Assembly (NCBI GenBank): GCA_025357545.1
Contig: JANXPB010000143.1
Location: 1 to 40,903 of the forward strand
Length of the DNA: 40,903 nucleotides
Direction of reading: 5' to 3'
Origin: Holophagaceae bacterium
GTDB taxonomy: Bacteria; Acidobacteriota; Holophagae; Holophagales; Holophagaceae
How positions within the stretch are numbered: position 1 is the stretch's first letter; each line of letters starts with the position of its first letter. The notes beneath the pieces are model-generated. The model had not been told where the DNA came from and ran no database searches. It saw only the letters and a list, made by a program, of their open reading frames with translations. The translations under genes were made by a program, and so were the position numbers. Below are positions 1-40,903 of this stretch, in pieces.

Positions 1-1
1 C

Positions 2-2086
2 GCGGAGGTGGGCCTGGAAACAGGTTTCGCTAGCGGCAGCACGCTGTCAGTGAGCCACGCCGAACTGAAGGACTACGCCAGCGAAATCTTCCGGCCCATC
101 TACGGGCCCATCCAGAGCCGAACGATGCTCAGCCTCTACGGCTCCCTGCCGGACTTGCGCCGGCCCTGGGGCAGCTACCAGCTGGATCTGCAGCACGATG
201 CCCTGACCCAGGGTGGCTCCTACGACCGGGTGGGCAACCGATTGTCAACTTCGGTGGCTGCCTTCTCCTTCTCCAACACCCTTAACTGGACCCGGCTGCG
301 CGACTACCCGGCCAAGGGGCAGGACAGCAATTTCGTGAACGGCGCTCTTCTGGTAGGCCGAAGCTTCGGTGTCTGGTCGCTGCGGGGCCAGGCCAACTAC
401 ACCCTGAACGGCGGGGTGAAGCACCTCACGGACACGGCGCTCTACGCCGATACCACGGTCTTCCACCCCTTCCAGCTCCAGGCGGGAATCAACCGCAGCA
501 CCGATTCCGGCACCACCACCTACCTATTAAACGTGTTCAAGTACACCGGGCGGTTCAGCCTGGGCCTCAATGCAGCCTATTCCTCCGAGTCCCACTTCAC
601 GGGCGCGATCACCCTCCACGTAGGCCTGTCCCACGATCCCAGCTCAGGCACCTGGCGAGCCCGCGCGGAAAACGTGGTGGGTTTCGGTGGCCTCAGCGCC
701 CGGGCCTTCCAGGACAAGAACGGCAACGGCCGCCGCGACCCTGGCGAACCCTATCTCGAAGAAGCCGGTTTTGCCGTCAGCGGCATTCCAAATGGCAACG
801 CAGTCGGCGCCAATTACTTCAGCGACCGCATGCCCGCCGACCGCTATGCCTATGCCAGCCTGCTGGAATCCTCCCTGGAGGACCCGTTGGCGCGGCCTGC
901 CACAGCGGGCTACAAGCTGCTGCCACGCTCGGGCCGAGTGGCGACCATCGAGGTGCCGGTCGTGAATTTCGGGCAGGTGAACGGCACGGTGTACCTGGAT
1001 GATGGCGGGCCCAAGCGGGCTTTCCCGGGTCTCCAAGTTGAATTGATTGACCACGCCGGCCGCGTCGTCAAAGCCGTCCGCACGGCCTATGACGGCTTTT
1101 TCAGTCTGGATGGCGTGAAGCCAGGGATCTACCAGTTGCGCGTCTCGCCACCGGATTTGGACCGCCTGGAACTGGTGGGACCGGCCCCCAAAGCCATGAC
1201 TTTGGACCCCACCGGCACCATCGTGGACAACGCCGACCTCATCGTGCGTTCGCTGCATCCCGCCATTCCCCGTGCGCCTATGCGGGCCGCGGCTCCACCG
1301 GCCCTGCCGGTGCCCTCAAATGCATCCGCCCCCGATGTCACCAGCCTCACGGCGCGCGCCTCGACGAGCGTCCCCACCCGCCCGCAGGTTGGAGCTTCCT
1401 TGCGGGGCCTGGAGGCGGCCTTCACCCTCCGGGTGATGGTGGCTTCCCTGCCGGAAACCGTGGCACGTACGATGGCCCAGTTGAAGCCGGTGAACCCGGA
1501 TGTGTTCGCGGAACCCAAGGTGTTGCGCAACGGCGAGCGCTGCACCCAGGTCTTCGTGGGCCACTTTGAGACGCGCGGGGCTGCGGAGCGCTTTGTTACC
1601 CGGCTGCCGGCGGAATATCAAACCCGGTCGAACCGCCCCGTGGTGACGAAGCTCTCGGACCTGCACCCAGCCCCGGCCTTGGCATCCATGCCACCGCCCA
1701 GCCCCGTCCCGCCCGTGGCTCCGTCCACTTCTGCCCCATCTTCGGCGCGGCCAGCGCAAACTGCCGTGGCGGCGGTCCGGCTGCCGGCCCCCGCTCCCAC
1801 CCGGGCGGTCCAGGACGTCGAGACCTATACCCTGCGAGTCATGGTCGCGGCGATGCCGCAGACTGTGGGCCGGACCCTGGACGTACTGAAGTCGGTCAGC
1901 CCCGAGGTCTTCACGAAACCCATCCAGATGCGGAACGGCCAGCAGTGCACCCAGATTTTCGTGGGCTCCTTCCCCTCCAAGGTCGCGGCGGAATATTTCG
2001 TGAAGAATCTGCCCCCGGAGTACCAGACCAGGGCCAACCGGCCGCTGGTGTGCAAGGTCTCGGAGCTGCCGGTGCGCCAGTCCTGA
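2..2086 (+). CDS. Usher-like outer-membrane protein with two C-terminal SPOR-like repeats (5' truncated)
   Basis: The frame is open from the first base of the window, so the gene starts upstream; a GTG at 8 is only an internal codon. The first ~215 residues visible are short alternating strands rich in Tyr, Phe, Ser and Gly, as in a beta-barrel. A calcium-loop-like segment DKNGNGRRDPGEP follows (about residue 236 counted from position 8), then a carboxypeptidase-regulatory-like beta domain around GTVYLDDGG and YDGFFSLDGVKPG. This order resembles the C-terminal half of alternative fimbrial ushers. Two Pro/Ala-rich linkers then separate two SPOR-like domains (nt 1421-1663 and 1826-2068) that are roughly 60% identical, each with TLRVMVA and EYQTR motifs. 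SPOR domains usually bind denuded peptidoglycan, so the protein may be anchored to the septal wall. It converges on the minus-strand operon, ending 17 bp from it. The usher assignment is tentative; the repeat pair is certain. Confidence 0.6.
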   Translation, partial: AEVGLETGFASGSTLSVSHAELKDYASEIFRPIYGPIQSRTMLSLYGSLPDLRRPWGSYQLDLQHDALTQGGSYDRVGNRLSTSVAAFSFSNTLNWTRLRDYPAKGQDSNFVNGALLVGRSFGVWSLRGQANYTLNGGVKHLTDTALYADTTVFHPFQLQAGINRSTDSGTTTYLLNVFKYTGRFSLGLNAAYSSESHFTGAITLHVGLSHDPSSGTWRARAENVVGFGGLSARAFQDKNGNGRRDPGEPYLEEAGFAVSGIPNGNAVGANYFSDRMPADRYAYASLLESSLEDPLARPATAGYKLLPRSGRVATIEVPVVNFGQVNGTVYLDDGGPKRAFPGLQVELIDHAGRVVKAVRTAYDGFFSLDGVKPGIYQLRVSPPDLDRLELVGPAPKAMTLDPTGTIVDNADLIVRSLHPAIPRAPMRAAAPPALPVPSNASAPDVTSLTARASTSVPTRPQVGASLRGLEAAFTLRVMVASLPETVARTMAQLKPVNPDVFAEPKVLRNGERCTQVFVGHFETRGAAERFVTRLPAEYQTRSNRPVVTKLSDLHPAPALASMPPPSPVPPVAPSTSAPSSARPAQTAVAAVRLPAPAPTRAVQDVETYTLRVMVAAMPQTVGRTLDVLKSVSPEVFTKPIQMRNGQQCTQIFVGSFPSKVAAEYFVKNLPPEYQTRANRPLVCKVSELPVRQS

Positions 2087-2103
2087 CCACAAACTGCGGT
2101 TGA

Positions 2104-3135
2104 TCAGGACGGCCCGGGCTGCTTCCAGATGAAGCCGTCCAGCAGGTAATGGGTGGCCTGGGGCAGGGCCAGCAGCGGCACCAGCAGGGCCTGGGCCAGG
2201 AGTCCGAGGGTCCATCCCTTCCCGAAGAGGGCCGGGTGGTCGTGCCAGATGCCCAGGTCCCAGAGCCATTCTTCTCCAAAGGCCACCAGGATGAGCAGCG
2301 CTCCAAAGACCAGGGGACCGGCCTTCATAAGGGCACCGGCGGCGCCGGATTTGGCGGGCTCGCCCCGACTGCGCCGCCACACCAGAACCAGGTACGGAAT
2401 ACCGTGGGGCAGCACGTTGAGCAGGGTGAAAGCCCAGTCGCTGTTGAAGGCCACGATGGCGAGTTGCCAGGTGAGCGCGGTGGTGGCCACGATGATGGCT
2501 TTCCCGGCGGGAAGGAAGGCTTCGGATCTCCATCGGACCAGTTGTCGGCCGGCGAAGGCCAGCAGTAGGGCGAGGTACACCGGCAAGGTCAGGGTGGCCA
2601 GCCAGGTCGCCGTGGGTCCCGCGAAATCCCCTTCCACGAACCATGCGAAGGCGCGGGGCAGATGACCGTGCCACCAGAGCAGGGGCCACAATGTCGCGGC
2701 ATAGATGGTGGCCCGGTCCAGGTGCTGGTCCAGACGGGAGAGCCCGGCCTCCTGGCGCTGGTAGAGGGCCACCCACCCCGCCTGCTGCCGCACGAAATGG
2801 AAGACGGCCAAGTAGGCCAGCACCCGCCAGAAGAGCTGGCTGGACTGGCTGTGCAGCAGCGCGCCGAAGCCCCAGGCCGCCAGGGGCACCAGGGTGTAGC
2901 GCCAGGGATGCGACCTGAGTTCAGCGAGATCGAGATAGGTGCGCAGCCAGGTGGCGTGCACATGGGCGACGTCCACGGCCACCACCACCGCGAGCCAGGC
3001 CCAGAGGGGCAGGGGCGTGTGGAGCAGCCCCAGCTTCCAGCCGATGCCCGTCAGCGCCACGGCCAACAGAGCCGATCCGCCAAAGGCCGCCAGGTCCAGG
3101 TTGCGGGAGAAGAGCCAGGGCTGGGGGCGCGCCAC
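2104..3135 (-). CDS. Polytopic membrane protein with conserved-looking His motifs, last gene of the polyamine-like operon
   Basis: 343 residues with about eight to nine hydrophobic segments and almost no soluble domain. Histidines sit at or near membrane borders: DVAHVHATWLRTYLD near residue 60, FHFVRQQAGW near 115, LPHGIPYLV near 245 and ATHYLLDGF near the C terminus. This pattern suggests a metal- or haem-dependent membrane enzyme and loosely recalls Brp/Blh-type carotenoid dioxygenases or integral membrane oxygenases, but I cannot assign a family. The start is a GTG at 3135, 3 bp after the TGA of the upstream FAD gene (3141-3139). An ATG that overlaps that TGA lies in another frame and was not used. 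Such tight spacing means it is co-translated with the FAD protein and the spermidine-synthase-like gene, so a role in the same pathway is likely. Confidence 0.75.
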   Translation of the reverse strand: MARPQPWLFSRNLDLAAFGGSALLAVALTGIGWKLGLLHTPLPLWAWLAVVVAVDVAHVHATWLRTYLDLAELRSHPWRYTLVPLAAWGFGALLHSQSSQLFWRVLAYLAVFHFVRQQAGWVALYQRQEAGLSRLDQHLDRATIYAATLWPLLWWHGHLPRAFAWFVEGDFAGPTATWLATLTLPVYLALLLAFAGRQLVRWRSEAFLPAGKAIIVATTALTWQLAIVAFNSDWAFTLLNVLPHGIPYLVLVWRRSRGEPAKSGAAGALMKAGPLVFGALLILVAFGEEWLWDLGIWHDHPALFGKGWTLGLLAQALLVPLLALPQATHYLLDGFIWKQPGPS

Positions 3136-3138
3136 GCA

Positions 3139-4749
3139 TCACCGCCAGCTGGGCGAAATGGTTCCAAAGGCTGCCAGGATTTCTTCGGCGGCGCGCAGGC
3201 CATGGTCCTGGGCCTCTTCGAACAAGGCCAAGCCGCTGAGGTCGGTGTGCGCGAAATGGATGCCCTGGTGGGGCTCCTTGGCCCGGCGCAGGGCCTCGCT
3301 GAACAGGAAGTTGGGCCGGGGCTGGACCATGGCGTGGCCCCAGCGCATGATGTCCAGCCGCGCGATGTTCCGCTCCAGGTCCGGGTGGGCCTTGCGCAGG
3401 TCCTCCAGCACCAGGTTGGCGCAGGTCTGCCAGTCCATGTTCTGCAACCGCAGCCGCTCGGCGCGGTCGTCGGCGCCGGTGAAGGGGTAGTAGTAGGTCA
3501 GCACGGTGGGACCATGGTCGCGGTAGGACTGGTGGGTGGCTACGACGTAGCCCAGCCCCGCGCTGTCCCGCAGCACGTTGTCCCAGGCGAGCGCCATGCC
3601 CACCTCTTTGGGCCGCTCCCGCAGGGAGATGTTGGCCACCAACCAAGGCGCCACGTGGAAGGCGCTGATGCCTTCCGGCCTTTCGGTCCAGAGGGTCGGG
3701 ATGATGTGTTGGGCCAGGTGCTGCGGCCCCGCGAATATCACCCGCTTGGCCTTCCAGCCCAGGGCCTTGCCGGCCTTGACGTCGAAGGCGCTCACCTGGA
3801 TGGTTTCGGGGGACACGCGCAGGATCTGGCTCACGGCGATGCCGGTACGGAGGCGGGGCTGGCAGGCCTTCGCGAGGTGGTCAATGATGGCGCCATTGCC
3901 TTCGGGCCACGCGATGATGGGCCGACTCTCCTCGCCCGGATTGAGTTTCCGGGCGGCGAAATAGAAGATTCCTGCCCAGGCCGAAGTGGTGGCCAGCCGC
4001 GTTCCGTAGTCGTCCCGGCAGGCATAGTCCAGCAGCCAGCGCAGGCGCTCGGAGGTGAGCCCCTTCTTGTCGAGCCATTGCTGGAAGCTCTGGCGGTCGA
4101 GGGCCTGGGGCTCGGGCGCGTCGCTGCACTTCGAGCGCGGGATGGTGAAGGCGCGGCGGCCCTCCCGGTCCCGCCAGGCCACCCAGACATCCACCTCCGC
4201 AAAGAAGAGCCGGTACTGGCGCTCGTCTTCGGCGGAGGCCCCGGCCCGCAGGTAGAGACCCTCCCACCACTGCCCGGAGGCGTAGACGCGCTCCTCGGGA
4301 GCCCGCACCAGGGCTTCCTCTGCGAAGACCGGGTCGCCCTGTTCCGTGAAGGCTTCCACGGCGCCCATCTCCTTCAGCAGCTTCACCAGGGCCCGGTTTT
4401 CACGGTTGGGCGCCGGCACGTAGTGGGCGCCCCAGGGGAAGGCGCTGATGCCGTTGCGCCCGGACCGCGAGGTGCCGCCCACCTGGGGCTCCAGCTCCAC
4501 CAGCTGGTAGTTCTTGAAGCCCTGGCCTTCGAAGCGCCAGGCGGCGCTCAGGCCCGCGGCACCGCCGCCCACGATGACGACGTCCACATCCTCGAACTGC
4601 GTGGGCTGGGGCAGCTGGATGTCCCGCACCCGGTGGCCCAGTTCCAGGGAGGGGCCGACGATCTCACCGCCAAAGCGCCGGCCCCGCCGCAGCCGGTCGC
4701 AGCCAAGGCCCAGGGCGGCGGTTCCGGCGAGAAAATGCCTGCGCTTCAC
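3139..4749 (-). CDS. Tat-exported FAD-dependent amine oxidase/phytoene desaturase-like oxidoreductase
   Basis: 536 residues. The N terminus MKRRHFLAGTAALGLGC has twin arginines (R3, R4) before a hydrophobic stretch, and Cys17 could make it a lipoprotein, although the lipobox is imperfect. This points to folded export by Tat. A Rossmann dinucleotide site VVIVGGGAAGLSAAW (GGGAAG at 61-66) is followed by an acidic residue in LVELEPQVGGTSRSG, the classic FAD-binding pattern of the flavin-containing amine oxidase/desaturase superfamily. The start is a GTG 16 bp downstream of the spermidine-synthase-like gene. Its neighbours suggest that the substrate is a polyamine or related amine made by that enzyme; this is inference. 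A Tat substrate in this window is notable because the local tatA carries a nonsense codon. Confidence 0.8.
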   Translation of the reverse strand: MKRRHFLAGTAALGLGCDRLRRGRRFGGEIVGPSLELGHRVRDIQLPQPTQFEDVDVVIVGGGAAGLSAAWRFEGQGFKNYQLVELEPQVGGTSRSGRNGISAFPWGAHYVPAPNRENRALVKLLKEMGAVEAFTEQGDPVFAEEALVRAPEERVYASGQWWEGLYLRAGASAEDERQYRLFFAEVDVWVAWRDREGRRAFTIPRSKCSDAPEPQALDRQSFQQWLDKKGLTSERLRWLLDYACRDDYGTRLATTSAWAGIFYFAARKLNPGEESRPIIAWPEGNGAIIDHLAKACQPRLRTGIAVSQILRVSPETIQVSAFDVKAGKALGWKAKRVIFAGPQHLAQHIIPTLWTERPEGISAFHVAPWLVANISLRERPKEVGMALAWDNVLRDSAGLGYVVATHQSYRDHGPTVLTYYYPFTGADDRAERLRLQNMDWQTCANLVLEDLRKAHPDLERNIARLDIMRWGHAMVQPRPNFLFSEALRRAKEPHQGIHFAHTDLSGLALFEEAQDHGLRAAEEILAAFGTISPSWR

Positions 4750-4765
4750 GGGGCCTCCGGCCGGA

Positions 4766-6358
4766 TCACGACCAGCGCTTCCATTCCTGCGCGTAGAGGT
4801 GCACCAGCACCTGGTTGTCCAGGCGGTTGATGTCCATGGGCAGGCGGTCCATATCGTGGGGGAAGGCGAACATCGCAGCCATGGTTCCGTCCGTGAGGTA
4901 GCGCAGGTCCGTCAGTGTTGTCACTGGTGCATCGAAGGGCGCCGGGGAGGCGAGCACGAAACCCCACACACCGAAGGAGGGCACCGACAGGTGGTAGGGC
5001 TTCGTCTGGAAGCCCGCCGCCTCCACTGTGGCGTTGATGCACCAGAAGGATTTGCGCGCCATGAGCGGCGAAGTGCTCTGGATGGCCACCACCCCATCGG
5101 GCCTAAGCGCCCGGCGCAACAGCTTGTAGAAATGCGTGGTGTAGAGTTTCCCGACGCTGTAGGTGTGCGGATCGGGAAAATCGATGAAGGCCACGTCATA
5201 CCCTTCAGCGGGGCGGTGTTCGTTCAGCCAGACCATGGCGTCCTGGTTGATGACCTCCACCCGGCGGTCCAGCATGGAGCCCTTGTTCAAGTCCCGCAGC
5301 AACGGCATTTTCGCCGCCAGGGTGGTCATGGCGGGGTCCAGGTCCACCAGCGTGACCTTTTCCACCTCCGGATGTTTGAGGATTTCCCGCACCGCCAGGC
5401 CGTCGCCGCCACCGCAGACAAGCACACGTTTGGCGCCGGGCTTCAGCGCAAAGGCCGGATGCACGAGGGCCTCGTGGTAGCGGTACTCGTCGGCGCTGGC
5501 GAATTGCAGGCCGCCATTCAGGAAGAGCTGGAAGCTGCCGCGGCCGTGGGTGATGACGATGCGCTGGTAGGGCGTGTCCTTGGCGTACACGATCTCGTCG
5601 GCGTAGATCTCCTCTTCCACCATGAGTGTAAATCTTTGAGCGAACACCAAGCCCGTGCCCAGCAGCAGGATCACTGCAGCGCAGCGGACCCGCAGCATCC
5701 GCCGGTTGCCCAGCAGGGGTTTCAGCAGGTGGGTGGACCAGAAGCCCACCAGGGCGTTGAGGATCCCGAAGATCAGGCAGGTCCGCACCAGCCCGAACTT
5801 GGGCATGAGCAGCACCGGGAACAGGATGCTGGCGGCCAGAGCGCCGATGTAATCGAGGGTGAGCACCTGGGCGATGAGATCCTTGAAGGCCACCTGGGGC
5901 TTGAGGATCCGCATCAGCAGAGGGATCTCCAGACCCACCAGGGTGCCGATGGCGGCCACCAGTCCGTAGAGCAGGGGGCGGAAGGCATGGGTATGGGCGA
6001 AGGCCTGAAACAGGATGGGCGCTGAGAAGCCCCCCACCAGGGCCACCGCCAGTTCCAGGTCCACGAAGCGCTGGGCCAGTCCCCGGTGCAGATGCTTCGA
6101 TAAGTAGGAACCCAGGCCCATGGCGCTCAGGTAGACGCCGATGACCGTCGAGAACTGCATGACGGAATCGCCCAGCAGGTAGCTCGCCAGGGTGCCCGCC
6201 ACCAATTCGTAGATCAGGCCGCAGCTGGCGATGACGAAGACCGTGATGAAGAGCAGCGGCGCCCGCAGCAGGCCCGGCTGGCTTGGGCCCGCGGCCCGCG
6301 GCGAAGCACTGGCATCCCTGACCCCAGCCGAGGCCTTCGCGGCCTTGGCATCAGCCAT
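4766..6358 (-). CDS. Membrane-anchored spermidine-synthase-like aminopropyltransferase
   Basis: 530 residues in two parts. Residues about 33-240 form six to eight transmembrane helices. Residues about 245-460 are a SpeE-like Rossmann methyltransferase fold: LNGGLQFASADEYRYHE (about 280-296) matches the spermidine synthase substrate-entry motif, CGGGDG (315-320) and VDLDP (338-342) bind the SAM-type cofactor, and DFPDP (393-397) stands where soluble enzymes have the D-S-T-D-P catalytic motif. Both aspartates of that motif are kept, but Ser/Thr is replaced by Phe-Pro, so the amine acceptor may differ. The start ATG (6358) overlaps the stop of the DUF350 gene by 8 nt. No SAM decarboxylase, the usual source of decarboxylated SAM, is visible in the window. 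Confidence 0.85.
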   Translation of the reverse strand: MADAKAAKASAGVRDASASPRAAGPSQPGLLRAPLLFITVFVIASCGLIYELVAGTLASYLLGDSVMQFSTVIGVYLSAMGLGSYLSKHLHRGLAQRFVDLELAVALVGGFSAPILFQAFAHTHAFRPLLYGLVAAIGTLVGLEIPLLMRILKPQVAFKDLIAQVLTLDYIGALAASILFPVLLMPKFGLVRTCLIFGILNALVGFWSTHLLKPLLGNRRMLRVRCAAVILLLGTGLVFAQRFTLMVEEEIYADEIVYAKDTPYQRIVITHGRGSFQLFLNGGLQFASADEYRYHEALVHPAFALKPGAKRVLVCGGGDGLAVREILKHPEVEKVTLVDLDPAMTTLAAKMPLLRDLNKGSMLDRRVEVINQDAMVWLNEHRPAEGYDVAFIDFPDPHTYSVGKLYTTHFYKLLRRALRPDGVVAIQSTSPLMARKSFWCINATVEAAGFQTKPYHLSVPSFGVWGFVLASPAPFDAPVTTLTDLRYLTDGTMAAMFAFPHDMDRLPMDINRLDNQVLVHLYAQEWKRWS

Positions 6359-6569
6359 GAATGGCCGCCGCGATGATGATCGAGATGCCGAGGATTAGGC
6401 TGCCGAGCACAATGCCGAGGGCGATGTTCTGGTCCTCCTCCATCTCCTTGCGCAGGGAGAAGGGCAGGATCTTGGCGAGCAGCAGCCAGACGGCGCCGAG
6501 CACAACCAGGCCCATCAGCGCGAAGATGCCCGCAGTTTTGAGATGGGCCAGGAGATCGTAGTTGTCCAT
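6351..6569 (-). CDS. DUF350 small membrane protein (YjfL-like)
   Basis: 72 residues with two hydrophobic helices (about 11-33 and 48-70) separated by the charged segment SLRKEMEEDQNIALG. The D/E-x-N-x-A-x-G pattern leading into the second helix is typical of DUF350. E. coli yjfL, of the same family, lies beside yjfC, a glutathionylspermidine-synthase-like ATP-grasp gene, so a polyamine link is established by association elsewhere. The ATG at 6569 shares one base with the TGA of the upstream 59-aa gene (TGATG); a GTG one codon earlier (6572) is an alternative start. The stop overlaps the spermidine-synthase-like start. Biochemical function is unknown. Confidence 0.85.
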   Translation of the reverse strand: MDNYDLLAHLKTAGIFALMGLVVLGAVWLLLAKILPFSLRKEMEEDQNIALGIVLGSLILGISIIIAAAIHG

Positions 6570-6748
6570 CACTTGCCTCCGTGGAATCCGTTGTTGTGCA
6601 GGAAGGTCCGGTAGGCGCCTGGAGTCTGCCGGACGTCAGGCGGGAGCACCACGCGTTTATGGGCGCCGAAGATCTCGGTGCCGAAGAAGCCATTGGCGGT
6701 CACCAGGCCGAAGCCTCCCACCAGGGCCAGCGCATAGAGGGTTCGCAT
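6569..6748 (-). CDS. 59-aa exported small protein of the DUF350/DUF4178 operon
   Basis: This short gene lies between the DUF4178 and DUF350 genes. Its ATG (6748) shares one base with the TGA of DUF4178, and its own TGA shares one base with the DUF350 ATG. The N terminus MRTLYALALVGGFGLVTANG is a signal peptide or membrane anchor. The mature part is polar and ends in the pattern LPPDVRQTPGAYRTFLHNN followed by GFHGGK. Small proteins with an LPxxVR...GAYRxF...HGGK ending occur beside DUF350 genes in other bacteria as far as I recall, which supports it being a true conserved component. The function is unknown. Confidence 0.8.
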   Translation of the reverse strand: MRTLYALALVGGFGLVTANGFFGTEIFGAHKRVVLPPDVRQTPGAYRTFLHNNGFHGGK

Positions 6749-8763
6749 CACTCGTCTCCGGAGGAAGAGGCCCCGCCGCTGTACATGCTCTCCGCCCAAC
6801 GGCGGCCCTCGAAGGCCGAGACCCGCAGGAGCATGATCAGCGGAAAGAAAATGATGGCGAGGAAGGCCAGCGCCACATAGAGCCAACGCACCACGCCGGA
6901 ATGGATTTCGAGGCTGAAGCCCGACACCGGCGGTCGCGGGCCCTCCCAGGCCGGAGCCACCCGCAGCATGTAGGCGCCGGGTTTGAGCCCGCTGAGGAAG
7001 ACCGTGGCCACGCGGTTGCCATCGGACCAGGATTCGCCGTCCTCGCTGCCGTGGTAGTAGCTGGAGGTGAGTTCGAAGAGTTCCGCCTCGCCGGTCTGTT
7101 CGCTCACCAACGCGCCCTCGACGCCGATCCAGGCATTGTCCACCGGGGACTCGAGCTTCACCTCCAGGTTCTGCCCGGCGCGCCCGATTTCGATGGGACC
7201 TGAGAAGAACACCGGATCGGCAGGGTCCACTGAAGCCGAGGCGGGAGGAGTGGGCGAAGCGGGCCGCGGGATCTCGGTGTCTGCATTGCGCAGGGCCGGA
7301 ATGCGGTCAAAGAGGTTGTAGGTCTCGCTGAAGAGCTTCCGGTTGCGGTGCGAGATGGAGATCACCATTACCAGGGCCAGCAGCACACCCAGGGCCAGCA
7401 CCATCCAGGTGGTCATCTGCTGGAGCCGGGGCTTCAGTGGATTGGGCATGTGGGGGGCGATGCCTTTGGGGCCCGGCGCCGCTCCCGGCAGGCTGAAGGC
7501 GTGCCAGATCTCGCTGGGCTCCAGGTAGGTGCTGAGGCTCCAGTTGATCTCCTCGCCTCCGCCTTTGTGTTTTTGGGTTTCCACCGCGAGGCTCAAGGGG
7601 GGGCTCACGTATTCGCTGATGTGCGCACCTTCGCCCTGCTCCACTTTCCAATAGAACTCGCCGTAGACGCCATCCACCCGGGCGTCCACCTCCTGGTAGC
7701 GGCGGAAGCTGCGGCCCTTCATGACCACGAAGGAGGGATTGCCGTGAGCCTCCACCTCCCCCGCGCTGACGGGATCCACCAGGCTCCAGTGGCCGTCGCT
7801 TTCCGTGAGCCAATGGAAGCCGTGCTTGCGATCCAGCAGCAGGTATTCGCCCCAGGGGTAGGTCTCGCCATCCACCGAACAGGAACGCCGCAGGTAGCCG
7901 ATGCAGGTGTAGGGCACGCCGCGGATGACGCCATCGGTGCCCAGCGGGATGAACATCCGCGGGTCGGGTTGTTTCAACGACTTGAGGAAGGTCAGCTTGC
8001 CGCTGGAGGCATCCAACAAGGCACCGCAATAGGGGCAGCCCACCCGCTGGGCCTGGTCGGGACTATGCAATTTGAGAGCGCCGCCGCAATGGGGGCACTG
8101 AAGGTTCACTGCCTGCAACCGGGGGCCCGCCGTAGGATCGCTGCTGGCCTGCCGAAGTTTCAGATCGTCCAGGCTGACTTCACGGCCCACATAGAGGGCA
8201 GGTGCATCGCCGCCGGCACCGAAATCGAGCGTGGCGAACGCACCATGCGCGCCTGATAGATCCGCGAAGCGGTAGGTGGCGCCAGGAACGACCTTCCAGG
8301 GGATCTCCCCCTCGGCCGAGGCGAAGGCCGCGAAGCTGGCTTCGGCCACCACCCAGGAGACTTCTCCCAGGTTCAGCACCGCGCCGGCCCGCACCTGCTC
8401 GAAGCCGGGGATGGCTGTGCCCAGCTTCTCTTCGAAGGTGAGCAGGAATTTCCCTTGAGCCTCGGCCAGCCAACCCCAGCGGCCATCATCAAAAGCCAGA
8501 TACCACTCGTCCCAGACCCCTCCCAGGGGATGGGACATCTGCACCCGCCCCGCAAGCGCGAAGGCCCGGCCCGCATAGCGACCCTCCACGCCGAGCTGCA
8601 GCGGGGAGCCGGTGTCGACGAGGGCTGCGAGTTTTCCGATGAGTTCGGGATCCCGGTCCGTGCGGGCGCTCAGGGAGCCGCAGGATTTGCACACCGCCAC
8701 CATGGTTCCGGGGCGGAAGCTCAGGGGCGCGGCGCAGGTTGGGCAGGAAGTCTGGGTGGCCAT
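6748..8763 (-). CDS. DUF4178 protein with two zinc ribbons and C-terminal membrane anchor
   Basis: 671 residues; first gene of the compact operon. An N-terminal zinc ribbon (Cys7, Cys10, Cys25, Cys28) is followed by a DUF4178-type beta domain (Y-x-G-R-x-F near 62-68, WDEWYLAFDDGRWGWL near 82-98). A second ribbon (Cys223, Cys226, Cys243, Cys246) precedes a second DUF4178 unit. A transmembrane helix (VLALGVLLALVMVISI, about residue 455), an extracytoplasmic beta domain and a last helix near the C terminus follow. The duplicated ribbon-plus-DUF4178 layout is clear by eye. DUF4178 has no known activity; it recurs with DUF350 and spermidine-synthase-like genes. The aminotransferase gene lies 28 bp upstream on the same strand, so transcription may begin there. 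Confidence 0.85.
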   Translation of the reverse strand: MATQTSCPTCAAPLSFRPGTMVAVCKSCGSLSARTDRDPELIGKLAALVDTGSPLQLGVEGRYAGRAFALAGRVQMSHPLGGVWDEWYLAFDDGRWGWLAEAQGKFLLTFEEKLGTAIPGFEQVRAGAVLNLGEVSWVVAEASFAAFASAEGEIPWKVVPGATYRFADLSGAHGAFATLDFGAGGDAPALYVGREVSLDDLKLRQASSDPTAGPRLQAVNLQCPHCGGALKLHSPDQAQRVGCPYCGALLDASSGKLTFLKSLKQPDPRMFIPLGTDGVIRGVPYTCIGYLRRSCSVDGETYPWGEYLLLDRKHGFHWLTESDGHWSLVDPVSAGEVEAHGNPSFVVMKGRSFRRYQEVDARVDGVYGEFYWKVEQGEGAHISEYVSPPLSLAVETQKHKGGGEEINWSLSTYLEPSEIWHAFSLPGAAPGPKGIAPHMPNPLKPRLQQMTTWMVLALGVLLALVMVISISHRNRKLFSETYNLFDRIPALRNADTEIPRPASPTPPASASVDPADPVFFSGPIEIGRAGQNLEVKLESPVDNAWIGVEGALVSEQTGEAELFELTSSYYHGSEDGESWSDGNRVATVFLSGLKPGAYMLRVAPAWEGPRPPVSGFSLEIHSGVVRWLYVALAFLAIIFFPLIMLLRVSAFEGRRWAESMYSGGASSSGDE

Positions 8764-8791
8764 AGGGTCTGGGAAGGTCTGGGGAAGGGGT

Positions 8792-9952
8792 TCAGTCTAC
8801 CGAGAGTCTGGGCAGGATACGCGAGATGCCTTCGCAAAAAATGGCTAGTGGGGTGATCAGGCTCAACACCAGGAAGCCCTCCCCGGGCAGATCAAAAAAA
8901 TGACCGGGATGCACGAGCACGGAGTGCGTTTGCAGCAGCCTAAAGGCGCAGGCGGCGTCAGCGTCAAGGGCTGGCCGGCGGAGCAGCACCGACCAACCGC
9001 CTTCCACCGGTAGGCGCGCAAGATGGGGATGGGGTCGCAGGCGTTCATCCAGGGCGGCTAGGTTTGCCTGGGCCCGCTGGATGACCTGCTGTCGGCTCGT
9101 CGGGGACGAAGGCAGGATCAACGGCGCCGCCGCCTGCACCGGCGCGGACACGGACAGGTACTGGTCGGCGATGAACGCCAGGGCGTCGCGGTAGTCCCGG
9201 GCAGGGCCCCGCAGCAGGATCCAGCCCAACTTCAATTGGGGCAACAGGGCCACTTTGCTCAGGCCCGACAGCACGAACACCGGGCAGGGGGGCGCCGCGT
9301 CCATGAGCGCGGTGCGCAATGCGCCCGGCCCTGGTTCCAGCGCGAAATCCGCGAAGACTTCATCCACGAGCAGGGACAAGCCGCGCCTGGCGCAGAGGGA
9401 AGTGAGCCCGCGCCATTCTTCTAGGGACAGGAATTGGCCGGTGGGATTGTTGGGATTGACCACGACGATGGCCCGGGTGCGGGGTCCGCAGGCGGAGGCC
9501 ATTGCTGCCAGGTCGAGGCACCAGCGTTCGTGGAAATAGGCGGCGACCGGCACCGGGCGCAGACCTTCGAACGCCGCCAGGTGCTCAAAGAGCGGGTAGC
9601 TGGGAATGGGCACCAGCACCTCGTCGCCGGGATCGCCCAGCAGCTTGAAGAGCCAGGCGTAGGCATCGCTGGTGGATGCGGTGAGAAGGATGTCAGCAGC
9701 TTCGACGCCGTGGCCGTGGTGGGCCGCGATGGCCTCGCGCACGGCCAGGTGGCCGCTGGGATCCGCCTCGTAATCCAATACCGCCGGGTGACTCAGGGCG
9801 GCGCGCCAGGGGGCGCCGTCCAGCTTGAAACCGCAGCGGGTCGGGTTGGAGACCGTGAGATCCAGAAAATCTACCCGGCCGCGCTGGGACTCCAGGAGCA
9901 GCGAAAATGCCGTGGGGGCCAAAGAAACGGGAAGACGATTGGAGATGCGCAT
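8792..9952 (-). CDS. Class I/II PLP-dependent aminotransferase
   Basis: 386 residues from the ATG at 9952 (MRISNRLPVS). The frame stays open further upstream, but that part is low-complexity and lies in the palindromic element, so it was not used. Fold-type I aminotransferase motifs are all present: the cofactor-contacting NPNNPTG (166-172), VDEVF (196-200) with the pyridine-nitrogen Asp197, and the Schiff-base lysine Lys233 in SGLSKVALLPQLKLGW. A C-terminal Arg for the substrate carboxylate is expected but was not pinned down. Substrate specificity cannot be read; the aspartate/aromatic/alanine group is likely. It is co-directional with the DUF4178 operon (28-bp gap) and may be its first gene. 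Confidence 0.85.
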   Translation of the reverse strand: MRISNRLPVSLAPTAFSLLLESQRGRVDFLDLTVSNPTRCGFKLDGAPWRAALSHPAVLDYEADPSGHLAVREAIAAHHGHGVEAADILLTASTSDAYAWLFKLLGDPGDEVLVPIPSYPLFEHLAAFEGLRPVPVAAYFHERWCLDLAAMASACGPRTRAIVVVNPNNPTGQFLSLEEWRGLTSLCARRGLSLLVDEVFADFALEPGPGALRTALMDAAPPCPVFVLSGLSKVALLPQLKLGWILLRGPARDYRDALAFIADQYLSVSAPVQAAAPLILPSSPTSRQQVIQRAQANLAALDERLRPHPHLARLPVEGGWSVLLRRPALDADAACAFRLLQTHSVLVHPGHFFDLPGEGFLVLSLITPLAIFCEGISRILPRLSVD

Positions 9953-9970
9953 CGGGCTCAGGGCCTGTGA

Positions 9971-10278
9971 GGAAAAAAGGTTGCCATGTGCGCGGAGCGC
10001 CGGGCGAGGCAGGCAAGGAACGCGAGGAGAGCCGAGGCGGGCCATCGGCCGACGAGCGTGACGCAGCATGACGCCGCCCGCCGCCCGCGCCCAGGGACCT
10101 GGGTCCGCGGCTTCGCCGCGGGAGAAGGCCGCGGTGCGGCCTTCGAGACAGGGGACGATTGGCGCCCATCCGCGCGCTCCGCGGCGGCAGAGCCCTTGAC
10201 CGTACTCCCGGTACGGGGTTGCGGGCTCTTCCAAGCAGGGCAGCGCGGCTGGGGGCCAACCAATGGCAACTTTATTCC
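9971..10278. mobile_element. MITE-like palindromic element with imperfect 16-17 bp terminal inverted repeats
   Basis: This fills most of the 382-bp gene-free gap (9953-10334) between the aminotransferase and elbB. The left end (9971-9987) reads GGAAAAAAGGTTGCCAT and the reverse complement of the right end (10263-10278) reads GGAATAAAGTTGCCAT: one mismatch and one indel. Inside are perfect hairpins at 10105-10121 (7-bp stem), 10125-10143 (8-bp stem) and 10189-10229 (nested 7-bp and 6-bp stems). No transposase is encoded. ORFs are open on both strands, but their products are Arg/Ala/Pro-rich with no motif. It could instead be an REP/BIME-like repeat or a structured RNA. Target-site duplications were not identified. 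Confidence 0.45.
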
Positions 10279-10334
10279 CTCCCAGACCCTTAGCATACCG
10301 ACGGCATACTGAAGGTCCATTCCGGGGGGCTCCC

Positions 10335-11012
10335 ATGGCCAAGGAACTGAACGTGGCGGTGCTGCTGGCGGGCTGTGGCCACCTGGATGGCGCCGAGATC
10401 CGGGAGGCGGTGCTCACTTTGCTTTCCTTGGACCAGCGTGGCGCCCAGGCCCACTGCTTGGCTCTGGATGCGGATCAGCACCATGTGGTGAACCACCTGA
10501 CCGGGCAACCCCGGGAAGGGGAGCGCCGGAACATTCTCGAGGAAGCCGCACGCATCGCCCGTGGACGGGTCCAGCCGCTGGCGGGGGCGGATCCCGCGGA
10601 GTTCGACGCGCTCCTTATGCCGGGGGGCTTCGGAGTCGCGAAGAACCACTGCGGCTTTGCCTTCAAGGGCGCCGAGGCCGAAGTCCACCCTCAGGTACTC
10701 GCCTTCGTAACAGCCTTTTTCGAGGCCGGGAAACCTGTCGGCGCCATCTGCATCGCGCCGGCCCTGGTGGCGCTCTGCCTGAGGGGCAGCGGCCGCCACG
10801 CGCGCCTCACCATCGGCACCGATGCAGGGTGCGCGGCGGCCCTCGATGCGCTCGGCGCCAGCCATCAGGAGCTTTCGAGGGTGCGGGAGATCGTAGTGGA
10901 CGAGGCGCTGAACCTCATCACGACGCCCGCCTACATGTTCGACGAGGCGCGGCTGGCGGATGTGTTCGTGGGCATCGACCGGACCGTGGCGGAAGTGCTC
11001 AAGCGGGCTTGA
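10335..11012 (+). CDS. elbB: ElbB-type DJ-1/PfpI-family glyoxalase-like protein
   Basis: 225 residues from the ATG at 10335 (MAKELNVAVLLAGCGHLDG), preceded by a G-rich CCGGGGGG Shine-Dalgarno. The class I glutamine-amidotransferase-like/DJ-1 fold is recognisable. Characteristic ElbB segments include LLAGCGHLDGAEIREAVL near the start, LMPGGFGVAKNHCGFAFKG in the middle and VGAICIAPAL around the nucleophile-elbow Cys. Length matches the family (about 217 residues). E. coli ElbB has glyoxalase activity and was linked to isoprenoid synthesis; the physiological role is unclear. An in-frame upstream ATG (10263) lies in the palindromic element and was rejected. The gene converges with the histidine kinase gene, ending 14 bp from it. 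Confidence 0.9.
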   Translation: MAKELNVAVLLAGCGHLDGAEIREAVLTLLSLDQRGAQAHCLALDADQHHVVNHLTGQPREGERRNILEEAARIARGRVQPLAGADPAEFDALLMPGGFGVAKNHCGFAFKGAEAEVHPQVLAFVTAFFEAGKPVGAICIAPALVALCLRGSGRHARLTIGTDAGCAAALDALGASHQELSRVREIVVDEALNLITTPAYMFDEARLADVFVGIDRTVAEVLKRA

Positions 11013-11026
11013 GGCCAGCCGCGGGT

Positions 11027-13471
11027 TCAGGGCTTTTCCAGAAGTATCTTTTCCAGCGCGGATTTCAGGTCCCGGTACTGGTAGGGTTTCTGCAGGAAGC
11101 CAGCAAGGCCCCGGGCGGCGAAAGGTTGGATGGCCTCCTGCTGGTTGTAGCCGCTGGAGAGGATGACCTTCGCCGAGGGGTTGAGGGCGTGGATGGCCTG
11201 GAAGGCGTCCCGGCCATCCATATGGGGCATGGTGAGGTCCAGGAGTACGAGGATCACCTCGCTTTGGTGCGCGCGGTAGAATTCCACGGCTTCCAGGCCG
11301 TCGGCGGCCTCGAGCACCTTGAAGCCGAGGGATTCCAACATGGCGCAGGCCGTCGCGCGGATGGCGCTTTCGTCGTCCACCACGAGGATCGTCCCGGTGG
11401 GCAGCGCGGCGCGGACGGGCAGGTTGGGCGACTCAGGGACCTTGACGATGGACTCCCGGGCGGGGAAGTAGATACGGAAGGTCGAGCCCCTCCCGAGTTC
11501 CGAATAGATGCTGATGCCCGCCAGATGGCCCCGCAGGATGCCGAGCATGGCCGAGAGGCCCAGCCCCCGGCCTGAAACCTTGGTGGTGAAAAAGGGATCG
11601 AAGATCCTCGCGAGGGTCTCGGGGCTCATGCCGCAGCCGGTGTCAGCCACCTCCAAGATCACGTAGGGGCCGGGGTTCACAGCCTGCCGGGGCAAGTGCC
11701 GGGCGATAAAGGCTTCATCCAGGGAAGCGCTCCGGGCGCTGAGGGAGATGGATCCCTCCTGGTCGCCGATGGCTTCAGCAGCATTGATGACCAGGTTCAT
11801 GACCACCTGCTGGATCTGGATGGGGTCGGCCTCCATGGCGGGCAGACCCGCCGGGATGTAGGTGCCGAGCACCACCATTTTGGGAATGGAGACTTCCAGG
11901 AGGTGGGTCATTTCCTCCACCAGCTTTCCCAGATCCACGGCCTGCACCATAAAGCGGCCCTTCCCGCTGTAGGCGAGCATTTGGCGGGTGAGATCCGATG
12001 CCCGCAGTACTGTGCTTTCGATCTTGCGCAGGTAGGGCACCACCGGGGAGTCCATGGCCAGCTTCAACTGGGCCAGGCTCAGGTTTCCAAGGATGGCGGT
12101 GAGCAGGTTGTTGAAATCGTGCGCGATGCCGCCGGCCAGGACGCCCAGGCTTTCCAGTTTCTGGGCTTGCCGGACCGCTGATTCATTGCGGGTTTGGTCC
12201 GTCACGTCCCTGGCCACCGCGCAGATGAGGTCCTGGTCCAGCTCCCGCAGGTAGTTGGCGCTGACCTCCACCACGAGGAAGCGTCCGTCCTTCCGCCGGT
12301 AGCGGCGGCGGCCGACGGCGTAGTGGTGCTCGGCGACCACGTGGCTGATGTTGCGGTCCACGCTCTCCGGGTCGGCCTCCACCAGGTCGTAGAGGGTGAG
12401 GGTTTCAACATCCTCATCGGAATACCCCAGGGATTTCTGGAAAGCCGCGTTGGCTTCAACGATGCGCTTGGTGGCCACGTCGAACAGAAAGATCATGTCG
12501 CCAGCCTGCTCGACCACGGCGCGGTAGCGTGCCTCGCTTTTGCGGATGCGGTCTTCAGCAACCCTGCGGTCGGTGATATCCCGTACCACCGTCAACCGCA
12601 AGCCGCGACCCTCCAACTCGATACCGTTGGAGGTGATCTCCACGTCGATCAGCGCTCCACCTTTGGTCCGATGCTGGAACTGGCCTTTGATCACCTCGTC
12701 GGGCCCGATGTCCGCCAGACGAGGCCGGAGTTCTTGCCCGGCCGACGGAGTCCAGATATCTTCGAGGGTCTTCCGGGTGAATTCCTCCCGCGACCAGCCG
12801 TAAAGCTCCACGGCGGCCTGGTTGACTTCTATGAAGGCCAGGGACCGGGGATCGAAGGTCCAGGCCGGATTCGGGATTCCATCGAAGGGGCGCCGGTACT
12901 TGGTTTCACCCCGGCGCAAGGCATCATCCCTTCGGTGGATGCGCACTACCAACGAGGCGAGGCCCGTGGCGGCTTCCAGCAGCGCCAGCTCGAATGGCTC
13001 GAAGGGCCCCGGGTGGTGGTGGTACAGCGCGAAGGTGCCGAGCTCACCGCCATCAGGGGCGCTGATCGGCAGGGAGACGCAGGCTTCCAAGCCGTGAGCC
13101 AAAGCCGCCGCGCGGTAGCCATCCCAGAGTGGATCCGCGGCAATATCCTCGCAGATGGTCATGCGGTTCTCGAAGGCCGTCATGCCGCAACTGCCCTGCT
13201 TGGGGCCGATGGGTGGTGTTCCACCGAGGGCCAGGAGGAAGGCCGTCGGAAAGCCAGGGCCCGCGCTGTGATGGATGGAGCGGCCATCCTGGCCGAGCAT
13301 CAGCAACGAGCAGGTGGCACTGGTGGCGAGTGATTCCACGAGAAGGCAGAGATGGTCCAGCAGAGCCTCGGTAGGAAGGCCTTGGGCCAACTGTTCCAGC
13401 AACCGGCGTTGACCTTCCATGAGGGTGGCTTGAGCTGCGCTGTCCTCCGGGCGGGGTCCGGGACTTCCCAT
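11027..13471 (-). CDS. Hybrid sensor histidine kinase (GAF-PAS-PAS-HisKA-HATPase-REC)
   Basis: 814 residues from the ATG at 13471 (MGSPGPRPEDS), preceded by GGAAAGG; a TTG at 13564 would add 31 residues without clear domain content. A GAF-like sensor covers about 35-180, with two PAS domains at about 195-305 and 315-430. HisKA has His451 in GGIAHDFNNLLTAILGN, the HATPase domain follows, and a C-terminal receiver runs from ILVVDDESAIRA with phospho-acceptor Asp745 in LLDLTMPHMDG and Lys795 in LQKPY. There are no transmembrane segments, so it is cytoplasmic. The C-terminal REC with no output domain suggests phosphorelay to a separate protein or self-control. No response regulator is adjacent. 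A hypothetical gene lies 125 bp upstream, and a promoter-like element sits in that gap. Confidence 0.92.
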   Translation of the reverse strand: MGSPGPRPEDSAAQATLMEGQRRLLEQLAQGLPTEALLDHLCLLVESLATSATCSLLMLGQDGRSIHHSAGPGFPTAFLLALGGTPPIGPKQGSCGMTAFENRMTICEDIAADPLWDGYRAAALAHGLEACVSLPISAPDGGELGTFALYHHHPGPFEPFELALLEAATGLASLVVRIHRRDDALRRGETKYRRPFDGIPNPAWTFDPRSLAFIEVNQAAVELYGWSREEFTRKTLEDIWTPSAGQELRPRLADIGPDEVIKGQFQHRTKGGALIDVEITSNGIELEGRGLRLTVVRDITDRRVAEDRIRKSEARYRAVVEQAGDMIFLFDVATKRIVEANAAFQKSLGYSDEDVETLTLYDLVEADPESVDRNISHVVAEHHYAVGRRRYRRKDGRFLVVEVSANYLRELDQDLICAVARDVTDQTRNESAVRQAQKLESLGVLAGGIAHDFNNLLTAILGNLSLAQLKLAMDSPVVPYLRKIESTVLRASDLTRQMLAYSGKGRFMVQAVDLGKLVEEMTHLLEVSIPKMVVLGTYIPAGLPAMEADPIQIQQVVMNLVINAAEAIGDQEGSISLSARSASLDEAFIARHLPRQAVNPGPYVILEVADTGCGMSPETLARIFDPFFTTKVSGRGLGLSAMLGILRGHLAGISIYSELGRGSTFRIYFPARESIVKVPESPNLPVRAALPTGTILVVDDESAIRATACAMLESLGFKVLEAADGLEAVEFYRAHQSEVILVLLDLTMPHMDGRDAFQAIHALNPSAKVILSSGYNQQEAIQPFAARGLAGFLQKPYQYRDLKSALEKILLEKP

Positions 13472-13563
13472 GGCGGCCTTTCCACCTAGCTGGATCGAGT
13501 AGGAGTCTTGCAAAATGCTGTGTGAAGGTGTGGTTTTTGGTTGAGCCCTGATACTTGTTCCCA

Positions 13564-13592
13564 ATCCTAAAGGCCAAGTATTTTTGCTGCAA
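13564..13592 (-). promoter_or_regulatory. Candidate sigma70-type promoter of the hybrid kinase gene
   Basis: On the minus strand TTGCAG (13592-13587) and TAGGAT (13569-13564) are separated by exactly 17 bp, about 90 bp upstream of the kinase ATG. Both hexamers match the consensus at four or more positions. This suggests the kinase can be transcribed independently of the upstream hypothetical gene. Confidence 0.35.
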
Positions 13593-13596
13593 TGCT

Positions 13597-14298
13597 CTAT
13601 AGACCATACTCATCCATGACGGTGTTCGCATGGGCACGGGCCATGCGGCGCAAGGCGGGGTGGCGCAGGCCTGTGGATGCCAACAGGCGCTGGCCCGGTT
13701 CCAGCACCCGGATCCAGGGCGCGGCATGTCCCAGCACCACGCCGGTGTCGGGCATTGGGAGGGTCTGGTCCAGCGCGTCGAGCACCCGCAGTGCTACGGC
13801 TTCCTGCTCCCGCCACACCGACAGTTCCAGGGCGGCGAGTTGGGCCGGATGCAGGGGTGCGTGGAACAGGCCCATCAGGCCCTCCAGGTTAAGCCGCGGG
13901 TTCTGCAGGAATGCCGAGAGGACTCCGGCGTTCCCCGCCCGCCAAACCAGCCGCCAGAGAGGCTTGGGCGCCAGGGGCGCCAGGGCCCTGCGCTCCCCCA
14001 GGGAGAGGCCCGGCCAAAGCCCTTGCAGGCGCTCGGTGGCGGTGCTTCGGGCCTGGGGATGGGCCGATGCATCCTGGGCCACCGACGCCAAGGCGCGCCA
14101 GGGCAGCCGGGCCAGCAGGCGGGCGCGCAGCTGCGCCGGCGCCTTGGGGTGCTGGGCGACCCAGCGCAGCAAGAGCGGGCGCTTTTGTAGATCCTTCAGG
14201 TCAGCCGCGGCTTCAAGCCATCCTGGGGGCGGCGCCGGATGGCGCAGGAGCCGCAGGAATTTGGACCATTCGATGGCGGGTGGGAGGAGCCAGGTCAT
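13597..14298 (-). CDS. Hypothetical all-helical protein (HEAT-like character)
   Basis: 233 residues, rich in Leu, Ala, Arg and Pro, with no signal peptide or membrane segment. Amphipathic helices recur about every 25-30 residues, for example LRARLLARLPWRALASVA, LRLNLEGL-type turns and LAALELSVWREQEAVALRVL, giving the impression of short helical repeats like HEAT or leucine-rich-variant repeats. I do not recognise the family. It starts at an ATG (14298) divergent from the DUF2520 gene only 40 bp away. A TAGGCT hexamer lies 8 nt before the ATG. It is followed after 125 bp by the hybrid kinase gene on the same strand, so a signalling link is possible but unproven. Confidence 0.7.
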   Translation of the reverse strand: MTWLLPPAIEWSKFLRLLRHPAPPPGWLEAAADLKDLQKRPLLLRWVAQHPKAPAQLRARLLARLPWRALASVAQDASAHPQARSTATERLQGLWPGLSLGERRALAPLAPKPLWRLVWRAGNAGVLSAFLQNPRLNLEGLMGLFHAPLHPAQLAALELSVWREQEAVALRVLDALDQTLPMPDTGVVLGHAAPWIRVLEPGQRLLASTGLRHPALRRMARAHANTVMDEYGL

Positions 14299-14338
14299 CG
14301 GCCTCTAGCCTAACTGCATCCGATGGCACACTGATGCC

Positions 14339-14989
14339 ATGACGGCGGCGTTCAGCATTCTGGGCCGGGGGCGCGCGGGGCGGGCCCTGGCGGCGGCCTG
14401 GACCCAGGCTGGCCTGGAGGTGGACCTCTGTTCGGCCACGGCCGCGCCCAAAGGCTTGGTGCTGCTGGCAGTGCCGGATGACGTCGTCCCGGCGCTGGCA
14501 GCCCGCTTCCCCGGGCGTTGTGTGCATCTGTCGGGCAGCCTTCATTTGGAGGACGTGCCCTGCGCCCATCCACTCACCAGCTTCGATGGCACGGGCGGCG
14601 ATGCGCTGGCCCCCTGGGACGGCACCCCCTTGGCGGTCACCGGGGAAGTGCCCGCATTCTTGGTGGGGGCCTTCGTCCGGCTGGGCTTCCAACCCTTCGC
14701 GCTGGACCCACGTCAAAAGGCGCTCTACCACGCCGTCGCCGTGCTCACGTCGGCCCATTCCGCCACGCTCTGGCTGGGTGCGGCCGCGCTCCTGGCAGAG
14801 GCGGGGGTGGTGCTCCCGGGCCGGGGCCTCCTGCCCCTGGTGGAGGCCACCCTGCACAATGTCGAGCGGCTGGGCCGCGAGGGCCGCACCGGCCCCTTTG
14901 TCCGGGGCGACGCGGGCACCATCGCGAGGGACGCCGAGGCCTTGCCGGAGGCATGGCGCGAGGTCTTTCTCAAACTGGGACACCTTTGA
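14339..14989 (+). CDS. Rossmann/DUF2520 dehydrogenase-like protein
   Basis: 216 residues. The N-terminal dinucleotide fold has the glycine motif LGRGRAGRALAAAW (about 8-21) and a first beta-alpha-beta unit followed by LVLLAVPDDVVPALA. The second half, rich in helices (LYHAVAVLTSAHSATLW), corresponds to the DUF2520 domain, which resembles the C-terminal dimerisation domain of F420/NADP-dependent reductases and of 6-phosphogluconate or ketopantoate dehydrogenases. The segment HLSGSLHLEDVPCAHPLTSF is typical of this family. The natural substrate is unknown. The stop overlaps the ATG of miaE (TGATG), so the two are translationally coupled, a pairing that might mean co-regulation only. Confidence 0.85.
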   Translation: MTAAFSILGRGRAGRALAAAWTQAGLEVDLCSATAAPKGLVLLAVPDDVVPALAARFPGRCVHLSGSLHLEDVPCAHPLTSFDGTGGDALAPWDGTPLAVTGEVPAFLVGAFVRLGFQPFALDPRQKALYHAVAVLTSAHSATLWLGAAALLAEAGVVLPGRGLLPLVEATLHNVERLGREGRTGPFVRGDAGTIARDAEALPEAWREVFLKLGHL

Positions 14990-15594
14990 TGTTCAAGCCG
15001 CCCCTTCCCTTGCGCCTGGAGACGCCGACGGGCTGGGCCGAGGCGGCTTTGGCCGACCCCGAAGGCCTGCTTTCAGACCATGCCCATTGCGAAAAAAAGG
15101 CTGCGCTCACGGCGCTTTCACTGATGCACGCCTTCACCGGCGAGGTGCGGATTCCCCTGCTGCTGGCGCGGCTGGCGGAAGAGGAGTTGAACCACTTCCG
15201 CCGAGTGCTGGAAGCCATGCAGGGGTTCGGGTGGAGCTTGCGGCCGGATGCCGGAAATCGCTACGCCCAAGGCCTGTTTGAAGCTTTGGAAAAACGCAAC
15301 GGCAGCGAAAACCGCCTGCTGGACCGGTTGCTGGTGAGCGCCCTCATCGAGGCCCGCTCCTGCGAACGGCTGCATAAGCTGGAAACCGCCTCGTCGGGCC
15401 ATCCTGAACTGGGCGCGGCGCCCTGGCTGGCCTTCCTGTTTGAGCTGGAGCGCTGCGAAGCGGGCCATGCGCTGGCCTATCTGCGCATGGCAGAAGAGCG
15501 CTTCGGCGCCGCCGTGGCACCCCGGCTGGATCTGTGGCTGGACCGCGAGGCCGGGGTGTTGGCCGGCCTCCCATGGCGCTCGGCGGTGCATTAG
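14989..15594 (+). CDS. miaE: tRNA-(ms2io6A37) hydroxylase MiaE
   Basis: 201 residues. MiaE is a ferritin-like non-haem diiron monooxygenase that hydroxylates the isopentenyl group of 2-methylthio-N6-isopentenyladenosine at tRNA position 37, using O2. The diiron ligand motifs are visible in four helices: SDHAHCEKKAALTALSL, LAEEELNHFRRVLEAM, IEARSCERLHKL and ERCEAGHALAYL, supplying paired E and ExxH ligands. Length fits the short MiaE form. The ATG overlaps the stop of the DUF2520 gene. Its presence implies O2 is at least occasionally available to an organism that also carries an O2-sensitive KorAB. Confidence 0.9.
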   Translation: MFKPPLPLRLETPTGWAEAALADPEGLLSDHAHCEKKAALTALSLMHAFTGEVRIPLLLARLAEEELNHFRRVLEAMQGFGWSLRPDAGNRYAQGLFEALEKRNGSENRLLDRLLVSALIEARSCERLHKLETASSGHPELGAAPWLAFLFELERCEAGHALAYLRMAEERFGAAVAPRLDLWLDREAGVLAGLPWRSAVH

Positions 15595-15680
15595 GAACCG
15601 TTCCGCCCCTTGTGCCGTGATCGGGGCCGGGACAAAAAGGTTCTTCCTGGACGACGGCTTGAGGCATCTTGGAAGCAGCC

Positions 15681-16391
15681 ATGAGCGCGACCCCCAACCA
15701 CGGAACCAACGAGATGCAGCCGGTCTTCAGTCCGGAGCTGCTCGGGGTCTCGACGCCCGGAGTGCGGTTCCGGGATGCCCTGGAACGTCTGAGCGCCAAG
15801 GGGGAGCTGAAAGCCAAGTTGCTGTTGGTGGCCCTCGACCACTTCGCCAAGCGTGGCTTCGACGGCGTCCAGGTGCGGGAGGTGGCCGAAGAGGCGGGCG
15901 TCTCGAAGCCCACCCTCTACTACCACTTCGGCAGCAAGGAAGGGCTCTTCCGCCAGCTTTGCCTGGTGGCCCAGGCCGTGACGGAACGACGCATCGTGGA
16001 TCTCGTGAAGGCCCTGATGGAGCCCATTCCCGTGGGCACCCCTGCCATCCGTGCTTCGGCGTTGCGATTGGCCCGAGGCTACGTGGAGCTGCTCCTGGAG
16101 ACGCCGGAATTCACGGGGTTCATTTTCCGCGCCATCGCGGTGCCCAGCCCCGATAGCGGGTTCCGGGATCTCATGCCGTTGGTGGAGCGGGCCTTGAGCC
16201 CCCTGGGGCTCTACATCCACGCGGTCTTCGGGGTTAGCCTGGAGCAGGCCCGGAAGGAAGTGCTGATCTTCACGGCCATTTTCGGCGCGCTGATCGAAGA
16301 GGGCCTCCGTCACCCGGATTACGTCCTCGATGAAACAGAGATCGGGTGGGCCGTGGACCGGTGGTTGCGGGGCCTGGAACCGGTGCTGTGA
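15681..16391 (+). CDS. TetR/AcrR-family transcriptional regulator
   Basis: 236 residues from the ATG at 15681; an upstream in-frame TTG (15669) is less likely. An N-terminal extension of about 43 residues precedes the helix-turn-helix: KLLLVALDHFAKRGFDGVQ then VREVAEEAGVSKPTLYYHFG and SKEGLFRQL, a textbook TetR DNA-binding unit with the Y-Y-H-F signature. The C-terminal ligand domain is helical, and its ligand cannot be predicted. It lies just ahead of the M61 peptidase and glycosyltransferase genes. An 11-bp palindrome GGAACCGTTCC at 15594-15604 in the upstream gap could be an operator, but it also overlaps the miaE stop. Confidence 0.92.
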   Translation: MSATPNHGTNEMQPVFSPELLGVSTPGVRFRDALERLSAKGELKAKLLLVALDHFAKRGFDGVQVREVAEEAGVSKPTLYYHFGSKEGLFRQLCLVAQAVTERRIVDLVKALMEPIPVGTPAIRASALRLARGYVELLLETPEFTGFIFRAIAVPSPDSGFRDLMPLVERALSPLGLYIHAVFGVSLEQARKEVLIFTAIFGALIEEGLRHPDYVLDETEIGWAVDRWLRGLEPVL

Positions 16392-16402
16392 AGGGGCGGC
16401 GG

Positions 16403-18295
16403 GTGAATCGACGGACCTCTATTCTCGGGGTGTGCCTGGCGTTGTGCGGAGGGTTGGCGATGGCCAGTGGAACAGTGCGGGGCGGAATGCCCATCCAGGT
16501 GGTCGTAAGGCCCCTCAACCTTGCCCAACACGAAATCGAGGTGACACTCACCCTGCCGGCGGATGCGGTGGCCAAGGGCGCCGTGGCCGCGCTCCCGGCC
16601 TGGACGCCAGGATCCTACCTGGTGAGGGACTACGCTCGCTTCGTGGACCGGGTGGTGCTGAGGGATTCCAAGGGCGCGGCCCTGCCCATCCGGAAACTCG
16701 ACAAGCAGCGGTGGCAGGTCCCGGCCCTGGCCTCGGGCGGGAGCCTGAGCTACCGCGTCTTCGGCAACGAGTTGACCGTGCGTACCAACCATGTGGATTC
16801 CAACCATGCCCAACTCATCGGCGCCGCCACCTTCATGTACCTGGAGCAGGGCCTCCAGCGCCCCTTGGAGCTGCGTTTCGAGGGTTTTCCCGAGAGCTGG
16901 CACGTGGCGACCTCCTTATCCGCGGGAAATGGAATCTGGAAGGCCACGGACTACGACGAACTGGTGGACTCGCCCATCGAGTTGGGCACCTTCCGCCGCC
17001 ACACCTTCCATGCTCTCAACGCCGATTTCGAGCTGGCCATCACCGGGGACCACAATGGCGATGAGGCGCGCATGGTGGAGGGCGCCCGGAAGATCGTCAC
17101 CGAGGCTGGGGGGATTTTTGGTGGCTTCCCCTTCGACCGTTACACCTTCCTGTTGACCTTCAGTCCAAAGGCCGGCGGCGGCCTGGAACACCGCAATTCG
17201 ACGCTGCTGCTGAGCGACGCCTTCCGGTTCGACAAGACGAGCGGCTATGAGGCGTTGTTCGGACTCATCAGCCACGAATTCTTCCATGTCTGGAACGTCA
17301 AGCGGATGCATGATCCGGCGCTGGGGCCCTTCGACTACCGGGGTGAAAACTACACCTTCCTGCTTTGGTTCCACGAGGGCTTCACGGACTACATGGACAA
17401 CCTCATCGCCTTGCGGGCGGGTGTCATTGCCTGGCCGACGGTGGCCAAGGAGTGGGCGAAGCGTTGGACCGAGAATGGCCAGCGGTCCGGCCGCCACGAG
17501 CAGAGTCTTGAGGAGGCCAGCTTCGATGCTTGGATCCGCTTTTACAAGCCGAGTGAATTCACTTCCAACAGCACCGTTAACTACTACGAAGGCGGGGCCC
17601 TGGTGGGCCTGATGATGGACGCCGACCTCCGCGTGGGCTCCAAGGGTTCGAAGGGGCTGCAGGACCTGTTTGTGCTGTTATGGCAGCGGCACGGCGAGCG
17701 CGGTTTGACCGATGCCGACATCCGCCGCGCCTACGAGGAATTGTCGGGCTTCGATGCGGAGCCCTTCTGGAGCGCCCATATCCAGGGCCACGGCCCCTTG
17801 GACCCAACGGCCATCGAAGCTGCCTACGGCCTTAAGTTCGAGGCCAAGGCCCCCTGGGAACTGCTGCCGCCGGAGGATGGGAAGGATGTCAGCCTGCAGC
17901 GTTTCGCCAAGAGCTATGTGGGCCTGGAATTCGGCAATGTGCCTGATTCGGCCACCATCAAGAACGTGTCCCCCGGGTCTCCGGCCTTCGCCGCTGGCCT
18001 CAGCTACGGTCAGGAAATCCTCGCGGTCAATGGCTGGCGGACCATGACGGGGACCGACGTGCAGCGGCGTCTGGCCGATGTGGGGGTGGGGCAGGCGGCG
18101 ATCTTCACGGTGGTGGACCTGGGCCGGGTCAAGCAGGTCGAGGTGACAGTGATCGAAAACCCCCTGCGGACCGTCCGCATCGTGCCGGATCCTTTGGCCA
18201 CTGAGGCGCAGAAGGCGGCCTTCACCGCCTGGACGGGCCAGCTCTTCCCTCCGCTGGCCACCTTCGCCATCAAACCGTTGGGCGGAAAATCTTGA
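16403..18295 (+). CDS. M61-family aminopeptidase with C-terminal PDZ domain
   Basis: 630 residues from the GTG at 16403, chosen because AAGGGG lies 6 nt upstream; a GTG at 16388 overlapping the TetR stop is an alternative. The N terminus NRRTSILGVCLALCGGLAMA is a Sec signal peptide, so the enzyme is periplasmic. The zinc site HEFFHVWNVKRMH (His291, Glu292, His295) and the downstream HEGFTDYMD (Glu325) are the M61 (glycyl aminopeptidase) signature. A PDZ domain near 510-590 carries SPGSPAFAAGL and GQEILAVNGW. It is the second gene of a run with TetR and a glycosyltransferase, whose TTG start overlaps its stop. Confidence 0.92.
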   Translation: MNRRTSILGVCLALCGGLAMASGTVRGGMPIQVVVRPLNLAQHEIEVTLTLPADAVAKGAVAALPAWTPGSYLVRDYARFVDRVVLRDSKGAALPIRKLDKQRWQVPALASGGSLSYRVFGNELTVRTNHVDSNHAQLIGAATFMYLEQGLQRPLELRFEGFPESWHVATSLSAGNGIWKATDYDELVDSPIELGTFRRHTFHALNADFELAITGDHNGDEARMVEGARKIVTEAGGIFGGFPFDRYTFLLTFSPKAGGGLEHRNSTLLLSDAFRFDKTSGYEALFGLISHEFFHVWNVKRMHDPALGPFDYRGENYTFLLWFHEGFTDYMDNLIALRAGVIAWPTVAKEWAKRWTENGQRSGRHEQSLEEASFDAWIRFYKPSEFTSNSTVNYYEGGALVGLMMDADLRVGSKGSKGLQDLFVLLWQRHGERGLTDADIRRAYEELSGFDAEPFWSAHIQGHGPLDPTAIEAAYGLKFEAKAPWELLPPEDGKDVSLQRFAKSYVGLEFGNVPDSATIKNVSPGSPAFAAGLSYGQEILAVNGWRTMTGTDVQRRLADVGVGQAAIFTVVDLGRVKQVEVTVIENPLRTVRIVPDPLATEAQKAAFTAWTGQLFPPLATFAIKPLGGKS

Positions 18296-18972
18296 GCGGC
18301 CGCCGCCGCATCGCCGCCGTCATTGCGGCCCATGACGAGGCGGAGCATATCGGCGGGGTGGTGCGCGGGTTGCGGCCCTACGGACTCCACCGCATCGTGG
18401 TGGTGGACGACGCCTCAGTGGATGGAACCGCCGCCGAAGCCGAAGCCGCCGGCGCCGAGGTGCTGCGTCTCCCGCCGGGCAGCGGCGGCGGCAAGGGTAA
18501 GGTGCTGCGGGCGGGCATCAAATTTCTCCGTCCCGATGAGTTCGACTACTACCTGTTCATCGATGGCGACGGTCAGCATGCGACTGAGGATCTTCAGGGC
18601 TTCCTGGATCGTCTTGAAGCCCATCCTGATACAGATTTCCTCATCGGCAGCCGTTTCAATGATCGCAGCCGGGTGCCCGGCAAACGTTGGAAGACCAATG
18701 CTCTAGGCTCCTGGACCTTGGGCCGTATCGCCGGCGTGAAGTGGGAGGACAGCCAGAGCGGATTCCGCATGGTCCGCAAGAAGGTGCTCGACCGGCTGGA
18801 CTTGCGCAGCACCGGATTCGCCATCGAAATGGAGATCGCCATGAAGGCCGCGGATTGGAAACTGAAGTGGGCGCACGTCCCCATCCGGGCCATCTACCAT
18901 CCCGGTGGCGGCAGCCACTTCCGCGGGGTCCTGGATACCTGGCTGATCGCCTGGTTTTCTCTGAAATGCTAG
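18292..18972 (+). CDS. Family 2 glycosyltransferase
   Basis: 226 residues. The start is a TTG (18292) overlapping the TGA of the M61 gene (TTGA). A GT-A fold is evident: AAVIAAHDEAEHIGGVV, VVVDDASVDGTAAEAE, and the metal-binding DGDGQH motif near residue 84, followed by DFLIGSRFND and SQSGFRMVRKKVL. These match dolichyl-phosphate-mannose-synthase/undecaprenyl-phosphate-type glycosyltransferases that lack their own membrane domain. The acceptor may be undecaprenyl phosphate or a cell-surface glycan; this cannot be settled from sequence. Confidence 0.88.
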   Translation: MSGRRRIAAVIAAHDEAEHIGGVVRGLRPYGLHRIVVVDDASVDGTAAEAEAAGAEVLRLPPGSGGGKGKVLRAGIKFLRPDEFDYYLFIDGDGQHATEDLQGFLDRLEAHPDTDFLIGSRFNDRSRVPGKRWKTNALGSWTLGRIAGVKWEDSQSGFRMVRKKVLDRLDLRSTGFAIEMEIAMKAADWKLKWAHVPIRAIYHPGGGSHFRGVLDTWLIAWFSLKC

Positions 18973-19359
18973 GCGGATGAAAGTCAAAACAGGCAGTCCT
19001 TGGCAGTTCAGAAAAGCCCAGGCGGGTCACAAGATCATCACGAATCTGTCAACACGAAAGAAAACAAAATATGTGGAAAACATTGGGTTCGACCGGTCTC
19101 CTCCTGATATTTTTTTGACGTTATATAAATATTGATAATAAAACACTTATAATGATGCTGGTGAACCAGTGCAGGAAGCAGAAGTTGATGGGAGATGGGC
19201 GCTTAGGCCTTTGGAAGGGGGTCAATCCGCAAGGTTTTCCACACAAGATGCGGAAATGGTCTCAATTCCCTTTTAGTTGGTCCAAACCTGCGCCCACAGC
19301 CCGTTTCAAGCCCATTTCAAAGGGCGAATGCAGGATCGGTCAAGCGAAAAACGGCGGGT
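18973..19359. other. AT-rich gene-free region with two inverted DnaA-box-like sites
   Basis: This 387-bp gap lies between two convergent genes, where no promoter is required. Its core (19107-19153) is strikingly AT-rich for this genome, including ATATTTTTTTGACGTTATAT and TATTGATAATAAAAC. Two TTTTCCACA nonamers, one mismatch from the consensus DnaA box TTATCCACA, lie in opposite orientation at 19072-19080 (minus) and 19235-19243 (plus). The second is enclosed by a 6-bp inverted repeat (TCCGCA 19226-19231, TGCGGA 19249-19254). I see no credible protein-coding gene here. It may be a protein-binding locus or a relic of acquired DNA. Confidence 0.35.
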
Positions 19360-20913
19360 TCAGCCTTCCACCGAGCTGGGCACTTCACCCCGGGAAATCC
19401 AGCCGTGGATGGTCTCTTCCGTCACCCCAAGCTTCGCCAGGTGTTCGGTCGCCATGCGCAGGCTCTGGCCTTCATCGCGGCAGATTAACAGCCGTCGCTT
19501 CCAGGCTTCGATGGCCTGCTCGGCCAAGGCTTCCTCGCCGAGCAGCATCCGCTTCTCCAAGAGGAACCCCAGGTTGTTGGCGGCCCTGCGGTGATGCGGA
19601 TCCAGGCCCAGGGCCTTGTGATAGGCCTCGGTGGCTTCGGTGAGTCGATTGGCCACTTCCAGGGCCACCGCGTAGGCGTTCCACACGTCCGGGTCATCGG
19701 GGGCCAGGGCCATGGCCTCTTTGACCATGCGTAGCTGGTCTTCGGGGCGCTGGGCCTTGCGGGCGCATTCTGACAAGCCCAGGTAGGCGCTGTATTCACT
19801 GGGATCGCATTCCAGGGATTTGCAAAAGGCGTGCTCGGCCTCCTTGACGCCGCCGCTTTCCAGCAGCGCGTAGCCCAACTGCACCTGCAGATCCGCCGCC
19901 TCGGGATCCCTCGCGAGGGCCTCCCGGTAGCAGCGCAGAGCATCCTCCCAGCGCTCATCCTCCCGCGCCATCTCGCCTAGCGCCGCCCAGGGATTGGTGG
20001 CCTGCGGATCCGTGTCGGCGGCAAAACTGAAATAGGAAACCGCGCCATCGCGATCGCCCAGATCGCGTTTGAATTCGCCGAGCAGGCATTGGGCTTCGGA
20101 CATGGTGGATGCCGAAGGTGCCAGCAGGATCAGCTTGTGCAGCTCCGCCTGGGCCATGTCCAGGTGGCCCTGCTCGCCAAAGAGTTCGGCCACCAGGAAG
20201 TAGCTGCTGGGCTCGGCGACATTCAAGCTGCGGGCCCGATGGACGCAGCGCAGGCCTTCCTGCGCCTCTCCGCGCAGCAGGAGGAATTCACCCAGGGTGT
20301 GCCAGCCCCAGTAGTAATTGGGCTCCAGTTCGAGGGCAGCAAGCACCTGGGCTTCCGCCGCCGCATGGTCGCCCATGTTCTGGCAGGCCACGCCGAGGAG
20401 GCGCAGGGTGACGGCATCCTTGGGCTGCAGGCTGAGGGCCTTCAGCAGCGAACCGCGCGCGGCCTCAGGATGGTCCCGGTGGAGGTTGAGCAGGCCCGAC
20501 AACTCGAAGCTCTTTGCATCCTGGTCATCCAGGGCCAGTGCCTTTTCGAGGAGCGATTCCGCCTCGTCGAGCCGGGCCTGGAGGATGCGGAGGAAGGCGA
20601 GGTTCCTGAGGTGGATGCCCTGGCCAGGATTCTCGTCGCGCACCGACTCCAGTTCGACCTCTATGGCCTTCAGATCCTCCGCCATGGTGTGGTCGCCTTC
20701 GCAGAGGATGCGTTGGAACCACGCCTCGCCGTTGGCGCGCTCTTCGGCGAGGATGCGGTCCAGGACTTCCGCCGCCTCGTTATGGAGGCTGCGGGCATTG
20801 AGGGCCCTCGCGTAGCGCAACCTGGAGCCGGTGTCCGCACCCAGGGAATCCTTCATCACGAGCAGGTCTGGATCGAGCAGGCGGAGCCAGGGACGGGACA
20901 TGGGAAACCTCAT
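19360..20913 (-). CDS. Tetratricopeptide-repeat protein
   Basis: 517 residues from the ATG at 20913 (MRFPMSRPWLRLLDPD); a second ATG at 20901 is possible. There is no signal peptide. At least ten TPR-like helical hairpins are visible, for example AEVLDRILAEERANGEAWFQ, ALDDQDAKSFELSGLLNLHR, ALELEPNYYWGWHTLGEF and ALARDPEAADLQVQLGYALL, with the usual W/LG-Y-A-P positions. The last ~45 residues (AIEAWKRRLLICRDEGQSLR then ATEHLAKLGVTEETIHGWI) break from the repeat and resemble a small helix-turn-helix-like tail. It probably acts as a protein-interaction scaffold. It lies 28 bp downstream of the 2-hydroxyacid dehydrogenase gene. A TACTCT hexamer 12 nt before the ATG could be a -10 element. Confidence 0.85.
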   Translation of the reverse strand: MRFPMSRPWLRLLDPDLLVMKDSLGADTGSRLRYARALNARSLHNEAAEVLDRILAEERANGEAWFQRILCEGDHTMAEDLKAIEVELESVRDENPGQGIHLRNLAFLRILQARLDEAESLLEKALALDDQDAKSFELSGLLNLHRDHPEAARGSLLKALSLQPKDAVTLRLLGVACQNMGDHAAAEAQVLAALELEPNYYWGWHTLGEFLLLRGEAQEGLRCVHRARSLNVAEPSSYFLVAELFGEQGHLDMAQAELHKLILLAPSASTMSEAQCLLGEFKRDLGDRDGAVSYFSFAADTDPQATNPWAALGEMAREDERWEDALRCYREALARDPEAADLQVQLGYALLESGGVKEAEHAFCKSLECDPSEYSAYLGLSECARKAQRPEDQLRMVKEAMALAPDDPDVWNAYAVALEVANRLTEATEAYHKALGLDPHHRRAANNLGFLLEKRMLLGEEALAEQAIEAWKRRLLICRDEGQSLRMATEHLAKLGVTEETIHGWISRGEVPSSVEG

Positions 20914-20941
20914 GAATTCCCGCCTAGAGTAGCACCGCGGC

Positions 20942-21880
20942 CTATCTCCCCGTGCGCCCAAACTCCTGCGCGAGGCCAACACAGAGCAGCCTCGACATGG
21001 CCTCCCGGGTTTCCACAGTGGCCGATCCCAGGTGGGGCAGAAGCACTGTGCGCGGCGCGGTGATCCAACGGGGATCCACCGCGGGCTCTCCGGCATAGAC
21101 ATCCAGGCCAACGCCACCGAGGTGGCCGGATTCCAGCAGCGCGAGGGCCGCGTTTTCATCCAGGATGCCGCCTCGGGCCGTGTTGAGGATCACCGCGCCG
21201 GTTGGGAGTTCCAGCAGCGCATCGCGATCCAGCAAGTGGCGTGTCGCTGCGGTGAGAGGGCAGTGCAGGGAGAGGATAGAACTTCGCCGTAGCAGGCTGT
21301 TCAGGGGAGCCCGCTCGGCGGTGCCCGGGCCGAACTCCACATGTCCGCCCCGGCCTTCCCGGTCCCAGAAAAGCGGTTTCATTCCCAGGGACCAGACTCG
21401 GCGGGCGAAGGCCCTCCCGATGGCTCCCGCTCCCAGGATGCCGCACGTCCTGCCGGCGAGGCCCATGCCCAGGAGCTGGTCCGGGGCCCAGCCGGGCCAG
21501 GTTCCGGAGCGCACCAGGGCTTCCCCCTCCGAGAGCCGTCGCGTGACTGCGAGCAACAAGGCCAGGGAGAGGTCCGCGGTGGCTTCGGTCAAAACATCCG
21601 GCGTGTTCACGATGGGGATGCCGCGGTCTGCGCAGGCCTGGAGCGGCAGGTGGTTGATGCCGACGGAATAGGTTCCAATCACCCTGAGCCGCCCGGCCGC
21701 GGCGAGATCGGTCTCAGTGATCGGCTCCGAAAGCAGCACCACCAGGGCTTCCGCCAAGGGCAAGGCGGACTGCCATGCCGGCGAGCGGAAGGGCGCGATG
21801 AGCAGATCCGGAAAAGCCTCTCCCAGTTCACCCAAGGCCTGGCCCACCAGAGGCGAGGTGGAGAGGATGCGGGGGCTCAA
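20942..21880 (-). CDS. D-isomer-specific 2-hydroxyacid dehydrogenase
   Basis: 312 residues. The NAD-binding motif GILGAGAIGRAF and the three catalytic residues of the family are visible: Arg in LNTARGGILDE, Glu in DVYAGEP, and His in LLPHLGSAT. The segment GTYSVGINHLPL is the usual substrate-carboxylate loop. Closest in character to glyoxylate/hydroxypyruvate reductases, although the substrate cannot be fixed. The start is a TTG at 21880 whose bases overlap the TGA of ruvA (TTGA), so translation is coupled to ruvA. Such coupling to a DNA-repair gene is probably only operon organisation. Confidence 0.9.
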   Translation of the reverse strand: MSPRILSTSPLVGQALGELGEAFPDLLIAPFRSPAWQSALPLAEALVVLLSEPITETDLAAAGRLRVIGTYSVGINHLPLQACADRGIPIVNTPDVLTEATADLSLALLLAVTRRLSEGEALVRSGTWPGWAPDQLLGMGLAGRTCGILGAGAIGRAFARRVWSLGMKPLFWDREGRGGHVEFGPGTAERAPLNSLLRRSSILSLHCPLTAATRHLLDRDALLELPTGAVILNTARGGILDENAALALLESGHLGGVGLDVYAGEPAVDPRWITAPRTVLLPHLGSATVETREAMSRLLCVGLAQEFGRTGR

Positions 21881-22467
21881 CGGCGCAGCGCTTTCAAAGC
21901 GAGCCGGATGGCTTCAGGCAAGGGTGGTTTGGTGGACCGCAATTCAAGGACGGCGGGCATCACCGCGTCCTCTTTGAATCCGAGATTCGTCAAGGCCGAC
22001 CGCAGATTCGATTCCCATGCGTCGCCAGGCGCCGCCGCGCCGCCGAGCCCATCCAGGCCCGAAAGTCCGCCCATCCTTTCGCTCAGCTCGAAGCAGAGTT
22101 TCTCCGCGGTCTTCTTGCCGACGCCCGGAATGCGCACGAGGAGCTTCACATCGCGGGTGCGGATGGCCTGGATGAGTTCGTCCATGGGCAGGGCGCCCAG
22201 GGCCGCCAGCGCCAGCTTCGGACCCACGCCATCCACCTTCACCAGCATCCGGTAGAGGTCACGTTCATGTAGGGAATAGAATCCCAGCAGGGAAAGTTCA
22301 TTTTCCCGCAGCAGGGTTTCGATCCAGAGCGTCGCCTCGTGCCCAGTTTCAGGCAACAGCCCGTAGGTGCCCAGACTGATCGCGGCTGCATAGCTCACCC
22401 CTGCGCACTCGATGAGCGCCTGATGGGGCAGTTTTTGGATCAATTCGCCACGCAGTCGTCCGATCAT
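21877..22467 (-). CDS. ruvA: Holliday junction branch-migration protein RuvA
   Basis: 196 residues from the ATG at 22467 (MIGRLRGELIQKL). RuvA forms tetramers that hold Holliday junctions for the RuvB motor. An N-terminal OB fold is followed by two helix-hairpin-helix motifs, VDGVGPKLALAAL and IPGVGKKTAEKL, and then by the C-terminal RuvB-binding three-helix domain (ESNLRSALTNLGFKEDAVM). Length is normal. No ruvB or ruvC is adjacent. There is no Shine-Dalgarno; a TACTCT hexamer lies 6 nt before the ATG, suggesting a leaderless transcript. Confidence 0.95.
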   Translation of the reverse strand: MIGRLRGELIQKLPHQALIECAGVSYAAAISLGTYGLLPETGHEATLWIETLLRENELSLLGFYSLHERDLYRMLVKVDGVGPKLALAALGALPMDELIQAIRTRDVKLLVRIPGVGKKTAEKLCFELSERMGGLSGLDGLGGAAAPGDAWESNLRSALTNLGFKEDAVMPAVLELRSTKPPLPEAIRLALKALRR

Positions 22468-22479
22468 GGAGTTAGAGTA
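22468..22479 (-). promoter_or_regulatory. Candidate -10 element giving a near-leaderless ruvA mRNA
   Basis: On the minus strand TACTCT (22479-22474) is followed by six bases and then the ruvA ATG at 22467. Transcription would begin at or next to the start codon. No Shine-Dalgarno is present and no good -35 hexamer is visible 16-18 bp upstream. Confidence 0.35.
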
Positions 22480-22559
22480 GCGCGGGGCGCCGCGTGCCGG
22501 CCGCATCCCGGGAATTACAATTTGACCCACCGACGGGCACACCACGGAGGACGTTGCAA

Positions 22560-22652
22560 ATGGTAGATCTCGGATGGATGGCAACTCCCCTGGGGCGGAT
22601 GCTGCGACCAGGGGTCCAATGGAAGTCCAACTCCCTGGCTACCGCCCGATGA
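22560..22652 (+). CDS. Possible 30-codon leader ORF coupled to the alpha/beta hydrolase
   Basis: A GGAGG Shine-Dalgarno (22546-22550) lies 9 nt before the ATG at 22560. The 30-residue product starts MVDLGWMATPLGRMLRPG, is basic and has no clear signal peptide. Its TGA (22650-22652) overlaps the ATG at 22649 that best fits the start of the hydrolase (ATGA). This is the arrangement of a translational-coupling leader. It could be chance: the hydrolase may instead start at 22574 or 22619, in another frame within this stretch. Confidence 0.3.
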   Translation: MVDLGWMATPLGRMLRPGVQWKSNSLATAR

Positions 22653-23305
22653 GGGCCATCCTGGTACATGGCATGGGCCGCACCGCGGCGTCCCAGCTAT
22701 GGTTGGCGGCAGGCTTGTGCCGGCATGGAATCAAGGTGTCGCTGTTCTCCTACTCGGCGACCTTCGGCGTCTTTGACGACACCGTGCATCGACTCGCGGA
22801 GTTCGTCCAGGCGCGTGGCGGAAAGGGTTCCTTTGTCCTCGTTGGGCATTCCCTCGGCTGTGTCCTGATCCGTGCAGCCCTTCCGCAATTGCAAAATTCG
22901 GCGCCCCTTGCCTGCTTCTTCCTCGCACCGCCCAGCCAAGCCAGCCGCACCGCGAAGGCCTTCCGCGACTCAACGTTGTACCGCGCGCTCAATGGCGAGA
23001 TGGGCCAGCTGCTCAGCGATCCCGCCTTCATGGCTGCGCTTCCCGTCCCGAGCGTCCCCATGCGGGTCTATGCCGGCACCAAAGGCTTCCGCGGCAAGCG
23101 CAGTCCCTTTGGCGAGGAGCCCAACGACGGCATTCTTGCGGTGTCGGAAACGCCTCTGTTCGAAGGCCAACCCGTCATTGAAGTACCCAAGATTCACACC
23201 TTCATCATGAACTCCCGGCGCGTGCTGGAGGACATCGTGGAGTTGGCACACGCGGGCCGGGAGTTCGAAGAGAAGGGGAGGGTGGCCCGTAGGTATGACG
23301 ACTGA
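22649..23305 (+). CDS. Alpha/beta hydrolase
   Basis: 218 residues from the ATG at 22649. This start places MRAILVHGMGRT, the oxyanion-side HG motif after the first core strand, at the N terminus, as is usual for small single-domain hydrolases. Alternative ATGs at 22574 and 22619 would add 25 or 10 residues of non-conserved sequence. The nucleophile elbow GHSLG (Ser in VLVGHSLGCVLIRAAL) is intact. A late His is present in KIHTFIMNSRRV and an acidic residue in PNDGILAVSE, completing a plausible Ser-Asp-His triad. The fold is close to PGAP1-like/permease-type lipases; the substrate is unknown. It is divergent from ruvA. Confidence 0.8.
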   Translation: MRAILVHGMGRTAASQLWLAAGLCRHGIKVSLFSYSATFGVFDDTVHRLAEFVQARGGKGSFVLVGHSLGCVLIRAALPQLQNSAPLACFFLAPPSQASRTAKAFRDSTLYRALNGEMGQLLSDPAFMAALPVPSVPMRVYAGTKGFRGKRSPFGEEPNDGILAVSETPLFEGQPVIEVPKIHTFIMNSRRVLEDIVELAHAGREFEEKGRVARRYDD

Positions 23306-23359
23306 TATTCATGACTGATGAAGTTGCCCAAGAAAAGGACCCTCGAAGGCCGCCGAAAG

Positions 23360-23513
23360 GTAATAAACGTAGTGGACCTGACACGGATGGAGGTTCACGC
23401 GACGGCGGGCGCAGCGCAGCGAGCACCGGCGGCACCAGGGCCGCGCCAGGCGGCCTTGTTGAGCGGGATGACGACCGAGAATAAACATTGTCGAGGTCGT
23501 CCAACAAGATAAA
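23360..23513. repeat. Gene-free segment with ATAAAC-headed imperfect repeats and hairpins
   Basis: Between the hydrolase and the tRNA the sequence ATAAAC occurs three times (23363-23368, 23481-23486, 23509-23514). The last two head similar blocks: ATAAAC, three or four bases, GTCGAGG, then TCGTCC or ACGGCC. A hairpin GGCCGC-N5-GCGGCC lies near 23440-23456, and GACGACC (23470s) pairs with GGTCGTC (23490s). I see no gene. The pattern may be decayed terminators of a former tRNA array or relics of integration beside the tRNA. Confidence 0.3.
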
Positions 23514-23532
23514 CGGCCGTCGAGGACGGCCG
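23514..23532 (-). terminator. Hairpin terminator of the tRNA-Ala gene
   Basis: A perfect 8-bp stem CGGCCGTC/GACGGCCG with a 3-nt loop lies 12 nt past the CCA end of the tRNA on the minus strand. It is followed by GTTTATC, a short U-rich tail in the RNA. Strength is moderate because the U-tract is brief. Confidence 0.5.
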
Positions 23533-23544
23533 GAATGACTGACT

Positions 23545-23620
23545 TGGTGGACCCGATCAGGATCGAACTGACGACCTCCTCATTGCGAACGAGGCGCTCT
23601 CCCAGCTGAGCTACGGGCCC
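23545..23620 (-). tRNA. tRNA-Ala (anticodon CGC)
   Basis: A full cloverleaf of 76 nt can be folded by eye on the minus strand. The acceptor stem is GGGCCCG paired with CGGGTCC (one G-U pair), and the D arm is GCTC...GAGC. The anticodon stem CCTCG/TGAGG holds loop TTCGCAA with anticodon CGC, which reads GCG. The variable loop is short, the T arm is GTCAG-TTCGATC-CTGAT, the discriminator is A and CCA is encoded. It is a single isolated tRNA gene between a hydrolase gene and a small hypothetical gene. Confidence 0.95.
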
Positions 23621-23632
23621 TTGAGAACACTC

Positions 23633-23662
23633 AGTCTAGCTTAGGGAACTTAAATTCTCCAA
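23633..23662 (-). promoter_or_regulatory. Candidate tRNA-Ala promoter
   Basis: On the minus strand TTGGAG (23662-23657) and TAGACT (23638-23633) are spaced by 18 bp and end 12 nt before the mature 5' end of the tRNA, a normal distance for a tRNA leader. Confidence 0.4.
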
Positions 23663-23719
23663 GTCTCATTTCTACTGGAAGGATTGGCCTAACCCCATTT
23701 AGATCTGAGACTGGTGCGC

Positions 23720-24172
23720 ATGTTGTTTGCACTTCTATTGACGGCTGTGCCGCTCGGCCAGGACTTGAGTGGCAAGACCGTCCCTGTTCAATCTGGAATT
23801 TCCTTCGAGCGCCCGGATTTCCAGTTGGATAGGCCTTCCTTCAGGCCTTGGGAAGGGGAGGGCGCAATCCAGGACTCAAGAATGGCATCGCGACGGCGGA
23901 CGCCTGTTCCCGCGGCCACGGTGGAGGTGGTCGATTCGGCAGCCATGGACCGCCAGCAGCGATTCCTGGATTTCAGGGCGAGGACTGCACCGTTGCTGCG
24001 GTTGGCTTTTGAGGCGGGTTCTGACCTGCGCTTCAACAAGCAGATGCTCAGGGAGTTGATGGCGGCGGACCCTTCCCACCCTCATCCCCCATCGGTCCCT
24101 TCGGTTTTCTACAACAATTTCAAGCCACCTGAAGAGAACCCCGCCATCAAGGAGATGAAACAGAGGAAATGA
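23720..24172 (+). CDS. Small exported hypothetical protein
   Basis: 150 residues from the ATG at 23720; a GTG two codons earlier (23714) is possible. The N terminus MLFALLLTAVPLGQDLSG is a plausible signal peptide. The mature part is basic and Pro/Arg-rich, with no cysteines and no recognisable domain. Tracts such as RPDFQLDRPSFRPW and PSHPHPPSVPSVFYNNFKPP suggest a largely extended periplasmic protein. It is monocistronic: a tRNA gene lies upstream on the other strand, and a strong terminator follows directly after the stop. The family was not recognised. Confidence 0.65.
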   Translation: MLFALLLTAVPLGQDLSGKTVPVQSGISFERPDFQLDRPSFRPWEGEGAIQDSRMASRRRTPVPAATVEVVDSAAMDRQQRFLDFRARTAPLLRLAFEAGSDLRFNKQMLRELMAADPSHPHPPSVPSVFYNNFKPPEENPAIKEMKQRK

Positions 24173-24174
24173 AT

Positions 24175-24204
24175 GGAAAAGCCGCCCTGATGGGCGGCTT
24201 TTCC
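24175..24204. terminator. Bidirectional Rho-independent terminator
   Basis: A perfect 13-bp stem, GGAAAAGCCGCCC/GGGCGGCTTTTCC, with a TGAT loop lies between two convergent genes: it is 3 bp after the hypothetical gene's stop and 17 bp before the end of korB. The A-run on one side and T-run on the other make it functional in both directions. Confidence 0.9.
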
Positions 24205-24220
24205 GGAGATGGAGATGAGC

Positions 24221-25276
24221 CTACATCAGCTCGTCCATGCACTTGGCAAGCACATCCTTGCCCGGTTTCAGGGCGGCCTGACCGAGGTGCACCAGCGGTG
24301 CGTCGACTATGTGGGTGGTGTCATGGACGTTGGGCTTCGAGGTGTTCACATAAAGGAGACCCGTGAGGAATTCACCTTTCTCGACGCCCTCGTGGAGGAT
24401 CTTCATGGCGCCGAAACGGTCCGTGGGATCGTAGTCTTCGCGGAGGGCGCGGAAGGACACTTTGGAGCCATCGGGGAAGGTCACGACTTTGCTTTCGCCT
24501 GCCGGAATCTCCACCTGCTCCAGCTCGTTGAACTGCACGAAGCCCAGCTCGTGGAGCGGGAAATCGTGGTCCTTGGCGTTCTTGTAGGACTTGGTGGAAC
24601 TGTCGTGGTTGTTGAAGGTCACGCAGGGGGAGATGATGTCGATGATGCAGGTGCCGTTGTGGGCCATGGCGGCCTTCAGGATCGCGTTCATCTGCTTCGG
24701 GTCGCCGCTGAAGGAGCGCGCCACGAAGCCGCAGCCCAGTTCCAACGCCAGGGTGCAGGGGTCGATGGGGGGCAGCTCGTTCACGGAACCATGTTTGAGC
24801 ACCGAGCCCAGGTCGGCGGTGGCGGAGAACTGGCCCTTCGTGAGCCCGTACACACCGTTGTCCTCGATGATGTAGATGATCGGCACATTGCGGCGGATCA
24901 TATGCATCAGCTGGCCGATGCCGATGGACATGGAATCGCCGTCACCGGAAACGCCGATGTTCACCAACTCCCGATTGGCCAGGGCGGCGCCGGAAGCCAC
25001 GCTGGGCATACGGCCGTGGACGCTGTTGAAGCCCCAGGCCTGGTTGAAGAAATAGGCGGGGGTTTTCGAGGAGCAGCCGATGCCGGAATACTTGCCCACT
25101 TTGTAAGCTTCGATGTTCATCTCGAAGGCGGCGTTGATGAGCTGGGCCGTGATGCTATCGTGGCCGCACCCCGCGCAGAGCGTGGATTTGGAACCGACAT
25201 AGTCCTGCTTGGTGAGGCCAAGCTTGTTGGTGGGGGCTGCGGGAGGGGCGGGAGCGCTGGGTGTTGCAGTGGTCAT
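24221..25276 (-). CDS. korB: 2-oxoacid:ferredoxin oxidoreductase, beta subunit (KorB type)
   Basis: 351 residues. Together with KorA it decarboxylates a 2-oxoacid, most likely 2-oxoglutarate, to the acyl-CoA while reducing ferredoxin, in the cytoplasm. The thiamine-diphosphate motif GDGDSMSIGIGQ (from 111) ends at EDNGVYGLTKGQ, with metal-ligand Asp and Asn. Four cysteines, Cys34 and Cys37 in CAGCGH, Cys68 in GIGCSS and Cys218 in SPCVTF, sit where family members hold a [4Fe-4S] cluster. An Ala/Pro-rich N-terminal tail of about 16 residues precedes the core. It is 9 bp downstream of korA and shares its transcript, which ends at the bidirectional terminator. Confidence 0.92.
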   Translation of the reverse strand: MTTATPSAPAPPAAPTNKLGLTKQDYVGSKSTLCAGCGHDSITAQLINAAFEMNIEAYKVGKYSGIGCSSKTPAYFFNQAWGFNSVHGRMPSVASGAALANRELVNIGVSGDGDSMSIGIGQLMHMIRRNVPIIYIIEDNGVYGLTKGQFSATADLGSVLKHGSVNELPPIDPCTLALELGCGFVARSFSGDPKQMNAILKAAMAHNGTCIIDIISPCVTFNNHDSSTKSYKNAKDHDFPLHELGFVQFNELEQVEIPAGESKVVTFPDGSKVSFRALREDYDPTDRFGAMKILHEGVEKGEFLTGLLYVNTSKPNVHDTTHIVDAPLVHLGQAALKPGKDVLAKCMDELM

Positions 25277-25285
25277 CTCGGTCTC

Positions 25286-27106
25286 CTAGTTCTCGAAAGC
25301 GGTGATCTGGTCGACGATGGTCTGGGCGTCGAGGGCCATGCCGTTGTAGTGCAGCACCTTCTTGAACTTCATGGCGGCTTCGGGGTAGAACTCGCCGAGC
25401 AGGGCATGCATCTGGCCATCGCGGTTCTGTTCAACGACGTAGATGACCTCCGAACCCTTGATGAAGGCATCCACTTCGGCCGTGAAGGGCAGGGCCCGGA
25501 GGCGCAGGTAGTCGGTCTTTTTCTGGAACGAATCCACCAGCACGTCCCGGGCTTCCATCACCGCCGGATCGCTGGACCCGAAGGCCAGGATGCCGCGCTT
25601 GGAGCCGGTGTCTGCGAGGACGGGTTTGGGAACGTACTGCTTGGCTGTTTCGTATTTCAGGCGGAGGCGATCCACCAGGGCTTTGTAGTCTTCCGGCTTC
25701 TCGGAGTACTGGGCCATGGCGTTGTGGCCGGAGCCACGGGTGAAGTAGGCGCCCTTACCGCCCGGCGTTCCGGGCAGGGAGCGATAGGGAATGCCGTCGC
25801 CATCCACGTCTTTGTAGCGGCCCCAGTCCTTCATCTCCGCCAGTTCCTTCTCGCCGAGCACCTTGCCGCGGTCGAAGTTGCCTTCGGGATAGGTGAACGG
25901 CTTGGACATCCAGTTCTGCATGCCCAAGTCGAGATCGGTCACCACGAAGATCGGCGTCTGGAAGCGCTCGGCCAGATTGAAGGCCTCGTAGGCGAAATCG
26001 AAGCACTCGCCCATGTTGCCTGGGTAGAGGTTGATGTGCAGCGTGTCGCCGTGGCTGCACTTGGCGCAGATCTCGATGTCGCCTTGCATGGTGCGGGTGG
26101 GCAGGCCCGTGGAAGGGCCCGTGCGGGCGACATTGAAGAAGACGCCGGGGATTTCCGAGAAGTAGCCGAGGCCGATGAATTCGCTCATGAGGGAGATGCC
26201 GGGCCCCGAGGTCGAGGTCATGCTGCGGGCGCCAGCCCAGCCGGCGCCGAACACGAGGCCCGCGGAAGCCAGCTCATCCTCCATCTGCACTATGGCGACG
26301 GTGAGCTTGCCGCTCTCGTCCCGACGGTGCTCGTCGGCATAGTCGATTAGCGACTCCACGAGGCTCGAGGAAGGCGTGATGGGGTACCAGCCCACCACTT
26401 GCACGCCGGCGAACATGGAACCCAAGGCGCAGGCCGCATTGCCGTCGATGATGATGTTGCCCGCGGTCTTGTTGTCCGCTACCACCTGGAGCCGGCTCTG
26501 GGCGGGCATGTTCTCGGCGGCCCAGGCGAAGCCCGCGTCCACGGCGGCCTGGTTGATCTCGATGGCCTTCTGCTTGCCCTTGAGCTGTTTGGTGATGGCG
26601 TTCTTGGTCTCGTTCATGTCGAGGCCGAGCATCTGGCCGGCTACGCCGACGTAGATCATGTTCTTCACGAGCTTGTGCAGCTTGGGCTCGGGGCAGCTGG
26701 CGGTGACCAGCTTCTGGAAGGGCACCGGATAGTAGGTGAGGTCGTCCCGCAGCGTGTTCAATTTCAAGGGCTCATCGTAGATCACCGTGGCATGGGGCGA
26801 GAGCTTCAGGACGTCATCCTTGGCCGTCTCGGGGTTCATGCAGATCATCAGGTCGACGACGGCCTTGCGGGCCACATAGCCCTTGGTGTTGGCGCGGATC
26901 TGGAACCAGGTGGGCAGGCCGGCGATGTTGCTCGGGAACAGGTTTTTGCCGCTGACCGGCACACCCATCTGGAAGATGGTGCGCATCAGCACGCTGTTCG
27001 CGGTCTGGGAACCGGAGCCGTTGACCGTGCCGATCTCGATGGAGAAATCATTCACCAGGGTTTTCGTGTCTTGGGCCGGTTGGGCGGTAGCAAGCTCGGT
27101 GGACAT
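25286..27106 (-). CDS. korA: 2-oxoacid:ferredoxin oxidoreductase, fused gamma-alpha subunit (KorA type)
   Basis: 606 residues from the ATG at 27106 (MSTELATAQPAQ), which has a strong GGGGAAGGA Shine-Dalgarno; an upstream ATG at 27127 is less likely. The N-terminal ~200 residues are the gamma domain (GTVNGSGSQTANSVLMRTI...). The alpha part begins near DGNAACALGSMFAGVQ and carries YPITPSSSLVE, MEDELASAGLVFGAGWAG and TSTSGPGISLMSEFIGLGY, the hallmark motifs of pyruvate/2-oxoglutarate ferredoxin oxidoreductases. The C-terminal domain ends in VVEQNRDGQMHALL. 2-oxoglutarate is favoured over pyruvate because only gamma-alpha and beta are present, with no separate ferredoxin-like delta subunit. Confidence 0.92.
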   Translation of the reverse strand: MSTELATAQPAQDTKTLVNDFSIEIGTVNGSGSQTANSVLMRTIFQMGVPVSGKNLFPSNIAGLPTWFQIRANTKGYVARKAVVDLMICMNPETAKDDVLKLSPHATVIYDEPLKLNTLRDDLTYYPVPFQKLVTASCPEPKLHKLVKNMIYVGVAGQMLGLDMNETKNAITKQLKGKQKAIEINQAAVDAGFAWAAENMPAQSRLQVVADNKTAGNIIIDGNAACALGSMFAGVQVVGWYPITPSSSLVESLIDYADEHRRDESGKLTVAIVQMEDELASAGLVFGAGWAGARSMTSTSGPGISLMSEFIGLGYFSEIPGVFFNVARTGPSTGLPTRTMQGDIEICAKCSHGDTLHINLYPGNMGECFDFAYEAFNLAERFQTPIFVVTDLDLGMQNWMSKPFTYPEGNFDRGKVLGEKELAEMKDWGRYKDVDGDGIPYRSLPGTPGGKGAYFTRGSGHNAMAQYSEKPEDYKALVDRLRLKYETAKQYVPKPVLADTGSKRGILAFGSSDPAVMEARDVLVDSFQKKTDYLRLRALPFTAEVDAFIKGSEVIYVVEQNRDGQMHALLGEFYPEAAMKFKKVLHYNGMALDAQTIVDQITAFEN

Positions 27107-27189
27107 CGGTTTCCTTCCCCTTATCAAGGCTCCTTGCGCAGTCCGACCCCAGCCTTCAGGGCCTCGCGCCTTGTGAGCAGCAGACGATC

Positions 27190-27195
27190 AGTATA
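27190..27195 (-). promoter_or_regulatory. Candidate korA -10 element
   Basis: On the minus strand TATACT (27195-27190) matches the -10 consensus at five of six positions, giving a leader of about 75 nt before korA. The hexamer 17 bp upstream (TCGGAA) is a poor -35, so an activator may be needed. The leader can form an AAGGCT/AGCCTT hairpin (27126-27156). Confidence 0.4.
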
Positions 27196-27246
27196 GGGTG
27201 CGCGCCCCACAGTTCCGAGCATGGATTCTGGACCAATTCCGGTCTT

Positions 27247-27300
27247 TAGAAAAAAAACGAAAAAAAAGGGATTGACCCCCTTGCCTCAGCTTCCTACCTT
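27247..27300 (+). promoter_or_regulatory. lexA promoter with UP-like A-tracts
   Basis: TTGACC (27272-27277) and TACCTT (27295-27300) are spaced by exactly 17 bp. Two A-tracts (about 27248-27258 and 27260-27267) sit directly upstream like an UP element. The -10 ends six bases before the lexA ATG, so the transcript should start at or within a base or two of the start codon. An inverted repeat GACC-N6-GGTC (27231-27244) could bind LexA or another repressor; the Acidobacteria SOS box cannot be confirmed by eye. Confidence 0.6.
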
Positions 27301-27306
27301 GAATTC

Positions 27307-28035
27307 ATGACTTCGACCGATCTGACCAAGCGGCAACTCGCAGTGCTCCGATTCATCCGCGCCTTCGTGGCGGAAGAGGGCCGCAGCCCGACGCTGTCCG
27401 AGATCGGCAAAGGCGTAGGATCCAGCGCCGTGAGCACCATCCACAAACATGTGCAGCACCTCATCGACAAGGGTTTTTTAGGGCGCAGCCACGGCAAGGG
27501 TAACAACATCGTCCTACGTGACAAGGTCGTGCCCGTTGCGGCAAGGGAAGATGAGGACGAGGGGGATGTGGCGGGTGACACCGACCATGCGCAAACCGCC
27601 CGACACGCCCTTGATGCCCACGATTCAACGTCCAGGTTATCCAGGCTCGTTCCGGCGCGGCTGCTGCCCTTCTGTGGAGATGTGGCCGCCGGCGCACCGC
27701 TTATCCCGGAAACCCGGGCTCTGCCGGTGGAAGTGCCGAATGTCATCCACCGGGAACGCGGTGATCTATTCGTGCTCCGGGTTCGAGGCGATTCCATGGT
27801 GGGCGACGCGATCCTTGATGGGGATCTCGTGGTGCTCCAGCGCAAAGCCGAGGTGCGCAACGGGGAGCGCGTGGTGGCCCTCATCGACGGCGAGGAGGCC
27901 ACCCTTAAGGAGTATCGCAAGGACAAGCAGGGCGTGTGGCTGATTCCCCATAACCCCGAACTCACTCCCAAGTGCTACGACCCGCGGCGCATCACCCTGC
28001 AGGGTGTTGTCGTGGGGGTCATGCGCAGTTGCTGA
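27307..28035 (+). CDS. lexA: LexA SOS repressor
   Basis: 242 residues. LexA represses DNA-damage genes and self-cleaves when bound to RecA filaments. The winged-helix DNA-binding domain occupies about 5-70 (LTKRQLAVLRFIRAF; SPTLSEIGKGVGSSAVSTIH). The S24 peptidase domain holds the scissile Ala128-Gly129 in FCGDVAAGAP, the nucleophile Ser163 in RGDSMVG and the general base Lys201 in EATLKEY. Between them, residues about 81-112 form an unusually long acidic linker (EDEDEGDVAGDTDHA...), making the protein some 40 residues longer than E. coli LexA. No Shine-Dalgarno precedes the ATG, consistent with a leaderless mRNA. Confidence 0.95.
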   Translation: MTSTDLTKRQLAVLRFIRAFVAEEGRSPTLSEIGKGVGSSAVSTIHKHVQHLIDKGFLGRSHGKGNNIVLRDKVVPVAAREDEDEGDVAGDTDHAQTARHALDAHDSTSRLSRLVPARLLPFCGDVAAGAPLIPETRALPVEVPNVIHRERGDLFVLRVRGDSMVGDAILDGDLVVLQRKAEVRNGERVVALIDGEEATLKEYRKDKQGVWLIPHNPELTPKCYDPRRITLQGVVVGVMRSC

Positions 28036-28156
28036 CCTGTTGATCTACTGGCCCAGTGGCCGTCCGCCTACTGCCCCGTTTCCATAACTCAAAGACCACC
28101 ACATCGCGATAAATCCACCCTGTCCATTCTGCTTCGGACGTGGTGGGGCAGTTGGC

Positions 28157-29197
28157 TCAGGGCAGAGCGGCGCGCAAGGCCTGACCCATTTCTGATGTGT
28201 GGAGGCTCCCGCCCAAGTCCGGGGTGGCGGCACCCTTGAGCAGGGCCTCTTGCACGGAAGATTCGATGGCCCCGGCCTCTTGTTCCCAACCCAAGTGGCG
28301 GAACATCAAAGCGGTGCTGAGGATCATCCCCGCCGGGTTGGCGAGGCCTTGCCCCGCGAGGTCCGGTGCGGAGCCGTGCACCGGCTCGAAGAGGCCCGAA
28401 CATCGGAAGCTCGGGGCGGGGGCCAGGTTCGCCGAAGCCGCCATGCCCATGCCCCCCTGGAAGGCCGCTATCAGATCGCTGATGAGGTCTCCCAGGAAGT
28501 TATCCGCGGCGATCACCCCAAAATCCCCCGGCCGCTGCACCAGGGCGCAGAGCAGGGCGTCGGCATGCATGGCGGCGGATCGCACCGTGGGGAATTCCTT
28601 TTGCAGTCGAGTGAAGGCCCGCATCCAGAGCCCGTGGCCGTGCTTCAGCACGTTGGCTTTGTGGGCGAAGGTCAAGGGCCGCCCCAGCTCCAGCGCCCTC
28701 TCGAAGGCGGCCCGCATCAGCACTCCCACCGCTGCTTCGGTGTGGACCGCAATGTCGATTGCCTGGGAACCCTCGGTCTCGCCCCGAAGGCAATAGGGCC
28801 CTTCGGTATTTTCGCGGAAGACTTCGAGCTGGATCTCCGAAGCGGTCACGCCTTTCAGGGGAACCAGGGCGTCCAGCATCGGGGCGCAGGGACGGTGGTT
28901 CACACCCAGCTTCAGGTCCCGCCGCAACCGCAAGAGGATCTCCTCGGCGTGGCGGCCGTCCGGTACGCGGGGGTCGCCCACGGCCCCAAAGAGCACCGCA
29001 TCGAAGTCATCGCGGATCCGTTCGAAGGCTGCGTCCGGCAGGGTTTCCCCGCTCGCCAGATAGTGGTTCCCTCCGTAGGGGAGGACCTCCCACGTCACCC
29101 TGCGCCCCTTGGCCATGGCCCACCCCAAGAGGGGCAAGGCCTCGGCCATCACCTCGGGGCCGATGCCGTCGCCGGGTATCACTGCGATATGTGCCAT
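28157..29197 (-). CDS. leuB: Isopropylmalate/isocitrate dehydrogenase family enzyme (LeuB-like)
   Basis: 346 residues from the ATG at 29197 (MAHIAVIPGDGIGPEV); an upstream ATG at 29227 was rejected as non-conserved. This family performs metal-dependent oxidative decarboxylation of 2R,3S-malates. Visible motifs are GDGIGPEV, LLRLRRDLKLGVNHRPC (substrate-binding arginines), VFRENTEGPYC, the Lys in FAHKANVLKHGHGLW, the metal-binding aspartates in ADNFLGDLISDL and the NAD loop GLFEPVHGSAPDLAG. Length fits 3-isopropylmalate dehydrogenase. No leuA/C/D is adjacent, so homoisocitrate or tartrate dehydrogenase remain alternatives. It is convergent with lexA and divergent from the peroxiredoxin gene. 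Confidence 0.75.
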   Translation of the reverse strand: MAHIAVIPGDGIGPEVMAEALPLLGWAMAKGRRVTWEVLPYGGNHYLASGETLPDAAFERIRDDFDAVLFGAVGDPRVPDGRHAEEILLRLRRDLKLGVNHRPCAPMLDALVPLKGVTASEIQLEVFRENTEGPYCLRGETEGSQAIDIAVHTEAAVGVLMRAAFERALELGRPLTFAHKANVLKHGHGLWMRAFTRLQKEFPTVRSAAMHADALLCALVQRPGDFGVIAADNFLGDLISDLIAAFQGGMGMAASANLAPAPSFRCSGLFEPVHGSAPDLAGQGLANPAGMILSTALMFRHLGWEQEAGAIESSVQEALLKGAATPDLGGSLHTSEMGQALRAALP

Positions 29198-29265
29198 CCA
29201 CCGTCCAGAAAGAGCCCATCTTGGCATGGCCGGGAGGTGGGATACTGGTTGTCTCAGGAGCGACC

Positions 29266-29784
29266 ATGCGAAAAATTTATACCCGCGCCCTTTCGGCCCT
29301 TGCCGCCTTCACAAGCCTAGGGCTCTCCGCGGCGGACTTGCAGGAAGGCCAGAAGGCTCCGGCCATCCGGGCCCAGGACCAAAATGGGAAGTCCATCCAG
29401 CTCTCGGACTTTGCCGGGAAATCTGCGGTGGTGCTGTACTTCTACCCCAAGGACGACACTCCCGGGTGCACCAAGGAAGCCTGCGCCCTGCGGGACAGTT
29501 TCGCTCCCATCAAGGCGGCTGGGGCGGTGATCCTGGGGGTGAGTGGCGACGACGTCAAGAGCCATGAAGCCTTCGCGGCCAAATACCACCTGCCCTTCAG
29601 CATCCTTGCGGACCCCGACCGGGCCATCATTGAGGCCTACGGGGTGAAGATGTTCGGTCTGGGCTTCGCCAAGCGGGTCACCTTCGTCATCGACCGCCAG
29701 GGCATCATCCGCAAGATTTTCAAGGATGTGAAGCCCCAGGGCCACGACCAGGAAGTCCTGGCGGCGGTGAAGAGCCTGGGCTGA
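29266..29784 (+). CDS. Exported PrxQ/BCP-type peroxiredoxin
   Basis: 172 residues from the ATG at 29266, with a good AGGAG Shine-Dalgarno. Thioredoxin-fold thiol peroxidase that reduces hydroperoxides. Peroxidatic Cys68 lies in DDTPGCTKEACALRD and the resolving Cys73 follows at +5, the atypical 2-Cys PrxQ arrangement. Residues 1-22 (KIYTRALSALAAFTSLGLSA) form a signal peptide, so this form acts in the periplasm, whereas E. coli Bcp is cytoplasmic. A weak promoter-like pair, TTGGCA (29221) and TACTGG (29243), is spaced by 16 bp. It is followed by a 100-bp gap and mglA. Confidence 0.9.
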   Translation: MRKIYTRALSALAAFTSLGLSAADLQEGQKAPAIRAQDQNGKSIQLSDFAGKSAVVLYFYPKDDTPGCTKEACALRDSFAPIKAAGAVILGVSGDDVKSHEAFAAKYHLPFSILADPDRAIIEAYGVKMFGLGFAKRVTFVIDRQGIIRKIFKDVKPQGHDQEVLAAVKSLG

Positions 29785-29825
29785 TTTGGGGATCTCTTGG
29801 TTCTTGTTATTTTTTAACCAAGCAT

Positions 29826-29870
29826 GGCTGGAAGGCTGATGGCCTTCGAGATACACTCACCCTTCCAGCC
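29826..29870 (+). promoter_or_regulatory. 10-bp inverted repeat upstream of mglA
   Basis: GGCTGGAAGG (29826-29835) and CCTTCCAGCC (29861-29870) are perfect inverted copies 25 bp apart, ending 14 bp before the mglA ATG. The left arm can also pair with a nearer site: GAAGGC (29831-29836) with GCCTTC (29842-29847). A TACACT -10-like hexamer (29852-29857) lies between the arms, so this may be an operator rather than a leader hairpin. Confidence 0.4.
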
Positions 29871-29884
29871 TCGAGGGTCCCTCA

Positions 29885-31237
29885 ATGGTGTTTTTCAACC
29901 ACGCCACCCGTCAGATGACGGCCAAGATCGTTTACTACGGTCCGGGTTTGTGCGGAAAAACCACCAACCTCAACACCATCTACGGCAAGACCTCGACCAA
30001 GGCCCGCGGCGAGATGGTGAGCCTTAATACGGAAACCGACCGCACGCTGTTCTTCGACCTGCTGCCCATGGACGTAGGCATGGTGGGCGGATTCAAGACC
30101 AAGCTGCAGCTCTACACCGTGCCGGGCCAGGTCTTCTACAACAGCACCCGCAAGCTGGTGCTAAAGGGCGTGGATGGCATCGTGTTCGTGGTGGACAGCC
30201 AGGTGCCGATGCTGGACGCCAGCAAGGAGAGCCTCCAGAACCTGGAGGAGAACCTCAAGGAACTGGGCCTCAAGCTGGGCGACATCCCGATGGTGTTCCA
30301 GTGGAACAAGCGGGACTTGAAAAACATCGTCCCGGTGGAGCAACTGGAAAAGGACCTCAATCACCGTGCTCTGCCCAGCTTTCAGGCCTGCGCCCAGGAC
30401 GGCACCGGGGTCTTCGAGACCTTGCGGGGCATCACGAAACTGAGCCTCACCCACATCAAAACCCATGTTCTGGGCGAGACCACAGCCCCTCCGGCGCCCG
30501 CCCCGCCCAGGGAAGCCCCCAATAAAATAGTCGTTCCTGAGGTGGTGCCTGACCCGCCGGCCCTCATCCGGGATCCCCTGCTGCCCTCGGCGGTGGCGCT
30601 CACTTCCTTCGACCTGCCGGCCTTTTCTAAAATGCTCGACGAGGACACGGGCTATAAACCCGCACCGACGCCATCCATTCCAGGCGAGCTACCCCAACCC
30701 ACGCCACCACCGGTTTTCCAGGAACCGAATCCCCTGGACACCCAGCCCGTGACGGCACTCCGTTCCCAGCCCCTGCCCGACGAAGATGCAGTCGGACTGC
30801 CCAGTGCACCGGCGCTGGCGTTGCTGCCCCTGGCTGAATCGGGCAGCGAGTCGGCCGCTGAAGTCATTCACCCCGAGGTAGCGGCAGCTCCCCTTGCTCC
30901 CCTTGCTCCTCTCGCTATCGTTCCCCAGGCTCCGCCCGTCGAGATCAAGAAGCCGACTGTTTCTGTGGCGCCCACGAAGTTCACCGCGCCTGGCCAGAAA
31001 TCGCCCAATCCCAAGGACGCCATCAATTCTCTGCTGGGGGAACTCACCTTGGTGGGCAGGCTGGGCTCGCCTTCAGTGGTGAGGGTGGACCTTCCGGGCG
31101 ACATGGACCCCGGCGAAGTGGAAGTGGTGGTGCTGGTGAAGCAGAAGGGGCAGGTGGTCGGCGAAGGCACCGTGAAGCGTCCGGCTCCTTCCAAAGGCGT
31201 GGCCGCCAAACTCAGCATCGAATTGAGGCGCCCCTGA
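29885..31237 (+). CDS. mglA: MglA-family GTPase with long C-terminal extension
   Basis: 450 residues. MglA is the small Ras-like GTPase that sets cell polarity and drives gliding or twitching in Myxococcus. The first ~200 residues are a complete MglA domain: P-loop GPGLCGKTT (19-27), TETDRTLFFDLLP, switch-region VPGQ (79-82) and the base-specifying NKRD (141-144). Myxococcus MglA ends at about 195 residues. Here a Pro/Ala-rich linker of some 170 residues leads to a terminal beta-rich domain (INSLLGELTLVGRLGSPS, VVLVKQKGQVVGEG, AKLSIELRRP). The linker is probably disordered. A GAGGG Shine-Dalgarno precedes the ATG. lolA starts 3 bp after the stop. No MglB is in the window. Confidence 0.88.
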   Translation: MVFFNHATRQMTAKIVYYGPGLCGKTTNLNTIYGKTSTKARGEMVSLNTETDRTLFFDLLPMDVGMVGGFKTKLQLYTVPGQVFYNSTRKLVLKGVDGIVFVVDSQVPMLDASKESLQNLEENLKELGLKLGDIPMVFQWNKRDLKNIVPVEQLEKDLNHRALPSFQACAQDGTGVFETLRGITKLSLTHIKTHVLGETTAPPAPAPPREAPNKIVVPEVVPDPPALIRDPLLPSAVALTSFDLPAFSKMLDEDTGYKPAPTPSIPGELPQPTPPPVFQEPNPLDTQPVTALRSQPLPDEDAVGLPSAPALALLPLAESGSESAAEVIHPEVAAAPLAPLAPLAIVPQAPPVEIKKPTVSVAPTKFTAPGQKSPNPKDAINSLLGELTLVGRLGSPSVVRVDLPGDMDPGEVEVVVLVKQKGQVVGEGTVKRPAPSKGVAAKLSIELRRP

Positions 31238-31240
31238 CCG

Positions 31241-31849
31241 GTGCGAGCCTTCCTTCGCGGCTTCCTGGCGGCGCTGTTCTGTACGGTGCTCGCGGCGCTT
31301 CCACCGACCCGGGCCCCTGAACTTCCAGGTTGGTGGCGGGCCTTTCTTCAGGCTCCGCGGGTGCAGGCGGCCTTTGTGCAGACCTCTGACAGCGCGGTGT
31401 TCGGCAAGCTCACCCGCGCGGGGAAGGTCAGTCTCGCGAAAGGGGGGCATCTGCGCGTGGCCTACGGGGACGGACTGCTGCTGGTGGCCGACGGCGGCCG
31501 GCTGATCCAGTACGACCCGGATACCCGCACGGCCCAATCCATGAACTTCCATGACTCGGCCGCTGAAATCCCTCTGCTGCGCCTGCTCACCGACCCCGGC
31601 AAACTTGGCGCTGCGTATGCCGTGGTCGCCCAGGGCCGGGACCAGGTGCATCTGAAGCCACTGAAACAGGGCCTTCCGGAGGTGCGCATCGAGGGCGCGA
31701 ACGGTCTCCCGCGGCGCTTGGCCTGGACCGATCCCTCGGGCGCGGGGCAGGTTCTGGAACTGAAGCAGGCCAGGGTTCCAGCGCAGGAATTTCCGCCGGA
31801 GACCTTTCAGTTCCAGGCGCCCAAGGGCACGCGCTGGCTGGGGAAATAA
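31241..31849 (+). CDS. lolA: LolA-like periplasmic lipoprotein carrier
   Basis: 202 residues from a GTG at 31241, 3 bp after mglA. The N terminus RAFLRGFLAALFCTVLAAL is a signal peptide. The mature part has the LolA pattern: an aromatic-rich first helix (WWRAFLQAPRVQAAFVQT), strands such as GKVSLAKGGHLRVAYGDG and LLVADGGRLIQYDPDTR, and the late segment LPEVRIEGANGLPRRLAW. LolA carries lipoproteins across the periplasm from LolCDE to the outer membrane. Identity is inferred from fold-like pattern and length. It is co-transcribed with mglA. Confidence 0.75.
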   Translation: MRAFLRGFLAALFCTVLAALPPTRAPELPGWWRAFLQAPRVQAAFVQTSDSAVFGKLTRAGKVSLAKGGHLRVAYGDGLLLVADGGRLIQYDPDTRTAQSMNFHDSAAEIPLLRLLTDPGKLGAAYAVVAQGRDQVHLKPLKQGLPEVRIEGANGLPRRLAWTDPSGAGQVLELKQARVPAQEFPPETFQFQAPKGTRWLGK

Positions 31850-31852
31850 GCC

Positions 31853-33067
31853 CTACAAAAGAGCCCGGATCTCAGCATCGGTGAGAATGCGGTTGCCTTG
31901 TTTGGCGCGGCCCAGCACGCGTTCGACCCGCTCGTCACTGACGTCGTAGCCGTTCATCTCCAGCCAGTAGATGACGTTGCTATGGCCGGCCACGGGCCCG
32001 ATCTCGATCTCCTGGCGCCGACCCACGAGGCTGGCCGGCACCGCGCTGTACACGGCGTCCGCGAGTTGCGCGTCGCCTCGCCGCAGGGCCTTCAGGATCG
32101 CCGCGGCGTGGACGCCGGTGCCCGTGCGGAAGGCATCGCGGCCCAGCACCGGGTAGTTGGCGGGGATCTCGAAGCCGCACAGATCCGCCACCCGCTCACC
32201 CAGGGCCGGCAAGTCCGTGAGGTCCCCCTCCCAATAGCCCATGAGGATGAGGTTCATCATCAGCTGGTCCAGGGCCACGTTGCCGCAGCGCTCGCCGATG
32301 CCCAGGATGGACCCGTGGAGCCGGTCGGCGCCCGCCTCGAAGGCCGCGATGGCGTTGGCGACGCCCAGGCCCCGGTCGTTGTGGCCGTGCCAGTCGATGC
32401 GGATGGCCTGGCCTTCCAGCACGATGTCCCGGATGAAGCGCACGAGGTTGCGCACGCCTTCAGGGGTAGCATGGCCGCAGGTGTCCGAAAGGCAGATGGC
32501 CTGGGCGCCACCGTCGAGCGCGGCCCGGTAGATGGCCTTCAGGACCTCGGGGTTGGCACGGGTGGTGTCTTCGGTGACCATCATCATGGGTATGGAATGC
32601 AGGCGGCAGAAAGCTGCGGCGTTCTGGACGGTCTTTACCAGAAAGGCCACGTCCCAGCCCTCCACGTCCATTCGCACGGGGCTGGAACCCAGGAAGGCGC
32701 CGACTTCCAGTGGCATGCCGATCTTCTGCTGGATCTCGGCCACATGGACGAGGTCGGCCTCCAATGTGCGCACCGCCACGTTCGGGGAGATGGGCAGCCG
32801 GTGGTCGCGGATCTCGACCATGAGGGCCTTCACGGCCGCGGAGGCCTTGGAGCCGGCGCCGGGCATGCCCAAGTCCACGCTGTGGATGCCCAGCTTCGAG
32901 AGGCGGTGTAGCAGGTCGCGCTTGGCGGCGATCTCTGGGTCCCGGACCGAAGGGCTCTGCAATCCATCCCGCAAGGTCTCGTCATCGAGCAGCGGAATGC
33001 GGCCGTGGACACTCGTGGGCGGTCCATCCGCACGGTTCCAGTCATGGATCAGGTTGGGCCAATTCAT
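31853..33067 (-). CDS. LeuA-family acyltransferase (isopropylmalate/homocitrate synthase-like), lacking the regulatory domain
   Basis: 404 residues. A TIM-barrel enzyme that condenses acetyl-CoA with a 2-oxoacid, or a relative. PLLDDETLRDGLQSPS is the family's N-terminal signature with metal-binding Asp and catalytic Arg; DWHGHNDRGLGVANAIAAFE supplies the two His metal ligands, and ILGIGERCGNVALDQLMM is the following conserved strand. The C-terminal LeuA allosteric domain is absent; a short helical tail remains. Candidates are a 2-isopropylmalate, homocitrate or Re-citrate synthase. It starts at an ATG 45 bp after tatC and is probably the last gene of that run. Confidence 0.8.
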   Translation of the reverse strand: MNWPNLIHDWNRADGPPTSVHGRIPLLDDETLRDGLQSPSVRDPEIAAKRDLLHRLSKLGIHSVDLGMPGAGSKASAAVKALMVEIRDHRLPISPNVAVRTLEADLVHVAEIQQKIGMPLEVGAFLGSSPVRMDVEGWDVAFLVKTVQNAAAFCRLHSIPMMMVTEDTTRANPEVLKAIYRAALDGGAQAICLSDTCGHATPEGVRNLVRFIRDIVLEGQAIRIDWHGHNDRGLGVANAIAAFEAGADRLHGSILGIGERCGNVALDQLMMNLILMGYWEGDLTDLPALGERVADLCGFEIPANYPVLGRDAFRTGTGVHAAAILKALRRGDAQLADAVYSAVPASLVGRRQEIEIGPVAGHSNVIYWLEMNGYDVSDERVERVLGRAKQGNRILTDAEIRALL

Positions 33068-33112
33068 TACCTGATATTAACGGATTTTTTGAATGGCGCG
33101 GGGGTTTCCAAA

Positions 33113-33964
33113 TCAGCTGCCGTCGCCTTCAGCAGGCGGCTCATCCACCATTGCTTTGGGTTTCCTGGGCTCGGCGGCCCAGGCCACCGCCACCGAGATG
33201 AAGTAGAGGCCCAGCAGCACCACGCTGAAGAAGACTGTGGTGAGCACCACGTCGCCCGGAGTGAAGAAGGCGCTGAAAATGAGGATCACGATGGTCGCGT
33301 GGCGCCAGTAGCGGATCATCCAGCGGGCCGTGACGATGCGGAAGCGCGCCAGGAAGTAGAACAGCACCGGCAGCTCGAACATGATGCCGGTGATGAGCAC
33401 CGTGCTGATGAACAGGTCCAGGTAATCCGCCACGTGCAGGTTGGCCCGCAGCCCAGCGGCGGCGGCCTCCTGGAACAGGATGTCGCCCAGGAACTTGAAG
33501 GCCTGGAAATAGGCGAAGGTGGCGCCGCCGATGAAACAGCCGCTGGTGGCCACCACGAAGGGAATGGCCAGGCGCTTCTCGCGGTCGTAAAGGCCCGGCC
33601 GGATGAAGGCCCACAGCTGATAGAACAGGAAAGGCGCCGCCAGGAAGGCCGCGGCCCAGAGCGCGAGCCGCATCAAGGAGATGAAGGGCTCCGTCAGGTC
33701 CGTGAAGGCGAAGGGAGAGTTCGGGCCCACCAGCTCCGCAGCCGGCCGGTGCATCTGTTTGGCCATGGCATCGAGAAACGGCTTCTGGGCCCACTCCAGC
33801 AGCTTGAAGCGCAGCGGCGGAATGTCGTGGTAGCCAAAGGGGAAGCCGTAGGTGAAGGCGAAAGCGGCGATTACGATGATGAGGGACCGCACGATGCGCA
33901 CCCGCAATTCCTGCAGGTGTTCCCAGAAACTCATCTGGTTGGGCGGGGTTTCCGGCAGGGGCAT
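33113..33964 (-). CDS. tatC: Sec-independent translocase subunit TatC
   Basis: 283 residues with six transmembrane helices. TatC binds twin-arginine signal peptides and nucleates the TatA pore. The N-terminal MSFWEHLQELRVRIVRSL contains the conserved E-L-R of the signal-peptide site. The first periplasmic loop is long (GYHDIPPLRFKLLEW...VGPNSPFAF), followed by EPFISLMRLALWAA. The segments FLFYQLWAFIRPGLYDREKR, FIGGATFAYF and GIMFELPVLFYFLARF are typical. Length is slightly above the E. coli form because of the loop and a polar C terminus. It is 93 bp downstream of the interrupted tatA. Confidence 0.95.
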   Translation of the reverse strand: MPLPETPPNQMSFWEHLQELRVRIVRSLIIVIAAFAFTYGFPFGYHDIPPLRFKLLEWAQKPFLDAMAKQMHRPAAELVGPNSPFAFTDLTEPFISLMRLALWAAAFLAAPFLFYQLWAFIRPGLYDREKRLAIPFVVATSGCFIGGATFAYFQAFKFLGDILFQEAAAAGLRANLHVADYLDLFISTVLITGIMFELPVLFYFLARFRIVTARWMIRYWRHATIVILIFSAFFTPGDVVLTTVFFSVVLLGLYFISVAVAWAAEPRKPKAMVDEPPAEGDGS

Positions 33965-34057
33965 GGGCGTAGGTCTCGGATCTCTGGAATCATCCGCCTG
34001 AGCATGCAGACGCGCCCCGAAGGGGCGCAGATTCAGGGCTCATCGCGTTGGGAATGC

Positions 34058-34237
34058 CTATTTCTTTTCCGAGGTGACGTCTTCCTTCACGGAGTCCGTC
34101 AGCTCCTTGCTGGCCTTCTTGAATTCCTGGATGCCTTTCCCCAGACTCTTGCCCAGTTCGGGCAGGCGCGAGGGGCCAAAGAAAATCAGCAGCGCGAGGC
34201 CGATGAGGAGCATTTACGTGAGACCGAGATTGCCCAT
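34058..34237 (-). pseudogene. tatA: tatA with an in-frame TAA at codon 8
   Basis: The minus-strand ATG at 34237, with a GGAGG Shine-Dalgarno 5 nt upstream, begins MGNLGLT and is followed at once by TAA (34216-34214). The frame then continues [20 protein letters not shown] and [15 protein letters not shown] to a TAG at 34058, 59 sense or nonsense codons in all. This is a full TatA: one transmembrane helix, the F-G-P hinge and an amphipathic helix. TatA normally carries a polar residue (often Glu or Gln) at position 8, so GAA to TAA by a single substitution is the simplest origin. Re-initiation at the ATG just after the stop (34213) would give 51 residues lacking the polar residue and any Shine-Dalgarno. 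A sequencing error is possible. Confidence 0.85.
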
Positions 34238-34273
34238 GAGAGCCTCCGATTCGATTAGATGTCGATTGCGGGA

Positions 34274-34627
34274 TTAAGTTGAAGATCGCAGATCCGCGAG
34301 CGAAATGCCGGCAGGCAAGGGGATCGCCATGAGCAGCAGGGCCTGCCCGTGGGTCTTTCCCTGGGCGTCGGTCTTGACGCTTTCGCTGCCGCCGCCGCCG
34401 AGGGAATCATGCAGCAGGAAGTTGAGGGCGCGCAAGTTGGGCACCTCAAAACGCTCCACTTCGCCGAAACAGATCTGGCTGAAGTGGCGTTTCACCCGTT
34501 CGGCCGTGACGGTCTCCCGGAGGAGCCGGTAACCGGCGTCGGTGTAGGCGATGAGCCCGACATTGGACCCGTCGCCCTTGTCGCCGGAGCGCGCATGGGC
34601 GATCTGTTCAAGGAGGACACTGCTCAT
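34274..34627 (-). CDS. AtuA-related small protein
   Basis: 117 residues from the ATG at 34627 (MSSVLLEQIAHARSGDKGDG). The start IAHARSGDKGDGSNVGLIAY, the middle LTAERVKRHF-like segment (TVTAERVKRHFSQICFG) and the end VPNLRALNFLLHDSLGGGG with GKTHGQALL are the signature of the stand-alone C-terminal AtuA-related domain. Full-length AtuA belongs to acyclic terpene/isovalerate catabolism. No N-terminal AtuA partner is in the window, and the function of the stand-alone form is unknown. The ATG overlaps the TGA of ugd by 4 nt, and the interrupted tatA follows 36 bp later. Confidence 0.8.
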   Translation of the reverse strand: MSSVLLEQIAHARSGDKGDGSNVGLIAYTDAGYRLLRETVTAERVKRHFSQICFGEVERFEVPNLRALNFLLHDSLGGGGSESVKTDAQGKTHGQALLLMAIPLPAGISLADLRSST

Positions 34628-35976
34628 GGGACGCTTCTCCGGCCAATGGAATGGTAGGTCCAGCCCGCAGACTTCATGGCTTCGGGGCGAAACAGGTTGC
34701 GGCCGTCGAACATGACTTTGGCCTTGAGCTTCGCTGCCACGGCGGCAAGATCCGCGGCCTTGTAGGCGGGCCATTCGGTGGCGATGACCAGGGCGTCCGC
34801 GCCCTCGCAGCAGGCGATTAGGTCGTCCGCATAGCTGACCTTCCCGCCGATTTTCGCCTTCACCGCGGGCATGGCCTCGAAGTCATGCACCGTCAGGGTG
34901 GCCCCCAGGGCGGTGAGGCTGTCGATGAGTTCCAGGCTCATAGATTCCCGGATGTCATCCGTGTGGGCCTTGAAGGCCAGGCCCCAGAGCGCGAAATGCA
35001 GGCCGGCCAGGGGTGCGGGGGCGCCGCCTTCCACCCCGTAATAGGCTCGGATTTTCGAAGCGACCACTTGTTTCTGATGGCGGTTGGCTTCCACGGTGGT
35101 GGCCAGGGACATGAGCGGATGGCCGTATTCCCGACCCGTCTTGAGGAGGGCCTGGAGATCCTTGGGGAAACAGGAGCCACCGAAACCGGGCCCTGGATTC
35201 AGGAAGGCTGAGCCGATGCGGTGGTCCGCGCCGATGGCAGCTCTCACGTAGTCCACGTCGGCGCCCACGGATTCGCAGAGCCGCGCGATCTCGTTGATGA
35301 AGCTGATGCGCAGCGCCAGCATGGCGTTGGCCGCGTACTTGGTGAGTTCCGCGGAGGTGGGGTCCATGCGGAACCATTGGCCGCCAGAGGCCTTCAAGAA
35401 GGGCTCGTACAAGGCCTTCATGACGCCCTCGGCAAAATCGCTCTGGCAGCCCACCACCACGCGGTCGGGCTTCAGGAAATCCTCGATGGCGCTGCCCTCC
35501 CGCAGGAATTCAGGATTGCTGATGACCTCGAAGTCCCGGCCGGTGCCAGTCGCTGCGATGACGCCATGGACCCGCGCCGCAGTGCCCACGGGTACGGTGC
35601 TCTTATCCACGACGATCAAGGGCGGAGCTTCCTTGGGGCGCAGGCTCAGGGCCGCGCCAATCTGCTGGGCCACCCGCAGCACGAAGCGCAGATCGGCGCT
35701 GCCATCCTCGCTTTGGGGCGTGCCCACGCAGATGAAGGCCGCATCGGCGTCAGCGATGCCGGTCCTGAGGTCCGTGCTGAATGCCAGGCGGCCGGAAGCC
35801 AGGTGGCGCTGGAAGATGACCTCCAGCCCGGGTTCAAAGATGGGCACCTCGCCCCGCTGGAGGCCCTCCAGCTTGGCGGCGTCCACGTCCACGCCCAGCA
35901 CGGAGTGCCCGGCCTCCGCGAAGCAGGCAGCCGCCACGAGGCCCACATATCCGGATCCGATGACCAATACGCGCAT
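34624..35976 (-). CDS. ugd: UDP-glucose 6-dehydrogenase
   Basis: 450 residues. It oxidises UDP-glucose to UDP-glucuronate in two NAD-dependent steps, for surface polysaccharide synthesis. The NAD motif GSGYVGLVAAACFAEAG (7-23), VDKSTVPVGT, the NPEFLREGSAIEDF segment with the catalytic Glu, and the nucleophile Cys269 in GPGFGGSCFPKDLQAL are all present, so the enzyme should be active. The first gene of a minus-strand run, it ends overlapping the AtuA-like start. No Shine-Dalgarno at proper spacing: GGCGGA touches the ATG. A TACACT hexamer lies 6 nt before the ATG, suggesting a leaderless transcript. Confidence 0.93.
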   Translation of the reverse strand: MRVLVIGSGYVGLVAAACFAEAGHSVLGVDVDAAKLEGLQRGEVPIFEPGLEVIFQRHLASGRLAFSTDLRTGIADADAAFICVGTPQSEDGSADLRFVLRVAQQIGAALSLRPKEAPPLIVVDKSTVPVGTAARVHGVIAATGTGRDFEVISNPEFLREGSAIEDFLKPDRVVVGCQSDFAEGVMKALYEPFLKASGGQWFRMDPTSAELTKYAANAMLALRISFINEIARLCESVGADVDYVRAAIGADHRIGSAFLNPGPGFGGSCFPKDLQALLKTGREYGHPLMSLATTVEANRHQKQVVASKIRAYYGVEGGAPAPLAGLHFALWGLAFKAHTDDIRESMSLELIDSLTALGATLTVHDFEAMPAVKAKIGGKVSYADDLIACCEGADALVIATEWPAYKAADLAAVAAKLKAKVMFDGRNLFRPEAMKSAGWTYHSIGRRSVP

Positions 35977-35988
35977 TCCGCCAGTGTA
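35977..35988 (-). promoter_or_regulatory. Candidate -10 element giving a near-leaderless ugd mRNA
   Basis: On the minus strand TACACT (35988-35983) is followed by six bases and the ugd ATG (35976). There is no consensus-like -35 at 16-18 bp. The spacing to the ATG is the same as for lexA and ruvA. Confidence 0.3.
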
Positions 35989-35993
35989 CCTTG

Positions 35994-36022
35994 GCGACAG
36001 GGGCTCCGCCCTCAGCTAAAAT
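35994..36022 (+). promoter_or_regulatory. Candidate promoter of the tolQ-to-nadB operon
   Basis: GCGACA (35994-35999) and TAAAAT (36017-36022) are spaced by 17 bp, placing the start about 15 nt before the tolQ ATG and leaving room for the CCGGAG Shine-Dalgarno at 36033-36038. Confidence 0.4.
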
Positions 36023-36043
36023 GGCGTCACAACCGGAGTTCGC

Positions 36044-36739
36044 ATGTTCGAAATGGCCCTTTTGGAAGGCACTGGGATCAATCTGTGGGAGGTGGTGCTC
36101 CACGGCGGGCCCGTGGCCAAGCTGGTGCTGCTGCTGTTGGTGATCTTCTCCATCATCTCCTGGGTGGTGATCATCCTGAAGGGCGTGCTCATCTCCCGGA
36201 GCCGCAAGGCCACCGAGTCCTTCCGCGCCGCCTTCCGCCGGACCAATGATTGGCGGGAGCTCAAGCAGCAGGCGGGCTTCTTCACCATGAGCCCCCTGCT
36301 GGGCCTCTTCAATGCTGGCTACACCGAAGTGACCTACCAGCTGCGTTCCCCGGTGGCCGGCGGGCGGGCCCAGATCCGCAGCATGGAAGCCGTGGAACGC
36401 AGCCTGACCCGGGCTTCCGTCGTGGAGATGGGGCGCATGGAACGCCACCTCGGTATCCTGGCCACCATCGCCGCAGTGAGCCCCTTCGTGGGCCTGCTGG
36501 GCACGGTGTGGGGCATCATCTACGCGTTCCAGGGCATCGGCCTCACCGGCAACGCCAACCTGGCCACCGTGGCTCCGGGCATCTCGGAAGCGCTGGTGGC
36601 CACGGCCATCGGCCTCGTGGCGGCCATTCCGGCCCTCATGGCCTACAACTTCTTCCAGGGCCAACTCAAACAGTGGCAGACGGAATTGGACGACTTCGCG
36701 TTGGAATTCATCAGCCTTTCCGAGCGCAATTTCACGTGA
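36044..36739 (+). CDS. TolQ/ExbB-family proton-channel protein
   Basis: 231 residues with three transmembrane helices: VLLLLVIFSIISWVVIILKG near the N terminus, LGILATIAAVSPFVGLLGTV and EALVATAIGLVAAIPALMAY. The last two carry the conserved Thr and the Gly/Pro-rich pore segment of the MotA/TolQ/ExbB family. This subunit couples the proton-motive force to an outer-membrane process through a TolR/ExbD partner. The length and central cytoplasmic domain favour TolQ. Oddly, no TolR/ExbD gene follows; the next gene, overlapping by 4 nt (GTGA), is a polysaccharide deacetylase. Confidence 0.88.
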   Translation: MFEMALLEGTGINLWEVVLHGGPVAKLVLLLLVIFSIISWVVIILKGVLISRSRKATESFRAAFRRTNDWRELKQQAGFFTMSPLLGLFNAGYTEVTYQLRSPVAGGRAQIRSMEAVERSLTRASVVEMGRMERHLGILATIAAVSPFVGLLGTVWGIIYAFQGIGLTGNANLATVAPGISEALVATAIGLVAAIPALMAYNFFQGQLKQWQTELDDFALEFISLSERNFT

Positions 36740-37623
36740 TTCCCGGCATCGCAAATCCGGGCGGAACCCTGCCGCTTTCCCTGGATTGGGAGGACTGGTT
36801 TCAGCTCTGCTGCCCGCCCTTTGACGGGCCGGAGGCCTTGGACCGCTTCGAGGACCGTCTGGAGCTGGCCACGGATCTGGCCCTGCAACTCTGCGACGAT
36901 CTGGGTGCCAAGGCCACGTGGTTCTGTCTCGCGGACCAGGCCCAGCGCCACCCCGAACGGCTCAGACGCATCGTGGCGAACGGCCACCGCATCGGCCTTC
37001 ACGGCCTCACGCACCAGCGCGCCTTCTCCCAGGATCTGGCAGCTTTCCGCCAATCCGTGGCACGGGGCAAGGCCGTCATTGAAGATTTGTCGGGAACGCT
37101 TGTGCAGGGCTACCGCGCTCCGGAATGGAGCCTCAGGGCCGGGGCCGTCGAGTACTGGCGGGAATTGCCGGGGCTTGGCTTCACCTTTGATTCCAGTCGG
37201 GCGCCGCTCAAGGTGCTGGGGGATCCATGCTGGTCGCGGCGGCCCCACCGCCTCATGGCAGGGCTCTGGGAACTACCGCCGCCGGTGATGGGCCTGGGCC
37301 CGCTGACGGTGCCGCTCTGGGGCTGGGCCATGCGTTTGCTGCCTAAATGGCTGCTGCGGGCCGAACTGGGAGCCTTGGCGAAGGAGAACGCCGGCACTCC
37401 TCTGGTGCTGCATCCCTGGGAGCTGGACCAGGGGCAGCCGCTGCTGCCCGAAGCCAGCCTCGGCCATCGCTTCGCCCATCGTGCCGGGTTGCCCGGGTAT
37501 GGCTCCCGGCTGCAGCAGCTCTGGGCAGGCCTGGCTTTGGTGCCCTTGGAAGCCTGGATCGAAGGCCGGGAAAGGGCCGAGGCGGCCGAGCTGGTGCCGG
37601 TCCTCCGGGCAGCCCATTCGTGA
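36736..37623 (+). CDS. Polysaccharide deacetylase (DUF3473/XrtA-associated type)
   Basis: 295 residues from the GTG at 36736, overlapping the tolQ stop. The NodB-homology fold is recognisable: SLDWEDWFQLCC supplies the metal-binding/catalytic aspartates, NGHRIGLHGLTHQRAF the two His ligands (HGLTH), and YRAPEWSL the R-x-P motif that binds acetate. The C-terminal VLHPWELDQGQPLLP corresponds to the H-P-W-E-L-D segment of the DUF3473 subgroup, often linked to exopolysaccharide and PEP-CTERM loci. There is no signal peptide, so it acts in the cytoplasm or on a lipid-linked substrate at the inner membrane. The exact glycan is unknown. Confidence 0.85.
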   Translation: MIPGIANPGGTLPLSLDWEDWFQLCCPPFDGPEALDRFEDRLELATDLALQLCDDLGAKATWFCLADQAQRHPERLRRIVANGHRIGLHGLTHQRAFSQDLAAFRQSVARGKAVIEDLSGTLVQGYRAPEWSLRAGAVEYWRELPGLGFTFDSSRAPLKVLGDPCWSRRPHRLMAGLWELPPPVMGLGPLTVPLWGWAMRLLPKWLLRAELGALAKENAGTPLVLHPWELDQGQPLLPEASLGHRFAHRAGLPGYGSRLQQLWAGLALVPLEAWIEGRERAEAAELVPVLRAAHS

Positions 37624-38336
37624 AGGCGCCCCTCGTGTTCCTGGCCCCCAGCGAAGACAAGGCCGCCGGCGGCCATGCCGGAAAAGCCACCGAGACGTCG
37701 GCCCAAAAGTGGGTGCGGGAAAAGTTGGTGGAATTGGTGGTGCATGGCGGGCCGGTTGCGTGCGCGAAGGCCTTCGCGGTCAAGGATGGAGCCCTGCGGA
37801 AGGCCTGTGAGGAAGCCTTGGCGCTGCGCCACCCGGTGCCGCTGTTGCCAGCCCTGGAGCGCTACCAGGGCGTGGCCTTCGACGCGCTGGATGCAGCCAC
37901 GCTTCCCCCAGCGGCCTGGGAGCTGGCCTTCATCCTCTCCAATCTGCGGGGGCTGGTGCGCGGTGATGAGCTGGTTCCGCCCTACAAACTCAAGCTGGGG
38001 GGAATTCCGGGGCTCAAGGCCCATTGGCAGAAACACCTGCCCCCGTTGCTCCAGCAGCTGCCGGAAGGCCCGGTCTGGGAACTGCTGCCCGCTGAGCACG
38101 CCACCCTGCTCAAGGGCTGGGAGCGTCCCCGCCACACTGTTGAGATTGTGGGCGGGGAAGGCAAGGTCATCAGCCATTTCTCCAAGCTGTACCGTGGCCG
38201 GGTCGCGCGGTGGCTCCTTGACCAAGGGCAGGGCGACCCGACCAAAGTGAAGCGCGGCCGCATTGAAGGCTGCCGGTGGGATTCGGTGTCGGACAACGCC
38301 CTCGGTGGCAAAGAATTGAAGCTGGTGGTGCTGTGA
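37620..38336 (+). CDS. yaaA: YaaA/UPF0246-family protein
   Basis: 238 residues from the GTG at 37620, which overlaps the deacetylase stop (GTGA). Family signs are the start VFLAPSEDKAAGG, ALERYQGVAFDAL, the LSNLRGLVRGDELVPPYKLK core (PYxL-x-x-G), KVISHFSKLYRGRVARWLL and the ending SVSDNALGGKELKLVVL. E. coli YaaA binds DNA and limits peroxide damage by lowering intracellular iron. Length is a little short of the E. coli protein (258). Confidence 0.8.
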   Translation: MKAPLVFLAPSEDKAAGGHAGKATETSAQKWVREKLVELVVHGGPVACAKAFAVKDGALRKACEEALALRHPVPLLPALERYQGVAFDALDAATLPPAAWELAFILSNLRGLVRGDELVPPYKLKLGGIPGLKAHWQKHLPPLLQQLPEGPVWELLPAEHATLLKGWERPRHTVEIVGGEGKVISHFSKLYRGRVARWLLDQGQGDPTKVKRGRIEGCRWDSVSDNALGGKELKLVVL

Positions 38337-39130
38337 GTTGTTCAGACGCGAAACCCATTTTTTTCCAGCGTCAGCCGACCCTCCCGCTGACGGTCCAGCG
38401 CTTCCTGAGAACGAGGCTGGAAGCCGCCCTGCATGACCCCAAGGACCGCCGCCGACTGATCTGGCCCACGGTGCTGGGCGCGCCGAAAATCCGGCAGGAA
38501 TTCCCCGATGGTTTGCCGGAAGCCTTGCTCTTCGACCATGCCGCCAAAATGCTACAGGCGTTGGGTGGTGAGGCTCCGGAGTGCGCCTGGCGTGAGGACC
38601 TGGCTGCCGATACCGGTACGGCCGAACAGGGCGCCACCGGCTGGAAGCCCCACCCGGACTGGGGCCAATGGGGACCTTTGGTGAGCCTGCGCAGCGGCGT
38701 GGCGCTCTCGGCGCTGTCGGAACTGGCGGCCGATGAACGCTATGGCTTGCTGGCCGCGTTGGCGCTTTTCAACAGCGCGCTCTTCCACGAGACCCACGAT
38801 GCCTTGGAATCGCTTTGGAAGGACGCGGCGGGGAACCTGCGCCAGGGGCTGCAGGGCCTTATTCTCATGACCGCTGGCTACCACCACCTGCAGCTTCAAA
38901 ACCGGAAAGGCATGCAGGCGGTCTGGGAGGATTCCTTGGACAGGCTGGAGCCCTTCGACGGCAGGCTGGACACGCCTTGGGGCGCGGTGGATCATCGCGA
39001 CGCGGTGCAGTACACGGAGGAGCGCATGGAGTGCTTGACATGCCTCGAGGGCGGGGAGCCGGAGCAGGTGTCGCCGGAAGTGTTGGAAGCGGTGTGGGCC
39101 CTGCCAGCACCGCGCGGGGTGGGCCCATGA
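38333..39130 (+). CDS. DUF309-domain protein
   Basis: 265 residues from the GTG at 38333, overlapping the yaaA stop. The C-terminal half carries DUF309: ALFNSALFHETHDALESLWK then GLQGLILMTAGYHHLQLQN with the repeated HE-x-x-x-x-E and H-x-x motifs on two helices, reminiscent of a helical metal-binding bundle. The N-terminal ~130 residues have no domain I recognise. DUF309 has no established function. The stop overlaps the nadB ATG (ATGA). Confidence 0.8.
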   Translation: MSCSDAKPIFFQRQPTLPLTVQRFLRTRLEAALHDPKDRRRLIWPTVLGAPKIRQEFPDGLPEALLFDHAAKMLQALGGEAPECAWREDLAADTGTAEQGATGWKPHPDWGQWGPLVSLRSGVALSALSELAADERYGLLAALALFNSALFHETHDALESLWKDAAGNLRQGLQGLILMTAGYHHLQLQNRKGMQAVWEDSLDRLEPFDGRLDTPWGAVDHRDAVQYTEERMECLTCLEGGEPEQVSPEVLEAVWALPAPRGVGP

Positions 39131-40707
39131 CCCGCTGCGATGTGCTGGTGCTGGGCGCCGGCATCGCCGGCTGCGTGGCGGCCATCAGGGCCGCGGATCT
39201 CGGCGCCGACGTGGTGCTGGTGGCCAAGGACGCCTTGGGCATGACCAACACCTCCTGGGCCCAAGGGGGCATCATCGGCCTCCCGGGCGAAGCCGAACAC
39301 GATTCCCCCTCACTGCTGGCCGCGGACATCGAAGCCGCCGGCGCCGGCCTTTGCCGCCATGAAGCCGTGCACCTGCTGGCGGAAGAGGGGCCGAAGCTCT
39401 GCCGGGATTTCCTGTGGAGCCGGCTGGGCGTGCCCTTCGATCAGGATCCCAAAGGCGACCCGGACCCCACGAAAGAGGCAGCGCACAGCGCCAAGCGCAT
39501 CTACCACGCCAAGGACGCCACGGGCCTCGCCATCCAGCACACCCTGAACCACGCGGTGAGCCAGCATCCGCGCATCCGCGTGCTGGAGAACCGCATGCTT
39601 GTGGATTTGCTGACGCTTCCCCACCACGCTGCGGACCCGCTCCAGGTCTACGATCCCCTCCATGTCTGGGGAGCCTATCTCTTCGACGAATCAGATGGCG
39701 GCGTGACGACGGTCATCGCCAAACGTACGGTGCTGGCCACCGGCGGGCTCGGCTACCTGTACCAGCACACCACCAACCCCTCCTCCGCCACCGGGGACGG
39801 CCTCGCCGCCGCCTACAGGGCCACCGCGCGCATCGTGAACTGCGAATACATCCAGTTCCACCCCACGGCGCTCTACGTGCCGGGCAAGCCGCGCATGCTG
39901 CTGACCGAGGCCCTGCGGGGCGAAGGCGCCCACCTGGTGAACCGCAAGGGCGAACGGTTCATGCAGAAATATGCGCCGGAGCACATGGAACTGGCCCCCC
40001 GCGACGTGGTGAGCCGCGCCATCTTCCAGGAATTGGCCATCAGCGGCGAGGCCTCGGTCTACTTGGATCTGCGGCCCCTGAAGGCCAAGCTGGACATCGA
40101 GGCACACTTTCCCACGGTCTACGCGGCCTGCGTGGCCGAAGGCCTGGATCCGCTGCGCCAGCCCATCCCCGTTGTGCCCGCGGCGCACTATTTCTGCGGC
40201 GGCGTGTTGGTGGACCTGGATGGCCGCACCAGCCTCCCGGGCCTCTACGCCGCGGGGGAAGTGGCCTGCACGGGCCTGCATGGCGCCAACCGCCTGGCCT
40301 CGACCTCCCTGCTGGAAGGCCTGCTGTGGGGCCATCGCGCCGCCGATGCCATCCGCCCCGAACTGCCTCTGACCGTAGCCCCGGAGGCCCACCAGTTCGC
40401 GGTCTGGCAACCGCCCGTGGAATCGATGGAAGCCGAGGAGCCCGATCCCCTGCTGGTGGACCAGGACTGGAACCTCATCCGTACAACGCTCTGGAACTAT
40501 GCCGGCATCATCCGCAGCGCTGCGCGCCTGGAGCGCGGCCGCGCGGACATGGGCTATCTCTACCACCGCATCGAACGCTTCTACCGGGAAGCCCCCCTTT
40601 CACGCAGCCTCCTGGAACTGCGCAGCGCCATCATCTGCGCGCGGCTCATCCTCAAGGCCGCCCTCCTGAACCGCGAAAGCCGAGGCTGCCATTACCGGGT
40701 GGATTGA
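39127..40707 (+). CDS. nadB: L-aspartate oxidase NadB
   Basis: 526 residues. NadB is an FAD enzyme that oxidises L-aspartate to iminoaspartate in de novo NAD synthesis, which NadA then converts to quinolinate. The FAD motif VLVLGAGIAGCVAAIRAADL (from 6), TSWAQGGIIG, FHPTALY and LLTEALRGEGAHLVN mark the fumarate-reductase-like flavoprotein fold, and GEVACTGLHGANRLASTSLL is the NadB-type C-terminal signature. Length is normal (E. coli 540). It is the last gene of the five-gene run joined by 4-nt overlaps; nadA and nadC are not in the window. The tandem repeat array begins 53 bp after its stop. Confidence 0.95.
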   Translation: MTRCDVLVLGAGIAGCVAAIRAADLGADVVLVAKDALGMTNTSWAQGGIIGLPGEAEHDSPSLLAADIEAAGAGLCRHEAVHLLAEEGPKLCRDFLWSRLGVPFDQDPKGDPDPTKEAAHSAKRIYHAKDATGLAIQHTLNHAVSQHPRIRVLENRMLVDLLTLPHHAADPLQVYDPLHVWGAYLFDESDGGVTTVIAKRTVLATGGLGYLYQHTTNPSSATGDGLAAAYRATARIVNCEYIQFHPTALYVPGKPRMLLTEALRGEGAHLVNRKGERFMQKYAPEHMELAPRDVVSRAIFQELAISGEASVYLDLRPLKAKLDIEAHFPTVYAACVAEGLDPLRQPIPVVPAAHYFCGGVLVDLDGRTSLPGLYAAGEVACTGLHGANRLASTSLLEGLLWGHRAADAIRPELPLTVAPEAHQFAVWQPPVESMEAEEPDPLLVDQDWNLIRTTLWNYAGIIRSAARLERGRADMGYLYHRIERFYREAPLSRSLLELRSAIICARLILKAALLNRESRGCHYRVD

Positions 40708-40760
40708 GCCGCCCGGAGCCAGCGCACCCATCTGAATCGACTGCTAGGCCCATAGTCCCC

Positions 40761-40903
40761 AGCCCCGGCCCCCAGCCCCGGCCCCCAGCCCCGGCCCCCA
40801 GCCCCGGCCCCCAGCCCCGGCCCCCAGCCCCGGCCCACAGCCCCGGCCCACAGCCCCGGCCCACAGCCCCGGCCCACAGCCCCGGCCCACAGCCCCGGCC
40901 CAC
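40761..40903. repeat. 13-bp tandem repeat array, eleven units, running off the window
   Basis: The unit starts AGCCCCGGCCC and ends CC or AC. Units 1-5 (40761-40825) are identical AGCCCCGGCCCCC, and units 6-11 (40826-40903) are identical AGCCCCGGCCCAC. The array continues past the edge, so its length is unknown. A 13-bp unit shifts frame each copy, so a coding role is unlikely, although the minus strand stays open with a 13-residue Gly/Ala/Trp-rich repeat. Confidence 0.9.

Follow-up and report, generated by a model that had tools for sequence, protein, structure and literature searches.

A probable private one-base nonsense codon at position 8 of the only tatA in a Holophagaceae draft genome

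In the draft genome of a Holophagaceae bacterium, the only tatA is interrupted at codon 8 by TAA. Comparison with related genes makes it very probable that this stop is a private, isolated, one-base nonsense change (GAA to TAA), neither recoded nor conserved. There is about an even chance that the base at codon 8 was miscalled in the draft, and an appreciable one, though short of even, that the sampled strain acquired it by a very recent mutation; most likely, the normal tatA of the species encodes Glu at this codon. No new mechanism is required by the data. Two observations count against the reading as a private, isolated change: the stop strikes the single residue whose essential role is known and has a start codon right after it, and a second stop at the same codon is found in another genome, G077.

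The interrupted tatA frame and the Tat genes of the genome

The source genome, 95.6% complete, is a draft of 3.27 Mb made up of 239 contigs, and the window, meaning the whole stretch of 40,903 nucleotides analysed, is one of these (C12). The tatA frame lies on the minus strand (34237..34058) and comprises 59 codons and a TAG, broken at codon 8. Read on that strand, it starts ATG GGC AAT CTC GGT CTC ACG TAA ATG CTC, with the TAA at 34216..34214 (tta on the plus strand), where relatives nearly always have Glu, encoded by GAA or GAG. The initial annotation had reported a TAA at codon 8 (34214-34216), and its coordinates and description proved correct when the frame was re-read. On the sequence, a chance open frame is excluded by the match to the PF02416 profile in spite of the one internal TAA (E 2.5e-17), together with the tatC directly downstream; the frame is to be read as a genuine gene and its codon-8 stop as a single event.

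Coding is intact on both sides of the stop. Upstream, a seven-codon leader ORF, MGNLGLT, is left (34217..34237, minus). Downstream is an ORF of 51 residues (34058..34213, minus), whose ATG (34213..34211) abuts the stop (TAAATG), as the initial annotation had it, and is followed by 50 more codons to the TAG at 34060-34058. This ORF matches PF02416 at E 4.9e-17 (profile positions 7-48), keeping the transmembrane and amphipathic helices of TatA without the N-terminal tail and the polar residue. A Shine-Dalgarno sequence, GGAGG, is present 5 nt ahead of the first ATG (34243..34247, minus). Its duplex, computed against an assumed 16S tail, has an energy of -9.5 kcal/mol, whereas the ATG past the stop reaches only -2.9 and has no comparable site; the description of the rest of tatA as intact and preceded by a strong Shine-Dalgarno thus stands. 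Compared with the TatA of single-TatA (TatA-basal) systems of PF02416, the gene shares the FG hinge, the amphipathic helix and the synteny with tatC, and is near-identical to its congeners. Unlike them, it is without Glu8 and its N-terminus is interrupted in the deposited sequence: where a TatA has a polar residue at position 8 within an intact N-terminus, there is TAA. The strand of tatA also carries, immediately upstream of it, a short ORF (34274..34627, minus) that has an AtuA ferredoxin-like domain and ends in TAA, a rare stop here. At the end of the contig (40692..40903), a GRGCGPGLWAGA-like translation is repeated, suggesting that the assembly broke at a tandem repeat.

A PF02416 profile search of the draft genome for TatA/B/E homologues returned this tatA alone. 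A second copy elsewhere, which the initial annotation had offered as one explanation, was not found in the draft even at E<=10, the three extra matches being weak fragments, and none was found in viral contigs. Adjoining tatA is an intact tatC of 283 aa (33113..33964, minus; PF00902, E 9.3e-53), the only TatC of the genome. The residues of TatC that form the polar (docking) site show no private change, being the same as in the congeners, and a compensating TatC change for the lost polar residue of TatA is thereby ruled out at these residues. A probable Tat precursor is encoded in the window, namely a flavin amine oxidoreductase with a twin-arginine-like N-terminus (VKRRHFLAGTAALGLG; 3139..4749, minus), and at least four other precursors have N-termini of the twin-arginine type (MSSRRQFLQTLGAG, MARPLDRRTFLEAG, MTLTRRTFLELTA and MSLERRQFLAALG). 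The statement that TatC and a Tat substrate are encoded nearby was therefore right for TatC and right that a precursor exists in the window, but this gene lies about 30 kb off. With the single tatC intact and twin-arginine precursors present, Tat is expected to be in use.

Codon 8 in relatives and the age of the stop

Each of the four congeners has a single TatA, in which codon 8 is GAA. This comparison, which the initial annotation had proposed, indicates that the stop is not shared within the genus; it also agrees with the proposed origin by a single G-to-T change from GAA, since over the first 11 codons the gene differs from that of G004 by one base. The claim that the stop strikes a critical polar codon is likewise upheld. 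Across the TatA proteins of Holophagaceae, codon 8 mostly encodes Glu, and one protein has Glu at position 7. In one TatA type of the family, which has a shorter start, the polar position is occupied by His (MNLGPGHLLLIG; L061, L074, L078 and L082-L084). Copy number varies: TatA genes number two to five in some related genera, and four or five paralogues occur in some Holophagaceae genomes (e.g., G025, G018 and G021), with one in the genus of the window.

In a survey of 77 Holophagaceae genomes in which TatA matches were listed with their stops, ten loci with flagged stops were opened (L032-L035 and L160-L165), and all of the stops were C-terminal gene ends except that of L161, in G077. In 396 Acidobacteriota genomes, no third stop besides those of this genome and G077 was present among the best matches listed for the first 44 codons. 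Thus, a recoded stop, which should be conserved at the same codon in relatives, was not found, all of the relatives read except G077 encoding an amino acid, and a conserved or recoded codon-8 stop is rejected on the family and Acidobacteriota comparisons.

The exception, L161 (G077:C65:26571-26726, minus), is a TatA paralogue, MGNIGMT*ILLIG, with TAA at codon 8. G077 is a Geothrix-like draft that has another, intact TatA elsewhere, and no ATG follows the codon-8 stop of the paralogue. Its contig C97 agrees with a record labelled cov 2.08, that is, about 2x contig coverage. Ten of the first 44 tatA codons could become a stop in one step, so that a coincidence at the same codon has a chance of only about 1 in 10. 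Given this figure, the coverage label and the lack of an ATG after the stop, G077 is weak as independent support for a mechanism.

The remainder of tatA bears on the age of the stop. Relative to the sister genome G001, 20 codons differ synonymously and, besides the stop, one amino acid differs, E52D, in which G001 is the odd one. Among nine genomes compared, this tatA has no private residue apart from the stop, and the amino acids of the seven leader codons are kept. The excess of synonymous differences, with no private amino-acid change, means that decay of tatA has not begun, and the stop is therefore either very recent or not real. If real, it would have arisen long after the lineage separated from that of G001.

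Assembly quality and the explanations of the stop

The quality of the assembly was examined in the window and in a wider sample. In the window, all genes with homologues in congeners are intact, and the stops flagged in them sit upstream of their ORF starts. In 259,588 sampled bases of the assembly, 60 genes (63,219 bases) matched relatives and no clear second internal stop was present; the flagged stops were in N-terminal extensions or shadow frames, L173 (alignment position 12) being judged by appearance only. One apparent double frameshift was seen, at L176. Private substitutions over 1,929 codons showed no excess at codon positions 1 and 2 (0.40, against 0.36 in G001), nor any excess of G>T/C>A. 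A generally bad assembly is ruled out by these results, and the sound frames elsewhere lower, without removing, the chance of a single miscalled base in tatA.

A consensus or assembly error, in which the organism carries an ordinary Glu codon that the draft gives incorrectly, is nevertheless an explanation we would put at evens. Spurious internal stops are common in assemblies of low to moderate coverage (PMC11017572), and the other codon-8 stop, in G077, comes from an assembly with a contig at the low coverage label given above. The present stop is similar to the spurious internal-stop pseudogenes described there in being a lone substitution in a conserved gene that is otherwise without decay, and in being absent from nearly all relatives. 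It is unlike them in that such stops are not generally over-represented in the part of this assembly that was sampled, none occurring in the rest of the window or clearly in the 60 genes, and the private substitutions at positions 1 and 2 and of the G>T type are not in surplus. If the base is correct, it may be a nonsense allele of very recent origin by which TatA is lost or nearly so in the strain and Tat export is broken, which is possible but rather improbable. The sole TatA of the genome would be hit at a residue whose replacement by alanine abolishes or cripples transport: in Escherichia coli, TatA Q8A abolishes detectable export of CueO, with slight residual function (PMC5201420), and in pea, Tha4 E10A abolishes transport (PMC12609122). 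However, tatC and the Tat precursors are intact and tatA itself is undecayed, so that any loss of TatA would be very young.

Given a similarly modest probability is a real stop rescued by termination-reinitiation, with UAA AUG coupling the leader to a usefully active 51-residue TatA whose free N-terminus would stand in for the polar residue that caps the 12-residue hydrophobic core. To be efficient in E. coli, reinitiation requires an overlap or a very short distance; it falls as the distance grows but persists at +2 nt (with a loss of 5-70%), and needs no more than 15 nt of upstream gene (PMC10666635). The ATG abutting the stop is within this coupling distance, as in termination-reinitiation coupled pairs, although the distance here is 0 instead of the usual overlap of -4 or -1, the upstream ORF has only seven codons, the second ribosome site is weak, and the likeness is one of sequence. 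The remaining core is exactly 12 residues; a 12-residue hydrophobic stretch, normally bounded by the polar residue, is a feature of TatA, and its length is said to matter (PMC13186574). Gly or Ser is sometimes seen at position 8 of TatA-basal proteins, but docking on TatC requires the polar residue (PMC5201420), and the docking residues of TatC have no private change that might make up for its loss. Readthrough of the stop or reassignment of TAA, giving full-length TatA, is highly improbable. Although TAA is the rarest stop here (two of 30 genes), two intact genes of the window end in it, the congeners encode Glu with GAA, nearly all relatives code for an amino acid at codon 8, and a search of the window for a suppressor tRNA yielded only one tRNA-Ala; the suggestion of readthrough in the initial annotation thus found no support. 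Equally remote is a second TatA in sequence absent from the draft: the assembly is incomplete and some related genera have several copies, but each of the four congeners has exactly one.

Consequences for Tat transport

If the base is real, ribosomes would load at the strong GGAGG, make MGNLGLT and terminate at UAA, and a fraction of them would restart at the abutting AUG to give the 51-residue TatA. This product would keep the 12-residue hydrophobic core, the FG hinge and the amphipathic helix, and would be without the periplasmic tail and the polar residue that docks on TatC. Tat transport would therefore be weak or absent; judging from the published substitutions, little activity is to be expected. 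That the stop is both real and tolerated, with a Tat system that has no other TatA sustained by a 51-residue form restarted at UAAAUG, lacking the polar residue regarded as indispensable and capping its core with a free N-terminus, is quite unlikely.

The case is a reminder that, when a draft genome shows a conspicuous stop in a core gene, the reads should be consulted before the stop is interpreted. Should the stop be real and tolerated, the codon-8 stop of G077 would hint at a recurrent site of loss, and nature would have supplied an experiment on whether single-TatA systems require the polar residue, or can work with just a short hydrophobic core that has a free N-terminus.
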